DNA of 64,000 bases from Shewanella maritima (GTDB taxonomy: Bacteria; Pseudomonadota; Gammaproteobacteria; Enterobacterales; Shewanellaceae): contig NZ_CP036200.1 in assembly GCF_004295345.1 (NCBI RefSeq), positions 4,403,501 through 4,467,500 on the forward strand, in the 5' to 3' direction. Below the pieces are notes generated by a model that was given only the letters and a program-made list of their open reading frames with translations, did not search any database and had not been told where the DNA came from. Position 1 is the stretch's first letter, and each line of letters starts with the position of its first letter. A program made the position numbers and the translations under genes. This document shows positions 1-64,000 of the stretch, piece after piece.

Positions 1-94
1 ATAACAATTAAGCTCTATACATTATCTTAAATTGGAGAGTTGACTTGTTTTATACTGTTGCCGATTTAAAGTTCGACAAACATAAAAGGTCATT

Positions 95-988
95 ATGTTA
101 AACCGCTCTGAAGATCTAACTATTTTAATCGCTGTTGCTGAGCATGGCGGCTTTAGCGCTGCAGCGAATGCACTCGATATTCAAGTCGCTAAAGTCTCGC
201 GCAGTGTCAGTCGAATCGAGTCTACTCTCGGGGTGAGCTTGATTAATCGTACTACGCGTAAAATCGAGCTGACAGAAGAGGGCAAGCAGTTTATTCATTC
301 AGTGCGTCAAGCGTTAAATCAGGTTGATCTGGCAGAGCAAGCTGTGATCAACCTTGGACACAAGCCTGCAGGCAAATTAAGAGTTGATGCCGCTACGCCA
401 TTTGTGCTGCATCAGTTAGTGCCTTTAGTCGCCGAGTTTAGACAAGCTTACCCTGATATTGAGCTGCAACTGACGTCAAATGAAGGCTATGTTGATTTAA
501 TTGAGAACCGCACCGATCTGGCTATTCGTATTGGTCGCCTGCATGACTCGAGTATGCATGCCAGTAGCCTTGGTAAAAGCAAGTTGCATTTGGTTGCAGC
601 GCCTGATTATCTTGAAAAGTATGGCAACCTTAATGACGTGGCGGAGTTAAGTCAGCATCAGCTTATTGGCTTTAGCGATATTAAGCAGCTAAACATATGG
701 CCTTTACCGGGCTTTGAATCGGCTGTACAAGCAGGGCAAATGCAGCTTAGTTGCAGCAATGGTGAAACCATGCGTCAGCTTGTTTTGGCAGGCAATGGCA
801 TTGCTTGTCTGTCTAACTTTATGGTGGCGAACGATATTGCCTCAGGCAAGTTAGTATCTGTGTTGGCAGATAAGTTGATTGCCAACAGTGATAGAGAAAA
901 TGTCAGCGCGGTTTATTATCGCTCTTCAGCGGTATCGAGCCGTATTTCAGCATTTATTGAATTCATCAAACCAAGATTGGCGCTGTAA
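95..988 (+). CDS. LysR-family transcriptional regulator
   Basis: A 297-residue protein of the usual LysR length. Residues about 5-62 form the winged helix-turn-helix (AAEHGGF-like start, then SRSVSRIESTLGVSLINRTT with the typical recognition-helix pattern), and about 90-295 the effector-binding domain. The start at 95 has AAGG seven bases upstream. It lies directly upstream of, and in the same direction as, two flavin ene-reductase genes, so control of those genes is a reasonable inference, but the effector is unknown. A 9-bp inverted repeat (CACAAAAGT/ACTTTTGTG, 1053-1078) and a palindrome (1133-1149) lie between it and the first reductase. Confidence 0.93.
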   Translation: MLNRSEDLTILIAVAEHGGFSAAANALDIQVAKVSRSVSRIESTLGVSLINRTTRKIELTEEGKQFIHSVRQALNQVDLAEQAVINLGHKPAGKLRVDAATPFVLHQLVPLVAEFRQAYPDIELQLTSNEGYVDLIENRTDLAIRIGRLHDSSMHASSLGKSKLHLVAAPDYLEKYGNLNDVAELSQHQLIGFSDIKQLNIWPLPGFESAVQAGQMQLSCSNGETMRQLVLAGNGIACLSNFMVANDIASGKLVSVLADKLIANSDRENVSAVYYRSSAVSSRISAFIEFIKPRLAL

Positions 989-1132
989 CCCTTGCCTCAT
1001 CATCGGTATTTGTTGTGAGCCTTGCAACAACTCTGTCTATTTTTGTTATTTTCACAAAAGTTATTTGTGACTTTTGTGGTTTTTGCGTTTTGAATATCCC
1101 GGTAAACTCAGTCTCATTCAATTGATCGCTAG

Positions 1133-1149
1133 TTAGATTTTGAATCTAA
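1133..1149. promoter_or_regulatory. Palindrome TTAGATT-TTG-AATCTAA upstream of ene-reductase
   Basis: A perfect 7-3-7 inverted repeat lying 27 bp upstream of the first Old Yellow Enzyme start codon, between it and the LysR gene. It fits a regulator operator such as the T-N11-A sites of LysR proteins. The link to the adjacent regulator is inferred from position only. Confidence 0.4.
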
Positions 1150-1176
1150 ATTAGAGCAAATAAAGAGACAGATCCT

Positions 1177-2295
1177 ATGCCTGCAAAACTGCTACAACCA
1201 ATTAAACTGGGTAACTTTTCGCTAGCTAACCGCATTGTAATGCCACCTATGACACGCTCTAGGGCGACTCAACCTGGCGACTGCGCCAATGAGATGATGG
1301 CAACCTATTATGCGCAACGTGCCAGTGCTGGACTCATTGTAGGCGAGGGCACGCAAATTTCCCCTATCGCTAAAGGGTACGCCTGGACGCCGGGTATTTA
1401 CACACCTGCGCAAGTTCAAGGCTGGCGTAAAGTCACCGATGCTGTGCACCAGCAAGGCGGTGTGATGTTTGCCCAGTTATGGCATGTTGGTCGGGTTACC
1501 CATCCAGACAATATTGGCGGTGAGCAGCCTATTTCGGCATCTGCTATCAAAGCAGAAAACGTTAAAGTGTTTATCGATAATGGTACAAATGAGCCGGGTT
1601 TTGTTGATGTGGTTGAGCCTCGCGCAATGACCAAACAAGACATTGAAGCTGTTCTCGCTGAGTTTAAGCAAGCGGCGCTAAATGCCATAGAGGCTGGCTT
1701 TGATGGCGTTGAGCTACACGGTGCTAACGGTTATCTGGTCAATCAATTTGTGGATTCACAGTCAAATGCTCGTACTGACGAGTATGGCGGCAGCTTAGCG
1801 AATCGTTTGCGCTTTTTAGATGAAGTTGTTGATGCTTTAGTACAAGCCGTAGGTAAAGAAAAAATCGGCGTTCGACTTGCGCCTTTGACCACGCTTAATG
1901 GCACTGTTGACGATAACCCTGAGCAAACCTATGTTGCGGCGGCAAAAGTTTTGAATAAGCATGGTATTGCCTATATGCATATTGCCGAAGCGGATTGGGA
2001 TGATGCGCCAGTAATGTCGCTTGAGTTTAAACAGCAGTTACGCGATGCGTTTAACGGGGTCATTATTTACGCTGGTAAATATGATGCTAAGCGAGCTAGC
2101 GTTGCCATTGAGTCTGGCGTGGCGGATATGATTGCCTTTGGCAGACCATTTGTTGCCAACCCTGATCTTGTGTCGCGAATAGCGCACTCACAGCCTTGGG
2201 CTAGCCATGATCCTAACACCTTATTCGGCGGTGGTGAAAAAGGGTTAAGTGACTACCCAAGATTTTCTGATACAGACGCATCCGCGACTGTCTAA
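1177..2295 (+). CDS. Old Yellow Enzyme family ene-reductase (NADH:flavin oxidoreductase)
   Basis: A 372-residue FMN-dependent TIM-barrel oxidoreductase of the OYE/NemA family, which reduces activated C=C bonds or nitro groups with NAD(P)H. The N-terminus has the classical LGNFSLANRIVMPPMTRSRA pattern. Near residue 180 is VELHGANGYL, carrying the His-Asn substrate-anion pair and the proton-donor Tyr, followed by RTDEYGGSLANRLRF. The C-terminus has the FGRPFVANPDLV phosphate-binding segment. AAAGAGAC precedes the ATG. A closely related paralogue follows 67 bp downstream, and the two probably form one transcript ending at the hairpin at 3481. Confidence 0.95.
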   Translation: MPAKLLQPIKLGNFSLANRIVMPPMTRSRATQPGDCANEMMATYYAQRASAGLIVGEGTQISPIAKGYAWTPGIYTPAQVQGWRKVTDAVHQQGGVMFAQLWHVGRVTHPDNIGGEQPISASAIKAENVKVFIDNGTNEPGFVDVVEPRAMTKQDIEAVLAEFKQAALNAIEAGFDGVELHGANGYLVNQFVDSQSNARTDEYGGSLANRLRFLDEVVDALVQAVGKEKIGVRLAPLTTLNGTVDDNPEQTYVAAAKVLNKHGIAYMHIAEADWDDAPVMSLEFKQQLRDAFNGVIIYAGKYDAKRASVAIESGVADMIAFGRPFVANPDLVSRIAHSQPWASHDPNTLFGGGEKGLSDYPRFSDTDASATV

Positions 2296-2362
2296 TTTAA
2301 AGTTTTCAAAGATTAGTTAAATAACGATTTAACGAGCTATTTAAAGAAAAAGAGGTTTATTA

Positions 2363-3454
2363 ATGCTGTTCTCTTCATTTCAACTAGGGCCTGTGACGCT
2401 CGATAATCGCGTCGCCATGGCACCAATGACGCGCTCGCGCACCAGCCAACCTGGTGATGTGCCGAATGACATGATGGCAACCTACTATGCCCAGCGCGCT
2501 AATGCTGGTTTGATTATTACCGAAGGCGCGCCAGTGTCAGATGTCGCCCGCGGCTATTCAATGACACCTGGTATATACACTCAAGCACATATCGATGGCT
2601 GGAAGAAAGTCACTGATGCTGTGCACGCAAAAGGCGGTAAAATTTACATACAGCTGTGGCATGTTGGTCGCCGCAGTCATGAGGTTATTGCGGGTGAAAC
2701 GCCACTGTCAGCATCAGCGGTAAAAGTGCCCGATCAAGTTTTTGGCCCGCTAGCTGAAGGTGGTTTTGGCATGATTGAAACCAGTCTGCCGAGGGCGATG
2801 ACTAAGCAAGATATCGAGCAAACCATTGCTGATTTTGTTCAGGCTGCGAAAAATAGTATCGAGGCGGGGTTTGATGGCGTTGAAATTCACGGCGCTCATG
2901 GTTACTTGTTTGATCAGTTTATGCGTAAAGCCAGTAATCAGCGCACCGATGAGTATGGCGGCAGTGCCCAAAATCGTTTGCGTTTTTTAATCGAGACTCT
3001 TGATTCTGTGGGAGAAGCCATTGGCCGTGATCGCGTTGCTGTACGTTTATCACCACATGTGATGGAAGGTGACGGCTCGGTTGATGATGAAATCGAACAG
3101 TTGGTGATTGAACTAGCTAAGCACTTTGCCGTAAAACCGTTAGCTTATTTACATTTATCTGAGAATATTTCTAACTATTTGCCAGTACCAGATGAGTTTA
3201 GAAAGACGCTAAGAGATGAATATAAAGGTGCGATTATGGTCGCAGGTAAGCTAACTAAAGACTCGGCACAGCAGTTATTGGCGTCAGGTTTAATCGACCT
3301 ATGTGCATTCGGTACACCTTATGTGACTAACCCAGATTTGGTGGCGCGCTTCAAGCAAGGCTGGCCGTTAGCTGAGTTTGATGCAGATGCCAGATTGAGT
3401 TTGTATGGTGGCAGTGAACAGGGCTACATCGATTACCCCAACTATTCGGCGTAG
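2363..3454 (+). CDS. Old Yellow Enzyme family ene-reductase, second copy
   Basis: A 363-residue paralogue of the preceding gene with the same domain plan. Its active-site motif is VEIHGAHGYL, so the second anion-binding residue is His rather than Asn. This is the H/H type seen in pentaerythritol tetranitrate reductase and NemA; the first copy is the H/N type known from OYE1 and morphinone reductase. The flanking RTDEYGGSAQNRLRF motif is kept. AAAGAGG lies upstream of the start. The tandem pair suggests an old duplication with divergence of substrate preference; actual substrates cannot be read from the sequence. Confidence 0.95.
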   Translation: MLFSSFQLGPVTLDNRVAMAPMTRSRTSQPGDVPNDMMATYYAQRANAGLIITEGAPVSDVARGYSMTPGIYTQAHIDGWKKVTDAVHAKGGKIYIQLWHVGRRSHEVIAGETPLSASAVKVPDQVFGPLAEGGFGMIETSLPRAMTKQDIEQTIADFVQAAKNSIEAGFDGVEIHGAHGYLFDQFMRKASNQRTDEYGGSAQNRLRFLIETLDSVGEAIGRDRVAVRLSPHVMEGDGSVDDEIEQLVIELAKHFAVKPLAYLHLSENISNYLPVPDEFRKTLRDEYKGAIMVAGKLTKDSAQQLLASGLIDLCAFGTPYVTNPDLVARFKQGWPLAEFDADARLSLYGGSEQGYIDYPNYSA

Positions 3455-3480
3455 TTAGCCCCATTTTCAAACATAAAATG

Positions 3481-3509
3481 AAAGCCCTGATCTGAGATCA
3501 GGGCTTTTG
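3481..3509 (+). terminator. Rho-independent terminator after the ene-reductase pair
   Basis: Twelve-base stem AAAGCCCTGATC/GATCAGGGCTTT with a 3-base centre, ending in TTTT, 26 bp after the stop of the second ene-reductase. Confidence 0.85.
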
Positions 3510-3529
3510 CTTATTGCTCGTTTATAATC

Positions 3530-3645
3530 GCCCCGTCAACTTTGGGGTAAATAAACGTTGTTCGCGCAAGTCGCCGTAAAATCGTCCATGATGGCTCCGC
3601 TTTAGCATCCCTGCTAAAGAGGCTTGCTTCTCCAAAGTTAATTTC
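3530..3645. repeat. Structured intergenic palindrome
   Basis: AACTTTGG (3538-3545) is inverted as CCAAAGTT (3632-3639). Between them lies a perfect hairpin, CTTTAGCA-TCCC-TGCTAAAG (3600-3619). It sits between the 3' ends of convergent genes, after the terminator at 3481. It could be a REP/MITE-like repeat or a small structured RNA. No gene is seen in 3509-3711. Confidence 0.4.
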
Positions 3646-3711
3646 CCCTCAAAATATACGCACTAATGTGGTTGGCTAATCAGTTTCGATACAACTTACC
3701 TCGAATGCAGG

Positions 3712-5219
3712 TTACTTAGCCTGATGTTGGTTAAGTACCCATTCGGTGAGCAACCTTACACCATAACCTGTACCACCAATAGCTACTTCACCCTCTGCAG
3801 ATGATGCTAATGCGTTACCTGCCATGTCGATGTGTAGCCATGGGTATCACCGACAAATTGTTGTAAGAAGGTCGCCGCAGTAGTGCCACTTGGGCCGCCT
3901 TTACCTGTGTTGCGTAGATCGGCAATTGGGCTTTCAAGCATTTCTTTATAGCCTAGCGGTAGGTGCCAAACAGGTTCATTTACGGCTTCGCCGGCGGCTT
4001 TAAACTCAGATACTAGCTTATCGCTGTCACTGAAAATTCCGCCCCACTTAGTGCCTAGCGCGCGATATTTACCGCCAGTCAGGGTAGCAATATCGACCAT
4101 CACACTTGGCTGAAAGTGCTCGCGTGCATACCACATACTATCGGCTAGCACTAAGCGGCCTTCAGCATCGGTATGGGTAATTTCAACACTCAATCCCTCA
4201 GCAGTAGTGAGCACATCACCCGGGATAAATGATTTTTCAGATACCATGTTCTCAGCGATACCCATCACGGCAACCACGTTTACTTTCGCTTCCATCGCCG
4301 CCAATGCTTTAATAGTACCAAGCGCCGCTGCAGCGCCAGCCATGTCTGACTTCATGCGCACGATATGCTCGCCAGTTTTAATTTGAATACCGCCAGAGTC
4401 GAAGGTCACCCCTTTACCCGCGATAGCAATTGGTGCGTCATTACTACCTTTATAGTGAGCAACGATTAAACGTGAGCCATCGACACTGCCGCGACCGACA
4501 GCTTCCAAGGCGTTCATACCAAGCTTTTTGATCTGCTTTGGCTCAAGCACTTTGATTTTTACATCCAATTTTTTGAGTTTTTTAGCTTCAGCGACAAAGT
4601 CCTTTGGGGTCAGTTCTGTCGGCACTTCGTTAGTTAAATCGCGTGCTAAAAATACCCCTGACTGAATATGCTCGAGCGTGCTGTAGGCAGACTGGGTTTG
4701 CTTTACATCTGCAACATCAAAGGTGTAAGTCTTAGCTTGATGCTTTTCTTGCTTGTACTTATCAAAGTTGTATGAACGTAACTTGATACCATGGGCGATA
4801 TAAGATGCTTGAGTTACATCTAAATGCTCAGCAGCTACTGACACATCGGCAATGGTTTTGGCACCTAGTTTACCTGCGATATTACCACCTAGTTTGGTCA
4901 GCTCTGCTTTGCTCAGTGGCTTGTCGCCTAAACCTACGACTAACACGCGGTCAAAACTCAGTTGGTTTGGCGCGATGACTTCTACAAATGAATTAAAGCT
5001 GGCGTCGAATTTATTGGCATTTAATGCGCGGCTAAGCTGGCCATTCGTTTTCGAGTCAAAATCTTTAAAGCCTGTGGTGTTGCCTTCGCTTTTAAATACC
5101 ACCAGGGTATCTGACTTAGCGTTAACTTGGTTGGAGAATTGAAACGTCTCTGCTGAGACTGAGTGAGAAAAACTAAGGGTAAGTAGCGCGGCAGATAACA
5201 TAGTTAGCTTGGCTTTCAT
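3712..5219 (-). pseudogene. Exported M17 leucyl aminopeptidase, frameshifted near its C-terminus
   Basis: A PepA-type cytosol-aminopeptidase-family protein with an N-terminal signal peptide (residues 1-23, ending SVSA), so probably periplasmic rather than cytosolic. The metal and catalytic residues of the family are visible: GKGVTFDSGG (Lys, Asp), MKSDMAGA (Asp) and HTDAEGRL (Asp, Glu, Arg). The frame breaks after FVGDT: one base is missing in a G run at 3841-3844 (C run on the coding strand). The uninterrupted frame stops at 3807. Restoring one base gives the expected family end (PWLHIDMAGNALASSAEGEVAI...) through to a TAA at 3712. About 45 C-terminal residues are lost if the deletion is real. 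A sequencing error is equally possible. Confidence 0.85.
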
Positions 5220-5469
5220 TGAACGGTCCTGTCCTTATTGATTTGATTTATTAATTGGAGTTTGTTGGTTGCATCAGTGCGCAGAATATAACGATTCCTC
5301 AATGGCAATGTAAATCAATTGCTGAAACTTTACGAAGACGTTAAGTGTAAATTCATATTTCGTAGCCGTTTGCGAGTTAAGTTGAACAGAGGTAGTAACG
5401 GGTATTACTTAATCATGAGGAAATAGCCTAAGCTTAAATAACCAAAATATAACAATGTTCGAGGTGTGT

Positions 5470-6216
5470 ATGCCCCGTGGTTTTGCTTTTATTTTGTTAA
5501 TTACAGTAATAGTTATAAAGCCTATCGCGCTGGTGGCGGAGGAGATGAAGCTGTCGATGCTAGATTGGCCGCCATTTACTAGCGTCTCTTTGCCGGATAA
5601 AGGCATATCAGCATTGGTAGTTAAGCAAGCATTGAACACCATAGATATCGAACCAGAGTTCCATCACCTGCCGTGGAATCGCGCGATTCGCTTAGTGAAC
5701 AGCGGCAAACAAGTGGGCTATCTCCCTGAGTATCAATACCAAAGTGAGCAATTGATATTTTCTGACCCCATTGGGCAAAGTCCAATTATGCTATTGTTTA
5801 TTAAAGGTAAGCCTATTTCATGGCAAACTCAGCATGACCTAACTCAATACACACTCGGCGTGAATACTGGTTACATTAATACTAAGGTAATTGACGATAA
5901 TATTGCTTCAGGTAAGCAGCGGGTGGAGTTAACATCAACTGAATATCAGTCAATTCAGGTGTTGCTGGCGGGTAGGGTAGATGCAATTGTCATTGATAAG
6001 CATGTATTTGAATACCTCAAGTCAGACCCTTATGTGAAACAGCACATTGACAAGTTGCAGCTTGACGACAAAATACTGGAGAACAAGCACTTACACATTG
6101 CTTTTGATAATTCGGCATTTGGTAGATTATGGCGTGATAAGGTTAATCAGGGGTTGGCAAACATTGATGTGCAAGCCATTGTTGATGAACAATTGCTACG
6201 TTTGAAAGCTAATTAG
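5470..6216 (+). CDS. Periplasmic solute-binding protein, family 3-like
   Basis: About 248 residues. The start at 5470 is preferred over the in-frame ATG at 5455 because GAGGTG lies just before it and the product then begins with a clean signal peptide (hydrophobic residues about 4-20, ending LVAEE). The mature part has the bacterial family-3 solute-binding layout (LDWPPFTS near the N-terminus, then PWNRAIRLVNSGK, a GVNTGY segment and a DAIVIDKHVF segment). No permease or ATPase gene is adjacent, so it is either an orphan binding protein or part of a sensory or scattered transport system. Ligand unknown. Confidence 0.85.
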   Translation: MPRGFAFILLITVIVIKPIALVAEEMKLSMLDWPPFTSVSLPDKGISALVVKQALNTIDIEPEFHHLPWNRAIRLVNSGKQVGYLPEYQYQSEQLIFSDPIGQSPIMLLFIKGKPISWQTQHDLTQYTLGVNTGYINTKVIDDNIASGKQRVELTSTEYQSIQVLLAGRVDAIVIDKHVFEYLKSDPYVKQHIDKLQLDDKILENKHLHIAFDNSAFGRLWRDKVNQGLANIDVQAIVDEQLLRLKAN

Positions 6217-6260
6217 TTTTTATTGAAGGAGTGATGTGAGTTTTGAGAGTTGTTGATCAC

Positions 6261-6292
6261 TAAGGCCTGGCGCATTAAGCCAGGCCTTATTT
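6261..6292. terminator. Bidirectional terminator hairpin
   Basis: TAAGGCCTGGC and GCCAGGCCTTA form an 11-bp stem with a 7-base loop between the converging solute-binding protein and yccF genes. Confidence 0.8.
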
Positions 6293-6332
6293 GTTTAGCT
6301 TTGCCTATTACAGTCACAAAGCGAGTCGAGCG

Positions 6333-6758
6333 TTAGATACGGTGGATTACCTGATCTTTATTGATAATCGTTTGTCCTATTGGTGCTAGGCTCAGTAGTG
6401 CCAATTTGAAATGCTGCACCGCGAACGGAATACCGATAATGGTAATAGCACAAGCCAGTGCGGACGCTAAATGACCCAGTGCTAACCAGATCCCGAAGAA
6501 CACTAGCCAGATAATATTACCTAGAAGCCCCATGGTGCCAGTACCTAAATCTTCTTCGCCACGTAAGGTTTTGCGGTTAACGCTTTCTTGACCAAATGGC
6601 CAAAATGCCATTTCACCGATAACAAAACATGCTCGGCCAAAAGGGATACCAATAATACTGATAAAACAAAGCACACCCACTAGCCACCACGCTAGGCCCA
6701 TAATAAAGCCGCCCATTACAAACCATGCGATATTAAAAATAAGCCTTAAAATACTCAT
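6333..6758 (-). CDS. yccF: YccF-family inner-membrane protein
   Basis: A 141-residue hydrophobic protein made of two similar halves, each with the YccF-domain signature IIGIPFG or IIGIPFA after a Trp/Leu-rich membrane segment (residues about 8-45 and 78-118). Length and the tandem layout match the E. coli YccF family. Function is not established; inner-membrane location follows from the predicted helices. Monocistronic by position: it faces the preceding gene and has about 230 bp before the repeat element upstream. Confidence 0.92.
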   Translation of the reverse strand: MSILRLIFNIAWFVMGGFIMGLAWWLVGVLCFISIIGIPFGRACFVIGEMAFWPFGQESVNRKTLRGEEDLGTGTMGLLGNIIWLVFFGIWLALGHLASALACAITIIGIPFAVQHFKLALLSLAPIGQTIINKDQVIHRI

Positions 6759-6989
6759 ATTGCTCCTTGTCGAATAAAAGTAGAGTAAAAACCAATCACT
6801 AGACTGGATGCTAGGACTAGGTACTAACGTAAATGCGATAAGTGTGCCAACAGTGGCAATAAATTATCCATTTGTAGCAAGGTGTTGATATTATTGCGTT
6901 TATTGGTCTGTCTAAGAGTTTGAAGCCTAGCCGTTATATTGCAACAATAAATTGATCTGCGATTTCACACTAACTTTTAGTTAAAATGG

Positions 6990-7289
6990 CTAGGGTCTGT
7001 TGATCTTTGCTGATTAGAATTTGTTCGAATTAAAAGCACTTTAATCGCGACGCGAGCGATGACGTCTAGTCACCTAAACCTATTGATTTTAACAACAGGG
7101 CTCGCAACAAACTAAGCTCTTTGCTAAGGGCGCAGGTGCTTTTAACCGAACCTTTCAGGCAGCGCTTGTTGTCATTTCTACTGCGTTAACGACTTATCAT
7201 GTGGAGCAACCACACATCAAAGTCGTTGCCTTGTATAAATTTCCAACAAGCAGCTGCAAAAATAATCTTGAAAGATCAACAGGCCCTAG
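6990..7289. mobile_element. MITE-like element with 19-bp terminal inverted repeats
   Basis: CTAGGGTCTGTTGATCTTT at 6990-7008 is repeated inverted at 7271-7289 with one mismatch in 19, bounding a 300-bp non-coding element. The outer CTAG at each end could be a target duplication or part of the repeat. No transposase is encoded. The right end abuts the reading frame of the downstream PLP enzyme, so the insertion has replaced that gene's native promoter or leader. From memory, similar GGGTCTGTTGATC-ended elements occur in Shewanella genomes; this was not checked here. Confidence 0.8.
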
Positions 7290-7345
7290 TGCTGAGTGTG
7301 GCTCAGCCTTCGATTAATTTTCGTCATTCATTTTTGGTCTCATTT

Positions 7346-8317
7346 ATGTTTTCTCCAAGCCCAGTACACACTATGCTGTTTCAGCAGCGCACCATTTATA
7401 TCAAACGTGATGATTTACTGGATGAAGCATTTAGCGGCAATAAAGCCCGCAAGTTTGATTACTTTTTCTATGATCAATTCCCTGAGGTCACCCATGTGAT
7501 TGGCAGCGGCAGTGCGCAGGCCAATTCCTTGTATTCGCTATCTGAGTTGGCAAAACGTAAGGGTTGGCAGTTAGACTTTTTTGTCGACCATATTCCTAGT
7601 TACGTGAAACAAAACCCTCGCGGTAACTATCTAGCTGCGCTTAATAATGGCGCTCGGGTGATAAGCGTGAGTGACCATGTTCAATACGCGCATATTAAAG
7701 CCGATAACCTAGATGATAAGGTGGCAGTGATAGCGGCAGACTATCAAAGCCGCTTGGGGCAAGAACAGGTGCTGCATGTACCTGAAGGTGGGCGTTGTGA
7801 GTATGCTCAATCTGGTGTTGCTAAGCTTGGCGCAGAAATTGTGAGTTGGGCGAATGACAATTCAATTCAACAGTTAGATATTTTTCTGCCTGCCGGTACT
7901 GGCACCACAGCCCTGTACCTACAGCAATATTTTGTGCAGCAACATATTGCCGATAATTTTAAGGTGTTTACTTGCGCCACTGTTGGCAGCGCAGATTATT
8001 TGAAGCAGCAGTTTATGCAATTAACTGACAACTCAAGCGAGCTCCCAACTATCTTGTCCAATGGCAAAAAATATCATTTTGGTAAGCTCTATCGCGAGTG
8101 TTATGACATCTGGCGTGAGGTTAATGAAGGCGGTATTGAGTTTGAGCTGCTATATGACCCAATCGGTTTCTTGGTGCTCAAGCACTACTTAAGTCACTGT
8201 CAAATTGAACAGGGCAAGTCCAGCATAGGCAATCGTCCTATCATGTATATTCATCAAGGTGGCTTAAAAGGTAATGAAACCATGCTGCCGAGGTATCAGC
8301 GCAAATACCCGGATTGA
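7346..8317 (+). CDS. PLP-dependent ACC deaminase / D-cysteine desulfhydrase-like enzyme
   Basis: Fold-type II PLP enzyme of the ACC deaminase/D-cysteine desulfhydrase group. IYIKRDDLL is followed by FSGNKARKFDYF, which holds the Schiff-base Lys. A Ser-rich GSGSAQANS segment and PAGTGTTAL (phosphate-binding loop) follow. The frame is open back to an ATG at 7199, but everything before 7290 is the inserted MITE, so those codons are not native. Homology-like sequence starts near PSPVHTM, favouring ATG 7346; GTG 7289 is an alternative. No strong ribosome site is seen. The gene may be poorly expressed. The substrate is uncertain because this family is mis-assigned easily. Confidence 0.8.
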   Translation: MFSPSPVHTMLFQQRTIYIKRDDLLDEAFSGNKARKFDYFFYDQFPEVTHVIGSGSAQANSLYSLSELAKRKGWQLDFFVDHIPSYVKQNPRGNYLAALNNGARVISVSDHVQYAHIKADNLDDKVAVIAADYQSRLGQEQVLHVPEGGRCEYAQSGVAKLGAEIVSWANDNSIQQLDIFLPAGTGTTALYLQQYFVQQHIADNFKVFTCATVGSADYLKQQFMQLTDNSSELPTILSNGKKYHFGKLYRECYDIWREVNEGGIEFELLYDPIGFLVLKHYLSHCQIEQGKSSIGNRPIMYIHQGGLKGNETMLPRYQRKYPD

Positions 8318-8460
8318 CCAAAGGCATATTAAGAATTGTCGATGTACAAAATTGATGAGCTGCTTCAGCGAGAAAGTTTGAATCGAACTAGTTTAGCAAT
8401 GGGTTTGGAGATAATGCTTAAGACTTGGGTGTGATAGTTAAGAAAAAATTTTGATTACAT

Positions 8461-8532
8461 TTGCTCTGTTTTAATAAACGGCGGTAAATGAGAGGAATGT
8501 ACCGTGAAATGCGTTTATCGTTAACAGAGCAA
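8461..8532. repeat. 72-bp nested hairpin element
   Basis: TTGCTCTGTTTTAATAAACG (8461-8480) is matched inverted by 8512-8532, which differs only in the middle of the arm. A second stem, CGGTA (8482-8486)/TACCG (8500-8504), is nested inside. It lies about 145 bp after the PLP enzyme stop in a gap (8318-8644) with no recognisable gene. There is no T tract, so it is not a normal terminator. It does not show the integron attC end motifs. A palindromic repeat or structured RNA is possible. Confidence 0.45.
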
Positions 8533-8644
8533 TTTGGAATCGTTTGGCTAGCTTCGAAATGGATTACTAGCTTTAACGTTTGTATTTTTGTTTCGTTGTT
8601 TATGAGTCGGTGTTAGCGAGTTTGTAGTCAATAGTGAATTGAAA

Positions 8645-8818
8645 CTACTTATTTGTGCTAATCAACCATTTCATAAATCTAAGCGCTTCAGTTCGCTTGG
8701 TAAATGTTTGTTTTGTTTTGCCTTTACGATCTGTAAATGCAATTGAGTTTTTGTTTGATGAAATAGAGTCAACTGGAAAGTCTACTACGATTTCATGTCC
8801 GTTTAGATTGTATGACAT
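8645..8818 (-). CDS. Hypothetical 57-residue protein
   Basis: Not recognised. The start is fixed by AAGGAG (8827-8832), eight bases before the ATG at 8818; the open frame continues to a GTG at 8827, which lies inside the ribosome site and is rejected. The protein begins MSYNLNGHEIVVDFP and is basic in its second half (DRKGKTKQTFTKRTEALRFMKW). No membrane segment or cysteine is present. It stands alone in a gene-poor region, so it is probably accessory. The good ribosome site and balanced composition are the only evidence that it is real. Confidence 0.55.
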   Translation of the reverse strand: MSYNLNGHEIVVDFPVDSISSNKNSIAFTDRKGKTKQTFTKRTEALRFMKWLISTNK

Positions 8819-8832
8819 AGGCCACACTCCTT

Positions 8833-9518
8833 ATTTTATTCCTTCACCCTTAGGTGAGTAAATTTGACAATAAATATCCTTAGCAATAACTGCTGCAGAA
8901 AATGAATGATTTAATCTAAGTTAGCGTACAGTGGCTTTGTCGAGCAACCCATTTTGCTTTAAGTTAACGAAGCTTAATCAAGCCCCAGGCTTAATATCGC
9001 TCCAATTTACTCATCGCTATGACGCTTTAGTCGGCTTAACGCTTCAGCTATTGTTATTTACCGTAAACCTCATTGGTTGACTAGTAAAACTGCATAGCAG
9101 TGGCGTAAAAGTATGCAATTTGTGAGCTAAAGCAAACTTCGTTTTGCCTTAGTTCTTGCCATACCAACTCGCAACAAATGCCGGTCGCTTAATGCCACCA
9201 GTTTTGGGGCAAGCGTTAACTTAAACGTATGCTAGTTAATCACAGCTTTGTGACAATCAAATGACTGCAGTGCTTAGTAAAAACTAACATGTACTCGATG
9301 CATTCAGCTGATCCAACTAGGGGGCGGCTGCAAGGAGGCTTAACTCGTTTAACGGCACATACTTTCGGGGCAGGCAATTGATGCTAACGCTGAAGTTTCG
9401 ACAAGCTTGAGGGTAAACCGATAGGATTTTACGCGGTTGAATTTTCACAAATGTCACTAACTTGTACGGATAATAAGCAATATACCTTACGCAAGCAAGA
9501 ACTTTGTGTACATAAAAT
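8833..9518. other. Gene-poor stretch
   Basis: About 690 bp without a supportable gene on either strand. It contains small hairpins (for example ACTGC-ATA-GCAGT near 9090) but no terminal repeats or coding-like frame that I could confirm. It could hold decayed genes or regulatory RNA. Confidence 0.4.
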
Positions 9519-9545
9519 AAAACAGCAGGCTAACCCTGCTGTTTT
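9519..9545 (-). terminator. Terminator of the rpoE-chrR operon
   Basis: AAAACAGCAGG and CCTGCTGTTTT form an 11-bp stem with a 5-base loop. Read on the minus strand it ends in TTTTATTTTA, about 90 bp after the chrR stop. Confidence 0.8.
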
Positions 9546-9631
9546 CAGTTCACCAACCTTCGGTGTCTTAAACGAAATCGTTTAACTAAGTTATTTCACT
9601 AGTTTGTAGTTGCTGCGTTTATGTAAGCCTT

Positions 9632-10333
9632 TTAGTAAATTAACTCACCAATTGGATTGAGCAGCTTACTAATACCTTTGGTAAAATATAGTGGCGCGTC
9701 GACTACGGTATAACACAAGCATCCTTCCATCGTTTTAGGTGAATGCTGATGGTCTGGCGTCATAACCATTAAGTCGCCAGGCTTATATTGGTTATATTCG
9801 TCACTAAATTCACCGGCGAGCAACAAAGTGATCTCAGTACCTTTGTGAGTATGCTGGGGGATCTCACCATTGGCGTCTATGTGCAGCAAACTAGCTCGTG
9901 CTTTGCCTTCGCCGGTATCTAACCTTGAGCGGGTCACCTTACCTATACCTTGCCATTCGCTCAATAGTTGGTTTTTAAACACCCTGGGTAAACTGTATTG
10001 CTCGCCTTTAACCTCTACAGTTAATGGCTCCTCGACGCTTGGGATATCGTCAATTTTCAAATCGTCAAGTCCGGACATCATTGCGTCAAGCATACTGTCT
10101 AGATCTGCATTAGTTTGAGCCGCGTCTGATTGCTCGTTACCATGTTGAGATTCGACAGCTAACGCGTCGTCGCTCAAAAATGTGTTGGTAGCTTTGGCTT
10201 GAGCGCTTGCTAGCTCCTGCTGACATTTACCACAATATTCAAGATGAGCTGACACAGCAATTGACAGAGACAATGGAAGCTTACCTTCGGCATGTAGTAA
10301 CAGCATTTGTTGATCAGGATGGAAATTAATCAT
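9632..10333 (-). CDS. chrR: ChrR-family zinc anti-sigma factor with cupin domain
   Basis: A 233-residue anti-sigma factor of the ChrR type. His5, His30, Cys34 and Cys37 (HLEYCGKC) match the four zinc ligands of the Rhodobacter ChrR N-terminal domain in both order and spacing. The C-terminal half is a cupin with QHTHKGTE and DHQHSPKT metal-binding motifs. In the characterised system the protein holds its ECF sigma factor until singlet oxygen or peroxide stress; that role here is inferred. It overlaps the sigma-factor gene by 8 bp, so the two are translationally coupled. Confidence 0.93.
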   Translation of the reverse strand: MINFHPDQQMLLLHAEGKLPLSLSIAVSAHLEYCGKCQQELASAQAKATNTFLSDDALAVESQHGNEQSDAAQTNADLDSMLDAMMSGLDDLKIDDIPSVEEPLTVEVKGEQYSLPRVFKNQLLSEWQGIGKVTRSRLDTGEGKARASLLHIDANGEIPQHTHKGTEITLLLAGEFSDEYNQYKPGDLMVMTPDHQHSPKTMEGCLCYTVVDAPLYFTKGISKLLNPIGELIY

Positions 10334-11018
10334 TTTGATGCTCCATAAAACTTTTTAACTTTTCAAGCCCAAGGCGTAATCGAGATTTAACGGTGCCAAT
10401 TGGAATTTGCAATTTCTCTGCAAGCTCCTGCTGAGTTAGCTCTTGAAGGTAAATCCCGCGCACCACTTGTTTTTGAAGTGCGGGTAGTGCTTCCACATGT
10501 TTGAGCAGAGATGCTGATAACATGAAATCGTCATCTTCTTCACTGGTATTGTCTGACTCAAATAAAGGCCATATGTCGTCGCCAAATGCGTCTTCGCGAT
10601 TATGTTGTACCTTGCGCAGCATATCGAAACACTGGTTGCGCATTATGGTAAACACCCAAGTAGACACAGCGGCTTTGCTTGCGTTGTACAGGTGAGCTTT
10701 GGTCCAAACTCGAGTCATGGTTTCTTGCACTAAATCCATGGCTAAACCTTGCTGATTTAATCGCTGCACACCAAATGAATGGATTTTGGGGCTGAAAAAA
10801 GCGAATAACTTAGCAAACGCTGCTTTGTCCTGGTGCTCAGCGATACACTGCATGCATTCGGCTAGCATTGCATTTTGCTGCGCGCTTTGCTTTTCATTGG
10901 CAGCGTCGGTTTTAGACTTGTTATCCATCGCAGTTGTTGTCTGCATAGCTCTAATCGGTTGCTGATACTTACCTTTATCATAACCAATTTGCTTTGTTCT
11001 AGAAGAGTTTAATTGCAT
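10326..11018 (-). CDS. rpoE: ECF sigma factor of the RpoE/ChrR (ECF11) group
   Basis: About 230 residues with sigma region 2 (LVQETMTRVWTKAHLY) and region 4 (LTQQELAEKLQIPIGTVKSRLRLGLEKL). It is followed by chrR with an 8-bp overlap. The frame is open to an ATG at 11087, but that ATG lies inside the promoter found at 11076-11101 and has no ribosome site. The ATG at 11018 has GGTGAA just upstream and follows a leader of about 50 nt, so it is chosen. The N-terminal 60 residues before MLAECMQCIAEH are poorly ordered and a start further in is also possible. It probably activates its own operon under oxidative stress. Confidence 0.92.
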   Translation of the reverse strand: MQLNSSRTKQIGYDKGKYQQPIRAMQTTTAMDNKSKTDAANEKQSAQQNAMLAECMQCIAEHQDKAAFAKLFAFFSPKIHSFGVQRLNQQGLAMDLVQETMTRVWTKAHLYNASKAAVSTWVFTIMRNQCFDMLRKVQHNREDAFGDDIWPLFESDNTSEEDDDFMLSASLLKHVEALPALQKQVVRGIYLQELTQQELAEKLQIPIGTVKSRLRLGLEKLKSFMEHQND

Positions 11019-11075
11019 ATTTTCACCGTTAAAGCGCTCAAAGCGATTAAATCCATGTGTCGCGTTTAACCTACA

Positions 11076-11101
11076 ATACGCATGCAATTAAAATTGGATC
11101 A
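11076..11101 (-). promoter_or_regulatory. ECF11-type autoregulatory promoter of rpoE-chrR
   Basis: On the minus strand TGATCC (11101-11096) is followed after 15 bases by CGTAT (11080-11076). This is the -35/-10 pair I associate with ECF11 sigma factors controlled by ChrR. It begins one base after the stop codon of the upstream LON-domain gene, giving the sigma operon its own start point. Confidence 0.7.
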
Positions 11102-11102
11102 G

Positions 11103-11666
11103 TTATTCTGATAAAATTATTTGATTAATAAGGCTTTGGGCCGCGATATGACTATTAGCCCCAATACATTGCTGCTTTTGCTCTGCAGTTAGCGGTAATA
11201 CTTCCAACCAACGCTGACAAATCCAACTGATATCGTCGAACTGGCATTGAGGGTAAAGATCGCGATGTTGCGGATATTGCTCGAATAACTCGACGAGTTT
11301 TTGCTTTAATACTTCCTCTTGTCCATCATTAGATTGTATAGGGGTCGCTTGCCAGGCGGTATGCTCACTTACTTTTGCTACTAATAAACCATCGGGTTCA
11401 CGCTTAGTTTCCTGTATCGCGACTAAGCTCTCACCTTTGATGGTGATTGACAAGGTATTATCTTCAAGGTTGTCAAAATCCACTATGGTAACAATCGTCG
11501 CATAGCGCAGTAGTGAGCCTTTTTTGTTGGCCATTGCCATTGCAAACTGGCGTTGTTGCTTCATCGCCTCACTGATCATACGCAAATACCTCGGCTCGAA
11601 AATTCTGAGCTGAGTGTAACCATTGGGCAATATACAAATAGATAGTGGAAACAAGGCAATATTCAT
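11103..11666 (-). CDS. LON N-terminal substrate-binding domain protein
   Basis: A 187-residue stand-alone LON domain (PF02190 type) without protease or AAA parts. It begins IALFPLSICILPNGYTQLRIFEPRYLRMI, the family's opening strand and FEPRY motif, and continues GSLLRYATIVTIVDFDNLEDN. Stand-alone LON-domain proteins are widespread in proteobacteria, and their molecular role is not settled. It lies immediately upstream of the ECF sigma/ChrR pair on the same strand and may be co-transcribed by readthrough. Confidence 0.9.
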   Translation of the reverse strand: MNIALFPLSICILPNGYTQLRIFEPRYLRMISEAMKQQRQFAMAMANKKGSLLRYATIVTIVDFDNLEDNTLSITIKGESLVAIQETKREPDGLLVAKVSEHTAWQATPIQSNDGQEEVLKQKLVELFEQYPQHRDLYPQCQFDDISWICQRWLEVLPLTAEQKQQCIGANSHIAAQSLINQIILSE

Positions 11667-11850
11667 TTATCTCTCTTACTACTTCATTTTTTAACTTCGC
11701 AAATTAATACGTTATGTTTGCCAATTTGGATTTGTACGTAACTGAGATTTAACACGCGTTTAGCAGCTCAGTTAATGGCAATTGAGTGTTTTATAACACT
11801 ATAATTAGGGAGCAAATGATGTCGCTGAGTAATATAGTCGGATACTAATA

Positions 11851-12798
11851 ATGAACAATGTGCTGGATACGGTCGACCAAAGAACGCAATTAGTGGGTGA
11901 AAATCGCCTAGAGTTACTATTGTTTAAAATAAACACCTTGCAGTTATTCGCGTTAAACGTATTCAAAATTAAAGAAGTCGTCTCCCTACCTAAGCTCAGT
12001 GCTATGCCAGGCAGCAACCCTAATATCGCTGGGGTGGCGAATATTCGCGGTATGTCCATTCCGGTTATTAACTTGCGCGAGGCCATTGGCTTTGCGCCTA
12101 AGCCCTATGACGGTGACACCAATTTAATTATCACTGAATATAACCGCAGTGTGCAGGGCTTTTTGGTCGGTAAAGTTGAGCACATTGTTAATATGACGTG
12201 GGGCGATATTATGCCGCCGCCGCGCACTGCAGGTATGCACAACTACCTTACAGCTATTACCAAAGTCGATCACGATGGCGCTCAGCAATTAGTGTCAATT
12301 ATCGATGTTGAAAAGGTGCTAGCTGAAATTATCGATTATGACATCACGCTGTCAGAAGGTGTGCTTGATGAGCAATTACTGCCTGAGCTGATGGGTAAAA
12401 AAGTGCTGATTGTAGATGATTCCTCCACAGCGCGTACCCAGGTGCGAGATACCTTAGGACAACTTGGCATCGAGATTATTGAAGCCTCTGATGGTCTGCA
12501 AGCATTAACCATGCTCAAAGGCTGGGCGGATGAGGGCAAGGATGTACCTAATGAGCTGTTGATGATGATAACCGATGCTGAAATGCCTGAAATGGATGGC
12601 TATAAGCTTACGGCCGAGGTGCGCGCCGATAATCGTTTGGCATCACTTTATATCACATTGAATACTTCATTGAGTGGTAGCTTTAACCATGCCATGGTTG
12701 AAAAAGTGGGCTGTAATAAGTTTATCTCTAAGTTTCAGCCAGACTTATTGGTGAGTGTGGTGCAAGAGCGTATGCAGCAGGTATTGGCAGATAACTAG
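11851..12798 (+). CDS. cheV: Chemotaxis coupling protein CheV
   Basis: A 315-residue hybrid with an N-terminal CheW-like domain (residues about 20-165) and a C-terminal receiver domain (about 180-305). The receiver has the acidic pair in VLIVDDSS, the phosphoacceptor Asp in MITDAEMPEMDG, the conserved Thr in LNTSLSG and the Lys in KFISKFQP. CheV couples chemoreceptors to the CheA kinase, and its phosphorylation tunes adaptation. No other che genes are adjacent, as is usual for dispersed cheV copies. Confidence 0.95.
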   Translation: MNNVLDTVDQRTQLVGENRLELLLFKINTLQLFALNVFKIKEVVSLPKLSAMPGSNPNIAGVANIRGMSIPVINLREAIGFAPKPYDGDTNLIITEYNRSVQGFLVGKVEHIVNMTWGDIMPPPRTAGMHNYLTAITKVDHDGAQQLVSIIDVEKVLAEIIDYDITLSEGVLDEQLLPELMGKKVLIVDDSSTARTQVRDTLGQLGIEIIEASDGLQALTMLKGWADEGKDVPNELLMMITDAEMPEMDGYKLTAEVRADNRLASLYITLNTSLSGSFNHAMVEKVGCNKFISKFQPDLLVSVVQERMQQVLADN

Positions 12799-12854
12799 TA
12801 GTGAGCTGGCTAACCCATAATAAGCAACCTCACACCACGCAATCTCATATCAAG

Positions 12855-13508
12855 CTAGCTGAGTGCATCTTTCTCATGCATGACATCTTGAATGATTTGC
12901 CGTTGTCGACCTTTAGTGACGCCAATATTAAGTCTTGCCAGTGTTAATGCTTTAGCAAATTGCTGTTTGCCCAGCACCGACACTAACTGAGTGACAAATT
13001 CACTCGAGACGCCCAGGGTTTTACTGTAATGGCTAATCGCTTGGGTAATGGAGCTGAACTCAATGTCATCGAAGCTAAAGGCTTGCAGCGCACTGTAGTC
13101 ATGTTCTTCACTAATAGGTTGCTCATCAATACTAATTTGCCAACCCTTAGCGTTTACTCTATCTTTAGCTATGTTGTACATCATCCAGGCGCTGTTTTTA
13201 AAGCCTTCAAATACCTTACAGCTAAACTCTGATTCTTTAAGCTCTTGCTCAGTCCAGTTGTGACCAATTGCTAAATGCTTTTGATATTTAATTATCAGTT
13301 GATCTTTCACTGCCGCGCGGCAATCCCAAATACTGGTGAGCATATTGGCTTTGGCTAATTGCTTACATTCATTGCAAGCAGGTATTGCCAATGATGGGTG
13401 CGGCGTGTGAGGTAGGCGCAAATACTCGAACGTTTGATTGCTTGGCTCTTCGCAAAACCAGCATAGGTGGCGTTTATTGAATGGGACGTCGATAGGATGA
13501 ATAGACAT
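12855..13508 (-). CDS. Hypothetical protein with a CxxC zinc-finger-like pair
   Basis: About 217 residues, not assigned to a known function. Near the N-terminus HLCWFCEEPS and, about 30 residues later, PACNECKQL give two CxxC pairs that could bind zinc, reminiscent of HNH-type fingers but without a recognisable HNH core. The C-terminal part is helical. The start at 13508 (MSIHPIDVPF) is preferred because the in-frame ATG at 13550 falls inside a hairpin (13523-13549). No clear ribosome site is visible for either start. Confidence 0.75.
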   Translation of the reverse strand: MSIHPIDVPFNKRHLCWFCEEPSNQTFEYLRLPHTPHPSLAIPACNECKQLAKANMLTSIWDCRAAVKDQLIIKYQKHLAIGHNWTEQELKESEFSCKVFEGFKNSAWMMYNIAKDRVNAKGWQISIDEQPISEEHDYSALQAFSFDDIEFSSITQAISHYSKTLGVSSEFVTQLVSVLGKQQFAKALTLARLNIGVTKGRQRQIIQDVMHEKDALS

Positions 13509-13522
13509 AGTGTAGGGTGTTT

Positions 13523-13549
13523 GATGCTGGCAGCGAGTTGCTACCAGCA
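13523..13549. repeat. Hairpin between two minus-strand genes
   Basis: ATGCTGG-C-AGC and GCT-A-CCAGCAT form a stem with one mismatch around a 5-base loop. It lacks a long T tract on the minus strand, so it may attenuate or protect transcripts of the DUF2750 gene rather than fully terminate them. Confidence 0.5.
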
Positions 13550-13600
13550 TTTAGGTTGAACTAAGCACTAAGAACTAAGTAATACGCAATTAAGTGCTGA

Positions 13601-13960
13601 TTACTCTTCTTCAACATCAACCAGTGACTTCGCAAGTACGATAGGGTCAAGCTCTTCGCAGTCTTGATCTACTTGCCAGTCGATGCCAACGAGCACGCCA
13701 TCATCGTTTAAATCACCTACCCAGTACTCTAAAAATTCACCAAGTTTGATTTCAACAGCGCTGTAATCTGCCCATTCTTCAGTACAGTGAGACTGCGCCG
13801 CATCTTTGCTTGACCAAAGTGGCATGACATCAGTGTCTTCATACTCTGATGAATCACAAACTACAAAGCCATCATTTGTTTCGTCTTGTAGCGCCCAAAT
13901 TACTTGGTGCTCTTTTACTTGTGCAATAAACCCAGTCAGTGTGGCTGATTGTTCAGTCAT
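13601..13960 (-). CDS. DUF2750-like conserved protein
   Basis: A 119-residue acidic protein with the layout I associate with DUF2750: VIWALQDETNDGFVVCDSSE, then MPLWSSKDAAQSHC, then EIKLGEFLEYWVGDLNDDGVLVGIDW. The family is cytosolic and of unknown function. AGAGAATAAT precedes the ATG at 13960. It shares strand with the zinc-finger-like gene downstream, separated by a hairpin. Confidence 0.8.
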   Translation of the reverse strand: MTEQSATLTGFIAQVKEHQVIWALQDETNDGFVVCDSSEYEDTDVMPLWSSKDAAQSHCTEEWADYSAVEIKLGEFLEYWVGDLNDDGVLVGIDWQVDQDCEELDPIVLAKSLVDVEEE

Positions 13961-14184
13961 GATTATTCTCTTTGATTAAATGCAGACGCATTCTTTATAA
14001 GTTAAGCAATCATTATACGGTAAGAGCTGATTAGCGAAAGGGCAAATTGCATTTAAAGTTGTGGATAGAGGTTGAGTTTTAACCTGATGGCAATAATGTT
14101 GAAAAATTAATGGAATGAAGGCTTGAGAAGTCACAATTGATCGGTCACGATGTTGCCATTGATCAAAAAGATAAGAATGGCCTC

Positions 14185-15396
14185 ATGGCAAAAACGCGAC
14201 TTCTAACCTCTACATCTGTTTTCGTAGCGCCCGCTTTATTGGCAATGAGCGTGTCTGCTGATGCAGCAAACCCACCTGAATTCGACCAATGTGTCATTGA
14301 GTTAAAAAGCACGGCTAAGCAGCAAGGTATTAGCCAGACCATTATTGATTCAAGCGTTGCCAACTTAAAATACGTCCCTAAAGTGATTGAGCTTGATAGA
14401 CGCCAGCCTGAGTTCACTACCACTTTTGGAGACTATATTGGTAAGCGCGTCACCGACTGGCGTGTTCAGCAAGGGCGTAAATTGCTGCGCGAGCATAAAG
14501 ACTTGCTCGATAAGTTAACCAAGCAATATGGCATTCCTGGGCAATATATCGTGTCGTTTTGGGGCCTTGAAACTAACTTTGGTAGCTACAAAGGTAAAAT
14601 GCCTGTACTCGATTCATTGGCGACCTTGGCGTGTGACCCAAGACGCAGCGATTACTTTACCGGCGAGCTAATGCAAGCACTGCGCTTGAAGCAGCAATAC
14701 GGGTTTAGTGACGAAAAAATGGTTGGCTCATGGGCAGGCGCTATGGGGCATACCCAGTTTATGCCGACCAATTATTTGAAATATGCCGTTGATGGTAATG
14801 GCGATGGCAAGGCGGATTTGTGGGACAGCACTGAAGATGCGTTAACCTCTGCAGCTAACTTCTTGCAGCAATTAGGCTGGAAAGCCAATGAACGTTGGGG
14901 TCGTGAAGTTTTATTGCCAGAAAACTACGACTTTAGCGCCTTAGGCGTAAAAAACACTATGCCGTTAACACAGTGGGCGCAAAAGCAGCTGACTCAAGTG
15001 TCAGGCAAGCCGCTTGCTACACCAGACATGGATGCAGCTTTGTACGTGCCAGCAGGGCACAAAGGCCCGGCATTTTTAGGTTATGACAACTTTAAAGTGA
15101 TCATGCGTTGGAATCGCTCTGAATTTTATGCCATCGCTGTTGGTCACCTTGCCGATAGAATCAACGGCGCCGCGCCGATGACGGTTAAGCCACCAAAACA
15201 TCAGCGATTGTCGCGCGCTAAAGTAAAACAGCTTCAACAAGCGCTTAATAATAAGGGCTTTGATGTTGGTAAGCCTGACGGCGTGTTAGGTCGTAATTCA
15301 ATTGCCGGTTTGCAAGCATTTCAGCGTAGCCAAGGCTTGGTTGCCGACGGCTTCCCTGATAAAGACAGTTTTGAAGCCTTAGGTGTAAGCTATTAA
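14185..15396 (+). CDS. MltB-family lytic murein transglycosylase with C-terminal peptidoglycan-binding domain
   Basis: About 403 residues. It has a signal peptide (MAKTRLLTSTSVFVAPALLA..., cleavage near DAA), an MltB-type transglycosylase domain (about 30-325) with the catalytic Glu in FWGLETNFG and the WAGAMGHTQFMPTNYLKYA motif, then a PG_binding_1 domain (about 335-400: VKQLQQALNNKGFDVGKPDG). It cleaves the MurNAc-GlcNAc bond in the periplasm. The start at 14185 is chosen because it begins a normal signal peptide; the frame is open to a TTG at 14137 that would add hydrophilic residues. There is no lipobox, so it is probably soluble periplasmic. Confidence 0.93.
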   Translation: MAKTRLLTSTSVFVAPALLAMSVSADAANPPEFDQCVIELKSTAKQQGISQTIIDSSVANLKYVPKVIELDRRQPEFTTTFGDYIGKRVTDWRVQQGRKLLREHKDLLDKLTKQYGIPGQYIVSFWGLETNFGSYKGKMPVLDSLATLACDPRRSDYFTGELMQALRLKQQYGFSDEKMVGSWAGAMGHTQFMPTNYLKYAVDGNGDGKADLWDSTEDALTSAANFLQQLGWKANERWGREVLLPENYDFSALGVKNTMPLTQWAQKQLTQVSGKPLATPDMDAALYVPAGHKGPAFLGYDNFKVIMRWNRSEFYAIAVGHLADRINGAAPMTVKPPKHQRLSRAKVKQLQQALNNKGFDVGKPDGVLGRNSIAGLQAFQRSQGLVADGFPDKDSFEALGVSY

Positions 15397-15437
15397 AATT
15401 GAGTGGCGAGTGGCTTACACTCGCCTAACAGAGTGTT

Positions 15438-15470
15438 AAACCCACCCATGACTTTGTAGTCGTGGGTTTT
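15438..15470 (+). terminator. Terminator after the transglycosylase
   Basis: AAACCCAC (15438-15445) pairs with GTGGGTTT (15462-15469), with an inner GACT/AGTC pairing, followed by T residues. Confidence 0.7.
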
Positions 15471-15510
15471 GCCAATTAAGGTTGGGGCGTAAGCCCAAGG
15501 TTAACAAAAG

Positions 15511-15993
15511 ATGAAAATTGAAGATGATATGGTAGTGCAGTTTCACTACACCTTAAAAGATGAACAAGGCGAGGTGATTGAATCAAGCGTGCTTCAAGAT
15601 CCTATCGCGTATTTGCATGGCCATGACAATATGATGCCAGGTGTTGAAGATGCCATTCATGGCAAAAATGTTGGTGATAAGTTTTCAATTACCCCAGCTG
15701 CAAAAGATACCTATGGTGAGCGCCTCCCTGATGCCGAGCAAAGAGTGTCGTTAAAGCACTTAACCGGCGCTGATAAATGGCAACCAGGTATGTCAGCTTT
15801 AGTTAATACCGATCAGGGACAAAGGCAGGTCACCATAGTTAAAGTCGGTAAGTTTATGGCGACGGTGGATTTGAATCATCCATTTGCTGGTCGTGACCTA
15901 AGATTTGATATCGAAGTCGTGTCAGCTCGTGCTGCGACTGACGAAGAAATTGCCCACGGTCACGCCCATGGTGTTGGTGGCCATCAGCACTAG
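15511..15993 (+). CDS. SlyD-like FKBP-type peptidyl-prolyl isomerase
   Basis: A 160-residue FKBP of the SlyD type: the split FKBP fold (MVVQFHYTLKDEQGEVIESS, MMPGVEDAIHGKNVGDK, then the DLRFDIEVVSARAAT strand) has an insert-in-flap domain (about 70-120). It ends in a short His-rich tail, HGHAHGVGGHQH, smaller than the E. coli SlyD metal tail but able to bind nickel or other metals. Role: proline isomerisation and chaperoning in the cytoplasm, perhaps metal delivery. AACAAAAG lies upstream. It stands alone between a terminator and a small hypothetical gene. Confidence 0.92.
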   Translation: MKIEDDMVVQFHYTLKDEQGEVIESSVLQDPIAYLHGHDNMMPGVEDAIHGKNVGDKFSITPAAKDTYGERLPDAEQRVSLKHLTGADKWQPGMSALVNTDQGQRQVTIVKVGKFMATVDLNHPFAGRDLRFDIEVVSARAATDEEIAHGHAHGVGGHQH

Positions 15994-16071
15994 CAACTCA
16001 ATTTGAGATTTATTTGTTTACAATGGTCAGCTAGCTAAGCTGACCATTAATTTAGGTATCAGCAATCATCT

Positions 16072-16299
16072 ATGATCATTTCTTTTTCTCAAGGCCGTTT
16101 GATTGTCACCGCCCAAGAAGTCCAATGCCGCATCGTCAAAAGCAACCTAGTCATGGCGGCAAGCGTTGATGATTTAACCATATACCGTCAAGGGCGTGTC
16201 ATCGTTGCTGATGCCGGCACAGTGCGCTGGAGCGTCAGCCTTGACGACGATGAGCAGCTTCAACAGGTGCTGGCAGAAACCGGACTCGATGCCTTATAA
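16072..16299 (+). CDS. Small conserved hypothetical protein (DUF3389-like)
   Basis: A 75-residue protein beginning MIISFSQGRLIVTAQEVQCR and ending with RWSVSLDDDEQLQQVLAETG. The layout resembles DUF3389 proteins of Vibrio and Shewanella from memory; not verified. No signal, membrane helix or catalytic motif is seen. It sits between the SlyD-like and carboxylesterase genes, all on the same strand but with gaps near 80-110 bp, so co-transcription is possible. Confidence 0.75.
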   Translation: MIISFSQGRLIVTAQEVQCRIVKSNLVMAASVDDLTIYRQGRVIVADAGTVRWSVSLDDDEQLQQVLAETGLDAL

Positions 16300-16408
16300 A
16301 CTGAGTAATTTACTCGTCCTCAGTTATAAAAATTAGCTACTCAAAATAGTCATTAAAATAACTCATTCAAAATAGTCATTACTAAAATAAAAAATCAGGG
16401 AAGTATCA

Positions 16409-17086
16409 ATGTCTACCACACAACAACTTCATGACCGTATTATTATTGAACCAAGTGTATCAGCACAGTGCTGCGTTATTTGGCTACACGGTTTAGGTGA
16501 CTCAGGCGCGGGATTTGCGCCTGTGGTACCTGTATTAAATTTACCTGCCAACCATGCCATTCGCTTTGTGTTTCCCCACGCGCCAGAGCAGCCGGTTACA
16601 ATCAACGGTGGTATGACTATGCGCTCTTGGTACGACATCAAGAGCATGGACTTGCATGATAGAGCCGATATCCAAGGTGTACTTGAGTCAGAGGTTAAAG
16701 TACGCGCCTTGATCAACGAGCAAATAGAGCAAGGTATTGCCAGTGACAAAATTATCTTGGCTGGCTTTAGTCAGGGCGGGGTGATGAGCCTTTTCACAGG
16801 GCTGCGCTTTGATAAACCGCTAGCCGGTATCATGGCGTTATCTTGTTACCTGCCAGCGGGTGACAAATTACCCCAAGATTTAGCTGACGCTAATCGTGCT
16901 ACACCAATTTTGCAACATCACGGCGAACAAGATGAAGTCGTCCCCTTATTTGCTGGAAAAATGGCGTATGATGCCGTTGCTAAAGCTGGCTACACCAGTC
17001 AATGGCAAACTTATCCAATGGGGCATAGTGTGTTGCCACAGCAGCTAACTACCATAGGTGAATGGATCGTAGACATGCTAAGCTAA
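16409..17086 (+). CDS. Carboxylesterase, alpha/beta hydrolase (phospholipase/carboxylesterase family)
   Basis: A 225-residue hydrolase of the Abhydrolase_2 family. The oxyanion region VIWLHGLGDSGAGFAP is followed by the nucleophile Ser in GFSQGG (near residue 120), the acid Asp in HHGEQDEVVP and the catalytic His in MGHSVLPQQ. These enzymes hydrolyse short acyl esters or lysophospholipids in the cytosol; the natural substrate is unknown. GGGAAGTATC lies just before the ATG. The gene ends at a clear terminator (17162-17187). Confidence 0.94.
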   Translation: MSTTQQLHDRIIIEPSVSAQCCVIWLHGLGDSGAGFAPVVPVLNLPANHAIRFVFPHAPEQPVTINGGMTMRSWYDIKSMDLHDRADIQGVLESEVKVRALINEQIEQGIASDKIILAGFSQGGVMSLFTGLRFDKPLAGIMALSCYLPAGDKLPQDLADANRATPILQHHGEQDEVVPLFAGKMAYDAVAKAGYTSQWQTYPMGHSVLPQQLTTIGEWIVDMLS

Positions 17087-17161
17087 GTCCAGTATCAGGC
17101 TGTTAAATAGCCAGTAGTTATAAAGCCATTTTTGATAGATAGCGCTCAAATTGAGCAAAAC

Positions 17162-17187
17162 AAAAGGTGATCTCGGTCACCTTTTTT
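17162..17187. terminator. Bidirectional terminator
   Basis: AAAAGGTGA/TCACCTTTT with a 6-base loop, followed by TT on the plus strand and by TTTTGTTTTG on the minus strand. Confidence 0.85.
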
Positions 17188-17188
17188 G

Positions 17189-17344
17189 TTACTCAAAAAC
17201 TTTCTTGTTTTTGAAACTAAATATCGCACCGCGTGCTGTGTTCTTAATCTTGAACAGTATTACCTCAACCTTGTTTCTAGCTAACTCTTTCAGTTTATTG
17301 CTATAAAGCCCGCCACTATCTTCGCTGTTTTTTATGTCTTGCAT
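17189..17344 (-). CDS. Possible 51-residue small protein
   Basis: An open frame from ATG at 17344 to TAA at 17189 encodes a hydrophilic Lys/Asn-rich product beginning MQDIKNSEDSGGLYSNKLKE and ending KNKKVFE. It finishes just before the bidirectional terminator at 17162-17187, as a minus-strand gene would. The ribosome site is poor (AAAGGA directly abuts the ATG). It could be a small gene, the tail of a decayed larger gene, or chance. The rest of the 17195-17545 gap shows only an 8-bp inverted repeat (TCAAAAAC/GTTTTTGA, 17193-17214) that overlaps its 3' end. Confidence 0.3.
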   Translation of the reverse strand: MQDIKNSEDSGGLYSNKLKELARNKVEVILFKIKNTARGAIFSFKNKKVFE

Positions 17345-17545
17345 TCCTTTGTTGAAGGCATTTTTTGTCCCGTACAGTAATGGCTATAAAATGCTGTAAT
17401 ACCAATGGTTTACGGTGGTTTGTTGTTAACCTTAATCGCATGTTTTAGAGAATTACTTTGCTATTATGTTGCGCGTTATTTGCTTCGCAGTTTATTGAGT
17501 GAGCAGTAACTGAACAGTATGTAGAAAAATAAAAGGGGTCACGGA

Positions 17546-19447
17546 ATGAAGATGAATTTTGTAAAAGGCGTGCTGGCGACAGCCGTGCTTACAGCGTTAG
17601 TTGGCTGTAACAGCGATGATGATGTTAACAAGTTTGATTTAACCATTGCGCATGTAAATGACACGCACTCTAGCTTTGATGCTGGGTCACTCGATTTTAC
17701 CGCACAGGTGGACGCAAACGATTTTGCAGTACGTGCATCAGTAGGTGGTTATCCGCGTATGGCAACCGCATTAAAAGCGGCACGTGAGGCTGCAAATGAT
17801 GCCAATAAACCGTTTTTAGCCCTTCATGGTGGTGATGCATTCCAAGGCTCGCTGTACTTTAACGTATTAAAAGGCGAGGGGAATGCTGAGCTGTTAAGCG
17901 AGATGAATATTGATGCCATGGCCATTGGTAACCATGAATTCGATTTAGGTAACGATCCACTAATCAACTTTGCTGAGAACGTTAACTTCCCGCTGCTTGC
18001 TGCAAACATGGATACCAGCAACGACGCTGACATGGATGCGGTAGACAACATTTTGCCTTACACCATTAAAGAGTTTGATGGTAATCAGGTGGGTATTTTT
18101 GGCTTGGTACTTGAAGACTTAGAATCGATTTCGTCTCCAGGCGTTGACTTGAGCTTTAGCGGCGAAGTGGCAACGGCGCAAGATACTGTTGATACGTTAC
18201 ACGCGATGGGCATAGATAAGATCATTATGGTGAGCCACATTGGCCTAGACCGTGATATTCGTATTGCTGAGCAAGTTAATGGTGTTGATGTGATTGTTGG
18301 TGGACACTCTCACACTTTACTAGGTGACTTCCAAAATATTGGCCGCGGCGAGTCTAGCACTAGCTACGCTGAAATTTTCACTAACCCTAATGGCAGCACT
18401 CGTACTTGTATTGTACAAGCCGGTGATTTAGCGCAAGCGGTTGGTCAAGTCGATGTTAGCTTTGAAGACGGTAACATCGTTAGCTGCATGGGCAATAACA
18501 CGCTGCTAATTGATAATGACTTTAAGCATAAGTACGACGGCGAAAACCGAGAAGCATTAAATGATGCTGACCAACAAGCGACCGAAGCTTTTGTCGCTGA
18601 GCAATATAACATTGCTATTACTGCTGAAGATGCCGCGCTTCGCAGCACTATCGACACTGACTACAAACCACTTATTGAAGAGTTTGAAGGTAAGGTGATT
18701 GGTGAGGTATTGGATGCAAACGATCCCGTTGACACGACCATGCTTGATCATGTGCGTATTCCAGGCCTAAGCCGAGGTGGTGCATCGCTACCTGGAACAG
18801 GTAGTGAAGCTGGTGCTCAGGTTGCCGCCTCTATGGTGTGGAAGCTAAACCAACATGGTTATGGCGTTGATATGGCTATCACCAACACAGGTGGCGTGCG
18901 CGATCATATTAAAGAAGTGGAAACAGGCGGCTTAACTGCGGGTTATGTGATTGGCTCATTGCTTTACTTCAACAACGAATTGGCAATTGTGTCTTTAAAA
19001 GGTGCTGATATTGTCGATTTGCTTGAAGATACCATCAATTACGCGATGACTGACTCAAGCGGTGCATTCCCAACGTTTGCTAACCTGTCATTTACCTTCA
19101 ATGGTAAAGCGGTTGCAGGAGAGCAAATTGAGCAACTGCAAGTTTGTCCTAATGGTGTTGACGCGGGTAACTGCGCTGACATTGAACTCGAAAAAGTCTA
19201 TAAGATTGCTACGAACGCATACATTGCTGGTGGTAAAGATGGTTACGATATTTTTGAGTCACGCAAGCAATCAGAAACCGTAAAGTCTGGCTTTATTGAT
19301 AACGAGTCTATGATTGAGTACGTTGAGTCATTAACTGCTGAAGGTAAAAAGCTAGAAGAAATTGCGACAGGTCTGAACTTTATCGTGCCAGATAGCTATG
19401 CAGACAAATTAGATAATCCAGTATTAAAAGCAGAAGATAATCAATAG
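17546..19447 (+). CDS. 5'-nucleotidase / UshA-like metallophosphatase lipoprotein
   Basis: A 633-residue exported enzyme. The signal peptide ends in a lipobox (ALVGC, Cys at about residue 21) and the acidic NSDDD following Cys suggests outer-membrane or envelope anchoring. The N-terminal metallophosphatase domain shows AHVNDTHS, GNHEFDLG and VGGHSHTLLG metal-ligand motifs. The C-terminal 5'-nucleotidase domain has TNTGGVRDHI and AGGKDGYDIF. It dephosphorylates extracellular nucleotides, feeding nucleoside and phosphate uptake. GGGGTCACGGA precedes the start; the gene is monocistronic, ending at the hairpin at 19480. Confidence 0.93.
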   Translation: MKMNFVKGVLATAVLTALVGCNSDDDVNKFDLTIAHVNDTHSSFDAGSLDFTAQVDANDFAVRASVGGYPRMATALKAAREAANDANKPFLALHGGDAFQGSLYFNVLKGEGNAELLSEMNIDAMAIGNHEFDLGNDPLINFAENVNFPLLAANMDTSNDADMDAVDNILPYTIKEFDGNQVGIFGLVLEDLESISSPGVDLSFSGEVATAQDTVDTLHAMGIDKIIMVSHIGLDRDIRIAEQVNGVDVIVGGHSHTLLGDFQNIGRGESSTSYAEIFTNPNGSTRTCIVQAGDLAQAVGQVDVSFEDGNIVSCMGNNTLLIDNDFKHKYDGENREALNDADQQATEAFVAEQYNIAITAEDAALRSTIDTDYKPLIEEFEGKVIGEVLDANDPVDTTMLDHVRIPGLSRGGASLPGTGSEAGAQVAASMVWKLNQHGYGVDMAITNTGGVRDHIKEVETGGLTAGYVIGSLLYFNNELAIVSLKGADIVDLLEDTINYAMTDSSGAFPTFANLSFTFNGKAVAGEQIEQLQVCPNGVDAGNCADIELEKVYKIATNAYIAGGKDGYDIFESRKQSETVKSGFIDNESMIEYVESLTAEGKKLEEIATGLNFIVPDSYADKLDNPVLKAEDNQ

Positions 19448-19479
19448 ATTACTTTGAGTGTTATGGCTTTTAGTTAAGC

Positions 19480-19509
19480 AAAAAAGCTACCGACTAAGGT
19501 AGCTTTTTT
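19480..19509 (+). terminator. Terminator after the 5'-nucleotidase
   Basis: AAAAAAGCTACC/GGTAGCTTTTTT around a 6-base loop, 30 bp past the stop codon. Confidence 0.9.
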
Positions 19510-19573
19510 ATTGTTTGAGACAGATGCCGTTCAAACAAATCGTAAATAATTCGCAAAAGATTTAAAAATAGCC

Positions 19574-19601
19574 CTTGAAGTAGAAAAAAGCGTCCATATA
19601 T
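19574..19601 (+). promoter_or_regulatory. Sigma-32 heat-shock promoter of ibpA
   Basis: CTTGAAG (19574-19580), a 13-base spacer and CCATATAT (19594-19601) fit the RpoH consensus CTTGAA/CCCATnT. It lies about 135 bp upstream of the Hsp20 start, leaving a long structured leader. Confidence 0.75.
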
Positions 19602-19662
19602 CTCTAATTGTAGCAGGGAGACATTATTGAAATGCTCAACAGAGGTTTCAACTCCGGTTACC

Positions 19663-19737
19663 CATTGCGCCGAAAGGGCAATGCACATCGCCAATAATGG
19701 CTTAATTTTACATATTGCTTTAGACAAGGATATGAAT
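19663..19737 (+). promoter_or_regulatory. ROSE-like RNA thermometer in the ibpA leader
   Basis: The last hairpin pairs ATATTGCTT (19712-19720) with AAGGATAT (19726-19733), hiding the ribosome site. It contains the TTGCT motif with one unpaired G opposite the AGGA, as in ROSE elements of ibp/hsp20 genes. A preceding stem CATTGC/GCAATG (19663-19683) has a GAAA-containing loop. Melting on heat shock would free the ribosome site. Confidence 0.75.
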
Positions 19738-20193
19738 ATGCGTAATTTTACTATTTCTCAAGATCTTGCTCCTCTTTACCGCAGCGCGATTGGCTTTGAC
19801 CGCCTAGCACGTATGGCTGAACATGCAGCCTCAAATAGCGGCAACTCAAATGGTTACCCTCCATACAATATCGAGTTAATGGGTGAGAATCGCTACCGAA
19901 TTACTATGGCTGTTGCCGGCTTTGCTATGAGCGAGCTAGAAATTACCAGTGAAGGCGAAAAGCTACTGGTTAAAGGCAACAAACCAACCAGTAAGAAAGA
20001 TGACAAAAAGTACTTACACCAAGGTATTGCAGAGCGCGGTTTTGAGCGCACATTCCAACTAGCAGACCATGTACGTGTAGTTGGTGCTGAGTTAGAAAAT
20101 GGCTTACTGAATATCGATCTGGTACGTGAATTACCAGAGGCCATGAAACCGCGTAAGATTGAGATTAACCAAGCTCGCGTGATTGAAGACTAA
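19738..20193 (+). CDS. ibpA: Small heat-shock protein, IbpA type (Hsp20)
   Basis: About 151 residues with an alpha-crystallin domain (about 38-130; [44 protein letters not shown]). It is an ATP-independent holdase that binds unfolding proteins and passes them to DnaK/ClpB. The start at 19738 is preferred because AAGGA lies seven bases upstream; an open frame extends to 19627 but crosses the structured leader and is not coding. Two hairpins with T tracts follow the gene. Regulation is likely double, by a sigma-32 promoter and an RNA thermometer. Confidence 0.95.
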
Positions 20194-20214
20194 CCACTAG
20201 TTTTTAAACAAACT

Positions 20215-20245
20215 CGCGCTAACCCCATTAGCGCGACCCTTTTAT
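20215..20245 (+). terminator. First terminator hairpin after ibpA
   Basis: CGCGCTAA-CCCCA-TTAGCGCG followed by ACCCTTTTATT. Confidence 0.75.
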
Positions 20246-20265
20246 TGTTCATCATCTTCCTTTTT

Positions 20266-20293
20266 GCCTAGCGTGTTTGCGCTAGGCTTTTTT
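20266..20293 (+). terminator. Second terminator hairpin after ibpA
   Basis: GCCTAGCG (20266-20273) and CGCTAGGC (20280-20287) followed by six T residues. Confidence 0.8.
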
Positions 20294-20346
20294 GCGTAAT
20301 CAGCTGTTTGTTTGAATCGTTAAAATTTTGGGCACTAAATGGCTCA

Positions 20347-20410
20347 GGCAGTTATTCACTCAGACAGTAGTTCGCTTAGGCAGCTATTCACTCAGACGCT
20401 GGTTCGCTTA
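20347..20410. repeat. Tandem 32-bp imperfect repeat
   Basis: Two adjacent 32-bp units (20347-20378 and 20379-20410) both contain TATTCACTCAGAC and GTTCGCTTA and differ at five positions. More degenerate TTCACT/CTTA pieces continue to about 20450. They lie between ibpA and soxR; a 61-codon frame over them has no coding features. Confidence 0.7.
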
Positions 20411-20529
20411 AGCTTCAGTTCACTGGGGCTTAAATTCACTAAGGTTTTAGCTTCCTTAGCCTTTAGGTCAAGGCGAGTTTTTAACTCGGCTTTTAATCTT
20501 GGTTCTACTGCAAGGGAGTGTTAAGCGAG

Positions 20530-20964
20530 TTATAACAATACTGCACCAGTTCCTTTATCTGCTAATACGTCATCTTGATTATAAATTGGGCAATTACTCA
20601 TCGATAAGCAACCACAGCCGATGCAACCTTCCATCGAATCTTTAAGTCGCGTCAACGCTTCAATACGTTGGTTGAGTTTTTGCTGCCATTTAGTCGATAA
20701 CTGATGCCAGTCGTCGGCTGTTGGCGTACGTTTATCAGGTAGAGCAGCAAATGCCTGTTGAATTTCATCTAAGCTGATCCCCAGTTTTTGTGCCGCCTTA
20801 ATAATGGCAACGCGACGCAGCGTCTCTCTTTGGTATCTGCGCTGATTACCCTGATTTCTGAGGCTGTAAATCAGGCCCTTTTGCTCATAAAAATGTAAGG
20901 TAGACACCCTTACACCGCAGCGCTTTGCCACATACCCCACAGACAATTCAAATTCCTGTTTCAT
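20530..20964 (-). CDS. soxR: Redox-sensitive MerR-family activator SoxR
   Basis: About 145 residues: a MerR winged helix (about 5-75; SVGYVAKRCGVRVSTLHFYEQKGLI), a dimerisation helix and the [2Fe-2S] cysteine cluster CIGCGCLSMSNC with the SoxR CX2CXCX5C spacing. Oxidation of the cluster by redox-cycling compounds switches the promoter on. The start at 20964 (MKQEFELSVG) matches the family; an upstream TTG would add six residues. It diverges from a VOC-protein gene across a perfect sox box, and no soxS is present nearby, as in non-enteric bacteria. Confidence 0.94.
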   Translation of the reverse strand: MKQEFELSVGYVAKRCGVRVSTLHFYEQKGLIYSLRNQGNQRRYQRETLRRVAIIKAAQKLGISLDEIQQAFAALPDKRTPTADDWHQLSTKWQQKLNQRIEALTRLKDSMEGCIGCGCLSMSNCPIYNQDDVLADKGTGAVLL

Positions 20965-21001
20965 GGAAAATTCATCCAACAAAAATAGTTTAAAAAAGTT
21001 C

Positions 21002-21032
21002 TTTACCTCAAGTTAACTTGAGGTTGTAGCAT
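21002..21032 (+). promoter_or_regulatory. SoxR box and overlapping promoter
   Basis: CCTCAAGTTAACTTGAGG (21006-21023) is a perfect 18-bp palindrome equal to the classical sox box. TTTACC (21002-21007) and TAGCAT (21027-21032) are 19 bp apart, the long spacing SoxR-type MerR activators correct. The direction points to the VOC gene at 21064. Confidence 0.88.
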
Positions 21033-21063
21033 GGTCAACAGTTAATCAGCAAGGAGCAAAATT

Positions 21064-21483
21064 ATGCGATTAGAACATTTGAACTTAGTTGTGAACGACC
21101 TAGATGAAACAGTGGCGTTTTACAAAGCGGCATTTCCTCATTGGCAAGTCCGTGGTGGCGGAGAAGGCGAGTGGAACGGTGTTTATCGACGCTGGATACA
21201 CTTTGGTGACGACTATAATTATCTGTCATTGAACGATAATGGCAAAGGCAGTATCCGCGATATAAAAGGTTATGACCTTGGTTTAGCACACTTTGCCTAT
21301 GTGGTTGATGATATTAAATCTTTAGGTGCAAGAATGGCGGCAGCAGGGTTCGATATTGCCATTGATGGTGCTGCGGATAGCTCACACAAGAGCTTGTATT
21401 ACATAGACCCAAACGGTTATGAAGTTGAATTCTTACAGTACTTTACCGATATACCGTCTGAGCGAAATGTATATGACGACTAA
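21064..21483 (+). CDS. VOC (glyoxalase/bleomycin-resistance) family protein under SoxR control
   Basis: A 139-residue protein of the vicinal oxygen chelate fold. MRLEHLNLVVNDLDETVAFYKAAF opens the first beta-alpha-beta-beta-beta module and LAHFAYVVDDIKSLGARMAAAGF the second; YIDPNGYEVEFLQY closes the fold with the usual Glu metal ligand. AAGGAGC precedes the ATG. It is the gene directly driven by the sox box, so it probably sequesters or modifies a redox-active or electrophilic compound. The exact substrate is unknown; true glyoxalase I activity is not implied. Confidence 0.9.
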   Translation: MRLEHLNLVVNDLDETVAFYKAAFPHWQVRGGGEGEWNGVYRRWIHFGDDYNYLSLNDNGKGSIRDIKGYDLGLAHFAYVVDDIKSLGARMAAAGFDIAIDGAADSSHKSLYYIDPNGYEVEFLQYFTDIPSERNVYDD

Positions 21484-21551
21484 TCCAATTAGGCCAATGC
21501 TGTCTAATTAGATGAGATAGTCAGGCTATATTTGCAGAATTAATAAACAAA

Positions 21552-21577
21552 AAAGTCGCTACCTAGGAAGCGACTTT
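21552..21577. terminator. Bidirectional terminator
   Basis: AAAGTCGCT/AGCGACTTT with an 8-base loop, between the converging VOC and chemoreceptor genes; A/T tracts on both sides. Confidence 0.8.
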
Positions 21578-21609
21578 CTATTTGAAACTTGGTGTTAATG
21601 CTGTGTTTG

Positions 21610-23115
21610 TTACACCTTAAGCCCTACCAACAAGGCATCAAGCTGCTCGGCCGTGGCATGCAGCTCATCACAACCCGATACTGACTCATTCGCTGATTGC
21701 TCAACATCATGAGACTGATTACGGATCTCCATAAGGTTAGTCGCAATCTCATTGGCTACCGCGGATTGTTCATCTGCAGAAGTCGCAATTAGTGTGCTCA
21801 TATCGAACACTTTTGAGCTATGGTGAGCGATATTCGCTAAGTCGTCACCAGTTTGCAGTACGTGTTTTTTACCTTCTTCCGCTTGTTCAACTGTACGTGA
21901 CATCACCTGAGTTAGGTTACGGGTGCCGGTTTGCAGCGCTTCAATCATAGATTTGATTTCAACGGTTGCTGACTGGGTGCGCCCTGCAAGGGTACGAACC
22001 TCATCAGCAACCACGGCAAAGCCGCGACCTTGTTCACCAGCACGCGCAGCCTCAATAGCGGCGTTAAGCGCCAGAAGGTTGGTTTGCTCTGAAATCGCAT
22101 TAATCGTGGTCACCACATCGTCAATCTTGCTGGCATTTTCGTTCAACGCAGCAACAGCATCTGATGCATCGCCAATTTCATTGGCGAGAATATCGATGGC
22201 TTCAACTGTGGTTTCAATGTCTTTGGCACCCGCTTCGACTTGAGTATTGGCTTCTTGGGTTTCGCTTGACGATTGATCGGCATTGCGAGCAACTTCTTTT
22301 ACCGCTGCCGTCATCTCTTCCATCGCTGTGGCAAGAGAGTCTAAATGTTGGCGTTGGTTAACCGCGAGTGATTGACCTTCCTGAGCTGTGTTTCTAAATG
22401 ACGATACAACAGTGCGGATTTGATCTGTTGCTTGAGTAATTTGTTGCACAAGCTTGTGCTGACGATCCACAAGAGCATCGATGCTGATTGCAAGTGTACT
22501 GAACTCATCTTTTACTTCAAAGAAGTTAAGTCTACCTGTTAAATCACCATTTGCAGCGCGCTTTAGTGCCATAACAGTAGTGTACAGCGCGCCGCCAACA
22601 AAGGTTGAAATGTAATAAGCAAAGGCAAATAAAACTAGCAGTAATACCGTCATTATGCCGTAAGCATAGGTGCTGCCTGAGCCAGAAACTGTATATTTGT
22701 CGGTGTTTATTTGCGACACAATCACTTGTTGATTACGGCTTACTTTACTGACGACAGTTGCATTTGAACCTTTAAGATGGATGCCACCGCCACGGTTGGC
22801 CAAACTGCGCTGCTCACCATTTAGTAGGTTCATTTGAGTTAAGCGCGAGTCAGCTGATAGGTTAGTTGGGATGCGATTGCGATCAGTTTCAGGGATCAGG
22901 GCTATTGTGGCGTCAAGGAACTCGATAGCTGAGTTACTTGAGCTAAGCACGGTTTCTAGGTGGGCTTTATCAATGCTTTTCTCTTGCTGGTTATTAAGAA
23001 AAATTGTCAGGCCAATAATCATTAACATTGGCACAACAGCAAGGATGGTAAATTTAGTTTTCAAGTTCATATGGATGAGGTATTGATCAATCCATCGAAA
23101 TTTAACTTCTTTCAT
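21610..23115 (-). CDS. Methyl-accepting chemotaxis protein
   Basis: A 501-residue chemoreceptor. A first membrane helix (about 22-41), a periplasmic segment of only about 105 residues, a second helix (about 150-172), a HAMP linker, then the cytoplasmic signalling domain with the highly conserved hairpin [20 protein letters not shown] and [15 protein letters not shown]. The periplasmic part is too short and divergent to name the ligand. The gene is divergent from pheS with a roughly 500-bp gap. Confidence 0.95.
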
Positions 23116-24634
<1,519 letters not shown>

Positions 24635-24649
24635 CGGAGCAATAAACAG

Positions 24650-27037
24650 ATGAAATTTAGTGAATCTTGGCTTCGTGAGTGGGTAAACCCACAAGTAAGC
24701 CGCGACGAATTATCACACCAAATCACCATGGCCGGCCTTGAAGTAGACGGCGTTGACGGCGTTGCTGCTGAGTTTAGTGGCGTTGTTGTTGGTGAAGTGG
24801 TTGAGTGTGGTCAGCATCCAGATGCAGACAAGCTGCGTGTAACCAAAATTAATGTTGGTGAAGACGAATTAATCGACATCGTATGTGGTGCGCCAAACTG
24901 CCGTCAGGGCTTAAAAGTAGCAGTTGCTATGGTTGGTGCAGTGCTACCTGGCGACTTTAAAATTAAGAAAGCCAAACTACGCGGTCAGCCATCTTTTGGC
25001 ATGCTGTGTTCATACGGTGAGTTAGGTATTGATATCGAAAGTGACGGCATTATCGAGCTGCCACTAGATGCGCCAATCGGCACTGATGTTCGTGAGTACC
25101 TAGATCTAAACGATGCCATTATTGATGTAGACCTTACCGCGAACCGTGCAGACTGTTTAGGTATGGTTGGTCTTGCGCGCGAAGTCGGTGTACTTAACCG
25201 CGCTGAAGTAACAGAGCCTAGCTGGCAAGCGGTTGAAGCTTCAATCGATGCGCCAGTGAGCATTGAAGTTAAGGCGCCAGAAGCTTGTGGTCGCTACCTT
25301 GGTCGTGTGGTCAAAAACGTCGATGTTAAAGCGCCAACACCACTTTGGATGCAAGAAAAATTGCGCCGCAGCGGTATTCGCTCAATTGATCCAATTGTTG
25401 ATATCACCAACTATGTACTGATTGAATTTGGTCAACCAATGCATGCCTTTGACCTAGCAACCTTAGATGGTGGCATTACGGTTCGTTATGGCTCGGGTGA
25501 AGAAAAGCTAACTTTACTCGATGGTAATGAAATCACTGTACCTAGCAATACCCTAGTGATTGCTGACGACAACAAGCCTGTTGCATTGGCGGGTGTATTT
25601 GGTGGTGAAGCAACCGGCGTTACCACTGAAACCAAAGATATTTTATTAGAGTGCGCTTTCTTCGCGCCTTTAGCGATTCTTGGTAAAGCACGTAGCCTAG
25701 GCTTGCACACTGACTCTTCACACCGTTTTGAGCGCGGCGTTGACCCTGAGCTACAGCACAAGGTGATGGACCGTGCCACTCGCCTGGTACTTGATATTTG
25801 CGGTGGTGAAGCTGGTCAAGTTGTTGAGGCGGTATCGCAAGATCACTTACCAAAAGCGGCTAACATTCAGCTTCGCCGTGAAAAGCTAGATAAAAAGCTA
25901 GGTCACCATATTCCTGATGCTGATGTGACTGAAATTCTTGAGCGTTTAGGCTTTAGTGTTGCTTTTGAGCAAGGCGTGTGGAATGTCACTACAGCGACTT
26001 ACCGTTTTGATATGGCAATCGAAGAAGATTTGATTGAAGAAGTTGCCCGTATCTATGGTTACAACAACATTCCTAATATTGCACCTGTTGCTGCACTTAA
26101 CATGTCAGATCATAAAGAAGCTGATATGCCGCTTAAGCGTGTACGCGACTTACTGGTAGCTCGTGGCTTCCAAGAAGCAATTACTTACAGTTTTGTTGAC
26201 CCTAAACTGCAAGCGCTTGTTCACGCAGAGCAAGAAGCGATGGTGTTACCAAATCCAATTTCCGTTGAAATGTCAGCAATGCGCTTGTCTATGTTCACCG
26301 GTCTTTTAGCGGCCGTTGGTCACAATCAAAGCCGCCAGCAAGGGCGCGTGCGCTTATTTGAGTCTGGTCTGCGTTTTATTCCTGATGAGCAAGCCGATTC
26401 AGGTGTTCGCCAGCAAGCTATGCTAGGTGCCGTTATTTCTGGTAATCAGAACGATGAACACTGGTCAATGGAGTCAAAAACTGTTGATTTCTTTGACTTA
26501 AAAGGTGACTTAGAAGCAATTATGGGCTTGACAGCAGCTGATTCTGAATTTAGTTTTAGAGCAGCAACACATCCTGCACTACATCCAGGACAATGTGCTG
26601 AAATCTTAAGAAATAATCGAGTCATTGGTCACATTGGTGCGCTTCATCCGAGTTTAGAGAAGCCATTCGGCCTAAATGGCAAAACAATCGTTTTCGAGCT
26701 TGAACTAGACGCATTATTACAGTCTAGTTTACCGCTAGCCCAAGCTGTATCTAAGTTCCCGGCTAATCGTCGTGACATTGCTGTGGTAGTAGATGAAAAT
26801 ATTTCTGCAACCGATGTTATGAATTTGATAAGAAAAGTTGGCGAAAATCAGTTGGTTGGCTTAAACTTGTTCGATGTATATCAAGGTAAAGGTGTCGAGA
26901 GCGGCAAAAAGAGCTTAGCTATCGCACTTACGTTACAAGACATTACTCGTACACTTGAAGAAAAAGATATCACAGAGACCATGGATTCAGTGGTATCAGC
27001 TTTAAAGACCGAGTTCAACGCATCGTTGAGGGATTAA
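24650..27037 (+). CDS. pheT: Phenylalanine-tRNA ligase beta subunit
   Basis: 795 residues, full length. The order is a tRNA-binding OB domain (about 40-150; [23 protein letters not shown]), the B3/B4 editing domain (about 210-390), B5 (about 400-475), the catalytic-like core, and a ferredoxin-fold anticodon-binding domain at the C-terminus (about 700-795; [16 protein letters not shown]). It is the partner of PheS and carries proofreading of mischarged Tyr. GGAGCAATAAACAG precedes the start. Confidence 0.98.
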
Positions 27038-27040
27038 AGT

Positions 27041-27340
27041 ATGGCACTTACCAAAGCCGAAATGGCAGAACATCTTTTTGAAACACTTGGCATTAATAAG
27101 CGTGTAGCCAAAGAGATGGTTGAGTCTTTCTTTGAAGAAATTCGTGAAGCACTCGAAAGTGGTGAGCAGGTCAAGTTATCTGGCTTTGGCAACTTTGACC
27201 TTAGGGATAAGAATCAAAGACCGGGACGGAACCCAAAAACTGGTGAAGATATTCCTATCTCTGCACGACGTGTCGTAACTTTCCGTCCTGGACAGAAGTT
27301 AAAATCGCGCGTTGAAGCAGCAAACTCGGATAAGAAATAA
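27041..27340 (+). CDS. ihfA: Integration host factor alpha subunit
   Basis: 99 residues, standard length. [28 protein letters not shown] is the family start; the DNA-intercalating beta arm shows [29 protein letters not shown]. It forms the IHF heterodimer with IhfB and bends DNA by about 160 degrees at specific sites. It begins three bases after pheT stops, so it is co-transcribed with pheST, and ends at a strong terminator. Confidence 0.98.
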
Positions 27341-27372
27341 TTCCCATCTAATATCAAATTTTCTTGATATCG

Positions 27373-27399
27373 AAAGCCACCCTAACGGGTGGCTTTTTT
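27373..27399 (+). terminator. Terminator of pheST-ihfA
   Basis: AAAGCCACCC-TAAC-GGGTGGCTTT followed by TTT, 33 bp after the ihfA stop. Confidence 0.92.
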
Positions 27400-27502
27400 A
27401 TTGCTTGCTTTTTTAACGGCTTGAGTTGGCTCACTTTACTTGTACCCAATTGCACTAAGTATTCGGTTGATAATGATAAATAGCGAGCTGATATGAATTG
27501 TC

Positions 27503-27522
27503 GGTAAAAAAGTGTTTTTACC
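27503..27522. repeat. Hairpin upstream of the lipid A acyltransferase
   Basis: GGTAAAAA-AGTG-TTTTTACC, a perfect 8-bp stem in the 27400-27579 gap. It may be a leader structure or operator. Confidence 0.45.
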
Positions 27523-27579
27523 AACCTAAGTAAGTTGATAAACTTCGCCTTTAGCTAAATTTCTTGATTGGAGCTTTTT

Positions 27580-28545
27580 TTGTCCACTTCTCCTAAAAAA
27601 CGCACACCTAAGCATTTTGACCGAAGTTTTAAAATGAGTTTGTTGCACCCTAAATATTGGGGTACCTGGCTGGTTATCGGCGTGTTGTTTATGTTTGGCT
27701 TAATGCCAGCCTGGCTAAGAGACCCCATTGCCCGTAGTTTATCTTTTGTCGTACTTAAGGTGGCTAAAAAACCGCTGCATGTGGCTAAGGTGAATATCAG
27801 CCATTGTTTTCCTGAAAAGTCAGAGCAACAAATTCAAGAACTTATCAAAGCCAACGTTGATAATTTTGTGATTGCACTCTTGTCGCAGGCTGAACTAGTA
27901 GTGCGTTCAGATGCCCACAACAAACGCCGCGTACAATTACACGGTTTTGAGCATGTACAAGCCGCCCGCGATGCTGGTCAGCCTATTATCTTTATCATGC
28001 CTCATGTATGGCCAATTGATTACGCTGGCCTGCGTTTAAACCAAGAAATCCCAATGGTTACCATGGCCAAGGCCCATAAGAACGTGCTATTTAACTGGTT
28101 TAGTAACCGACTACGTAGCTCCCAAGGTGGCCGCGTTTATATGCGAGAAGCAGGGATTCGTGCTTTAATCACCGAGCTTAAGCAAGACAACAGCTTTTTT
28201 TATCTTCCAGATGAAGATTTAGGCCGTGACCAAAGTGTATTTGCGCCGTTTCTGGGTACAGTTAAAGCCACCTTGCCAGTAGTAGGGCGTTTAGCTCAGG
28301 CGGGTAATGCACAGGTGATGCCAGTGACGATTGGATATGATCAACAGGCGAGGCACTTTAACTTAACCGTGCTACCCGCGGTTGATAAAGAATCGATGAA
28401 GGGCAAAGACAACGAAGCGCTCGCTCTTAACAAGATTGTAGAGCAGGTGATTTTGGCATATCCAGAGCAGTACATGTGGTTCTTACGTTTATTGAAAACT
28501 CGTAAAGACCCTGCAGAAGATATTTATCGAAGTAGTTCAATGTGA
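27580..28545 (+). CDS. lpxM: Lipid A biosynthesis (Kdo2-lipid IVA) late acyltransferase, LpxM/LpxL family
   Basis: About 321 residues. One N-terminal membrane anchor (about 25-45; WGTWLVIGVLFMFGLM) is followed by the acyltransferase core with the HX4D catalytic motif HVWPID (near residue 145) and FYLPDEDLGRDQSVFAPFLG. It transfers a secondary acyl chain to lipid A at the inner face of the cytoplasmic membrane. The start is TTG at 27580, six bases after GGAGC, giving MSTSPKKRTPKHFDRSF; an in-frame TTG at 27568 overlaps the ribosome site. LpxM versus LpxL cannot be decided with certainty from sequence alone. Confidence 0.88.
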   Translation: MSTSPKKRTPKHFDRSFKMSLLHPKYWGTWLVIGVLFMFGLMPAWLRDPIARSLSFVVLKVAKKPLHVAKVNISHCFPEKSEQQIQELIKANVDNFVIALLSQAELVVRSDAHNKRRVQLHGFEHVQAARDAGQPIIFIMPHVWPIDYAGLRLNQEIPMVTMAKAHKNVLFNWFSNRLRSSQGGRVYMREAGIRALITELKQDNSFFYLPDEDLGRDQSVFAPFLGTVKATLPVVGRLAQAGNAQVMPVTIGYDQQARHFNLTVLPAVDKESMKGKDNEALALNKIVEQVILAYPEQYMWFLRLLKTRKDPAEDIYRSSSM

Positions 28546-28581
28546 CCATGTTCATTCAGAACAGTGATGAATATCGCATCG

Positions 28582-29040
28582 TTAAAGCATGTTTAGCTTT
28601 AGAAGTACTACTGAACCAAGTAAATAGGTTACTGTTTGCTTTCCGTTACCTAATTTATGTTCAATCGCATCAACTAGTTTGTTTAATGCAAAGGCAAAGT
28701 TGTCTACTGATGGCGTAGGTTTAAGTGAATTTTCAATTAGGATTTTAATGATACTGCTAAACTGCACATTTTCTCTAATATTGTAATTCCAGCTTTCAAT
28801 TAGTGCTTCGCGACTACTCATGTCCAAGCAATCAATCAACGTAGGCATAACACGACCTTTTAGAGCATCTGTTAACCCGTTGGGGTAATAGCTTTGTAAG
28901 GTAGATCTTGCAATATTGGCACGCTTAGCCACACGTCCGAGTGAAATTGCATCCCACCCTTCATTCCAATATATGTCGAGAACGATCGAATCATATAAGG
29001 CTTGTCTTCGTTTGCGCTCTTGAGCTGTTATTTTTCCCAT
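28582..29040 (-). CDS. TetR-like transcriptional regulator
   Basis: A 152-residue protein with a TetR-type N-terminal helix-turn-helix (about 8-60; WDAISLGRVAKRANIARSTLQSYYPNG) and a short helical C-terminal domain, shorter than typical TetR proteins (about 190-220). AT-rich base composition sets it apart from the upstream lpxM gene and resembles the divergent lipoprotein gene beyond. The two are probably a transferred pair: regulator and target. The ligand is unknown. Confidence 0.8.
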   Translation of the reverse strand: MGKITAQERKRRQALYDSIVLDIYWNEGWDAISLGRVAKRANIARSTLQSYYPNGLTDALKGRVMPTLIDCLDMSSREALIESWNYNIRENVQFSSIIKILIENSLKPTPSVDNFAFALNKLVDAIEHKLGNGKQTVTYLLGSVVLLKLNML

Positions 29041-29273
29041 GATTATTTATCTGAACGTGGCTATTAACGACTTGTTGAGTATATGCAGGTAGGTACTATT
29101 GGTAAACCGGAATGTATTGTATACAGTATCTGAATGATGCTTTTCATATTCCTGTTAACACTACCTTTACTTTTTGTCATTTGCTGCAAACAAAGTGCAA
29201 CAATTATAACTACATAAAATTCAATGAGTTAGGCTGTTTTCCTGCAAATACTTTATTATTCGTTGCTGTACGA

Positions 29274-29336
29274 TTTGACATCAAAGAGGAGGTTTGGCAA
29301 TAATTCGTCGAGTAACGAATTACCTTTAATGTCAAA
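29274..29336. promoter_or_regulatory. Nested inverted repeats upstream of the lipoprotein gene
   Basis: TTTGACAT (29274-29281) is inverted as ATGTCAAA (29329-29336), and inside lies a perfect TAATTCGT-CGAGT-ACGAATTA hairpin (29301-29321). They are 22-85 bp before the lipoprotein start and are candidates for an operator. The rest of 29041-29273 is AT-rich with no gene seen. Confidence 0.45.
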
Positions 29337-29357
29337 CATCTCTTTTGGAGTTTCTTA

Positions 29358-30629
29358 ATGAATACTAAGTTTAATAAATTAACTGCAATGTTAGTTGCCA
29401 CTTTTGCTCTTACAGCGTGTAACGATGATGACTCTGTTACTCCCACTGATGAACTGCCTCGAACAGTTACCGTAAGTATTAGTTCGCCGTTCTATAAGGA
29501 AGTCAATTTGAAAAGTGAAACACCTCAGTTAGATGGTAGTTTCATTAAAGTCTATGATAAAAGAGGTTATCCGCATATTCTTCGTACAGATAGTTATAGA
29601 TTAGAAGTTAATGATATGGTGGATGGTTTAGGTGAAGATCAAGTTATTTATATTGAAGATATTACTGATGCTAGTGGTATTCAATTGGATATTACTGGTC
29701 AAGCTGAAATAACTCTAGTTTATGATGGCTCTTTAGTATCAGAGTTACAATACTATTATACTGCTTTTGGCTTTGAAGAAGTCAATCGCTCAATCAATGA
29801 TATAACAATCATCGCAGACCAAGATCCTGATTATACTTATGTAACAGTCGATGTCACTGAAGATGTGGATGCGCTTAATTCATTTATTAATAGCTGGCAT
29901 TTTGGTGCAATGCGAAATGAAGACGAAACAGTTGGTTATCATTTTGGTTATGTACGCCAAGATTCAGAGGTGGTTCTTACAACATCTTATGGTATAGAGT
30001 ATCAGGACTTTATCGATTATGAACAACAGAAGGGAAAACACGTACGTTATTCTATTAATAGAAATGAAGAGGGTGGCATAATTATTACCCCACCAGATTT
30101 TGGAAAACCATTAGAACCTATTACACCTGTGGAGCCAGTGCTGAGTGCAGAAGAAGTCCGCTTTGCTGATATAGTAGCTGTTAATGTTGACGGTTCAGTT
30201 CAGCTTACTCCTAATGATGCATCAGGAAGAGATGAAAGCGTGTCTGAGAAAGAGGCATTTGCTTTCAAATCTGTAAGTAGTGAAGAGATAATTAAATTTC
30301 AAAATGTTCAAATTGAATTTGACTTTATTAAAGACTCGGAGTTGAGTTCACCCTTCATCAATATATACCTAGATACAAATAATGACGGTGAAAAAGATGA
30401 AACTGTAAATTATCAATATAATGACGCAGATGGATGGCACTTTAGTATAGCGTCAGAGCCAAACAAAAAACTAACACGTGAAGAGGCAAATCAGCTTGTA
30501 GGTGATGCTAATTTAGTTAATTATTGGAATGGCCCAACCAAGGCCGCTGTATTTACTCGTTTTAATGATGACAACTTGAACTATGGAAAGGTTATTACAG
30601 TCATCGCTCACGAAATTAGCTTTGAATAG
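29358..30629 (+). CDS. Hypothetical AT-rich lipoprotein
   Basis: 423 residues with no family recognised. The signal peptide has a lipobox (ALTAC, Cys21) followed by NDDD, suggesting an outer-membrane lipoprotein. The mature protein is acidic and beta-rich; a Pro-rich linker (KPLEPITPVEPVLS, about 250-263) separates two parts. Its C-terminal half has a DTNNDGEKDETVNY calcium-loop-like stretch. TTTTGGAG precedes the ATG. Base composition is clearly more AT-rich than the neighbours, which suggests recent acquisition. It may be a surface or adhesion-type protein, but this is a guess. Confidence 0.8.
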   Translation: MNTKFNKLTAMLVATFALTACNDDDSVTPTDELPRTVTVSISSPFYKEVNLKSETPQLDGSFIKVYDKRGYPHILRTDSYRLEVNDMVDGLGEDQVIYIEDITDASGIQLDITGQAEITLVYDGSLVSELQYYYTAFGFEEVNRSINDITIIADQDPDYTYVTVDVTEDVDALNSFINSWHFGAMRNEDETVGYHFGYVRQDSEVVLTTSYGIEYQDFIDYEQQKGKHVRYSINRNEEGGIIITPPDFGKPLEPITPVEPVLSAEEVRFADIVAVNVDGSVQLTPNDASGRDESVSEKEAFAFKSVSSEEIIKFQNVQIEFDFIKDSELSSPFINIYLDTNNDGEKDETVNYQYNDADGWHFSIASEPNKKLTREEANQLVGDANLVNYWNGPTKAAVFTRFNDDNLNYGKVITVIAHEISFE

Positions 30630-30790
30630 TTGTTTGGTGTTAGTTGTGAAGCTTGCTATTGAATAAAAAGTTGTATTAAGTGCGAATAGCAACTGTGTAA
30701 ATTTAATTCCTTTAATATCAAGGGGCAATTATATAGTGAGGGCCATAAAAGTATCTTATGGCCCTTAATATACTCACTGATCAATTACTT

Positions 30791-31435
30791 TTAATTCGTT
30801 TCATTATAGCGCTCAAGCAGGTTACGGTTAATATCTGCCATTGATAATCCTTGATCTTCTAGTAATACAATCAAGTGATACATAAGGTCAGACGCTTCAT
30901 CTATCAATTCTGCTTTGTCATTAGTCGCAGCGGCGAGGGCGGTTTCTAAACCTTCTTCACCTACCTTTTGTGCAATGCGCTTGGTGCCTTTTTCAAATAA
31001 CGATGCCGTGTAACTGCTGTTGCTGTCTTGACCTTTGCGACTCGCAATAAGCTGGGTAAGGTTATCAATGAAAGTGTGGGCTTTACTGTCTTGCCAACAG
31101 CTTTCGCGGCCTAAATGACAAGTTGGTCCTTGTGGGATAACTTGTACTAAAAAGGTGTCGTTGTCGCAGTCGATATCAATCTCGACTAAATTGAGGGTAT
31201 TGCCAGACTCTTCTCCCTTGGTCCACAGTCTTTGCTTGCTGCGGCTATAGAAGGTCACCAGACCCGTGGTTAAAGTTTTATCTAATGCTTGTTTATCCAT
31301 ATAACCTAGCATCAGCACTTTACCAGTAAGGTGGTTTTGCACCACAGCTGGAATTAAACCTTGCTGTTTATCCCAATCAATATTTGCTAAGTTCGCGCTT
31401 GTTGACTCATTTGTATTCGAAGCTGTTTGTGTCAT
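30791..31435 (-). CDS. hisI: Bifunctional phosphoribosyl-AMP cyclohydrolase / phosphoribosyl-ATP pyrophosphatase
   Basis: A 214-residue HisIE fusion. Residues about 20-120 are the cyclohydrolase ([42 protein letters not shown] with the zinc Cys residues), and about 125-210 the pyrophosphatase ([26 protein letters not shown]). It catalyses steps 2 and 3 of histidine synthesis. It is the last gene of the his operon; hisF ends 26 bp upstream. Confidence 0.97.
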
Positions 31436-31461
31436 GTTCTGTGCTACCTTAATCCTATAAT

Positions 31462-32235
31462 TTACACGCGAATAGCGATTTGTTTAGAAGCCAAATATTG
31501 CTTCAACTCGCTAATGGCAATAATACCTTTGTGGAACACGCTTGCTGCAAGGGCTGCGTCTACCTTTGCCTGAGTAAATACCTCTGCAAAGTGGCTCAAT
31601 TCACCAGCACCGCCAGAGGCTATTAACGGCACGTCACATACGTTACGTACCATAGACAATTGCTTGATGTCGTAGCCGCCGCGAACGCCGTCTTGATTCA
31701 TGACGTTCAATACTATTTCACCACAGCCTCGCTTTTGCACCTCTTCAACCCAATCTTGTGTGTACCATTGGGTATCTTTGGTGGCCGCTTCATCACCGGT
31801 AAATTGTTTTACTTTATAGCTGTTGGTTTGCGCATCGAAATATGAGTCAATCCCGACAACAATACATTGGCGACCAAATTCATCTTGTAAGCGGGTGATG
31901 AGGCTCGGGTCGGTTAATGCAGGCGAGTTGATTGAAATTTTGTCTGCACCAAATGCCAGCTTTTCACGGGCTTGTTCGATAGTTTTGATGCCGCCAGCGA
32001 CGCAAAACGGAATATCAATTTGCTGAGCAACTCGGCTCACCCAAGATTTATCCACTACGCGGTCGTGAGCGCTGGCGGTAATGTCGTAAAACACCAGCTC
32101 GTCAGCACCTTCCTCGGCGTATCTCGCCGCCAGCGGCACAATGTCGCCAACAATTTCATGGTTACGAAACTGTACGCCTTTAACGACTTTACCGTCGCGT
32201 ACGTCAAGACAAGGTACTATGCGTTTGGCCAGCAT
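31462..32235 (-). CDS. hisF: Imidazole glycerol phosphate synthase, cyclase subunit
   Basis: 257 residues, a (beta/alpha)8 barrel. [23 protein letters not shown] carries the catalytic Asp11-type residue and the second phosphate motif is IASGGAGEL. It joins HisH to convert PRFAR and ammonia to IGP and AICAR. It overlaps hisA by 19 bp. Confidence 0.98.
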
Positions 32236-32954
32236 GCGATAGCCTCCTCAACGCTAAAGTTATTAATCAGTAGTGCTTTACCAATGATGATGCCATTGGC
32301 CTTGCTGTCACGCACAGCCTTAACATCATCTAGTGATGCAATGCCGCCAGAGGCTTGCCAGTTAATACTAGGATAGCTTTGGGCTAACTCAGAATATAAC
32401 TGAGTGTTGGCGCCTTGAAGCGTACCATCACGACTAATGTCGGTAACTAGCGCGTGTTTAAGCCCGACCTGGCTATATTCAGCAACTAGTGACTCGAGTG
32501 ATTTACCGCCGCCGGTTTGCCAGCCTGACACGGCTACAATCTTGTTGCCGTCTAGATCAATATTGACATCAAGGGCTAAGCAAATTGCATCGCTGCCATA
32601 CTTTTCAAACCAGCTCTTCACAAGCTCAGGTTGCTTAACGGCAAGTGAGCCGATAACTACACGTTTTACGCCCGCATCGAGTAGCTCTTTTACTTGCTCT
32701 TCTGAGCGAATACCGCCGCCAACTTGAATATCCACTTCAAGCTCACTAACCAATTCTGAAATCAGTTTAGTTTGCCTTTTATCTGGATCTTTGGCGCCAG
32801 TTAAATCAACTATGTGCAGCAGTTTAGCCCCTTGCTGCTGGTAAGATTTAAGCTGCGCCAGTGGGCTTAAATCAAACGTGGTTTGTTTGCCGTAGTCGCC
32901 TTGAAACAACCTAACCACCTGACCGTCGATTAAATCAATCGCTGGAATAATCAT
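32217..32954 (-). CDS. hisA: ProFAR isomerase
   Basis: 245 residues, a (beta/alpha)8 barrel homologous to His[23 protein letters not shown] contains the catalytic Asp8; [13 protein letters not shown] and [14 protein letters not shown] carry the phosphate-binding and second catalytic Asp segments. It catalyses the ring-opening isomerisation in step 4. Its start overlaps the hisH stop (ATGA), so translation is coupled. Confidence 0.98.
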
Positions 32955-33631
32955 GCCGTTTCTTCCTTATTCATATTTAAAAAGTTTTGCAGTATTTGCG
33001 CGCCGACTTGAGCGCTTTTTTCTGGGTGAAATTGCAAACCGATAAAGTTGTCTTTAGCAATGGCGGCGCTAAAGGTTTCGCCATAGTCGCAACTGGCAAT
33101 GGTGTAGTCACTTTGTGGTGCGCGATAACTGTGAACAAAGTACACATAGCTACCATTTGCAATGCCAGTAAATATTGGGTGGCCGCTCACATTAATTTGA
33201 TTCCAACCCATGTGTGGTAGCGGCAAGCCTTGACTATCTAGCTCTTCAACTTGGGTTGGGATGACGCCTAAGCAATCAATTGACTCAAGCTGGCTTGCGC
33301 CGCGCTCTTTTGAAACCTTAGTCATTAGCTGCATGCCTAAGCATACGCCAAGTACAGGTTGCTCAAGGCTTTGAATTAGCGTGGCAAGGTCGCGCGACTC
33401 AATTGCCTGCATTGCTGCAGCTGCAGTGCCAACGCCCGGTAGAACTACACGGGCGGCGCTGCGAATAACTTGATGATCTTTACTCACAACCACATTGGCG
33501 TTTAAGCGCTCGAAGGCGAATTTTACTGAGCTTAAATTGGCGCAGCCGGTATCAAGTATCACAGTCATATCTTGCTCGCTTGATTTTTCTTGGCAAGACT
33601 GCTGCTCTGTTATCAGGTCTGAATTTGTCAT
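32951..33631 (-). CDS. hisH: Imidazole glycerol phosphate synthase, glutamine amidotransferase subunit
   Basis: A class I glutaminase with the nucleophile in GVCLGMQLM, the catalytic pair in LQFHPEKS, and the family start [22 protein letters not shown]. That start is at 33571 (about 206 residues). The frame is open to an ATG at 33631, six bases after the hisB stop, which would add 20 Gln/Glu/Ser-rich residues. Coupling to hisB favours the longer form, homology the shorter; both lack a strong ribosome site. It supplies ammonia to HisF. Confidence 0.95.
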
Positions 33632-33637
33632 AAAGCG

Positions 33638-34717
33638 CTATAACACTCCCTTGCTTGATGGCAAGATATCGCCCTCAACTTTAACTGCTTGACGTAAGGT
33701 GCGACCAAGCACTTTAAACAAGGCCTCAACTTTGTGGTGATCGTTTTCCCCCTCGGTTGATACGTGCAAGGTGCAGCGCAGCCCATCTGCAAACGAGCGG
33801 AAGAAGTGAGGCACCATTTCGGTGGCCATTTCACCCACCATTTCACGATCAAAGTTGGCATCAAACTTAATAAACGGACGGCCTGAAATATCCATCAAGC
33901 ATTGGCCGTTGGCTTCATCCATAGGCAAACTAAAGCCAAAGCGGGCGATACCTCGTTTGTCACCCAGTGCCTGACGGATGGCATCACCAATCGCTAATGC
34001 GGTATCTTCAACGCTGTGGTGATCATCAATTTCTAAATCGCCATCGACTTTGACATCCATTTTAAAGTTACCGTGGGTTTGAATTTGATCCAGCATGTGG
34101 TCAAAAAAGCCGATGCCTGTGTCGATGTCACCTTTGGTCTGGCTATCTAGGTCAATGTTAACGCGAATGTCGGTTTCTTTAGTGGTACGTACAACCTGAG
34201 ATTGGCGCCCTTGGTTTAGCAGTGCATCGACTATCATGTCCCAATTAAGTGTTTCACGTTGGTATTGGAAGCTATTAATGCCCATGGCATTGGCAAGTTC
34301 AACGTCGGTTTGGCGATCGCCAATCACAAACGATTGGGTGAAATCAATTAACCCTTGGGTTAGATACTCTTTCACCAGTCCTAATTTGGGTTTGCGGCAA
34401 CTGCAGTTATCTGAGTCAAAGTGAGGGCAAATTTGAACATCATCAAACTTAACGCCTTGGCTTTCAAAAATTGCCATCATCATATTGTGGGGCGCGTCAA
34501 AGTCAGCTTGCGGGAAAGACGAAGTACCAAGTCCGTCCTGGTTACTTACCATCACTAACTTGTAACCCGCTTTTTGTAGCTTAAGCAGGGCAGGGATCAC
34601 TTGCGGCTCAAATACCAGTTTATCTAAACGGTCTAGCTGTTTATCGATTGGCGGCTCTTCGACTAGGGTGCCGTCACGATCAATAAAGAGGATTTTTTGC
34701 TGCTTGTCTTGTTTCAT
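33638..34717 (-). CDS. hisB: Bifunctional histidinol-phosphatase / imidazoleglycerol-phosphate dehydratase
   Basis: 359 residues. The N-terminal HAD phosphatase (about 1-165) shows [10 protein letters not shown] and a Cys-rich zinc loop ([15 protein letters not shown]). The C-terminal dehydratase (about 170-359) has [19 protein letters not shown] and NDHHKVEA, the His-rich manganese sites. The fusion is typical of gammaproteobacteria and performs steps 6 and 8 of the pathway. Confidence 0.98.
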
Positions 34718-34810
34718 GTGCTGACCTTAATTCTTTATATTCACAAGTTGCCTTGCTAAATCTGTTAAGTTGCTGAGTGTGTTCTAATGCTTTTTTTGTT
34801 GCTGAATCAA

Positions 34811-35851
34811 CTAACTCAGCGCTCGAATAATCGCTTGGGTTTGTGCCTCATTAGCAAAGCTAAAGCGAATGGCATCTTTTAAGCGCGGATCGCCATAAGC
34901 GCGGGCAACAATGCCTGCTTGTGTGAGCTTTTGCTTGATTTGTTCGACATTGTCAAAACGTGCCAGTACAAAGTTGCCATTAGGCGAGATAACGTCACTG
35001 GCAATTGTGTGTAAAAACTCGGTGAGTGCAGCACCTTGCTCATTTAGTTGGCGCACCTGATCTTGCATTGTTGCAATGCCCGTTGGACTTAACGCATTAG
35101 TCGCGGCTTTTGCAACGGGCAGCGGCACCGGGTAGGGCGCAATCACCCGCATAACAAGTTCAATAATCGCTTCACTGGCTAGCATGAAACCACAGCGCGC
35201 ACCCGCTAACGCAAAGGCTTTAGATAAGGTTCTTAACACCACCAGGTTTGGGTACTTAGCCAGCAGTCTTGCTGCACTTTGCTGCGGGCAAAACTCAATA
35301 TAGGCTTCATCAACTACCACTATGGCATCTGGGTAACTGGCAACTGTGGCTTCAATATCGTCAATATTGATAATGCTGCCAGTTGGGTTATTAGGGTTAC
35401 AGATGAATACCAGCTTTGGAGCACCGACTTGCTGCTGCCAGTTATTAGGCAGTTGAAAATCACTGGTGAGTTCAACTTCGGTTGTTGCTACGTTAAAGGT
35501 AGATGCTGATATTTTGTACATGCCGTAGGTTGGGCCAAAAATCGCAATGCTATCTTTACCCGGAATACAAAAAGTACGAATAAGTAGTTCTATCGCCTCG
35601 TCAGCGCCGCGGCTGGTGACTATGTTGCGTGCTGCCACTTGGCTGTATGCACTGTATGCGTCAATCAACTCTTGTGGCTGACACTCAGGGTAGCGATTTA
35701 AGCCATCAAGCTTGCTGTTATTAAACGGTGATTCATTCGCGTTAATCCAAATATCACCGTTGCCGCCAATGCGTCGCGCACTTTGATATGGCACTAGATC
35801 CAAAAGCTCAGGTCGTGCTAGTGCTTGTGGGTTGAATGTTGGGGCGCTCAT
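34811..35851 (-). CDS. hisC: Histidinol-phosphate aminotransferase
   Basis: 346 residues, a class I/II PLP aminotransferase. WINANESPF, CNPNNPTGS, VVDEAYIEF and the Schiff-base Lys in RTLSKAFALAGARCG are visible. AAGGAGGGG lies four bases before the ATG at 35851; the in-frame TTG at 35869 is in the ribosome site itself and is rejected. It overlaps the end of hisD by 44 bp. Step 7 of histidine synthesis. Confidence 0.97.
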   Translation of the reverse strand: MSAPTFNPQALARPELLDLVPYQSARRIGGNGDIWINANESPFNNSKLDGLNRYPECQPQELIDAYSAYSQVAARNIVTSRGADEAIELLIRTFCIPGKDSIAIFGPTYGMYKISASTFNVATTEVELTSDFQLPNNWQQQVGAPKLVFICNPNNPTGSIINIDDIEATVASYPDAIVVVDEAYIEFCPQQSAARLLAKYPNLVVLRTLSKAFALAGARCGFMLASEAIIELVMRVIAPYPVPLPVAKAATNALSPTGIATMQDQVRQLNEQGAALTEFLHTIASDVISPNGNFVLARFDNVEQIKQKLTQAGIVARAYGDPRLKDAIRFSFANEAQTQAIIRALS

Positions 35852-37169
35852 TATTCCCCTCCTTAGCAAGTGACGTTAAACGAATTGCTACCGCGTTTTT
35901 GTGAGCGTCTAGCTGCTCGTTGCTAGCTAGGGTCATCAAAGTGTCGCCCAAATTAATTAGCCCAGATGGGGTGAGCTCTTGCACTGTGAAACGGCGGCTA
36001 AAGTCAGCAAGTGACAAGCTTGAATAGTTACGACTGTAGCCATAGGTTGGCAGCACGTGGTTAGTGCCGCTAGCATAATCGCCGACCGACTCTGGCGTGT
36101 AAGGACCTAAGAATACGCTGCCAGCAGCGCGAATGTTTTTGAGTACGTCACGTGGCGCGCGGGTTTGAATGATTAAGTGCTCAGGCCCGTACTGGTTGGA
36201 TAGCTCAGCAGCTTGGTCCATATCATCAACAATAAAGCTGCGAGAATATTTCAGCGCCGCTGCGGCGACATCTTTTCTCGGCAGTTGTTCAAGCTGCGTT
36301 GCAAGCTCGTTAGAAACTGCATTTGCAATAGCTTCAGAGTTGGTAACCAACATCACTTGCGAGTCTTCACCGTGCTCAGCTTGTGATAGTAAATCAGCGG
36401 CAACAAATGCAGGGTTGGCAGCTTCATCTGCAATAACTAATACCTCTGATGGCCCTGCAGGCATATCGATAGCAACGCTAATGCGACTATCTTGGGATAC
36501 TAAACGTTTGGCTTCAGTGACAAAGCGATTGCCTGGGCCGAAAATCTTATCAACCTTAGGTACAGACTCAGTACCAAAGGCCAGCGCTGCAACAGCTTGT
36601 GCGCCGCCTACCTGATAAATATCTGTTATCCCACAGGCTTTGGCAGCGTAAATGATGGCATCGTTAATTGGTGGTGGGCTAACCAGTACCCGTCGACGAC
36701 AAGCAGCAATTTTGGCCGGTAGCGCAAGCATCATAACGGTGGAGATAAGCGGCGCCGTGCCGCCTGGAATGTACAGACCAACACTGTCAATCGGCTCATT
36801 TCTTAACTCGCAGCGCACGCCAGGCAAGGTTTCAACATCGATAGCACTAAAAGCTTGCGCCTGGTGAAACTTGCTGATGTTGCCCATTGCTTGTTCGATA
36901 GCTTGCTTCAGTTCTGGGCTAACATTGCTGCAGGCGACGTCAATTTGCTCATCGCTGAGTCTAAGCTCGGCAGTGGTGAAGTTGTCAAACTTCTGATTAA
37001 ACTCAATTAGCGCTTGATCGCCATTTGCGATGACCTGTTCGATAATGCCGCTAACACTGGCCTCAACACCTTGATCATTGATTAAAGGTGAGCGCGCTAG
37101 TGCTTGCTCTCTAGCATCTATATCAAGCACTGCCCATGTGATTGGCTTCATTAATTGCTGCTCAGCCAT
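35808..37169 (-). CDS. hisD: Histidinol dehydrogenase
   Basis: 453 residues. It has the conserved zinc and catalytic segments DLLSQAEHGEDSQV, QYGPEHLII and GPYTPESVGDYASGTNHVLPT. It oxidises histidinol to histidine in two NAD-dependent steps. The C-terminus (KEGNNERPNIQPTSTSTT) runs past the hisC start, so the two genes overlap by 44 bp. It follows hisG by 6 bp. Confidence 0.98.
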   Translation of the reverse strand: MAEQQLMKPITWAVLDIDAREQALARSPLINDQGVEASVSGIIEQVIANGDQALIEFNQKFDNFTTAELRLSDEQIDVACSNVSPELKQAIEQAMGNISKFHQAQAFSAIDVETLPGVRCELRNEPIDSVGLYIPGGTAPLISTVMMLALPAKIAACRRRVLVSPPPINDAIIYAAKACGITDIYQVGGAQAVAALAFGTESVPKVDKIFGPGNRFVTEAKRLVSQDSRISVAIDMPAGPSEVLVIADEAANPAFVAADLLSQAEHGEDSQVMLVTNSEAIANAVSNELATQLEQLPRKDVAAAALKYSRSFIVDDMDQAAELSNQYGPEHLIIQTRAPRDVLKNIRAAGSVFLGPYTPESVGDYASGTNHVLPTYGYSRNYSSLSLADFSRRFTVQELTPSGLINLGDTLMTLASNEQLDAHKNAVAIRLTSLAKEGNNERPNIQPTSTSTT

Positions 37170-37175
37170 GACGTG

Positions 37176-38075
37176 TTACCCCATCATCTTTTCAATTGGC
37201 ATAACGAGTATCGAGCTTGCGCCCAGCTCCGTAAGCTGCTCCATGGTATCCCAGAACAAGTCCTCACTAGATACTGCGTGGATTGCTACGCGGTTGCTGT
37301 CGTCGTTAAGCGGCAATACTGTTGGGTTTTCCGCGCCAGGCAGCAGCGAAACGATTTGATCTAAGGTTTCTGTCGGCGCGTGCAGCAAGATGTATTTACT
37401 CTCGCGTGCGCTGATCACACCGTTCATGCGTGATAGCAGTTTATCGATTAATGCTTGTTTGGCCGGCGTTTGCTGCTCTGCTGATTGGATAAGGCAGGCT
37501 TTAGAACGATAGATAACGTCGGTTTCATAAAGCCCGTTGGCTTCTAGCGTGGCGCCAGTCGATACAAGATCGCAAATGCCATCAGCAAGGCCTGCGCGCG
37601 GCGCTACTTCTACAGAGCCTTTTAGCATACAGTCGCTGTAGGTGATGCCTTTTTGCTGCATATAACGGCGCAGTAAATTCGGATAAGAAGTGGCAATACG
37701 CAAACCTTCCAGTGAGCTTGCATCCTGGTAGCTAAACTCTTTTGGAACAGCGAGTGATAGGCGGCAACCACCAAAGTCGAGTTGACGCAGCTTATTGTAC
37801 GCCGCTGGCTTACCGAGTGTTTCTCGCTCGATTTGCTCTTCTTCAAGTACATTTTCACCAATAAAGCCTAAATCAACCACGCCATCCATGACTAGACCAG
37901 GAATATCGTCATCACGTACGCGAAGTAGGTCGATTGGCATATTGTCAGCGTGGGCAATCAGGCGCTGCTCATTAACGTTAAATTTTACTCCGCAGCCTTT
38001 AAGCAGCTTCTGCGACTCTTTCGATAAGCGACCTGATTTTTGAATCGCGATGCGTAAACGGTTTGAATCAGTCAT
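37176..38075 (-). CDS. hisG: ATP phosphoribosyltransferase (long form)
   Basis: 299 residues, the hexameric long type with a C-terminal regulatory domain (about 225-299; [21 protein letters not shown]) that binds histidine for feedback inhibition. Catalytic segments include [21 protein letters not shown] and [18 protein letters not shown]. First step of histidine synthesis and first structural gene after the leader attenuator. AAAGGAAGAG precedes the start. Confidence 0.98.
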
Positions 38076-38128
38076 TTGTACTCTTCCTTTAACTATCTAA
38101 ATTTAAAATTCTTTAAAATTCAGGCATT

Positions 38129-38217
38129 AAAAAACCCCTGAAATTCCTTCCAGGGGTTTAAGTGATCTTTATTCACCACCGGAAGGACATGAACCTCCGG
38201 CAGTAAGCATCCGAAGG
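38129..38217 (-). terminator. his operon transcription attenuator
   Basis: On the minus strand, the leader after hisL contains CCTTCGG, CCGGAGG and CCTTCC segments that can pair in alternative ways (1:2, 2:3), and the last can also pair with GGAAGG in the terminator loop. The terminator is AAACCCCTG/CAGGGGTTT (38132-38159) followed by a T run. This is the classical mutually exclusive hairpin layout of his attenuation. Confidence 0.85.
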
Positions 38218-38265
38218 CTACCGCATATGATGGTGATGATGGATTGAAATCAATTGGATGCTCAT
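38218..38265 (-). CDS. hisL: his operon leader peptide
   Basis: A 15-residue frame, MSIQLISIHHHHHMR, with five consecutive His codons (CAT CAT CAC CAT CAT). When charged His-tRNA is scarce, ribosomes stall on the His run and allow the anti-terminator to form. It lies about 60 bp before the attenuator terminator and 143 bp before hisG. The run of His codons is diagnostic; E. coli hisL has seven. Confidence 0.93.
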   Translation of the reverse strand: MSIQLISIHHHHHMR

Positions 38266-38269
38266 AATA

Positions 38270-38926
38270 AAAACTGTCTCTAATTCGTCTTGTTCTGGCA
38301 ACTCATGCGATAAAAATCAAGTTGCTTTGTTTACTTGCTAAACACGTTAACCCGAGGTTAATTTGATTGCAATAGCCAAACAGCACAAATTTAGCAATTA
38401 AATAAACCTGTGGGTTATAAGATATATTTATGCAGCTAAGGTGGTGGGTTTGATAACGGGATGATTGGTTGTCTAGTTGGGGGTTGAAAGGTCTTGTCGC
38501 GTAAGTAATGGAGCTGCATTTTTATAGTGCGCTAGTTTTAATGAGTTTTCTCGTTATCTATATCTGTTTGTGAAGTTTGCATTTATCCTAACTCAAGCTA
38601 GATTTTCGGTAATTAACTAATGTGGCGCCACCCTGCTTGGGTGAATACTTATTCGTAATTTACGCTGAATAATGTGAGGGCTGTTCGATTCATTTAGAAT
38701 GTCTTTAGTGCTTTACCCTCCATTAAATTGTTATTTGCTCGATAAATGACCCATCCGCTAGTTTTTGCGCTTTGTAGTTTCTGCGCTTTCCCCTTGTATG
38801 ACATAATTCGCCTGATGAGCACCAATAGCACAGCTAGGTAAAAGTCGTAATCGCTCAGTTTTGTTGTTAGTTCTAACACCCGAAATTTACTGTATTAAGC
38901 GCTAATGTGAGCGTTAGAGGACATCC
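38270..38926. other. Intergenic region between his operon and helicase gene
   Basis: About 650 bp with the divergent promoters implied for hisL (minus) and the helicase (plus). A minus-strand frame (38694-38879) has weak coding support and is not called. No repeat or RNA gene was identified. Confidence 0.4.
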
Positions 38927-40882
38927 GTGAGTTTATCTTTAGCCAATCTTGTCGCTGATATATTTAAGCCAAACGGTGCGCTTTCGAAAAGTATTGGCGT
39001 ATATCACCAGCGTGATGCTCAGCTGCAGATGGCTATTGAAGTCGCAAACTCAATTTCTGCTAAGTCAAATCTTGTACTTGAGGCGGGAACGGGTGTGGGT
39101 AAAACCTTTGCGTATCTTGTACCTGCGCTGCTTAGTGGTAAACAGGTGGTGATAAGTACGGGAAGTAAAAATCTGCAAGATCAGCTGTTTGTTAAAGATT
39201 TACCGACTATCTTGTCGATGCTCGACATTCATCAACGTGTCGCCTTGCTTAAAGGGCGTAATAATTACTTATGCCAGTTGCGGCTTGATAACACCATGGC
39301 TGATGCCGCTCGATATCAAGCCGATTATTTGGACGATTTATTAAAAATCAATCAATGGGCATCGCTCACTTCAGATGGTGATTTAGGCAAGTTGACCACA
39401 GTGTCTGAAAACTCAATTGTGCTGAATGATGTAATGAGTACCAAGGAGTCTTGCAAGGGCAAAAAGTGTGATTTTTATGATGCTTGCTTTACCCGTAAGG
39501 CAAGGGTAAAAGCCATTGAAGCGAAGGTGATTGTGGTTAACCATCACTTGTTTTTTGCAGACAGGCTGCTAAAAGACACGGGCTTTGCTGAGCTGCTTCC
39601 CGACCCTGATGTAGTGATATTCGATGAAGCCCATTTATTACCAGATACCTGCATCAATTATTTTGGCGATAACATTTCTACACGGGAAATCGACCGTCAA
39701 TTATCTGCGCTTATCTCAATCCATAAGGAAGAGGTGCGAGACTCTATTCAAATTGAGCAACTGAGTTACCGCTGTTTATCGTTACTTGAGCAGTGGCAGC
39801 AAGGCTTGATTGAGCAGCAAATTGATAATTACCGCCATGTATTAGCTAACAAAAAGTTAGCAGGACTTGGCTGGCAGTTAATTGAAGAACTTAATGCCCT
39901 GCAAACAGTGCTCAGTGCTCATGTTGGCCGTTTTGAATCCCTCGATGAAGCGCTGGAAAAACTTGATAGGCTCAATGGCAGATTGGTGAGCTTTTTTGAG
40001 TGTAATGACCCTAATTCAGCCTACAGTGTGGATATTGGTCTTAACCAATTAATGCTGCGAGTGGCACCGATTAATATCGCCAAACAGTGTGAGGCATTGT
40101 TTGAGCCATCAACAAGTTGGGTATTTACTTCTGCAACCTTGCAAGTGAATCGTGAGCTTTCTCATTTCACCCGTGAAATGGGGATAGCAAGTGCCAAGCA
40201 GGTTATTTTAGACAGCCCATTTGATTATCCTAATCAAGCTATTTTATGTGTGCCACGCTATTTAGGTAAGCGTAACGCATCTATGCCCGATGCCAGCAGC
40301 GCTATGAGCCAGTCTTACTATATTCAGCAGTTTGTTGACGTGTGTGTGCAGGCGATAAATGCCGCCAAAGGTCGCACCTTTATATTATTTACCAGTCATC
40401 ACATGCTCAATTTAACGGCACAGTTGCTCGCCACCAAGGTGCGTTATCCGTTGCTGGTACAAGGGCAGGGTAGTAAGCAGAATTTGCTGAATAAATATCG
40501 GCAATTGGGTAATGCGGTGCTATTAGGAACCAGTAGTTTCTGGGAAGGTATTGACGTAAAGGGCAAATTACTGAGCTGCGTGATCATCGATAAGCTGCCG
40601 TTTGTTAGCCCTGACAATACCTTGTATAAAGCGCGTGCGGCGAATATTGAGCAGCAACAGCAAGATCCGTTCAGTCATATTTCATTGCCCCAGGCTGTTA
40701 TTGCATTAAAGCAGGGTGTCGGGCGATTGATACGGGACGAGAAAGATTGTGGCGTGCTGATTTTGTGTGACAACCGCATTGTCAACCGAGAGTACGGCGC
40801 TGCGTTTTTGCAGTCGCTGCCTCCTATGTACCGTACCCGTGAGCTTGATGTTGCTTTAGACTTTTTAAAAGCAATTAATTGA
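38927..40882 (+). CDS. yoaA: DinG/YoaA-type iron-sulfur ATP-dependent helicase
   Basis: 651 residues, an XPD-like superfamily 2 helicase. Walker A is EAGTGVGKTF (near residue 52), the DEAH box is VIFDEAHLLPD, and between them Cys residues at CQLRL and KESCKGKKCDFYDACF match the [4Fe-4S] site. C-terminal motifs include TSSFWEGIDVKGK and QGVGRLIRDEKDCG. The length is near that of E. coli YoaA (636). It begins with GTG. A role in DNA repair or resolving replication damage is expected. The next gene, tsaB, is 120 bp downstream, as yeaZ follows yoaA in E. coli. Confidence 0.93.
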   Translation: MSLSLANLVADIFKPNGALSKSIGVYHQRDAQLQMAIEVANSISAKSNLVLEAGTGVGKTFAYLVPALLSGKQVVISTGSKNLQDQLFVKDLPTILSMLDIHQRVALLKGRNNYLCQLRLDNTMADAARYQADYLDDLLKINQWASLTSDGDLGKLTTVSENSIVLNDVMSTKESCKGKKCDFYDACFTRKARVKAIEAKVIVVNHHLFFADRLLKDTGFAELLPDPDVVIFDEAHLLPDTCINYFGDNISTREIDRQLSALISIHKEEVRDSIQIEQLSYRCLSLLEQWQQGLIEQQIDNYRHVLANKKLAGLGWQLIEELNALQTVLSAHVGRFESLDEALEKLDRLNGRLVSFFECNDPNSAYSVDIGLNQLMLRVAPINIAKQCEALFEPSTSWVFTSATLQVNRELSHFTREMGIASAKQVILDSPFDYPNQAILCVPRYLGKRNASMPDASSAMSQSYYIQQFVDVCVQAINAAKGRTFILFTSHHMLNLTAQLLATKVRYPLLVQGQGSKQNLLNKYRQLGNAVLLGTSSFWEGIDVKGKLLSCVIIDKLPFVSPDNTLYKARAANIEQQQQDPFSHISLPQAVIALKQGVGRLIRDEKDCGVLILCDNRIVNREYGAAFLQSLPPMYRTRELDVALDFLKAIN

Positions 40883-41004
40883 TCCGCATATACTTGCACA
40901 TCTAGTCGCACATTTATTCGCGTGTTCTTGGCGAATGACTGCGCTTTTTTATCGATAGGCTATCAGGTATCATAGCGCTAATTTTTACTAGTCGTTTTTG
41001 ATAC

Positions 41005-41694
41005 ATGAATATTCTTGCTCTTGATACCTGCACTGAGGCTTGCTCGGCTGCGCTTAGTTCTCAACAACAATTGTTTTCTCGGAGTGCTGATGCGCCGCGC
41101 GAACATAGCCAACGCCTATTGCCTATGGTTGATGAAGTTTTGCAAGATGCTGAAATTACCATTGCCGATGTAGACTTAATTGCCTATGGTCGTGGGCCAG
41201 GTAGCTTTACTGGTATTCGTATCTGCACTAGCATGACCCAAGGTTTAGCTCTTGGCCATGATATACCTGTTATCGGTATTTCAACCCTTGCCACCATGGC
41301 GCAAATGGCGATCAACATCCACGGCGCAAAGCAAATCCTTTGTTGCATTGATGCGCGAATGAATGAAGTGTATTGGGGGCAGTACATCAATCAAGATGGT
41401 GTTGCAGTGCTCGTGGCAACCGAGCAGGTAAGTTCACCAAATGATATGGCTATTGTGCTAGATACTGAGCAAGAGATCATTGCTTGCGGCACGGGTTTTG
41501 ACGCTTACCCTGAGCTACTTGAGCGAGCTCAAGTGATTTCACTGTCTGAGCAGGTGAAATATCCTGACGCAAGCGCTATGATTAGCTTAGCTAAAGTGGG
41601 TTTTGACGCTGGCGAGCATACCAGTGTCGATGAACTTGCACCTGTTTACTTACGTGATACTGTTACCTGGAAGAAGCTACCGGGACGCGAATAG
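41005..41694 (+). CDS. tsaB: tRNA threonylcarbamoyladenosine biosynthesis protein TsaB
   Basis: 229 residues, the YeaZ/TsaB member of the ASKHA fold. MNILALDTCTEACSAAL is the phosphate-1 motif start and GRGPGSFTGIRI the signature loop. It is a non-catalytic partner that links TsaD and TsaE in making the t6A37 modification of ANN-decoding tRNAs. It starts a tight five-gene run on the plus strand. Confidence 0.97.
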   Translation: MNILALDTCTEACSAALSSQQQLFSRSADAPREHSQRLLPMVDEVLQDAEITIADVDLIAYGRGPGSFTGIRICTSMTQGLALGHDIPVIGISTLATMAQMAINIHGAKQILCCIDARMNEVYWGQYINQDGVAVLVATEQVSSPNDMAIVLDTEQEIIACGTGFDAYPELLERAQVISLSEQVKYPDASAMISLAKVGFDAGEHTSVDELAPVYLRDTVTWKKLPGRE

Positions 41695-41700
41695 GGCTTT

Positions 41701-42117
41701 ATGCAACTTAACTCGATTAACCAAGCCAGTAATTTCACTCAGCCAATCAGCTTATCTCAAGCCGTGGCGGGTAACCGTGCGCCTGAAGTCAAGGCGACGG
41801 TAGATGTGAAAGCGGTTAATAGGGCTAACCAGGCTCAATTTGCTAATCAAGCAGATATCATTGAGGGCGAGCTAAGCAAGTCGCAATCAGCCAAGTCGCA
41901 AAATAGCTCTGCAGAAGCTGAGCGCGGTAACTTTGAGTTAACTCAGGCGCTTAAAAGTCAGCTTGACGAGCTAATCTCTGCATCAAACGGTGCCAATCTA
42001 GCTTATGATGATCCATCAAGCACTCAGCGCGGCGCCATTAGCGAATACCTGACGACTCAGCACAGTGCAAAACGCGAAGAGATTCAACAAATGGTTGGAA
42101 TAGACATTTATGCCTGA
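41701..42117 (+). CDS. Conserved hypothetical protein
   Basis: 138 residues, polar, rich in Ala, Ser, Gln and Asn, without signal peptide, membrane helix or cysteine. It starts six bases after the tsaB stop and overlaps the next gene by 8 bp, so it is translated with the cluster. The middle (about 40-80) is low-complexity. I recognise no domain. Confidence 0.75.
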   Translation: MQLNSINQASNFTQPISLSQAVAGNRAPEVKATVDVKAVNRANQAQFANQADIIEGELSKSQSAKSQNSSAEAERGNFELTQALKSQLDELISASNGANLAYDDPSSTQRGAISEYLTTQHSAKREEIQQMVGIDIYA

Positions 42118-42835
42118 ATCAGGTCTTACGCCAAACTCATCAAAACTTTCATCACACCTTTCTTCACAGTCTGCGGTTCCTTCTCGGAGCCGTTTTGTTA
42201 TTGAGCTTTTAGTGGCCTTAATTGTCACCAAATTGCCCTATGTTAGCGTGCCATTTAAGTGGTTCGAAAGCTTCTTCCATGAAATATCCCATGGGATCGC
42301 AACCCTAATTACCGGCGGCGTGGTAAATAGTATTCAGCTATTTCCAAATGGTGCAGGCCTTTGCACTAGTCAAGGTGGGAATGCCATCTTAATTGCCTTT
42401 AGCGGATACCCAGGTGCCGCCTTGTGGGGCTACCTTATTTTCTTGTTAGCTACCTGGCGTGCAGGTATTCGTTTTACCTTGTCATTGCTTGGGCTGATAG
42501 TCATGGCAAGTTTGTTGTTTTGGGCAAGAGATATGTTGACTATCATTATCTTGCTTTGTTTAGCCGGACTTTTTTTGTTACCAATTAAGTTAAATAACAA
42601 TAGTCTTTTAAATAGTTTACTGCGTATATTAGGCCTTATGATTATGCTCAACGCCGTGGCAAGCCCCACAGTGTTGTTTGGTCTAAGCGGTAAAGGTGAT
42701 GCGAATATGTTGTCGCAAATGACCTGGCTACCTGCTTGGATATGGATTTTTATTTGGCTAGCGTTCAGTGGATTAATGTTGTGGCTGAGCTGGTCGAAGG
42801 TGAATGTTAACAAGGGAGTAAAACATGAAGCTTAA
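42110..42835 (+). CDS. M50-type membrane metallopeptidase-like protein
   Basis: 241 residues with about six membrane helices. The HEISH motif (near residue 58) in WFESFFHEISHGIATLITGG is an HExxH zinc site next to a membrane segment, as in M50B site-2-protease-like proteins. An NPDG-like second site is not obvious, so activity is uncertain. The start overlaps the preceding gene by 8 bp and its end overlaps the following methyltransferase by 11 bp. It may process a membrane substrate; the substrate is unknown. Confidence 0.8.
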   Translation: MPESGLTPNSSKLSSHLSSQSAVPSRSRFVIELLVALIVTKLPYVSVPFKWFESFFHEISHGIATLITGGVVNSIQLFPNGAGLCTSQGGNAILIAFSGYPGAALWGYLIFLLATWRAGIRFTLSLLGLIVMASLLFWARDMLTIIILLCLAGLFLLPIKLNNNSLLNSLLRILGLMIMLNAVASPTVLFGLSGKGDANMLSQMTWLPAWIWIFIWLAFSGLMLWLSWSKVNVNKGVKHEA

Positions 42836-43667
42836 GTATCTTGCAGCTGCTGTAATAGGGCTGTCGCTAACCACTACTATGCCAGTTACTGCTGGGCACC
42901 ACAAAGCGGGTGAACATGCACAGGTTAATGCGCAGCTAAAGTCTGCGCTGAAAAGTGACTTTCGCAGTGAATCAAATGCTAAGCGCGATAAATATCGTAA
43001 TCCGGGTGCAACCCTGAGCTTTTTTGAGGTGACGCCTGACAAAACCGTTATTGAGCTTTGGCCTGGTGGTGGTTGGTATGCTGAGATCTTAGCGCCTTAT
43101 CTGGCTGATAAAGGTCAATATATAGCGGCAAACTTTGAAACCAATCCAAGTGAAGATAACCGCCGTACTCGCTACTACGCTAAAGCGGGTAAGAAGTTTG
43201 AAAAGTGGGTAGAAGATAACAAAGCTGTAGTGAAGAACGTAGGCTTTGCCACGCTAAACCCACCTGAGAAGACTAAGCTGGGTGAAGATAATAGTGCTGA
43301 TGTGGTGTTAACCTTCCGTAACCTACATAACTGGGCAATGGCGGGTAACCTAGAGTCAGTATTTGCTGGTGCTTATGCAGTGTTGAAACCTGGTGGCGTG
43401 TTTGGTGTGGTAGAGCACAGAGCTAACCCTGGTATGCCAGCGGATAGCGGCTATATGGATCAGGCTGAGATGGTCAAGCTTGCTGAAAAAGTTGGCTTTA
43501 CCCTAGCTGAAGCGTCAGAGATCAACGCCAATGCAAAAGACACTAAAGATTACCCTAAAGGTGTTTGGACGCTTCCTCCTCGCTTAGCGATGGAAGATCA
43601 AGATAAAGACAAATACCTTGCGATTGGCGAAAGCGATCGTATGACACTTAAGTTCGTCAAAAAGTAA
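42825..43667 (+). CDS. Predicted SAM-dependent methyltransferase with signal peptide
   Basis: 280 residues. Residues 1-23 form a signal peptide (MKLKYLAAAVIGLSLTTTMPVTAG), yet the rest looks like a class I methyltransferase of the COG4798 type: VIELWPGGGWYAEILAPYL (SAM loop), ADVVLTFRNLHNW and GVFGVVEHRANP. Export of a SAM enzyme is odd because SAM is cytoplasmic; the family may have another cofactor or function in the envelope. AAGGGAG precedes the ATG. Confidence 0.88.
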   Translation: MKLKYLAAAVIGLSLTTTMPVTAGHHKAGEHAQVNAQLKSALKSDFRSESNAKRDKYRNPGATLSFFEVTPDKTVIELWPGGGWYAEILAPYLADKGQYIAANFETNPSEDNRRTRYYAKAGKKFEKWVEDNKAVVKNVGFATLNPPEKTKLGEDNSADVVLTFRNLHNWAMAGNLESVFAGAYAVLKPGGVFGVVEHRANPGMPADSGYMDQAEMVKLAEKVGFTLAEASEINANAKDTKDYPKGVWTLPPRLAMEDQDKDKYLAIGESDRMTLKFVKK

Positions 43668-43685
43668 TTTGTTGAATTGATATAA

Positions 43686-44591
43686 GTGTTACACGAATCG
43701 ATAAATAAAGAGATAAGGTGTGAAGCTATCACCTTATCTCTTCCGCAAATTGAGCTTGCTGGCATCAGTTATGGTGACGCAACAAAGCCTATTCTCTTAT
43801 GTTTACATGGTTGGTTAGACAACCTAAATAGCTTTATCCCTCTGGTAAATGAGTTAAGCCTTCAAGGCATCTTGTCTCATTATCAAATTATCTGCATTGA
43901 TTGGCCTGGCCATGGCTTATCTGCCCATCGACCCGGGATTTATCCGCTTCATTGGGTTGATTATATTTACGACCTACATGCGACAATCGCACAGTTAAAG
44001 CTGCGCAACAGTAGCGTTAGCATTATTGGGCATTCTCTCGGCGGTATTATCGCATCTGCTTACAACGCCGCCTTTGCTAATAGCATTGATAAGTTGGTGT
44101 TAATTGAGGCGTTAGTGCCCATGTTTGAATCAGAGCAAAATATCCGGTCGCGATTAGTTAAAGGTATTGAAGCTCAAAGTCGATTTGCTCGCAAACAACT
44201 TAGTCAAAGCGCTAAAACGGTTGATATCAATACTGCGGTGAGTGCACGTCATCAATTGACCAAGTTAGATAAGCCTTGGTGTGAATTAATCACCGAGCGT
44301 AATTTGCGCTCAACTGAGGTGGGTTTTGTATGGCGAAGCGACCCCAGACTCAAGCTAGACTCCTTGTATCGCCTAAGTTTTAGTCAAGTTGAACAACTAA
44401 TGAATGCAACTGGTACGCCCAGTTTATTAGTGTTAGGAACTGACGGCTATAAACAGCTAAAATCCCTGCCGCCAAAGGCTAAGCGCTGGTTTAATGATTT
44501 GAAAACCGTGTTATTGGAAGGCGATCATCATCTGCACATGGGCAGTGCAGAACAAGTAGCGACGCAGATTCGAGCTTTTATACTAAATTAA
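43686..44591 (+). CDS. Alpha/beta hydrolase
   Basis: 301 residues. LLCLHGWLDNLNSF (oxyanion), the nucleophile Ser in IGHSLGG (near residue 117), and GDHHLHMG with the catalytic His near the end fit the Abhydrolase_1 fold. It begins with GTG 18 bp after the methyltransferase stop and lacks a clear ribosome site. It is the last gene of the tsaB cluster. Substrate unknown; esterase or lipase activity is possible. Confidence 0.9.
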   Translation: MLHESINKEIRCEAITLSLPQIELAGISYGDATKPILLCLHGWLDNLNSFIPLVNELSLQGILSHYQIICIDWPGHGLSAHRPGIYPLHWVDYIYDLHATIAQLKLRNSSVSIIGHSLGGIIASAYNAAFANSIDKLVLIEALVPMFESEQNIRSRLVKGIEAQSRFARKQLSQSAKTVDINTAVSARHQLTKLDKPWCELITERNLRSTEVGFVWRSDPRLKLDSLYRLSFSQVEQLMNATGTPSLLVLGTDGYKQLKSLPPKAKRWFNDLKTVLLEGDHHLHMGSAEQVATQIRAFILN

Positions 44592-44592
44592 G

Positions 44593-44623
44593 CCTAGATT
44601 GTTACAAAAATACTAGGTTTTTT
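44593..44623 (+). terminator. Weak terminator after the hydrolase
   Basis: CCTAG (44593-44597) and CTAGG (44613-44617) followed by six T residues; the stem is short and the loop long. Confidence 0.35.
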
Positions 44624-44631
44624 GTTTCGAG

Positions 44632-44651
44632 TATGTGATTATGGGCACAAA
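44632..44651 (+). promoter_or_regulatory. Candidate CRP site upstream of fadD
   Basis: TGTGA-TTATGG-GCACA (44634-44649) matches TGTGA-N6-TCACA with one mismatch. It lies about 150 bp before the fadD start. In E. coli fadD is activated by cAMP-CRP. No FadR box was seen in this region. Confidence 0.45.
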
Positions 44652-44795
44652 TTAAAACGCTCGTATGATTTTGTCGTAGAGTCAATAACAAAGATTTTTG
44701 GACATTTTTCAACCACAATTAAAACTCTAATTGGAAGTTGTCCCTTGCTACTGACATAGCAATGCTATGGAGTAGGATTTAATTAGGAGATTCCC

Positions 44796-46469
44796 GTGGA
44801 CCAGCCTTGGATTAATCACTTACCTGCTGACGTGCCAGCAGAAATTAACCCTGACCAATTTACCTCGCTTGTGGACATGTTTGAGCAAGCTGTCAACAAG
44901 TATGCAGATACACCAGCGTTCATAAACATGGGCGCAAAGATGACCTACCGTAAGCTTGAAGAGCGCAGCCGCGCCTTTGCGGCGTACTTGCAAAATGAGT
45001 TAGGTCTAGAAAAGGGCGATCGCGTTGCGTTAATGATGCCTAACCTGATGCAATATCCTATTGCGCTTTTTGGAGTACTACGTGCAGGTATGGTTGTGGT
45101 TAACGTGAATCCACTATATACCCCACGAGAGCTTAAACATCAGCTGGTGGACTCTGGCGCTAAGGCCATTGTCGTTGTGTCTAACTTTGCGCGTACCCTT
45201 GAAGAAGTGGTTGACCAAACACCTGTGCAGTCAGTCATTATTACTGGTCTTGGCGATCAGCTAAGCGCGCCTAAACGCACATTAGTTAACTTTGTCGTTA
45301 AGTACATCAAGAAGATGGTGCCTAAGTATCACTTACCTCATGCTCGCTCATTTAGAGATAGTCTGTCGAAAGGTCGCCGCCAACAGTATATCAAGCCTGA
45401 AATCACTAACGATGATTTAGCATTCTTACAATATACAGGTGGCACAACTGGTGTATCAAAAGGGGCAATGTTGACTCACCGCAGCGTGGTAGCCAATGTG
45501 CTGCAAGCAAATGGTGCTTATGCGCCAGCGTTGCAAGATGGCAAAGAGCTAGTGGTTACCGCATTGCCGCTATATCATATTTTCGCGCTGACAGTTAACT
45601 GCTTATTGTTCCTGCATAAAGGCAGTCAAAACTTATTAATCACTAACCCGCGTGATATTCCAGCCTTTGTTGCTGATTTAAAGAAATACCCATTTACTGC
45701 GCTTACGGGTGTGAACACCTTGTTCAACGCACTAGTTAACGATGCTGACTTTAAAGCGTTAGATTTTTCTAAGCTAAAACTGTCAATCGGCGGCGGTATG
45801 GCAGTGCAAAAAGCGGTTGCTGATAAATGGCAAAGCATTACCCAGACTCGTTTGCTTGAAGGTTATGGTTTAACCGAAGCATCGCCGCTAGTGACCTGCT
45901 GCCCGTACGACCTAGACGGTTACAACGGTTCAATCGGTTTCCCCGCGCCATCAACTCTTATCCAGGTGCGAAGCGAAGAAGGTGAAGTACTCCCGCAAGG
46001 TGAAGTGGGGGAGCTATTTGCTAAAGGCCCGCAGGTTATGCGCGGTTACTGGCAGCGTCCTGAAGAAAGCAGCAAGGTAATCGATGAAAATGGCTGGTTA
46101 GCTACTGGTGACATTGGCTACATGGATGAAAAAGGCTTCTTCTACATTGTTGACCGTAAGAAAGACATGATTTTAGTCTCTGGCTTTAACGTATTCCCAA
46201 ATGAAGTGGAAGATGTCGTCGCTCTGCACCCTAAAGTGATTGAGGTTGCAGCTGTAGGTGTACCTCACGATGTCAGTGGTGAGCTAGTTAAAATTTTCGT
46301 GGTAGCCAAAGATAAGTCCGTGACTGAAAAAGATTTGATTAAGCATTGCCGCGAACATTTAACAGGATATAAAGTACCAAAACTGGTAGAATTTAGAGAC
46401 GAGCTGCCCAAAACCAATGTGGGTAAAATTTTACGCAGAGAGTTAAGAGACGAGGCGAGCAACGCTTAA
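44796..46469 (+). CDS. fadD: Long-chain-fatty-acid-CoA ligase
   Basis: 557 residues, an adenylate-forming enzyme. The AMP-binding motif is [16 protein letters not shown] (near residue 215), followed by [10 protein letters not shown] and [24 protein letters not shown], and the catalytic Lys region [11 protein letters not shown] near the C-terminus. It activates imported fatty acids to acyl-CoA at the inner membrane for beta-oxidation. GTG start with TAGGAGA upstream. FadR, its usual repressor, is encoded at 53434. Confidence 0.97.
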
Positions 46470-46505
46470 ACTTGCAATGCATATGTCTGAGTTTGACTCT
46501 TCTGT

Positions 46506-46534
46506 AAAAAGCCGGCCTAGATAGCCGGCTTTTT
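46506..46534 (+). terminator. Terminator between fadD and rnd
   Basis: AAAAAGCCGGC/GCCGGCTTTTT with a 7-base loop; the rnd ribosome site begins immediately after it. Confidence 0.9.
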
Positions 46535-46547
46535 GATGGAGTATTTA

Positions 46548-47663
46548 GTGTTAACTTTTGAGTATATTGAAACCGATGAACAGCTGAGTGAGCTTGTGGC
46601 TCAGTATCAGCAATCTCCATTGCTAGTCATCGATACTGAGTTTGTGCGCACTCGCACTTACTATGCAAATCTAGGGCTTATTCAAGCTTATGATGGTAAA
46701 ACCCTCGCGCTTATCGACCCTGTTGCTGTTAGCGATTTATCATGTTTTTGGCAGCTGCTGACGGATGAAAGCATCGTTAAATTGGTGCATTCATGCAGTG
46801 AAGATCTAGAAGTGTTTGCCCATTATGGAAAGTGCCAACCTAAGCCACTGTTTGACAGCCAAATCGCCGCCAGCATGGGTAATATGGGTTATGGACTTGG
46901 TTACGCTAAGCTAGTGCAGCAGTGCCTAGATGTGGAAATTGATAAAGGCGAATCGCGCACCGATTGGATGAAGCGCCCGTTAACCGATGCTCAGTTGCAA
47001 TACGCTGCCAACGATGTGTTCTACCTTTATAAACTGTATCCACAGCTAAAACAAAAGCTTGAGCAGATGGGACGCAGTGAATGGTTATTTGAAGAAGGTG
47101 AGCGCATTACCCAAGGGCGTTTAGATGCGCCGGATCCAGAAACCGCTTACTTTAAAGTTAAGAATGCCTTTCAGTTAACGCCTAAGCAGCTGGCTTGTTT
47201 AAAAGTGCTTGCGGCATGGCGCCAGCAGAAAGCCTTGAGCCGCAATTTAGCACTGGGTTTTGTCATTAAAGATCATGCCTTAATAGCTTTGGCTAAAAAG
47301 CAGCCGCAAAGCGTTACTGCCCTCAACAAGTTAGTTGACCTTACTGATCACGAAAAGCGTTTTCATGGTAAAGAGCTGGTCAAACTCATTACCACTGTCG
47401 ACTTTAGTGACTTGCCTGAGCAGATAGATGTCATTGCGCTGCGCCCAGGTTATAAGTCTACCTTTAAGCAGATCAAAAATACTCTGGTCGAGCTGTGTGA
47501 GCACAAGCAAGTGGCAACTGAGTTTATTGCGTCTAAACGCCTTATTCATGGGTTTATGCTGTGGCTATTTAACAATAAACAAGGTGAAACGCCGCTGTTA
47601 TTGTCAGGCTGGCGTGGTGAAGTGGTAGGCTCGGCGATTGATGATGTGAGTTTTTCTGGCTGA
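46548..47663 (+). CDS. rnd: Ribonuclease D
   Basis: About 371 residues. The DEDD 3'-5' exonuclease motifs are VIDTEFVRTRTYY (D, E), HSCSEDLEVF (D) and YAANDVFYLYKLY (Y, D), and an HRDC domain follows (about 210-295). It trims tRNA and other small RNA 3' ends. The start is GTG at 46548, with GGAG six bases before it; an in-frame TTG at 46533 falls inside the upstream terminator. It ends at a bidirectional terminator shared with minE. Confidence 0.95.
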   Translation: MLTFEYIETDEQLSELVAQYQQSPLLVIDTEFVRTRTYYANLGLIQAYDGKTLALIDPVAVSDLSCFWQLLTDESIVKLVHSCSEDLEVFAHYGKCQPKPLFDSQIAASMGNMGYGLGYAKLVQQCLDVEIDKGESRTDWMKRPLTDAQLQYAANDVFYLYKLYPQLKQKLEQMGRSEWLFEEGERITQGRLDAPDPETAYFKVKNAFQLTPKQLACLKVLAAWRQQKALSRNLALGFVIKDHALIALAKKQPQSVTALNKLVDLTDHEKRFHGKELVKLITTVDFSDLPEQIDVIALRPGYKSTFKQIKNTLVELCEHKQVATEFIASKRLIHGFMLWLFNNKQGETPLLLSGWRGEVVGSAIDDVSFSG

Positions 47664-47700
47664 ATAGAAAACTTGAGTAAGACTGCCAAAAGCGTGCATA

Positions 47701-47730
47701 AAAAAGGATAGCCATTGGCTATCCTTTTTT
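47701..47730. terminator. Bidirectional terminator between rnd and minE
   Basis: AAAAAGGATAGCC-ATT-GGCTATCCTTTTTT, a 13-bp perfect stem. Confidence 0.92.
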
Positions 47731-47760
47731 AGTTTGAGCGAGTAAAGGTGTTAACGCGTG

Positions 47761-48021
47761 CTATTTACCATCAGGTAAGGTCACGTTTAGCTCTAATACA
47801 GACAAGTTATTATCATCTTGGTCAAGTTGCACGTTCACTTGGTCTTCATTGATATGCACATATTTACGGATGACTTCAATAATCTCTTGTTTCATCTGTG
47901 GAAAATAATCAGGGGCATCACGTTCAGCACGTTGGTGCGCAACAATGATCTGTAGACGGTCTTTGGCTAATGACGCGCTCGCGGCTTTTTTATTGCTTCT
48001 AAAGTAATCAAGTATCGACAT
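47761..48021 (-). CDS. minE: Cell division topological specificity factor MinE
   Basis: 86 residues, the usual length. The N-terminal MinD-binding helix region and the topological domain ([44 protein letters not shown] order, around residues 33-75) are present. It stimulates MinD ATPase and drives pole-to-pole oscillation. It starts two bases after the minD stop in the minCDE operon. Confidence 0.97.
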
Positions 48022-48023
48022 AA

Positions 48024-48833
48024 TTAGCTACCAAAAATCCGTTTTAGGAATCCTTTTTTCTCTTCTTCAGTAAAGCGAAGTGGTACATCATTACCCAGTA
48101 AACGCTCGATTGTATCACTATAAGCTAAACCAGCATCGCTATCTTGGTCAATAATCACAGGCACACCTGAGTTCGATGCTTTAAGCACAGCTTGTGACTC
48201 TGGAATGACGCCAAGCAGTTTAATTGCAAGAATTTCTTCTACATCTTCTACGCTTAGCATCTCACCAGTTTTAACGCGAGCTGGTGAGTAGCGAGTCAAC
48301 AATAACCATTCTTTAATTGGCTCAAGGTTTTGCTCCGCGCGGCGAGAGCGGCTTTGCAGCATGCCTAGGATACGATCTGAGTCGCGCACTGAGCTGACTT
48401 CTGGGTTGGTAGTGACGATAGCAACGTCAGCGAAATACAGCGCCATCATTGCGCCTTGCTCGATACCTGCTGGCGAGTCACAAATAATAAACTCGAAGTC
48501 TTTAGCAAGATCGTCTAATACCTTACCCACACCTTCTTTGGTTAGGGCATCTTTGTCGCGGGTCTGCGAAGCTGGCAAGATAAACAGGTTCTCGCAACGT
48601 TTGTCTTTAATCAATGCCTGGTTTAAATTTGCTTCACCATTGATAACATTAACAAAATCGTAAACAACGCGGCGCTCACAACCCATAATTAGGTCGAGGT
48701 TTCTTAGGCCGATATCAAAATCAATAACGACAGTTTTGTGACCTTTTAGCGCAAGGCCTGTGGCTATTGCTGCGCTAGAAGTGGTTTTACCAACGCCGCC
48801 TTTTCCTGAGGTGACAACAATAATCTGTGCCAT
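48024..48833 (-). CDS. minD: Septum site-determining ATPase MinD
   Basis: 269 residues with the deviant Walker [14 protein letters not shown] (Lys11 and Lys16), [21 protein letters not shown], and a C-terminal amphipathic membrane helix ([14 protein letters not shown]). It recruits MinC to the membrane away from midcell. AAAAGGATATTACAC precedes the ATG. Confidence 0.98.
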
Positions 48834-48859
48834 GTGTAATATCCTTTTTGATGCCTAAT

Positions 48860-49522
48860 TTAAGGCAATGATTCTACAGAAAGACTGCTGCCACTTAAGC
48901 GCACGCAACCTCTGTCTTCAATTTGGTGTTGTTGTATATGTTCTGCAAGCCAATACTTGCCGGCAATTGACACTAATTCGGGATGAAGTTTACTGGCGAT
49001 AATCACACTTTGATCGTCACCACTTGCACCAGCCATTGCCTTACCGCGCAGCGCTCCATAGATATGAATGCTACCATCTGCGATGACCTCAGCGCCATTA
49101 CCAACCGCGCCAAATACAACTAAATCGCTATCTTTGGCGTAAATTTGCTGACCTGAGCGGACATTTTGCTTAACTATTTTGGTGCTGCGTTTAGGTAGCT
49201 CAGGTGTCGGTGCTTGTTTGCCAGACTTAACCACAGCTAGGCCGCAGCGTTTTGCTTGTTTAACAATGTCTTCACTCGCTTCTGTTACCCCAACAATCAC
49301 AAGTTGGCGCGAATTGAGAATGGTTTTAATGGCAAGTAAATCGACTTGAACGTCGTTTAGCGCTGATAAATTCAAAATGAGCGGTGCACCTAAGAAAAAT
49401 TGCGGTGCCTGGGCAAGCTTTTGATCTAATTCCTGAGTGATAACGTCCAGATTATCTTGATGAATATATAAAACGGATAAGGTAAATGATGTGGCTTTAA
49501 GCTCTAAATTTGGTTTGGCCAT
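48860..49522 (-). CDS. minC: Septum site-determining protein MinC
   Basis: 220 residues. The N-terminal FtsZ-inhibiting domain (about 1-105) and the C-terminal beta-helix ([46 protein letters not shown]) are both recognised. First gene of minCDE, with GGAGA 11 bases upstream. Divergent from ycgL-ycgN. Confidence 0.97.
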
Positions 49523-49643
49523 CCCGGCGCAATCTCCAACATTCCAGCTGATAAACTGATTTTTAAAATTATTTTAGTGCGCTCCATGTTATAGTGTGCG
49601 CTGTTGACTATCAAGCATGAAACCTGGGAAAAGTGATACAAAA

Positions 49644-49967
49644 ATGATTTGTGCAGTATATAAAAGTAGCCGTAAGCCAGACACCTATCTATACGTTGAA
49701 AAACGCGATCAATTTGATGCTGTGCCGCAGCCTTTGATGGATATGTTTGGTGCGCCAACATTTGTGATGTTACTGCCGATAGAGAAGACCAAAAAACTGG
49801 CTCTAGCTGATATTGATAAGGTTAAATCTGAGCTGAAAGACAAGGGTTTTTATCTGCAATTACCACCGCCAAGCGAGAACCTGTTAGAGCAGCATCGTCT
49901 TGACTTGGGCTTAAGTGAAAAAGTAGACCCAGATACTGTGTTTGCTCGCAATGCAGAAGATAAATAA
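49644..49967 (+). CDS. ycgL: YcgL-domain protein
   Basis: About 107 residues. [24 protein letters not shown] is the family start, followed by [16 protein letters not shown] and a [12 protein letters not shown] segment. The frame is open nine codons further to 49617, but the family start and GTGA upstream favour 49644. Function not established; it is regularly found beside minC and ycgN in gammaproteobacteria. Confidence 0.92.
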
Positions 49968-49972
49968 CCGCC

Positions 49973-50413
49973 ATGGCTTTTTGGGAAGAACTTAGCCTTG
50001 AGCAAATGAACAATGAGCAATGGGAGCTGTTGTGCGACGGTTGCGGCAAGTGTTGTTTGAATAAGGTGATTGATGATGATACGGAAGAACTGTATTACAC
50101 CAATGCTGCGTGTCATTTATTAAGCCACAAAACAGGTAGCTGCGATAAATACCCAGAGCGTTTTAAGCATGTACCTCAGTGCACTGCAATTACTAAAGAT
50201 AATATCGCGAGTTTAGATTGGCTGCCCGATAGCTGCAGTTACCGCCGCCTGCATATGGGTAAAACCTTGCCAAGTTGGCACCCGTTACTGACAGGCTCAA
50301 AAGCGGCGATGCATCAAGCTGGTATGTCAGTGAAAGGTAAAGTGGTCGATGAGCGCAAGATTAAATATCTTGAAGATCATATTGTGCTTTGGCCGCTTGT
50401 TTCAAAAGATTAA
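49973..50413 (+). CDS. ycgN: YcgN family (UPF0260) cysteine-cluster protein
   Basis: 146 residues with many Cys: [39 protein letters not shown] and PQCTAI, spaced as in the YkgJ/YcgN zinc- or iron-sulfur-cluster family. Starts five bases after ycgL. Function not known; cytosolic. Confidence 0.93.
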
Positions 50414-50435
50414 ACATAGCAATGTTAAATACACA

Positions 50436-50463
50436 AAAGGGCGCATCTGCGCCCTTTGTTTTG
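50436..50463. terminator. Bidirectional terminator between ycgN and dsbB
   Basis: AAAGGGCGCA and TGCGCCCTTT with a two-base centre, flanked by A- and T-rich tracts. Confidence 0.85.
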
Positions 50464-50495
50464 TTTGTTACTTTTTATCCCAATGGATATTGAGT

Positions 50496-51010
50496 CTAGC
50501 TTTTAGCCGCTGGTTTAAGCGCAGGTATCAGCATTAGAACCAAAGTAAGTAGATAAACCAAAAAACCTAACATCATCCACTGGGTCATGGTCACGCCCAT
50601 AAATGACCAAGGGATGTCGCTACACATGCCGCGAGGTTCGAAGAAAAATGGCATCCATTTATCTAATGGCATGAAGTCAGGAAACTCGGCAAAAAACGAG
50701 CAGGTAGAAAATGGGTTCGGGTTGACTTGCATTTCGTTTAGTTCATTTGCAAGTTTAAGCCCCAGGCTGCAGATACTGCCCAAGTCACTAGCCCAACCAA
50801 CCTAACCAACCACACTTTGGGTGCAATCATACCTATTAGACCTGCAGCCATGATCCCAAGCACAGCCACGCGGATATAAATACACATGACACATGGGTCT
50901 AAGTGCATCACATATTGAAAAAATGCCGCTGCTAACTCTAATGCTAGGCCTGATATAAACAGTATTGTCCATGATTGGCGAGACTGACTAAAGCGTGTGA
51001 GAAAACCCAA
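50496..51010 (-). pseudogene. dsbB: Disulfide bond formation protein DsbB, frameshifted
   Basis: An inner-membrane quinone-dependent oxidase that reoxidises DsbA. The first part (50738-51010, from [14 protein letters not shown]) has helix 1-3 and the CVMC pair; its frame ends shortly after AAWGL. The second part (50496 to about 50760) continues with [29 protein letters not shown] and the last helix. One A is missing from an AAAA run near 50753-50756 (TTAAAC for TTAAAAC on the coding strand). With one base restored, the protein is full length with all four redox Cys. Either a real mutation or a sequencing error. Confidence 0.88.
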
Positions 51011-51030
51011 AACTACCTTCCTTTAAATAT

Positions 51031-51058
51031 AAAAAAACACCCTCAAACAGAGGGTGTT
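51031..51058 (-). terminator. Terminator after nhaB
   Basis: AACACCCTC-AAACA-GAGGGTGTT; on the minus strand it ends in a run of seven T residues. Confidence 0.88.
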
Positions 51059-51098
51059 GGAAGTATATATAAGTCAATCCTGAATGTTAAGGGCAATC

Positions 51099-52694
51099 CT
51101 AGTGATGGCCGCCTACAGCTTCAGTGATTTCTTTAGCGCTGTGATGCTCAATCCAGTGCATGTTGTATAGCACTTCAGTCATGTCGGTTAAGAAACCTGA
51201 CTGAATAGTCATGATACCGACAATCGACAATACGATGGTGTACGGCAACGCCATCCACACCATACGGCCGTATGATAGGCGGATAAGTGGAGCAAGTGCA
51301 GATGTTAACAAGAACAGGAATGCAGCTTGGCCATTTGGTGTTGCTACAGACGGTAGGTTAGTACCAGTGTTAATCGCTACTGCAAGTAAGTCAAACTGAT
51401 CACGGGTGATTTGCGCATTCACTAACGCAGCTTTTACTTCGTTAATGTATACCGTACCCACGAATACGTTATCACTTACCATAGATAACAGGCCGTTTGC
51501 GATAAAGAAAATTACCAGCTGCATGTTGCCTTCAAAGTGCAGAGCCCATTCAATTACAGGCGCAAACAAACGCTGGTCGATAATCACACCAACAACGGCA
51601 AAGAATACGGCTAGCAGCGCGGTGAATGGCAGCGCTTCTTCAAATGCTTTACCTAGTGCATGCTCATCAGTGACACCATTAAATGCAGTTGCCAGAATGA
51701 TAACTGAAAGACCGATTAGACCAACAGATGCCAAGTGGAAAGCAAGACCAATAATAAGCCACACGCCAACACACGCTTGTACGATAAGCTTCATTTTATC
51801 TGCTTTAGTACGGTTAGTGTCTTCGTATTCTGCGTAGTCACTTAAGATTGTGTGGACACGTTCTGGTAGTTGTGCGCCGTAACTAAATAGCTTGAATTTC
51901 TCAACCATGAAACATGTTGCCACACCCGCAACAAATACTGGCATGGTTACAGGGGACATACGAATAAAGAACTCTGCAAAGTTCCAGTGTGCTTGAGCTG
52001 CAATAATTAAGTTTTGCGGCTCGCCGACCATAGTACAAACACCACCTAGTGCGGTACCAACGCCAGCGTGCATAAGTAAGTTACGTAAGAATGCACGAAA
52101 ATCTTCGAGCTCTTGATCGTTTAGCTGACCAGATTGTTCTGAAGTATGGTCGTGAGATTTGTTGCAGCTGAAGTCTTTACCTGATGCGACCTTGTGGTAA
52201 ATCGAGTAGAAACCAACCGCAACAGCAATGATTACTGCGATTACAGTTAATGCGTCAAGGAAAGCAGATAAGAATGCTGAAGCAACACAAAACATCAGCG
52301 ATACAACAATCTTTGAACGCACCTTGGTTATCATTTTGGTAAATACAAAAAGCAGTAACTGCTTCATAAAGTAAATACCGGCGACCATAAAGATAAGTAG
52401 CAGGAGAACTTCTAGGTTAGCTTCAATTTCATGAAGTACTTGTGAAGGAGAGGTCATGCCGATAAAAACGGCTTGAATGGCGAGCAAACCACCAGGTTGC
52501 AGTGGATAGCACTTAAGAGCCATTGCTAGGGTAAAGATAAACTCGATAACTAATACCCAGCCAGCAACAAACGGGCTAACCAAAAAAAACAGAATAGGGT
52601 TAATTACTAAAAAAGCTAAAATTGCGTATTTATACCATTTTGGTGAATTTCCCAAAAAGTTATTAAAGAACGCTTGACCTGTGGTTGCAGGCAT
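51099..52694 (-). CDS. nhaB: Na+/H+ antiporter NhaB
   Basis: 531 residues with about 12 membrane helices and the NhaB start ([26 protein letters not shown]). The conserved segments [12 protein letters not shown] and [11 protein letters not shown] and [13 protein letters not shown] match the family. A His/Asp/Glu-rich cytosolic loop is near 175-195. It expels Na+ in exchange for protons. GGAGAGGCACT precedes the ATG. It is divergent from fadR, as in E. coli. Confidence 0.97.
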
Positions 52695-53433
52695 AGTGCC
52701 TCTCCAATTTATAGTGTTGTTGGTACTTCACATACTCAAATGTGGATACAATCCGTTGAGCAGAGGTTAAATATTGAACTGTCTGTTCAGTCAGCAAACT
52801 AACTTTACTTAACATGTAGGTTATTCAATATTATCCAGCGGCGTCGCGGTGCAACGCGCTAACCCAGACTGCATGGGCTGCTAACACCTTGGCATGTATG
52901 TTTAAAATTCGGGGTAGTTTAGCTTAAATTAATCTTAATTGTAATATTACAAAACGAGGGCTAGGTTATACTTTTAACTAAAAATCATATTGTTCGGTGA
53001 ATTTTTATGCGTTAGGTCTTGTCGCTGAAATGGATTGTGAGCAGGCTGTTGATTGTAAATATTTCGGTGTGATTTAGCGCAAATTTTACGCCGTCATTCC
53101 CCTTTACCAAAGTCGCAGGCTTTTAGCGGATAATCATTGGATTTGAACGATAAACGGTAGAGTGTAGAAAAGTGCTTTGTTGGTGATTCAATGGTATCTA
53201 GGTCACTGAATACATCATTATATATTTCACTTCATAAGCTATAGGCGCGAAGTTCATAAAGTAGTAGCGTTTAGGCAATTGTGTCACTCGTTCACAAAGT
53301 CAAATTAGCATCCATTTGAAACTTACTATCTTTCGGATTAAGAATTTGACCAGGCTTATCAATCAAAGGTTTTTATTTTCTTGTTGTCTGGTATGATCAG
53401 TGCAATTTTGTCGCCATAGGATGTTTTAGACTG
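52695..53433. promoter_or_regulatory. Divergent nhaB-fadR intergenic region
   Basis: About 740 bp, with no gene seen. Its only recognisable site is the FadR-like box near fadR. The length suggests complex control of nhaB or an unseen small RNA. Confidence 0.4.
53388..53402. promoter_or_regulatory. Candidate FadR operator
   Basis: TCTGGTATGATCAGT resembles the FadR core TGGTNNGACCA with two differences. It lies 32 bp before the fadR start and suggests autoregulation. Confidence 0.45.
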
Positions 53434-54153
53434 ATGATTATCAATGCCAAAGGGCCCGCAAGCTTTGCTGAGAAATATATTGTGCGCTCAATTTGGGAAA
53501 ATAAATTCCCGCCAGGGTCTATTTTACCGGCAGAACGCGAGTTGTCAGAGCTAATTGGTGTCACCCGAACAACATTGCGTGAAGTACTACAGCGTCTTGC
53601 TCGTGATGGCTGGTTGAAAATCCAACACGGTAAGCCGACTCAGGTAAATAACTTCTGGGAAACATCTGGACTTAATATTCTTGAAACCATTGCAGATCTA
53701 AATCCTGATGGTTTCCCTACGCTGGTTGATCAGTTGATGTCAGCTCGTGCCAATGTCAGTCAAATCTATTTTAGAGCGGCATTTCGCTATAACCCAGAAA
53801 AAGTGGTTGAGGTTTTAGAGACAATCAAAGATCTACCCGCAGAAGCTGGAGCCTATGCAGATTTTGACTACAAATTGCACCACACGTTAGCATTTGCATC
53901 TGGTAACCCACTATATGTGCTTATCCTTAATGGTTTTAAAGGCCTATATAGCCGTGTTGGTGGTTACTACTTTGAAAATCAGGAAGCACGCGATCTTGCA
54001 TTTAAGTTCTATGAAGACTTAGCAGAATTAGCCAAAGACGGTAATTACCAAGACGTGCCAGCCTTGATGCGCGAAAACGCTATAGCAAGTGGCGCAGTAT
54101 GGCAAAAGCTGCGTGATGATATGCCAGCAGACATTGCGCTAGATAATAACTAG
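53434..54153 (+). CDS. fadR: Fatty acid metabolism regulator FadR
   Basis: 239 residues, nearly the same length as E. coli FadR. The GntR-type winged helix (about 10-75) contains PPGSILPAERELSELIGVTRTTLREVLQRLARDGWL, identical in much of its length to the E. coli protein. The C-terminal acyl-CoA-binding domain follows. It represses fad genes and activates fab genes unless bound by long-chain acyl-CoA. fadD lies about 8 kb away in the same window. The stop codon forms part of a 13-bp match to the end of the MITE at 6990. Confidence 0.97.
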   Translation: MIINAKGPASFAEKYIVRSIWENKFPPGSILPAERELSELIGVTRTTLREVLQRLARDGWLKIQHGKPTQVNNFWETSGLNILETIADLNPDGFPTLVDQLMSARANVSQIYFRAAFRYNPEKVVEVLETIKDLPAEAGAYADFDYKLHHTLAFASGNPLYVLILNGFKGLYSRVGGYYFENQEARDLAFKFYEDLAELAKDGNYQDVPALMRENAIASGAVWQKLRDDMPADIALDNN

Positions 54154-54175
54154 GGTCTGTTGTCAGTCTAAAAGA

Positions 54176-54207
54176 AAAGCCAATCAAATGATGATTGGCT
54201 TTTTTTG
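54176..54207. terminator. Bidirectional terminator between fadR and spoVR
   Basis: AAAGCCAATCA-AATGA-TGATTGGCTTT followed by TTTTT; on the minus strand it ends in TTTTCTTTT. Confidence 0.88.
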
Positions 54208-54245
54208 TCGATGTGATTCCTAATAGCTTGTTTTGAAGTCGATAA

Positions 54246-55808
54246 CTAGATAATCACTGACGTGGCAGGCGAGGGCGTTTCAGTTGGCTCTGGATCTTTC
54301 GGGCATGTGGCGATGATGCTTGCGTGCCCTGTATCACTCACTTGCTCAAGCGTCACTTTAAACCCCCATAGGCGATGTAAGTGCTTTAGTACTTCTTCCT
54401 TGCTATCTGCAAGCTGTATTCGGTTATGGGGCGTGTATTGCAAGGTTAAAGATCTATCGCCATTGACTTCAACCTTCGTCACCTGAATATTGGGTTCAAG
54501 GTTTGACAAGTTATATTGTTGCGAGAGTTTTTCTCGAATATCTTGATAGCCTTGCTCATCATGGATTGCTGATACAGTGAGGTGATTTTTCACGTCATCG
54601 TCAACAACTCCAAATAGTTTAAAGTCGCGAATAACTTTGGGCGACAAGTACTGACTAATAAAGCTCTCGTCTTTAAAGTTTTCCATCGCAAAGTGTAGTG
54701 ACTTAACCCAATCGCTGCCTGCTAAGTCCGGAAACCAGTATTTATCTTCCTCGGTTGGGTTTTCGCAAATCCTACGAATGTCGACAAACATGTTAAACCC
54801 AAGCGCATATGGATTAATGCCACTATAGTATTGGCTATTGTATGGTGGCTGAGCAACGACGGCAGTATGGTTTTGCAGAAACTCAAGCATGAACCTATCG
54901 GTGACTTTTCCGTCATCATAAAGGTGGTTCAAAATGGTGTAGTGCCAAAAGGTTGCCCAACCTTCATTCATTACCTGAGTTTGTTTTTGTGGGTAAAAAT
55001 ATTGCGCCATTTTTCGGACGATGCGCACTATCTCTCTTTGCCAGGGGGCGAGCAACGGTGAGTGTTTCTCAATAAAGTACAAGATGTTTTCTTGTGGCTC
55101 TTCTGGGAATGGCTTATCGGTTTCCTGTTTTGTTTGGATATCACTTTTGGGGACAGTGCGCCACAAATCATTCACCTGACTTTGTAAATATGCTTCACGC
55201 TCTTTTTGACGATGTTTTTCTTCTTTAAAAGAAATCTCACTCGGGCGTTTATATCTGTCGACGCCATAATTCATCAAAGCATGGCATGAATCCAATGTTA
55301 GCTCGACCGCTTCCACGCCATATTTTAACTCGCACTGATGAATGTAGTTTTTAGCAAACACCAGGTAATCAATGATAGAGCTTGCATCTGTCCAGGTTTT
55401 AAATAGATAGTTGTTTTTAAAGAAACTATTGTGTCCGAAACTGGCATGTGCCATCACCAATGCTTGCATGGTAATGCTGTTTTCTTCCATTAAGTAAGCA
55501 ATACAAGGATCTGAGTTGATCACAATCTCGTACGCAAGCCCCATTTGGCCACGCTTGTAACCTTGCTCGGTTTCAATAAATCGCTTACCAAATGACCAGT
55601 GGGTATACCCAATAGGCATGCCTATGCCGGCATAAGCATCAATCATTTGCTCAGCGGTGATCACTTCGATTTGATTAGGGTAATAATCTAATCCGTAGTG
55701 GTCGGCGACACGTTCAATTTCCGACATGTAATCTTCGAGTAAATCAAATGTCCAGTCGGGTCCATCGCTTAGCTGACAGTGAGGTGAGGCGGTTTTGTCT
55801 GTTGTCAT
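54246..55808 (-). CDS. spoVR: SpoVR family protein
   Basis: 520 residues. GPDWTFDLLEDYMSEIERVADHYGLDYYPNQIEVI is the family start; HASFGHNSFFKNNYLF and NEGWATFWHYTI are its conserved His/Glu-rich signatures. The biochemical function is not established; in Bacillus the name comes from spore cortex formation, and in enterics (YcgB) it is a stationary-phase gene. Last gene of the prkA-yeaH-spoVR operon; AAGGAGG precedes the ATG. Confidence 0.96.
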   Translation of the reverse strand: MTTDKTASPHCQLSDGPDWTFDLLEDYMSEIERVADHYGLDYYPNQIEVITAEQMIDAYAGIGMPIGYTHWSFGKRFIETEQGYKRGQMGLAYEIVINSDPCIAYLMEENSITMQALVMAHASFGHNSFFKNNYLFKTWTDASSIIDYLVFAKNYIHQCELKYGVEAVELTLDSCHALMNYGVDRYKRPSEISFKEEKHRQKEREAYLQSQVNDLWRTVPKSDIQTKQETDKPFPEEPQENILYFIEKHSPLLAPWQREIVRIVRKMAQYFYPQKQTQVMNEGWATFWHYTILNHLYDDGKVTDRFMLEFLQNHTAVVAQPPYNSQYYSGINPYALGFNMFVDIRRICENPTEEDKYWFPDLAGSDWVKSLHFAMENFKDESFISQYLSPKVIRDFKLFGVVDDDVKNHLTVSAIHDEQGYQDIREKLSQQYNLSNLEPNIQVTKVEVNGDRSLTLQYTPHNRIQLADSKEEVLKHLHRLWGFKVTLEQVSDTGHASIIATCPKDPEPTETPSPATSVII

Positions 55809-55820
55809 TGTTGGCCTCCT

Positions 55821-57089
55821 TTATGCGGTTTGCTTTTTAAATAGCGCTTTAAATACGGGATAAATGTCATCGGCCTCACGGATATGCTGTACGGCGATGT
55901 TGTTAAATTGCTCCTGTAATGACTGATATGCAGCCCAAAGTGTCTGATGCGGGCGTTTAGTGATTTCGATGTAACTGTAATAGCGCACGGTTGGCAGAAT
56001 ATGTTTTTCTAGCAACTCTTTACAGTGAGGCGAATCATCTGACCAATTGTCACCGTCTGAAGCTTGCGCTGCATAGATGTTCCACTGACTTTCTGGGTAA
56101 CGTTTTTGCTGGATTTCATGCATTAGCTTAAGTGCGCTTGATACAATAGTGCCGCCAGTTTCTTGCGAGTAGAAAAACTCATGCTCATCGACTTCTTTGG
56201 CTTGGGTATGGTGGCGAATAAACACCACTTCCAGGTTTTTATAAGTGCGAGTCAGAAACAGGTATAACAAGATATAAAAGCGCTTAGCAATTTCTTTTGT
56301 AGCTTGATCCATTGAACCGGAAACATCCATCAAGCAGAACATAACTGCCTGGCTGGTTGGTACTTCGCGCTTGGCATAGTTATTAAACCTAAGGTCAAAG
56401 GTGTCGATAAACGGCACTTTATCAATTTGCTTTTTCAGCAAAGCGATTTCATCTTCAAGGCGTTTGATGGTATCGGCATTGCCGCCGGGTGTTTCAAGCA
56501 ACTCTTGCAACTGTTGTTTGAGTTGGGCAAGTTGCTTCTTTTTACCGGCGGTCATGGCGATGCGTCTTGCTAATGACGAGCGTAGTGAGCGAACAATGTT
56601 AATGTTCGCTGGTACGCCATCGTTAGTAAAACCAGCGCGGTAGGTTTGGTACTCAACAAGTTTACTCAACTGCGTTTTTTGCAGGTTGGGCAGTTCAAGA
56701 TCTTCAAATAGCAACTCTAGGTATTCATCATTAGAGATTTGAAAAACAAAGTCGTCCTGGCCCTCACCAGTATTTGATGCATCACCTTGACCACTGCCTT
56801 GTCCGCCCCCGCCTTGTGGTCGTTCAATTTGGTCACCGCGGTTAAATTTATCGTTACCCGGGTGCACTCGCTCACGAATGCCCCCTTTACCTTGATGGAA
56901 CGTTGGCTCACTGATATCACGGGTCGGGATAGTGATTTGCTCTCCCTTGTCGATATCAGTGACGCCGCGCTTGGTCACCGCATCGCTAACGGCTTTCTTG
57001 ATTTGCTTTTTATGGCGTTCAATAAAGCGTTGGCGATTTACGGTACTCTTGCCCTTGGCGTTAAGTCGTCTGTCAATAAAATTGGCCAT
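55821..57089 (-). CDS. yeaH: YeaH/DUF444 family protein with VWA-like domain
   Basis: 422 residues. The start [24 protein letters not shown] and the Gly/Gln-rich linker (about 85-108) are typical; [26 protein letters not shown] is a metal-ion-dependent adhesion motif of von Willebrand A type. It is associated with PrkA kinase in stress and stationary phase. AGGAGGC precedes the start. It begins 45 bp after prkA and ends 12 bp before spoVR. Confidence 0.95.
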
Positions 57090-57134
57090 AATTGCCTCCT
57101 ACAACTGATAGTCATGTTGATTGCTTCAGTTGTA

Positions 57135-59069
57135 TTAAGAGGACTTACGCACGCGTAAATACCATTCTGACAACAGGCGAACTTGCTTTTGGGTATAGCC
57201 TTTCTCCATCATGCGATTAACGAAGTCATCGTGTTTACGTTGATCTTCGGTGGAAGTTTTAGTGTTGAACGAGATAACGGGCAACAGGTCTTCGGTATTG
57301 GAGAACATCTTCTTCTCAATCACAGTGCGCAGTTTTTCGTAACTGGTCCAGGTTGGGTTGTTGCCTTCGTTATTGGCGCGAGCACGTAGCACGAAGTTAA
57401 CTATTTCGTTACGGAAGTCTTTTGGATTACTTATGCCTGCGGGCTTCTCGATTTTCTCTAGCTCCCCGTTAAGTGCAGCGCGGTCAAACAGCTGACCCGT
57501 TTCAGGATCACGATATTCTTGGTCTTGAATCCAAAAATCAGCATAGGTGACATAGCGGTCAAAAATGTTTTGCCCGTACTCTGAGTATGATTCCAGGTAA
57601 GCGGTTTGAATTTCTTTACCAATAAATTCTACATACTTAGGAATGAGGTAGCCTTTAAGGAACTCAAGGTAGCGCTCGCTTATTTCACTTGGGAATTGCT
57701 CTTGCTCGATTTGTTTCTCTAATACATAGAATAAATGTACTGGGTTGGCAGCGATTTCTGAATTATCAAAATTAAAGACCTTTGATAAGATCTTAAACGC
57801 GAAACGCGTTGATAGGCCTTGCATACCTTCATCAACACCGGCGTAATCACGATACTCTTGATAAGACTTGGCCTTAGGGTCGGTGTCTTTCAAGCTCTCG
57901 CCGTTATACACCCGCATTTTAGAAAAGATTGACGAGTTCTCGGGCACTTTTAATCTTGAGAGCACAGTAAACTGCGCCAGGGTTTCTAATGTACTTGGCG
58001 TGCAGGGGGCTTTGGCAAGCTCGGAGTTTGCCAGTAGCTTGTTGTAGATTTCAATTTCTTCAGATACCCGTAGGCAATAAGGCACTTTGACTATGTATAC
58101 ACGGTCTAAAAACGCCTCGTTGTTTTTGTTGTTTCTAAAACTTGCCCATTCTGATTCGTTTGAGTGGGCTAAAATAATGCCGTTGTAAGGTAAGGCCGAT
58201 AAGCCTTCAGTGCCGTTGTAGTTACCTTCTTGAGTCGCGGTAAGTAGTGGATGCAATACCTTAATTGGCGCTTTAAACATCTCAACAAATTCCATTACCC
58301 CTTGGTTGGCGCGGCAAAGTGCACCAGAATAGGCATAAGCATCTGCATCGTCTTGGGAGAAGTGTTCTAACTGCCTGATATCCACTTTACCGACGAGTGA
58401 GGAAATATCCTGGTTGTTCTCATCGCCCGGTTCTGTCTTGGCAATTGCAGTTTGATCCAGTACTGAAGGATAGATTTTTACTACCTTAAATTGACTGATA
58501 TCGCCACCAAATTCGTGCAGGCGTTTTACCGCCCAAGGCGACATGATTGTTTTAAGGTATCGATGGGGAATACCGTACTCATCGCACAGTAACTTACCAT
58601 CTTCATCGGCATCAAACAGCGCAAACGGATGATCGTTTACTGGGCTTCTAACGCCGTTGGCACTTAGCACGTAGATCGGGATTTTTTGCATCAAGGCTTT
58701 TAGCTTTTCGGCTAATGAAGATTTACCGCCGCCAACAGGACCGAGTAGATAAAGGATTTGCTTCGACTCTTCCAGCCCTTGAGCCGAGTGCTTCAAGTAA
58801 GACACTATTTGTTCGATTGCTTCTTCCATCCCATAAAATTCTTCAAAAGCTGGATAGCGGGAAATTAATCGATTCGAGAATATACGGCTCAAGATTGGAT
58901 CTTTGGATGTGTCGATGACTTCAGGCTCACCAATTGCCATAAGAAGGCGTTCAGAAGCTGACATATAAGCGCTTTTGTCTTGCTGACAAATGTTCAAAAA
59001 CTCTTCTAAAGAATACTCTTCTTCAAGCTTTTGTTCGTAACGTTGTTGATAGTGCTCGAAAATACCCAT
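57135..59069 (-). CDS. prkA: PrkA-type serine protein kinase
   Basis: 644 residues. An N-terminal AAA-like domain has Walker A in LLGPVGGGKSSLAEKL (near residue 112), and a C-terminal kinase-like domain follows (about 430-644). In E. coli the homologue YeaG works with YeaH in nitrogen starvation and stationary-phase adaptation. First gene of the operon; AGGGGGCTGTA lies before the ATG. The 59070-59420 upstream gap contains a 15-bp direct repeat (TAGCAATTG at 59317 and 59332) and probably the promoter, but no gene. Confidence 0.96.
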   Translation of the reverse strand: MGIFEHYQQRYEQKLEEEYSLEEFLNICQQDKSAYMSASERLLMAIGEPEVIDTSKDPILSRIFSNRLISRYPAFEEFYGMEEAIEQIVSYLKHSAQGLEESKQILYLLGPVGGGKSSLAEKLKALMQKIPIYVLSANGVRSPVNDHPFALFDADEDGKLLCDEYGIPHRYLKTIMSPWAVKRLHEFGGDISQFKVVKIYPSVLDQTAIAKTEPGDENNQDISSLVGKVDIRQLEHFSQDDADAYAYSGALCRANQGVMEFVEMFKAPIKVLHPLLTATQEGNYNGTEGLSALPYNGIILAHSNESEWASFRNNKNNEAFLDRVYIVKVPYCLRVSEEIEIYNKLLANSELAKAPCTPSTLETLAQFTVLSRLKVPENSSIFSKMRVYNGESLKDTDPKAKSYQEYRDYAGVDEGMQGLSTRFAFKILSKVFNFDNSEIAANPVHLFYVLEKQIEQEQFPSEISERYLEFLKGYLIPKYVEFIGKEIQTAYLESYSEYGQNIFDRYVTYADFWIQDQEYRDPETGQLFDRAALNGELEKIEKPAGISNPKDFRNEIVNFVLRARANNEGNNPTWTSYEKLRTVIEKKMFSNTEDLLPVISFNTKTSTEDQRKHDDFVNRMMEKGYTQKQVRLLSEWYLRVRKSS

Positions 59070-59420
59070 TACAGCCCCCTAAATAAATTTTTGTCAACTT
59101 GATGCTCTGAAGTAGAGCTAGACAATCAATTTAAAATTGAATTTTTGGCTAAGGTTTATTACTACCCAGTACGTCCTTGTCTTTGTGATTGATCAGATAG
59201 TTTCGGTGTGAATTACATGTTCTAAAAACCTTGCCACCTATATCCAGTGTAGGTGTTATTTTGCTTCTTGCTAGTAGAGTTAAGTAAATTTAATTAATAA
59301 AAACAACAACAAACAGTAGCAATTGCAACAATAGCAATTGTAATGAATTAGACTGATGACTGAAAAGATGTGTGGAAAATCAACACATAGAAGGAACTGA
59401 GGAAGGGGGCGAAAGCAATA

Positions 59421-59446
59421 AAAAAGGAGCACTAGGTGCTCCTTTA
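59421..59446 (-). terminator. Terminator after sodB
   Basis: AAAGGAGCAC-TAG-GTGCTCCTTT; on the minus strand the stem is followed by a T tract. Confidence 0.88.
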
Positions 59447-59465
59447 ACGGCGTTGGGTATAGATA

Positions 59466-60050
59466 TTAACCTGCGAAGTTTTGGTTAACAAATTCCCAGT
59501 TAACTAGTGCCCAGAAACCGTTCATGTATTCAGGACGAACGTTACGGTAGTCAATGTAGTAAGCGTGTTCCCATAGATCCACAGTCAGTAGTGGAGTAAC
59601 GCCGTCTTCAGTTAGCGGAGTTGCCGCATTTGAAGTGTTAACGATGTCTAGAGAACCGTCAGCTTTTTTCACTAACCAAGTCCAAGAAGAACCAAAGTTG
59701 TTGATTGCTGAGTCAGTGAACTTAGCTTTGAATTCTTCAAACGAACCAAATGCAGCGTTGATAGCATCAGCTACTGCACCAGTTGCCGCGCCGCCAGCGT
59801 TTGGTGCTAGGCAGTGCCAGTAGAATGTGTGGTTCCAGATTTGAGCAGCATTGTTAAAGATACCGCCTGATGAGGTTTTAACGATCTCTTCCAGAGATTT
59901 ACCTTCGAACTCGGTACCTGGAATTAGGCCGTTTAGTTTTACAACGTAAGTGTTGTGATGCTTACCGTGGTGAAAATCTAGCGTTTCTGCTGAGATATGT
60001 GGTTCTAGTGCGTCTTTAGCATACGGTAGTGCTGGTAATTCGAAAGCCAT
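59466..60050 (-). CDS. sodB: Superoxide dismutase [Fe]
   Basis: About 194 residues, the length of Fe[39 protein letters not shown] carries the first metal His residues, and [16 protein letters not shown] the Asp and His ligands. [14 protein letters not shown] contains the Gln typical of iron-type enzymes. GGAGAG lies four bases before the ATG at 60050; the in-frame ATG at 60062 lies within the ribosome site. It removes cytosolic superoxide. Confidence 0.97.
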
Positions 60051-60321
60051 TAGTCTCTCCATGGATTCAGGTTATCGTATTTTATGTTTTTACCAGAGTA
60101 CGGATATTACTATCTCGTTATAGGTAACATTGCTCGCCAAACATTGTACTCCATATTTATGTGATGTGAATCATTGTTTAATGAATATTTTTGATAAGGG
60201 TTATCGGTTAAATCTATGGTTTAAAAGTTAACCTAAAACCCTACAAAATTTGGGATTTTTGTTCTTAATCAAGGTATCGTACAATACGTTAAATTTCATA
60301 AAGCCGTTGTTAGGAATTAAA

Positions 60322-60663
60322 ATGGAAACTGTAGATAAAATTAAGCAGCAAATCAGCGAAAACCCAATCATTGTTTATATGAAAGGCTCACCTAAGCTGC
60401 CAAGCTGTGGTTTCTCGTCTCAAGTTGCACAAGTCATGATTAACTGTGGTGAGCAGTTTGCTTTTGTTGATATTCTTCAACACCCTGATATTCGTGCTGA
60501 GCTACCTAAGTATGCTAACTGGCCAACATTCCCACAGCTGTGGATTGAAGGTGAGTTGATCGGTGGCTGTGACATCGTGACTGAAATGTACCAAAAAGGT
60601 GAACTGCAGCCGTTAATTAAAGAAACTGCTGACAAGTACCGCACTGAAGATGAAGCTGAATAA
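60322..60663 (+). CDS. grxD: Monothiol glutaredoxin Grx4
   Basis: About 113 residues. The monothiol active site is CGFS in GSPKLPSCGFSSQV, and WPTFPQLWIEGELIGGCDIVTEM carries the glutathione-binding segment. It carries [2Fe-2S] clusters between scaffold and acceptor proteins. The ATG at 60322 has AGGA upstream; the frame is open to 60250 but that extension lacks a family match. Divergent from sodB. Confidence 0.96.
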   Translation: METVDKIKQQISENPIIVYMKGSPKLPSCGFSSQVAQVMINCGEQFAFVDILQHPDIRAELPKYANWPTFPQLWIEGELIGGCDIVTEMYQKGELQPLIKETADKYRTEDEAE

Positions 60664-60714
60664 CAAAACGCTTTAGCGTAAACAGCCTATTGAATTGTCA
60701 TTAGGTCATTTATT

Positions 60715-60742
60715 AAAGCCGGCAATATCGCCGGCTTTTTTT
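60715..60742 (+). terminator. Terminator after grxD
   Basis: AAGCCGGC-AATATC-GCCGGCTT followed by TTTTT. Confidence 0.88.
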
Positions 60743-60802
60743 GTGCAATATCAACACTCGACAGGTTAGGTAAACAGCGACACTCACTTTATTTCAAGCT
60801 AA

Positions 60803-60824
60803 AAATGTGATTTATTTCACATAT
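60803..60824 (+). promoter_or_regulatory. Candidate CRP site upstream of the acetyltransferase
   Basis: TGTGA-TTTATT-TCACA (60806-60821) is a perfect match to the CRP core. It lies about 85 bp before the acetyltransferase start; a TATGCT -10-like hexamer follows near 60833. Confidence 0.55.
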
Positions 60825-60906
60825 ATATTGTGTATGCTAAAAGGTATGAGTACTTGTTAGCGCAGCATAAGCTGGGGCTAACATCAGCGAGTTTTAGGGA
60901 TAAAGC

Positions 60907-61506
60907 ATGTCAAAAGTAGATAGAAGTCTGTGCCTCACTGGTGAACATGTGATTCTAGAGCCACTTAGTTTGGATCACGTGCCCGCACTTATTAATGCTG
61001 CTAATGATGGTCAATTGTGGGAGTTATGGTTTACCAACGTGCCTGACAATGACGGCATGAAAGCTTATGTGGAAAAAGCGCTTGAGGCCGAATCGATTGG
61101 TCAAGCATTGGCTTTTGCTGTGCGGGATAAGGTTTCAGGCAGCGTTATCGGATGCACACGAATTTGTAATTGGGATCAAGCTAACCGACGTTTAGAAATT
61201 GGTTACACCTGGTATGCCAAAAGTTTCCAGCGCACAGCCGTCAATACGGAGTCCAAGCTACTGCTGCTAAATTATGCGTTTACGGCATTAGACTGCATCG
61301 CTGTCGAGTTTCGTACCCACTGGCACAATAAGGTTTCCCGAGCTGCAATTGCACGTCTTGGCGCAAAACAAGATGGCATATTGCGCAATCATAGAATTCA
61401 AGCTGACGGCACGTTGCGCGACACTGTGGTGTTTTCGATCATAAACAGCGAATGGCCAGCCGTAGAAGCCAGCTTGAAATCAAAGTTAGCCGAGCATGGT
61501 AACTAA
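60907..61506 (+). CDS. GNAT family N-acetyltransferase (RimJ/RimL-like)
   Basis: 199 residues. The GNAT fold is seen as HVILEPLSLDHVPALINAAN at the start, AFAVRDKVSGSVIGCTRI, RRLEIGYTWYAKSFQRTAVNTESKLLLLNYAF (acetyl-CoA loop region) and HNKVSRAAIARLGAKQDGILRNH, typical of the RimJ/RimL type. It acetylates an unknown amine or protein N-terminus. The gene end overlaps an open frame of the next gene, whose true start is later. Confidence 0.92.
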   Translation: MSKVDRSLCLTGEHVILEPLSLDHVPALINAANDGQLWELWFTNVPDNDGMKAYVEKALEAESIGQALAFAVRDKVSGSVIGCTRICNWDQANRRLEIGYTWYAKSFQRTAVNTESKLLLLNYAFTALDCIAVEFRTHWHNKVSRAAIARLGAKQDGILRNHRIQADGTLRDTVVFSIINSEWPAVEASLKSKLAEHGN

Positions 61507-61546
61507 TAGAATTTTGTATAGCTTAGAATCAATTAGGAGAACAACA

Positions 61547-61936
61547 ATGACAACACGGATAGCCGCATTGATACTTGCTTGTGCTGCTTTGCCTGTAATG
61601 GCAAGTGAGGCAGAAAACGCCTTTACTAAAGAGGTGTTAGAGTGCGCCGCTTACTATGATATTAGCTCTCAGGTGATTTCTTCTATGGATGCGCCTCAAA
61701 TGGCTGCCGTAGCCGACCGTTTGCAGTCATCTGCTGATAAAGCCGTTTTGATAGCTAACGACTACATGGCGCCAGAAGACGTGTCTAAAGGTGTTGAAGC
61801 GCATAAAGAGCAGCATATGCAAAAGATGGCGGGCGCAAGTTTAGGCGTGTTGATGAAACAATACAAAGATACATGCAAGAGCTTAGTTGATAACCCACAG
61901 CAGCGTTTAGATTACTGGACCATGGCAACCATGTAA
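61547..61936 (+). CDS. Exported hypothetical protein
   Basis: About 129 residues. TTAGGAGA precedes the ATG at 61547, and the protein then begins with a signal peptide (MTTRIAALILACAALPVMAS). An open frame to 61496 is rejected because it lacks both a ribosome site and a signal. The mature part is helical with two Cys (LECAAYYDISSQV and YKDTCKSLVDNP) that could form a disulfide. No family is recognised. It ends at a strong bidirectional terminator. Confidence 0.82.
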   Translation: MTTRIAALILACAALPVMASEAENAFTKEVLECAAYYDISSQVISSMDAPQMAAVADRLQSSADKAVLIANDYMAPEDVSKGVEAHKEQHMQKMAGASLGVLMKQYKDTCKSLVDNPQQRLDYWTMATM

Positions 61937-62014
61937 GGCTGATATCGCTCGTAGTATCTTTCCAGTGCAAGCTGTTGATTATATTAGCAAATGAATAGCG
62001 GGTTAAACATAAAG

Positions 62015-62040
62015 AACGGCACCATTCAATGGTGCCGTTG
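62015..62040. terminator. Bidirectional terminator
   Basis: AACGGCACCAT/ATGGTGCCGTT with a 3-base loop, between converging genes. Confidence 0.88.
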
Positions 62041-62072
62041 TTATTCAGGGTGGTTTGACAATAGAGTTGTCG

Positions 62073-62836
62073 CTAGCGACTAGTCAATTGGTAAGCATTG
62101 AGTAATCGCTCAAACATGCCTTTTTGCTTTATACGCTTAAGCCACTTGCTAAGCTGCTGGCGTGATACCTTAGACTGTGGATTTAAAATTACCCCGTGCT
62201 GATATTGCTGATCACGAAAATTTGAAACAAGCAATTTAGTCTTGGCGTCCGGAAATTCTAAATAATAGTGTTGCAAGTATGACCATGTAACGGGAGCGAC
62301 CTGTGCACGCTTTAACAAAATGCTTTCGATTGATGCGTGGTTCGAGTTAACAAATTGCACTCGAAAGTCTTTTTCTAGTGCACTGGCATTGGGGTTTAAT
62401 GCCGCAAACTGGTAATGATAGCCACGAACCAGACTTAGGGTTTTATTTTTGATTGATTTGAAGAATTGTTGACTCTTTGCTGTAGACTTAAGTGCGATAA
62501 ATACTTCACCGTCATCAACATTAAGGGGAATAAACTCATGGGGAACGTTTGCCATCCCCATTGAGGACTTTCAAACAGCATTAAGTCAAAGCGGTTGATA
62601 CTGTACGCAGAGGTGCGCTGCTCAATACTAGTTGGTACAAAGTTAAACTCTACCTCATTTTGTACTTGATTAAGCGCGGCAATCAAATCTATGGTTAATC
62701 CCGAAAAATGCCCATCATTTTCTTGGGTAACATAAGGCGAAAATTCATAGCCGCCAACATTAATGATGGGTTTAGCGCTTGTTGAAAATGGCATGGTAAG
62801 TACCACTAACACAAGCGCGCTAAGCATTGTTCTCAA
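62073..62836 (-). pseudogene. Solute-binding-protein-like gene, frameshifted
   Basis: A family-3-type periplasmic binding protein. The first part (62435-62836) has a signal peptide (MRTMLSALVLVVLTMPFSTSA) and YEFSPYVTQENDGHFSGLTIDLI, and leaves the true frame after FESPQWGWQ. The second part (62073 to about 62555) resumes with NVPHEFIPLNVDDGEVFIALKS. One A is missing from an A run near 62547-62550 (TGGCAAACG for TGGCAAAACG on the coding strand). Restoring it gives one protein of about 254 residues. No transport genes are adjacent. A genuine pseudogene or sequencing error. Confidence 0.82.
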
Positions 62837-62899
62837 GATTAGATCCTAAATATTATTTAATTTGGTATTTGTTGCTAACTCTTACTTAATAGCTGTTAG

Positions 62900-62947
62900 G
62901 TACAATTGCTACGTACAACTTAAGTTTACTGTACGAGTAATTGTAAC
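62900..62947. repeat. Imperfect 48-bp palindrome
   Basis: Arms starting GTACAATTGCTACGTACA and, inverted, GTTACAATTACTCGTACA meet at AACTTAAGTT. It lies 3' of ynbE and upstream of the frameshifted binding-protein gene. A T tract is lacking; it could be a regulatory or processing site. Confidence 0.45.
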
Positions 62948-62959
62948 AGTTAAACCTGA

Positions 62960-63181
62960 TCACTCAATTTTGTTTTTCGCACTATTTACATTGTCAGTTT
63001 CGATCGCATTATCAATCAGTGGTGCTGTTTTTTCATCGACTTGAATCGCAATTTCATGCTCAATTTTCACATTTAGGTTTATTTCAATAGGCTCTTCAGG
63101 TGGTGCTAGGGTCACCGTTGGCGTACACGCCACCAGTAGCATGCCGGTGATACTGATATACAGAGCTATATGCTTTCTCAT
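62960..63181 (-). CDS. ynbE: YnbE-like outer-membrane lipoprotein
   Basis: 73 residues. The lipobox LLVAC (Cys19) is followed by TPTVTLAPPEEPIEINLNVKIEHEIAIQVD, which matches the YnbE pattern of E. coli. In E. coli YnbE is an outer-membrane partner of YdbH, and together they bridge the envelope for phospholipid transport. AAGGATC precedes the ATG; it starts 18 bp after the ydbH stop. Confidence 0.88.
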   Translation of the reverse strand: MRKHIALYISITGMLLVACTPTVTLAPPEEPIEINLNVKIEHEIAIQVDEKTAPLIDNAIETDNVNSAKNKIE

Positions 63182-63199
63182 TAAAAAGATCCTTTTAAT

Positions 63200-64000
63200 T
63201 TAACGCTCGATGTTAGCAGCACTGGACGTAAGATTAGTTTCTATTTGCTGCTCAAGTAAATAGGGTATCTGTAAGCTTTGGTAAAGCGAGTACAGGTTTT
63301 CTTGATGTTGATAGTTTAAATGCACAGGTCGGCTATAGTTTTTGGCTTTGCCTTGCACTGAAACTGATAATTTCGCATCACCTGTGTCTTGCATATCAAA
63401 TGTTCCAGCAAGGTGATGATAGTTCAAATGGGCAAGGGCTTGCACGGCAGTTTCTAATTGGGGCTGGGTTCGAACAAGCTCAGTTATTGCCTCATTTTGT
63501 TGTAGCTCAATTAGACCACCCGGTTGTCTTGCTGCCAAATTACCCCCACTAATGGTGAGCTTTCCTTTATCTAGTTTAGCGGGCAATACACCGTCAAAAA
63601 TACCGGAAATATTGAGATTACTGATAGGCTGTTGTTTGAGCAATGCATCGGCACTGACGCCTTGAACTAAGATATAGCCATTGGACTCATCATGCAGCTT
63701 GATTACGGCTTGCGGAATGATAAAACGACCATCGAGCACCTTGCCCCTCGCCGAGAGTTTCACATCAGACTGACTAAGACCGGTTAATCGCTGCAGCCAA
63801 TTATTGGGTTCAGTTTGGCTATCGCGATTAAGCAGTATATCTGCGCCAATTTGTACGTTTTCAAATTTGAGGCTTGAATGAAGCTGCTTTACTGAAAGCA
63901 AAGCTTTCGGACAGTGTAACTGGCTCTGAGTATTAGATTGCATTTGAGTACTCGATACCCAATCAAATTGGCAGTCCAGTTGTAGTTGGCCATTGTTAAT
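63200..64000 (-). CDS. ydbH: YdbH-family AsmA-like envelope lipid-transport protein (3' part)
   Basis: The C-terminal 266 codons of a gene whose start lies beyond the window; the frame is open to position 64000. NLNISGIFDGVLPAKLDKGKL, GGNLAARQPGGLIEL, LNYHHLAGTFDMQDTGDAKL and RPVHLNYQHQENLYSLYQSL follow the order of the YdbH C-terminal domain. In E. coli YdbH, TamB and YhdP are redundant phospholipid carriers between the membranes. The partner ynbE follows directly; the third gene ydbL is not found downstream. Confidence 0.85.
   Translation of the reverse strand: MNNGQLQLDCQFDWVSSTQMQSNTQSQLHCPKALLSVKQLHSSLKFENVQIGADILLNRDSQTEPNNWLQRLTGLSQSDVKLSARGKVLDGRFIIPQAVIKLHDESNGYILVQGVSADALLKQQPISNLNISGIFDGVLPAKLDKGKLTISGGNLAARQPGGLIELQQNEAITELVRTQPQLETAVQALAHLNYHHLAGTFDMQDTGDAKLSVSVQGKAKNYSRPVHLNYQHQENLYSLYQSLQIPYLLEQQIETNLTSSAANIER

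Follow-up and report, generated by a model that had tools for sequence, protein, structure and literature searches.

Miniature inverted-repeat transposable elements (MITEs), which are non-autonomous, are well known to be mobilised in bacteria by an IS whose ends they share (PMC6382973; PMC10969869). MITEAba12, as described together with ISAba12, resembles the element reported here in being short, lacking a transposase, and carrying the ends of an IS with which its identity is limited to those ends (PMC6382973). It differs in being 111-114 bp long and in generating 9-bp duplications (PMC6382973), whereas the present element has a TA duplication, measures 263-294 nt, contains two conserved inverted hairpin modules, and occurs in many genera. 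The ERIC and RU sequences of enterobacteria are also similar: the published descriptions give them as intergenic and multi-copy, with TA ends and duplications, stable stem-loops, and a partner that they do not encode (PMC2759123; ERIC also PMC10969869). Compared by description, RU-1 (127 bp) and RU-2 (168 bp) differ from our element in size, and a module common to different ends is absent from that description (PMC2759123). ISSod6, an IS5-family element of S. oneidensis, shares with our element the terminal repeat GGGTCTGTTGATCTTT, TA flanks, and a CTAG-like context; unlike it, ISSod6 is autonomous, spans 879 bp, and encodes a 252-aa transposase. What lies between the ends of a bacterial MITE is usually regarded as filler. 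The element described here belongs to a known kind, the MITEs, and the structured module common to different ends is the new part: one interior hairpin, maintained by compensatory change across several bacterial families, recurs behind differing ends. Our literature search found no description of the element or of the cross-end module; a 2008 account of mobile elements in S. oneidensis may cover some of this.

The window analysed is a stretch of 64,000 nucleotides from Shewanella maritima. Positions 6990-7289 form a 300-bp unit with inverted ends, beginning CTAGGGTCTGTTGATCTTT (6990-7008) and closing with its partner at 7271-7289; the two 19-bp ends pair at 18 of 19 positions. Because the TA at 6991-6992 (left copy, within CTAG) and at 7287-7288 (right copy) is the duplicated target, as the flank counts below indicate, the element proper runs on the plus strand from GGG to CCC at 6993-7286 and, at 294 nt, belongs to a long class among the genomic copies. 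Comparison of the ends with each other and with ISSod6 delimits a left terminal inverted repeat, GGGTCTGTTGATCTTT (6993-7008, plus strand), and a right one, GGGCCTGTTGATCTTT (7271-7286, minus strand). According to the list of open reading frames, the element contains short frames only and no transposase of its own. The initial annotation had described a 300-bp unit with 19-bp ends matching at 18 positions that supplies the first 30 codons of the downstream open frame, all of which the end comparison and the genomic copies bear out. It had, however, drawn the feature as far as 7345; the element stops at 7289, since no other copy in the genome goes beyond base 307 of the query 6990-7345.

Forty-five copies of the element were found in the S. 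maritima genome by sequence search, terminal-repeat pattern, and covariance model. With 6990-7345 as the query, the genome returned 41 matches, 40 of which cover approximately bases 1-300 at 81-100% identity, the last being a 34-base piece (query bases 274-307), a number far above what chance would give. The terminal-repeat pattern, allowing up to two mismatches, gave 39 and 38 matches against 5 and 1 for a reversed-pattern control, and added three elements (L042-L044) and a 36-base relic (L041); the covariance model added two further copies (L312 and L327). Measured from GGG to CCC in 43 copies, nine (L001-L009) are 294-295 nt long, five are 276-289 nt, and the rest are 261-264 nt, so that the commonest class in this genome is the shorter one, of about 262-264 nt. 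TA flanks the element on both sides in 30 of the 43, and is missing at one or both ends in 13. The two ends co-vary at positions 3, 4, 5, and 11 (43 copies, 5000 permutations, values ≤0.0022), while positions 7, 8, 10, and 12 fail the same test. The element is thus a MITE, as first proposed: it has inverted ends, a TA duplication, and an autonomous IS with the same ends in relatives, and the other copies, on whose existence that proposal hung, are present. Phage records gave no match to the element, and viral contigs gave no exact match to one element pattern. A second element in the window, suspected from TACCAATTAAGTTAAATA at 42579, was rejected, there being no inverted repeat around it.

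Since the S. maritima genome holds no match to a transposase of the ISSod6 type, we infer the mobilising partner from relatives. Among eight genomes searched, G035 and G060 carry the same terminal repeat in pairs spanning 879 bp (at least eight and at least nine pairs, respectively). The IS so delimited encodes a 252-aa transposase with the Pfam domains DUF4096 and DDE_Tnp_1, and its DNA is 98.6% identical to a locus on S. oneidensis MR-1 plasmid NC_004349.1 annotated as 'IS5-like element ISSod6 family transposase'. The left end of the MITE is identical to the right end of the IS across 21 bases. The right end of the MITE agrees with the IS left end along an exact 13-base stretch, or with the IS right end along 17 bases with one mismatch. 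Outside the ends, MITE and IS share no other match longer than nine bases. The ends match those of ISSod6, and the element would therefore work with ISSod6 and is not itself an ISSod6, the transposase gene being absent from both the element and the genome. An IS630-type origin had been suggested by the TA/CTAG target, but the genome contains no PF13358 (DDE_3) domain and the matching IS is of the IS5 family.

The comparison with other Shewanella genomes that the initial annotation had proposed matched the MITE in at least 59 of 97, with at most seven candidates scored per genome. A full-length transposase match at ≥60% identity is present in eight of the 97 (G035, G055, G056, G059, G060, G062, G077, and G083, the best matches in G056 and G059 having one internal stop), all of which also carry the MITE; so do at least 51 of the 89 genomes lacking such a match. 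It is likely, in our view, that the element is a MITE with ISSod6-type ends and a covarying two-module fold that was moved in trans and inserted into the leader of the gene for a pyridoxal phosphate (PLP)-dependent enzyme. An ISSod6-like transposase would have acted in trans to place the element in a CTAG site. Some elements have unusual arrangements: those in G008, G027, and G062 stand in tandem, approximately 265 bp apart, and at the right end of L063 a second terminal repeat directly follows the first, with a TA common to both. G086 has on each strand approximately 40 terminal repeats, the GGGGCTG variant predominating, and no match to an ISSod6-type transposase, so that it is a further genome rich in MITEs that lacks a visible partner.

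The element is not confined to Shewanella. In a plasmid collection, 11 records match it, from Pseudoalteromonas (six), Vibrio (four), and Catenovulum (one). A pattern scan of GTDB genomes gave at least 120 stretches at no fewer than 80 loci; the matches listed include Psychromonas, Alishewanella, Colwellia, Vibrio, Alkalimonas, Pseudoalteromonas, Thalassotalea, Litorilituus, Bowmanella, Enterovibrio, Aliidiomarina, Algicola, Motilimonas, Shewanella, and others. Among the matches listed, 72 of 80 loci had enough sequence for extraction (eight were skipped) and 61 of these 72 had a clear terminal repeat; of those 61 listed elements, 44 are 263-265 nt long and 48 have TA on both sides. The usual form in Shewanella, Vibrio, Pseudoalteromonas, and other genera is accordingly an element of 263-265 nt with a terminal stem and two arms.

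Folded as RNA, the 300 bases reach -113.1 kcal/mol (z -9.9) on the plus strand and -117.5 kcal/mol (z -9.8) on the opposite strand. The predicted fold consists of a terminal stem, a left arm (7022-7146, plus strand, edges approximate), a small hairpin, and a right arm, the last two together making up the hairpin module (7147-7258, plus strand). Judging from the fold and from other copies, the left arm comprises a diverged inverted copy of the module and the additional bases found in the long class. A first alignment comprised 33 elements (Shewanella, Vibrio, and Pseudoalteromonas); of its 76 consensus pairs, 40 show compensatory change. A second alignment combined 18 earlier elements with 37 of the 43 that a redundancy filter left from 56 foreign ones. 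In these 55 elements, 84 pairs were tested, namely those predicted for each of the two strands alike; 52 have changed on both sides, and 94.3% of cells are paired. The covariation score is 0.361, against 0.127 in shuffled alignments (none of 500 reached it) and 0.055-0.082 for the structure slid along the alignment, with the caveat that relatedness can inflate the contrast with shuffling and that a structure derived from an alignment tends to beat its slid versions. The terminal repeats close a two-armed fold whose pairs have been kept by compensatory change. Conservation is among the highest at the fixed internal loops and at unpaired motifs, of which CCTTGTATAAA is one. No Rfam covariance model matched 6800-7500 up to an E value of 1, and six foreign loci gave only one chance-level snoRNA match, outside the elements.

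From 54 right-arm sequences a covariance model, R1, was built; run over 90 sources, it exceeded 63.5 bits at 75 distinct places, counting the window and L075 as one. The right arm of the window scores 116.5 bits (E 1.2e-22), as a member of the family by construction. The model also matches the left arm on the opposite strand in 22 of the 75 elements at E <1e-3, the lowest value being 2.3e-7. Like any hairpin, a right arm can match its own opposite strand as well, but only three do so at E <1e-3. A second, independent model, R2, was trained solely on the module as it occurs in 11 single-hairpin elements whose ends are of the ATACCAAT(T/C) type. In a reciprocal test it matches the right arm of the window at 7159-7257 (E 3.8e-6, or 8.3e-7 in the window alone) and, on the opposite strand, left arms belonging to other copies, with E values as low as 3e-10. 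These opposite-strand matches to left arms show that the body of the element is one hairpin module of approximately 100 nt present twice, in inverted and diverged form; the module is also found in MITEs with other ends. Neither model matches the left arm of the window copy itself, and in the 64-kb window R2 finds nothing beyond the right arm up to an E value of 5. A possible second module at 33810-33917 (R1 E 0.22) was taken as a chance match, R2 having none there and the sequence looking like coding sequence, probably hisB-like.

The other ends behind which the module occurs are of several types. R1 matches elements with TATACCCAA..ACTT-like ends (L214, E 6.7e-11; L167, 4.5e-8; L171, 1.2e-6), an element with TATACCAATC..TTAAATA ends (L100, E 2.4e-4), and L225, which has a weak 12/14 terminal repeat of another type (E 1.4e-7). 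In the S. maritima genome, R1 gives 73 matches at E ≤0.1, of which 44 lie below 1e-15 (43 known elements and L327), three fall between 1.9e-9 and 5.4e-6, and 26 are weaker; 16 of these places were fetched, and 13 of the 26 weaker matches are known from the score table alone. Two of the matched elements, L313 and L314, have TATACCC ends. At twelve places (L315-L326) the element has a single hairpin and ends of the ATACCAAT(T/C) type; eleven of the twelve measure 162 nt and one (L322) 176 nt. Among 185 class-level genomes, searched with stricter filters, R1 at E ≤1e-5 matched in 11, S. maritima included. Twenty places from the other ten show further ends, among them GGGCCTGTTAACACTA and GGAACCTCTGACTGG, convincing ends being unreadable for some of the 20 (for example L329, L332, and L339). 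Seven of the 20 were folded whole and all are two-armed, one of them (L347) being an element of the present type. Because several end types share GGGCCTGTT or GGGCGTGT with the present element, they are not all unrelated.

We tentatively put forward, as possible rather than probable, a further reading in which the hairpin module and not the terminal repeats is the unit kept by selection. It would be a portable folded nucleic acid, present behind different ends in one copy or in two inverted copies in several gammaproteobacterial MITE lineages, the same body being moved by different transposases and its folded form (DNA cruciform, single strand, or RNA) being recognised by a host or transposition factor. 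The simpler account is an ordinary IS-derived MITE in which the ends alone matter, the interior is a passive palindrome, the pairing is a by-product of inverted-repeat conversion, and the module elsewhere reflects shared ancestry. The confinement of identity with the IS to 13-21 end bases, the decay of resident copies, and the concerted variation of the ends at positions 3, 4, 5, and 11, which conversion could produce, are all consistent with a passive interior. We nevertheless consider it unlikely: conversion should erase internal loops, yet CCTTGTATAAA and the fixed loops are highly conserved, 44 of the 61 foreign elements among the matches listed keep to a length of 263-265 nt, and the module remains recognisable behind different ends. 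Whether the folded interior of a MITE is active in its own movement or on adjoining genes becomes a testable question, and the covariance models could serve to annotate many intergenic repeats in marine gammaproteobacteria.

Which molecule folds was approached through branch changes from a standard pair to G-U or A-C, counted on strand-neutral pairs. The G-U to A-C counts are 46:12 in the left arm, 12:36 in the right arm, and 14:9 in the ends. Opposite signs in the two arms are what two inverted modules would give if one strand were favoured. The contrast is almost gone on the best-supported pairs (8:5 and 10:12), and the single-module type has constant U-G pairs that argue in the opposite direction, so that the strand signals conflict. 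Reading the counts as evidence for RNA of one strand was therefore rejected, as the direction differs between the arms and fades on the best pairs. In the S. maritima copies, outside the ends, there are 44 singletons on 134 paired sites and 47 on 97 unpaired sites. Among the 44, 28 break the pair, and changes to G-U and to A-C are equal at 10 each. We read this as selection that acts chiefly on the mobile lineage; because paired sites have somewhat fewer singletons than unpaired ones, resident copies may also be under a weak constraint. The fold may be kept because spreading copies need it, as folded DNA or RNA, with resident copies mostly decaying.

These counts also bear on a second alternative, that the element is a structured RNA acting in cis on its neighbours or in trans, its copies being kept as a service to the host. 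Strong RNA folds and covariation would be expected of such an RNA, copies are often upstream of genes, with 3 of 43 between convergent frames as a raw count, and the present copy is probably within a leader. We think this account very unlikely: the pairs of resident copies are broken by singletons without any excess of G-U over A-C, the preference between the two is opposite in the arms and weak on the best pairs, the scan found no promoter in the element here, and Rfam offers no match. Nor is there an orientation bias in the 43 copies relative to flanking frames, which by a simple, uncurated rule for open reading frames number 15 for -+, 13 for --, 12 for ++, and 3 for +-. The 15 divergent and 3 convergent cases are raw counts, to be read without an expected share.

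Downstream of the element lies a gene for a PLP-dependent enzyme resembling D-cysteine desulfhydrase and ACC deaminase (7346-8317, plus strand, from the start suggested by homologues), and upstream of it the divergent yccF (6333-6758, minus strand, identified by its domain and by locus comparison). The enzyme is matched in all 97 Shewanella genomes. It has no Pfam family at E 0.001, and its matches to the NCBIfam D-cysteine desulfhydrase and ACC deaminase models are far below the cut-offs. At 29 homologous loci, the alignment starts at residues 1-5 of a protein begun at 7346. The upstream frame is closed at most 18 codons before the aligned start in 25 of these loci, and in the other four (L085, L088, L091, and L104) it stays open for 25-38 codons of unrelated sequence. 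Comparison with homologues puts the protein start near 7346, and translation would then probably begin at 7346 itself. The warning in the initial annotation that the long start creates a false N-terminus was well founded; the false extension (7199-7345, plus strand) amounts to 49 codons, because 19 codons of leader, up to 7345, add to the 30 from the element.

In all 29 loci from relatives, yccF lies upstream and is divergent to the PLP gene. The gap between the two is 196-303 bp in 28 of these loci and 554 bp in L100, against 587 bp here. Removing the element and one TA leaves 291 bp, within the range of the relatives, and DNA has therefore been added at this locus. A -10-like box, TTAGTTAAAAT (6977-6987, plus strand), recurs in relatives: of 32 distinct gaps, 12 have it with at least 10 of 11 positions matching at a distance of 25-45 nt from the gene (mean 0.07 and at most 1 in 300 shuffled sets). 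The other 20 gaps lack it, some of them having TACAAT or TACACT at the aligned place by eye; relaxed to at least 9 of 11 positions anywhere in the gap, the box matches 21 of 32, but so do 21% of shuffles. In S. maritima, the box is intact and the element proper begins five bases downstream of it, so the claim that the insertion replaced the promoter is not supported: the gap grew by addition. The box is a probable native promoter element, and the native promoter was probably not replaced. As no sigma-70-like site passed a scan of 6750-7400, it is unproven both that the box acts as a promoter and that the element supplies a new one. By eye, insertion just after a -10 box is not a general rule in the left flanks of the other S. 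maritima copies.

That expression of the PLP gene came under the control of the insertion, its promoter being replaced by the element or the gene being silenced, is quite improbable: the element does stand between yccF and the PLP gene, 56 bases before the inferred start, and its right arm contains a TATAAA (7234-7239), but the conserved box is retained, addition alone explains the gap length, no promoter-like site passed the scan, and the reading frame of the enzyme is open. On the preferred reading, of a MITE inserted into a leader, the PLP gene would retain its promoter and gain a structured leader of approximately 300 nt, which may lower or modulate expression. Flanking sequence and relatives' loci place the element, probably, in the 5' leader of the gene. 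The locus corrects both a false protein start and the promoter claim. No close relative with an empty site was found, the best identity of the PLP protein in the genus being below 60%. The native leader, bounded by the other copies of the element and by relatives' loci, extends from the element to the gene start (7290-7345, plus strand); directly after the element, at 7290-7310, it contains a short inverted repeat visible by eye, GCTGAG..CTCAGC. In another species (G041), the same yccF-PLP gap contains the 282-nt element L100, which has TATACCAATC ends and the same module, lies in the orientation seen here, and stands approximately 50 bases before the PLP gene.
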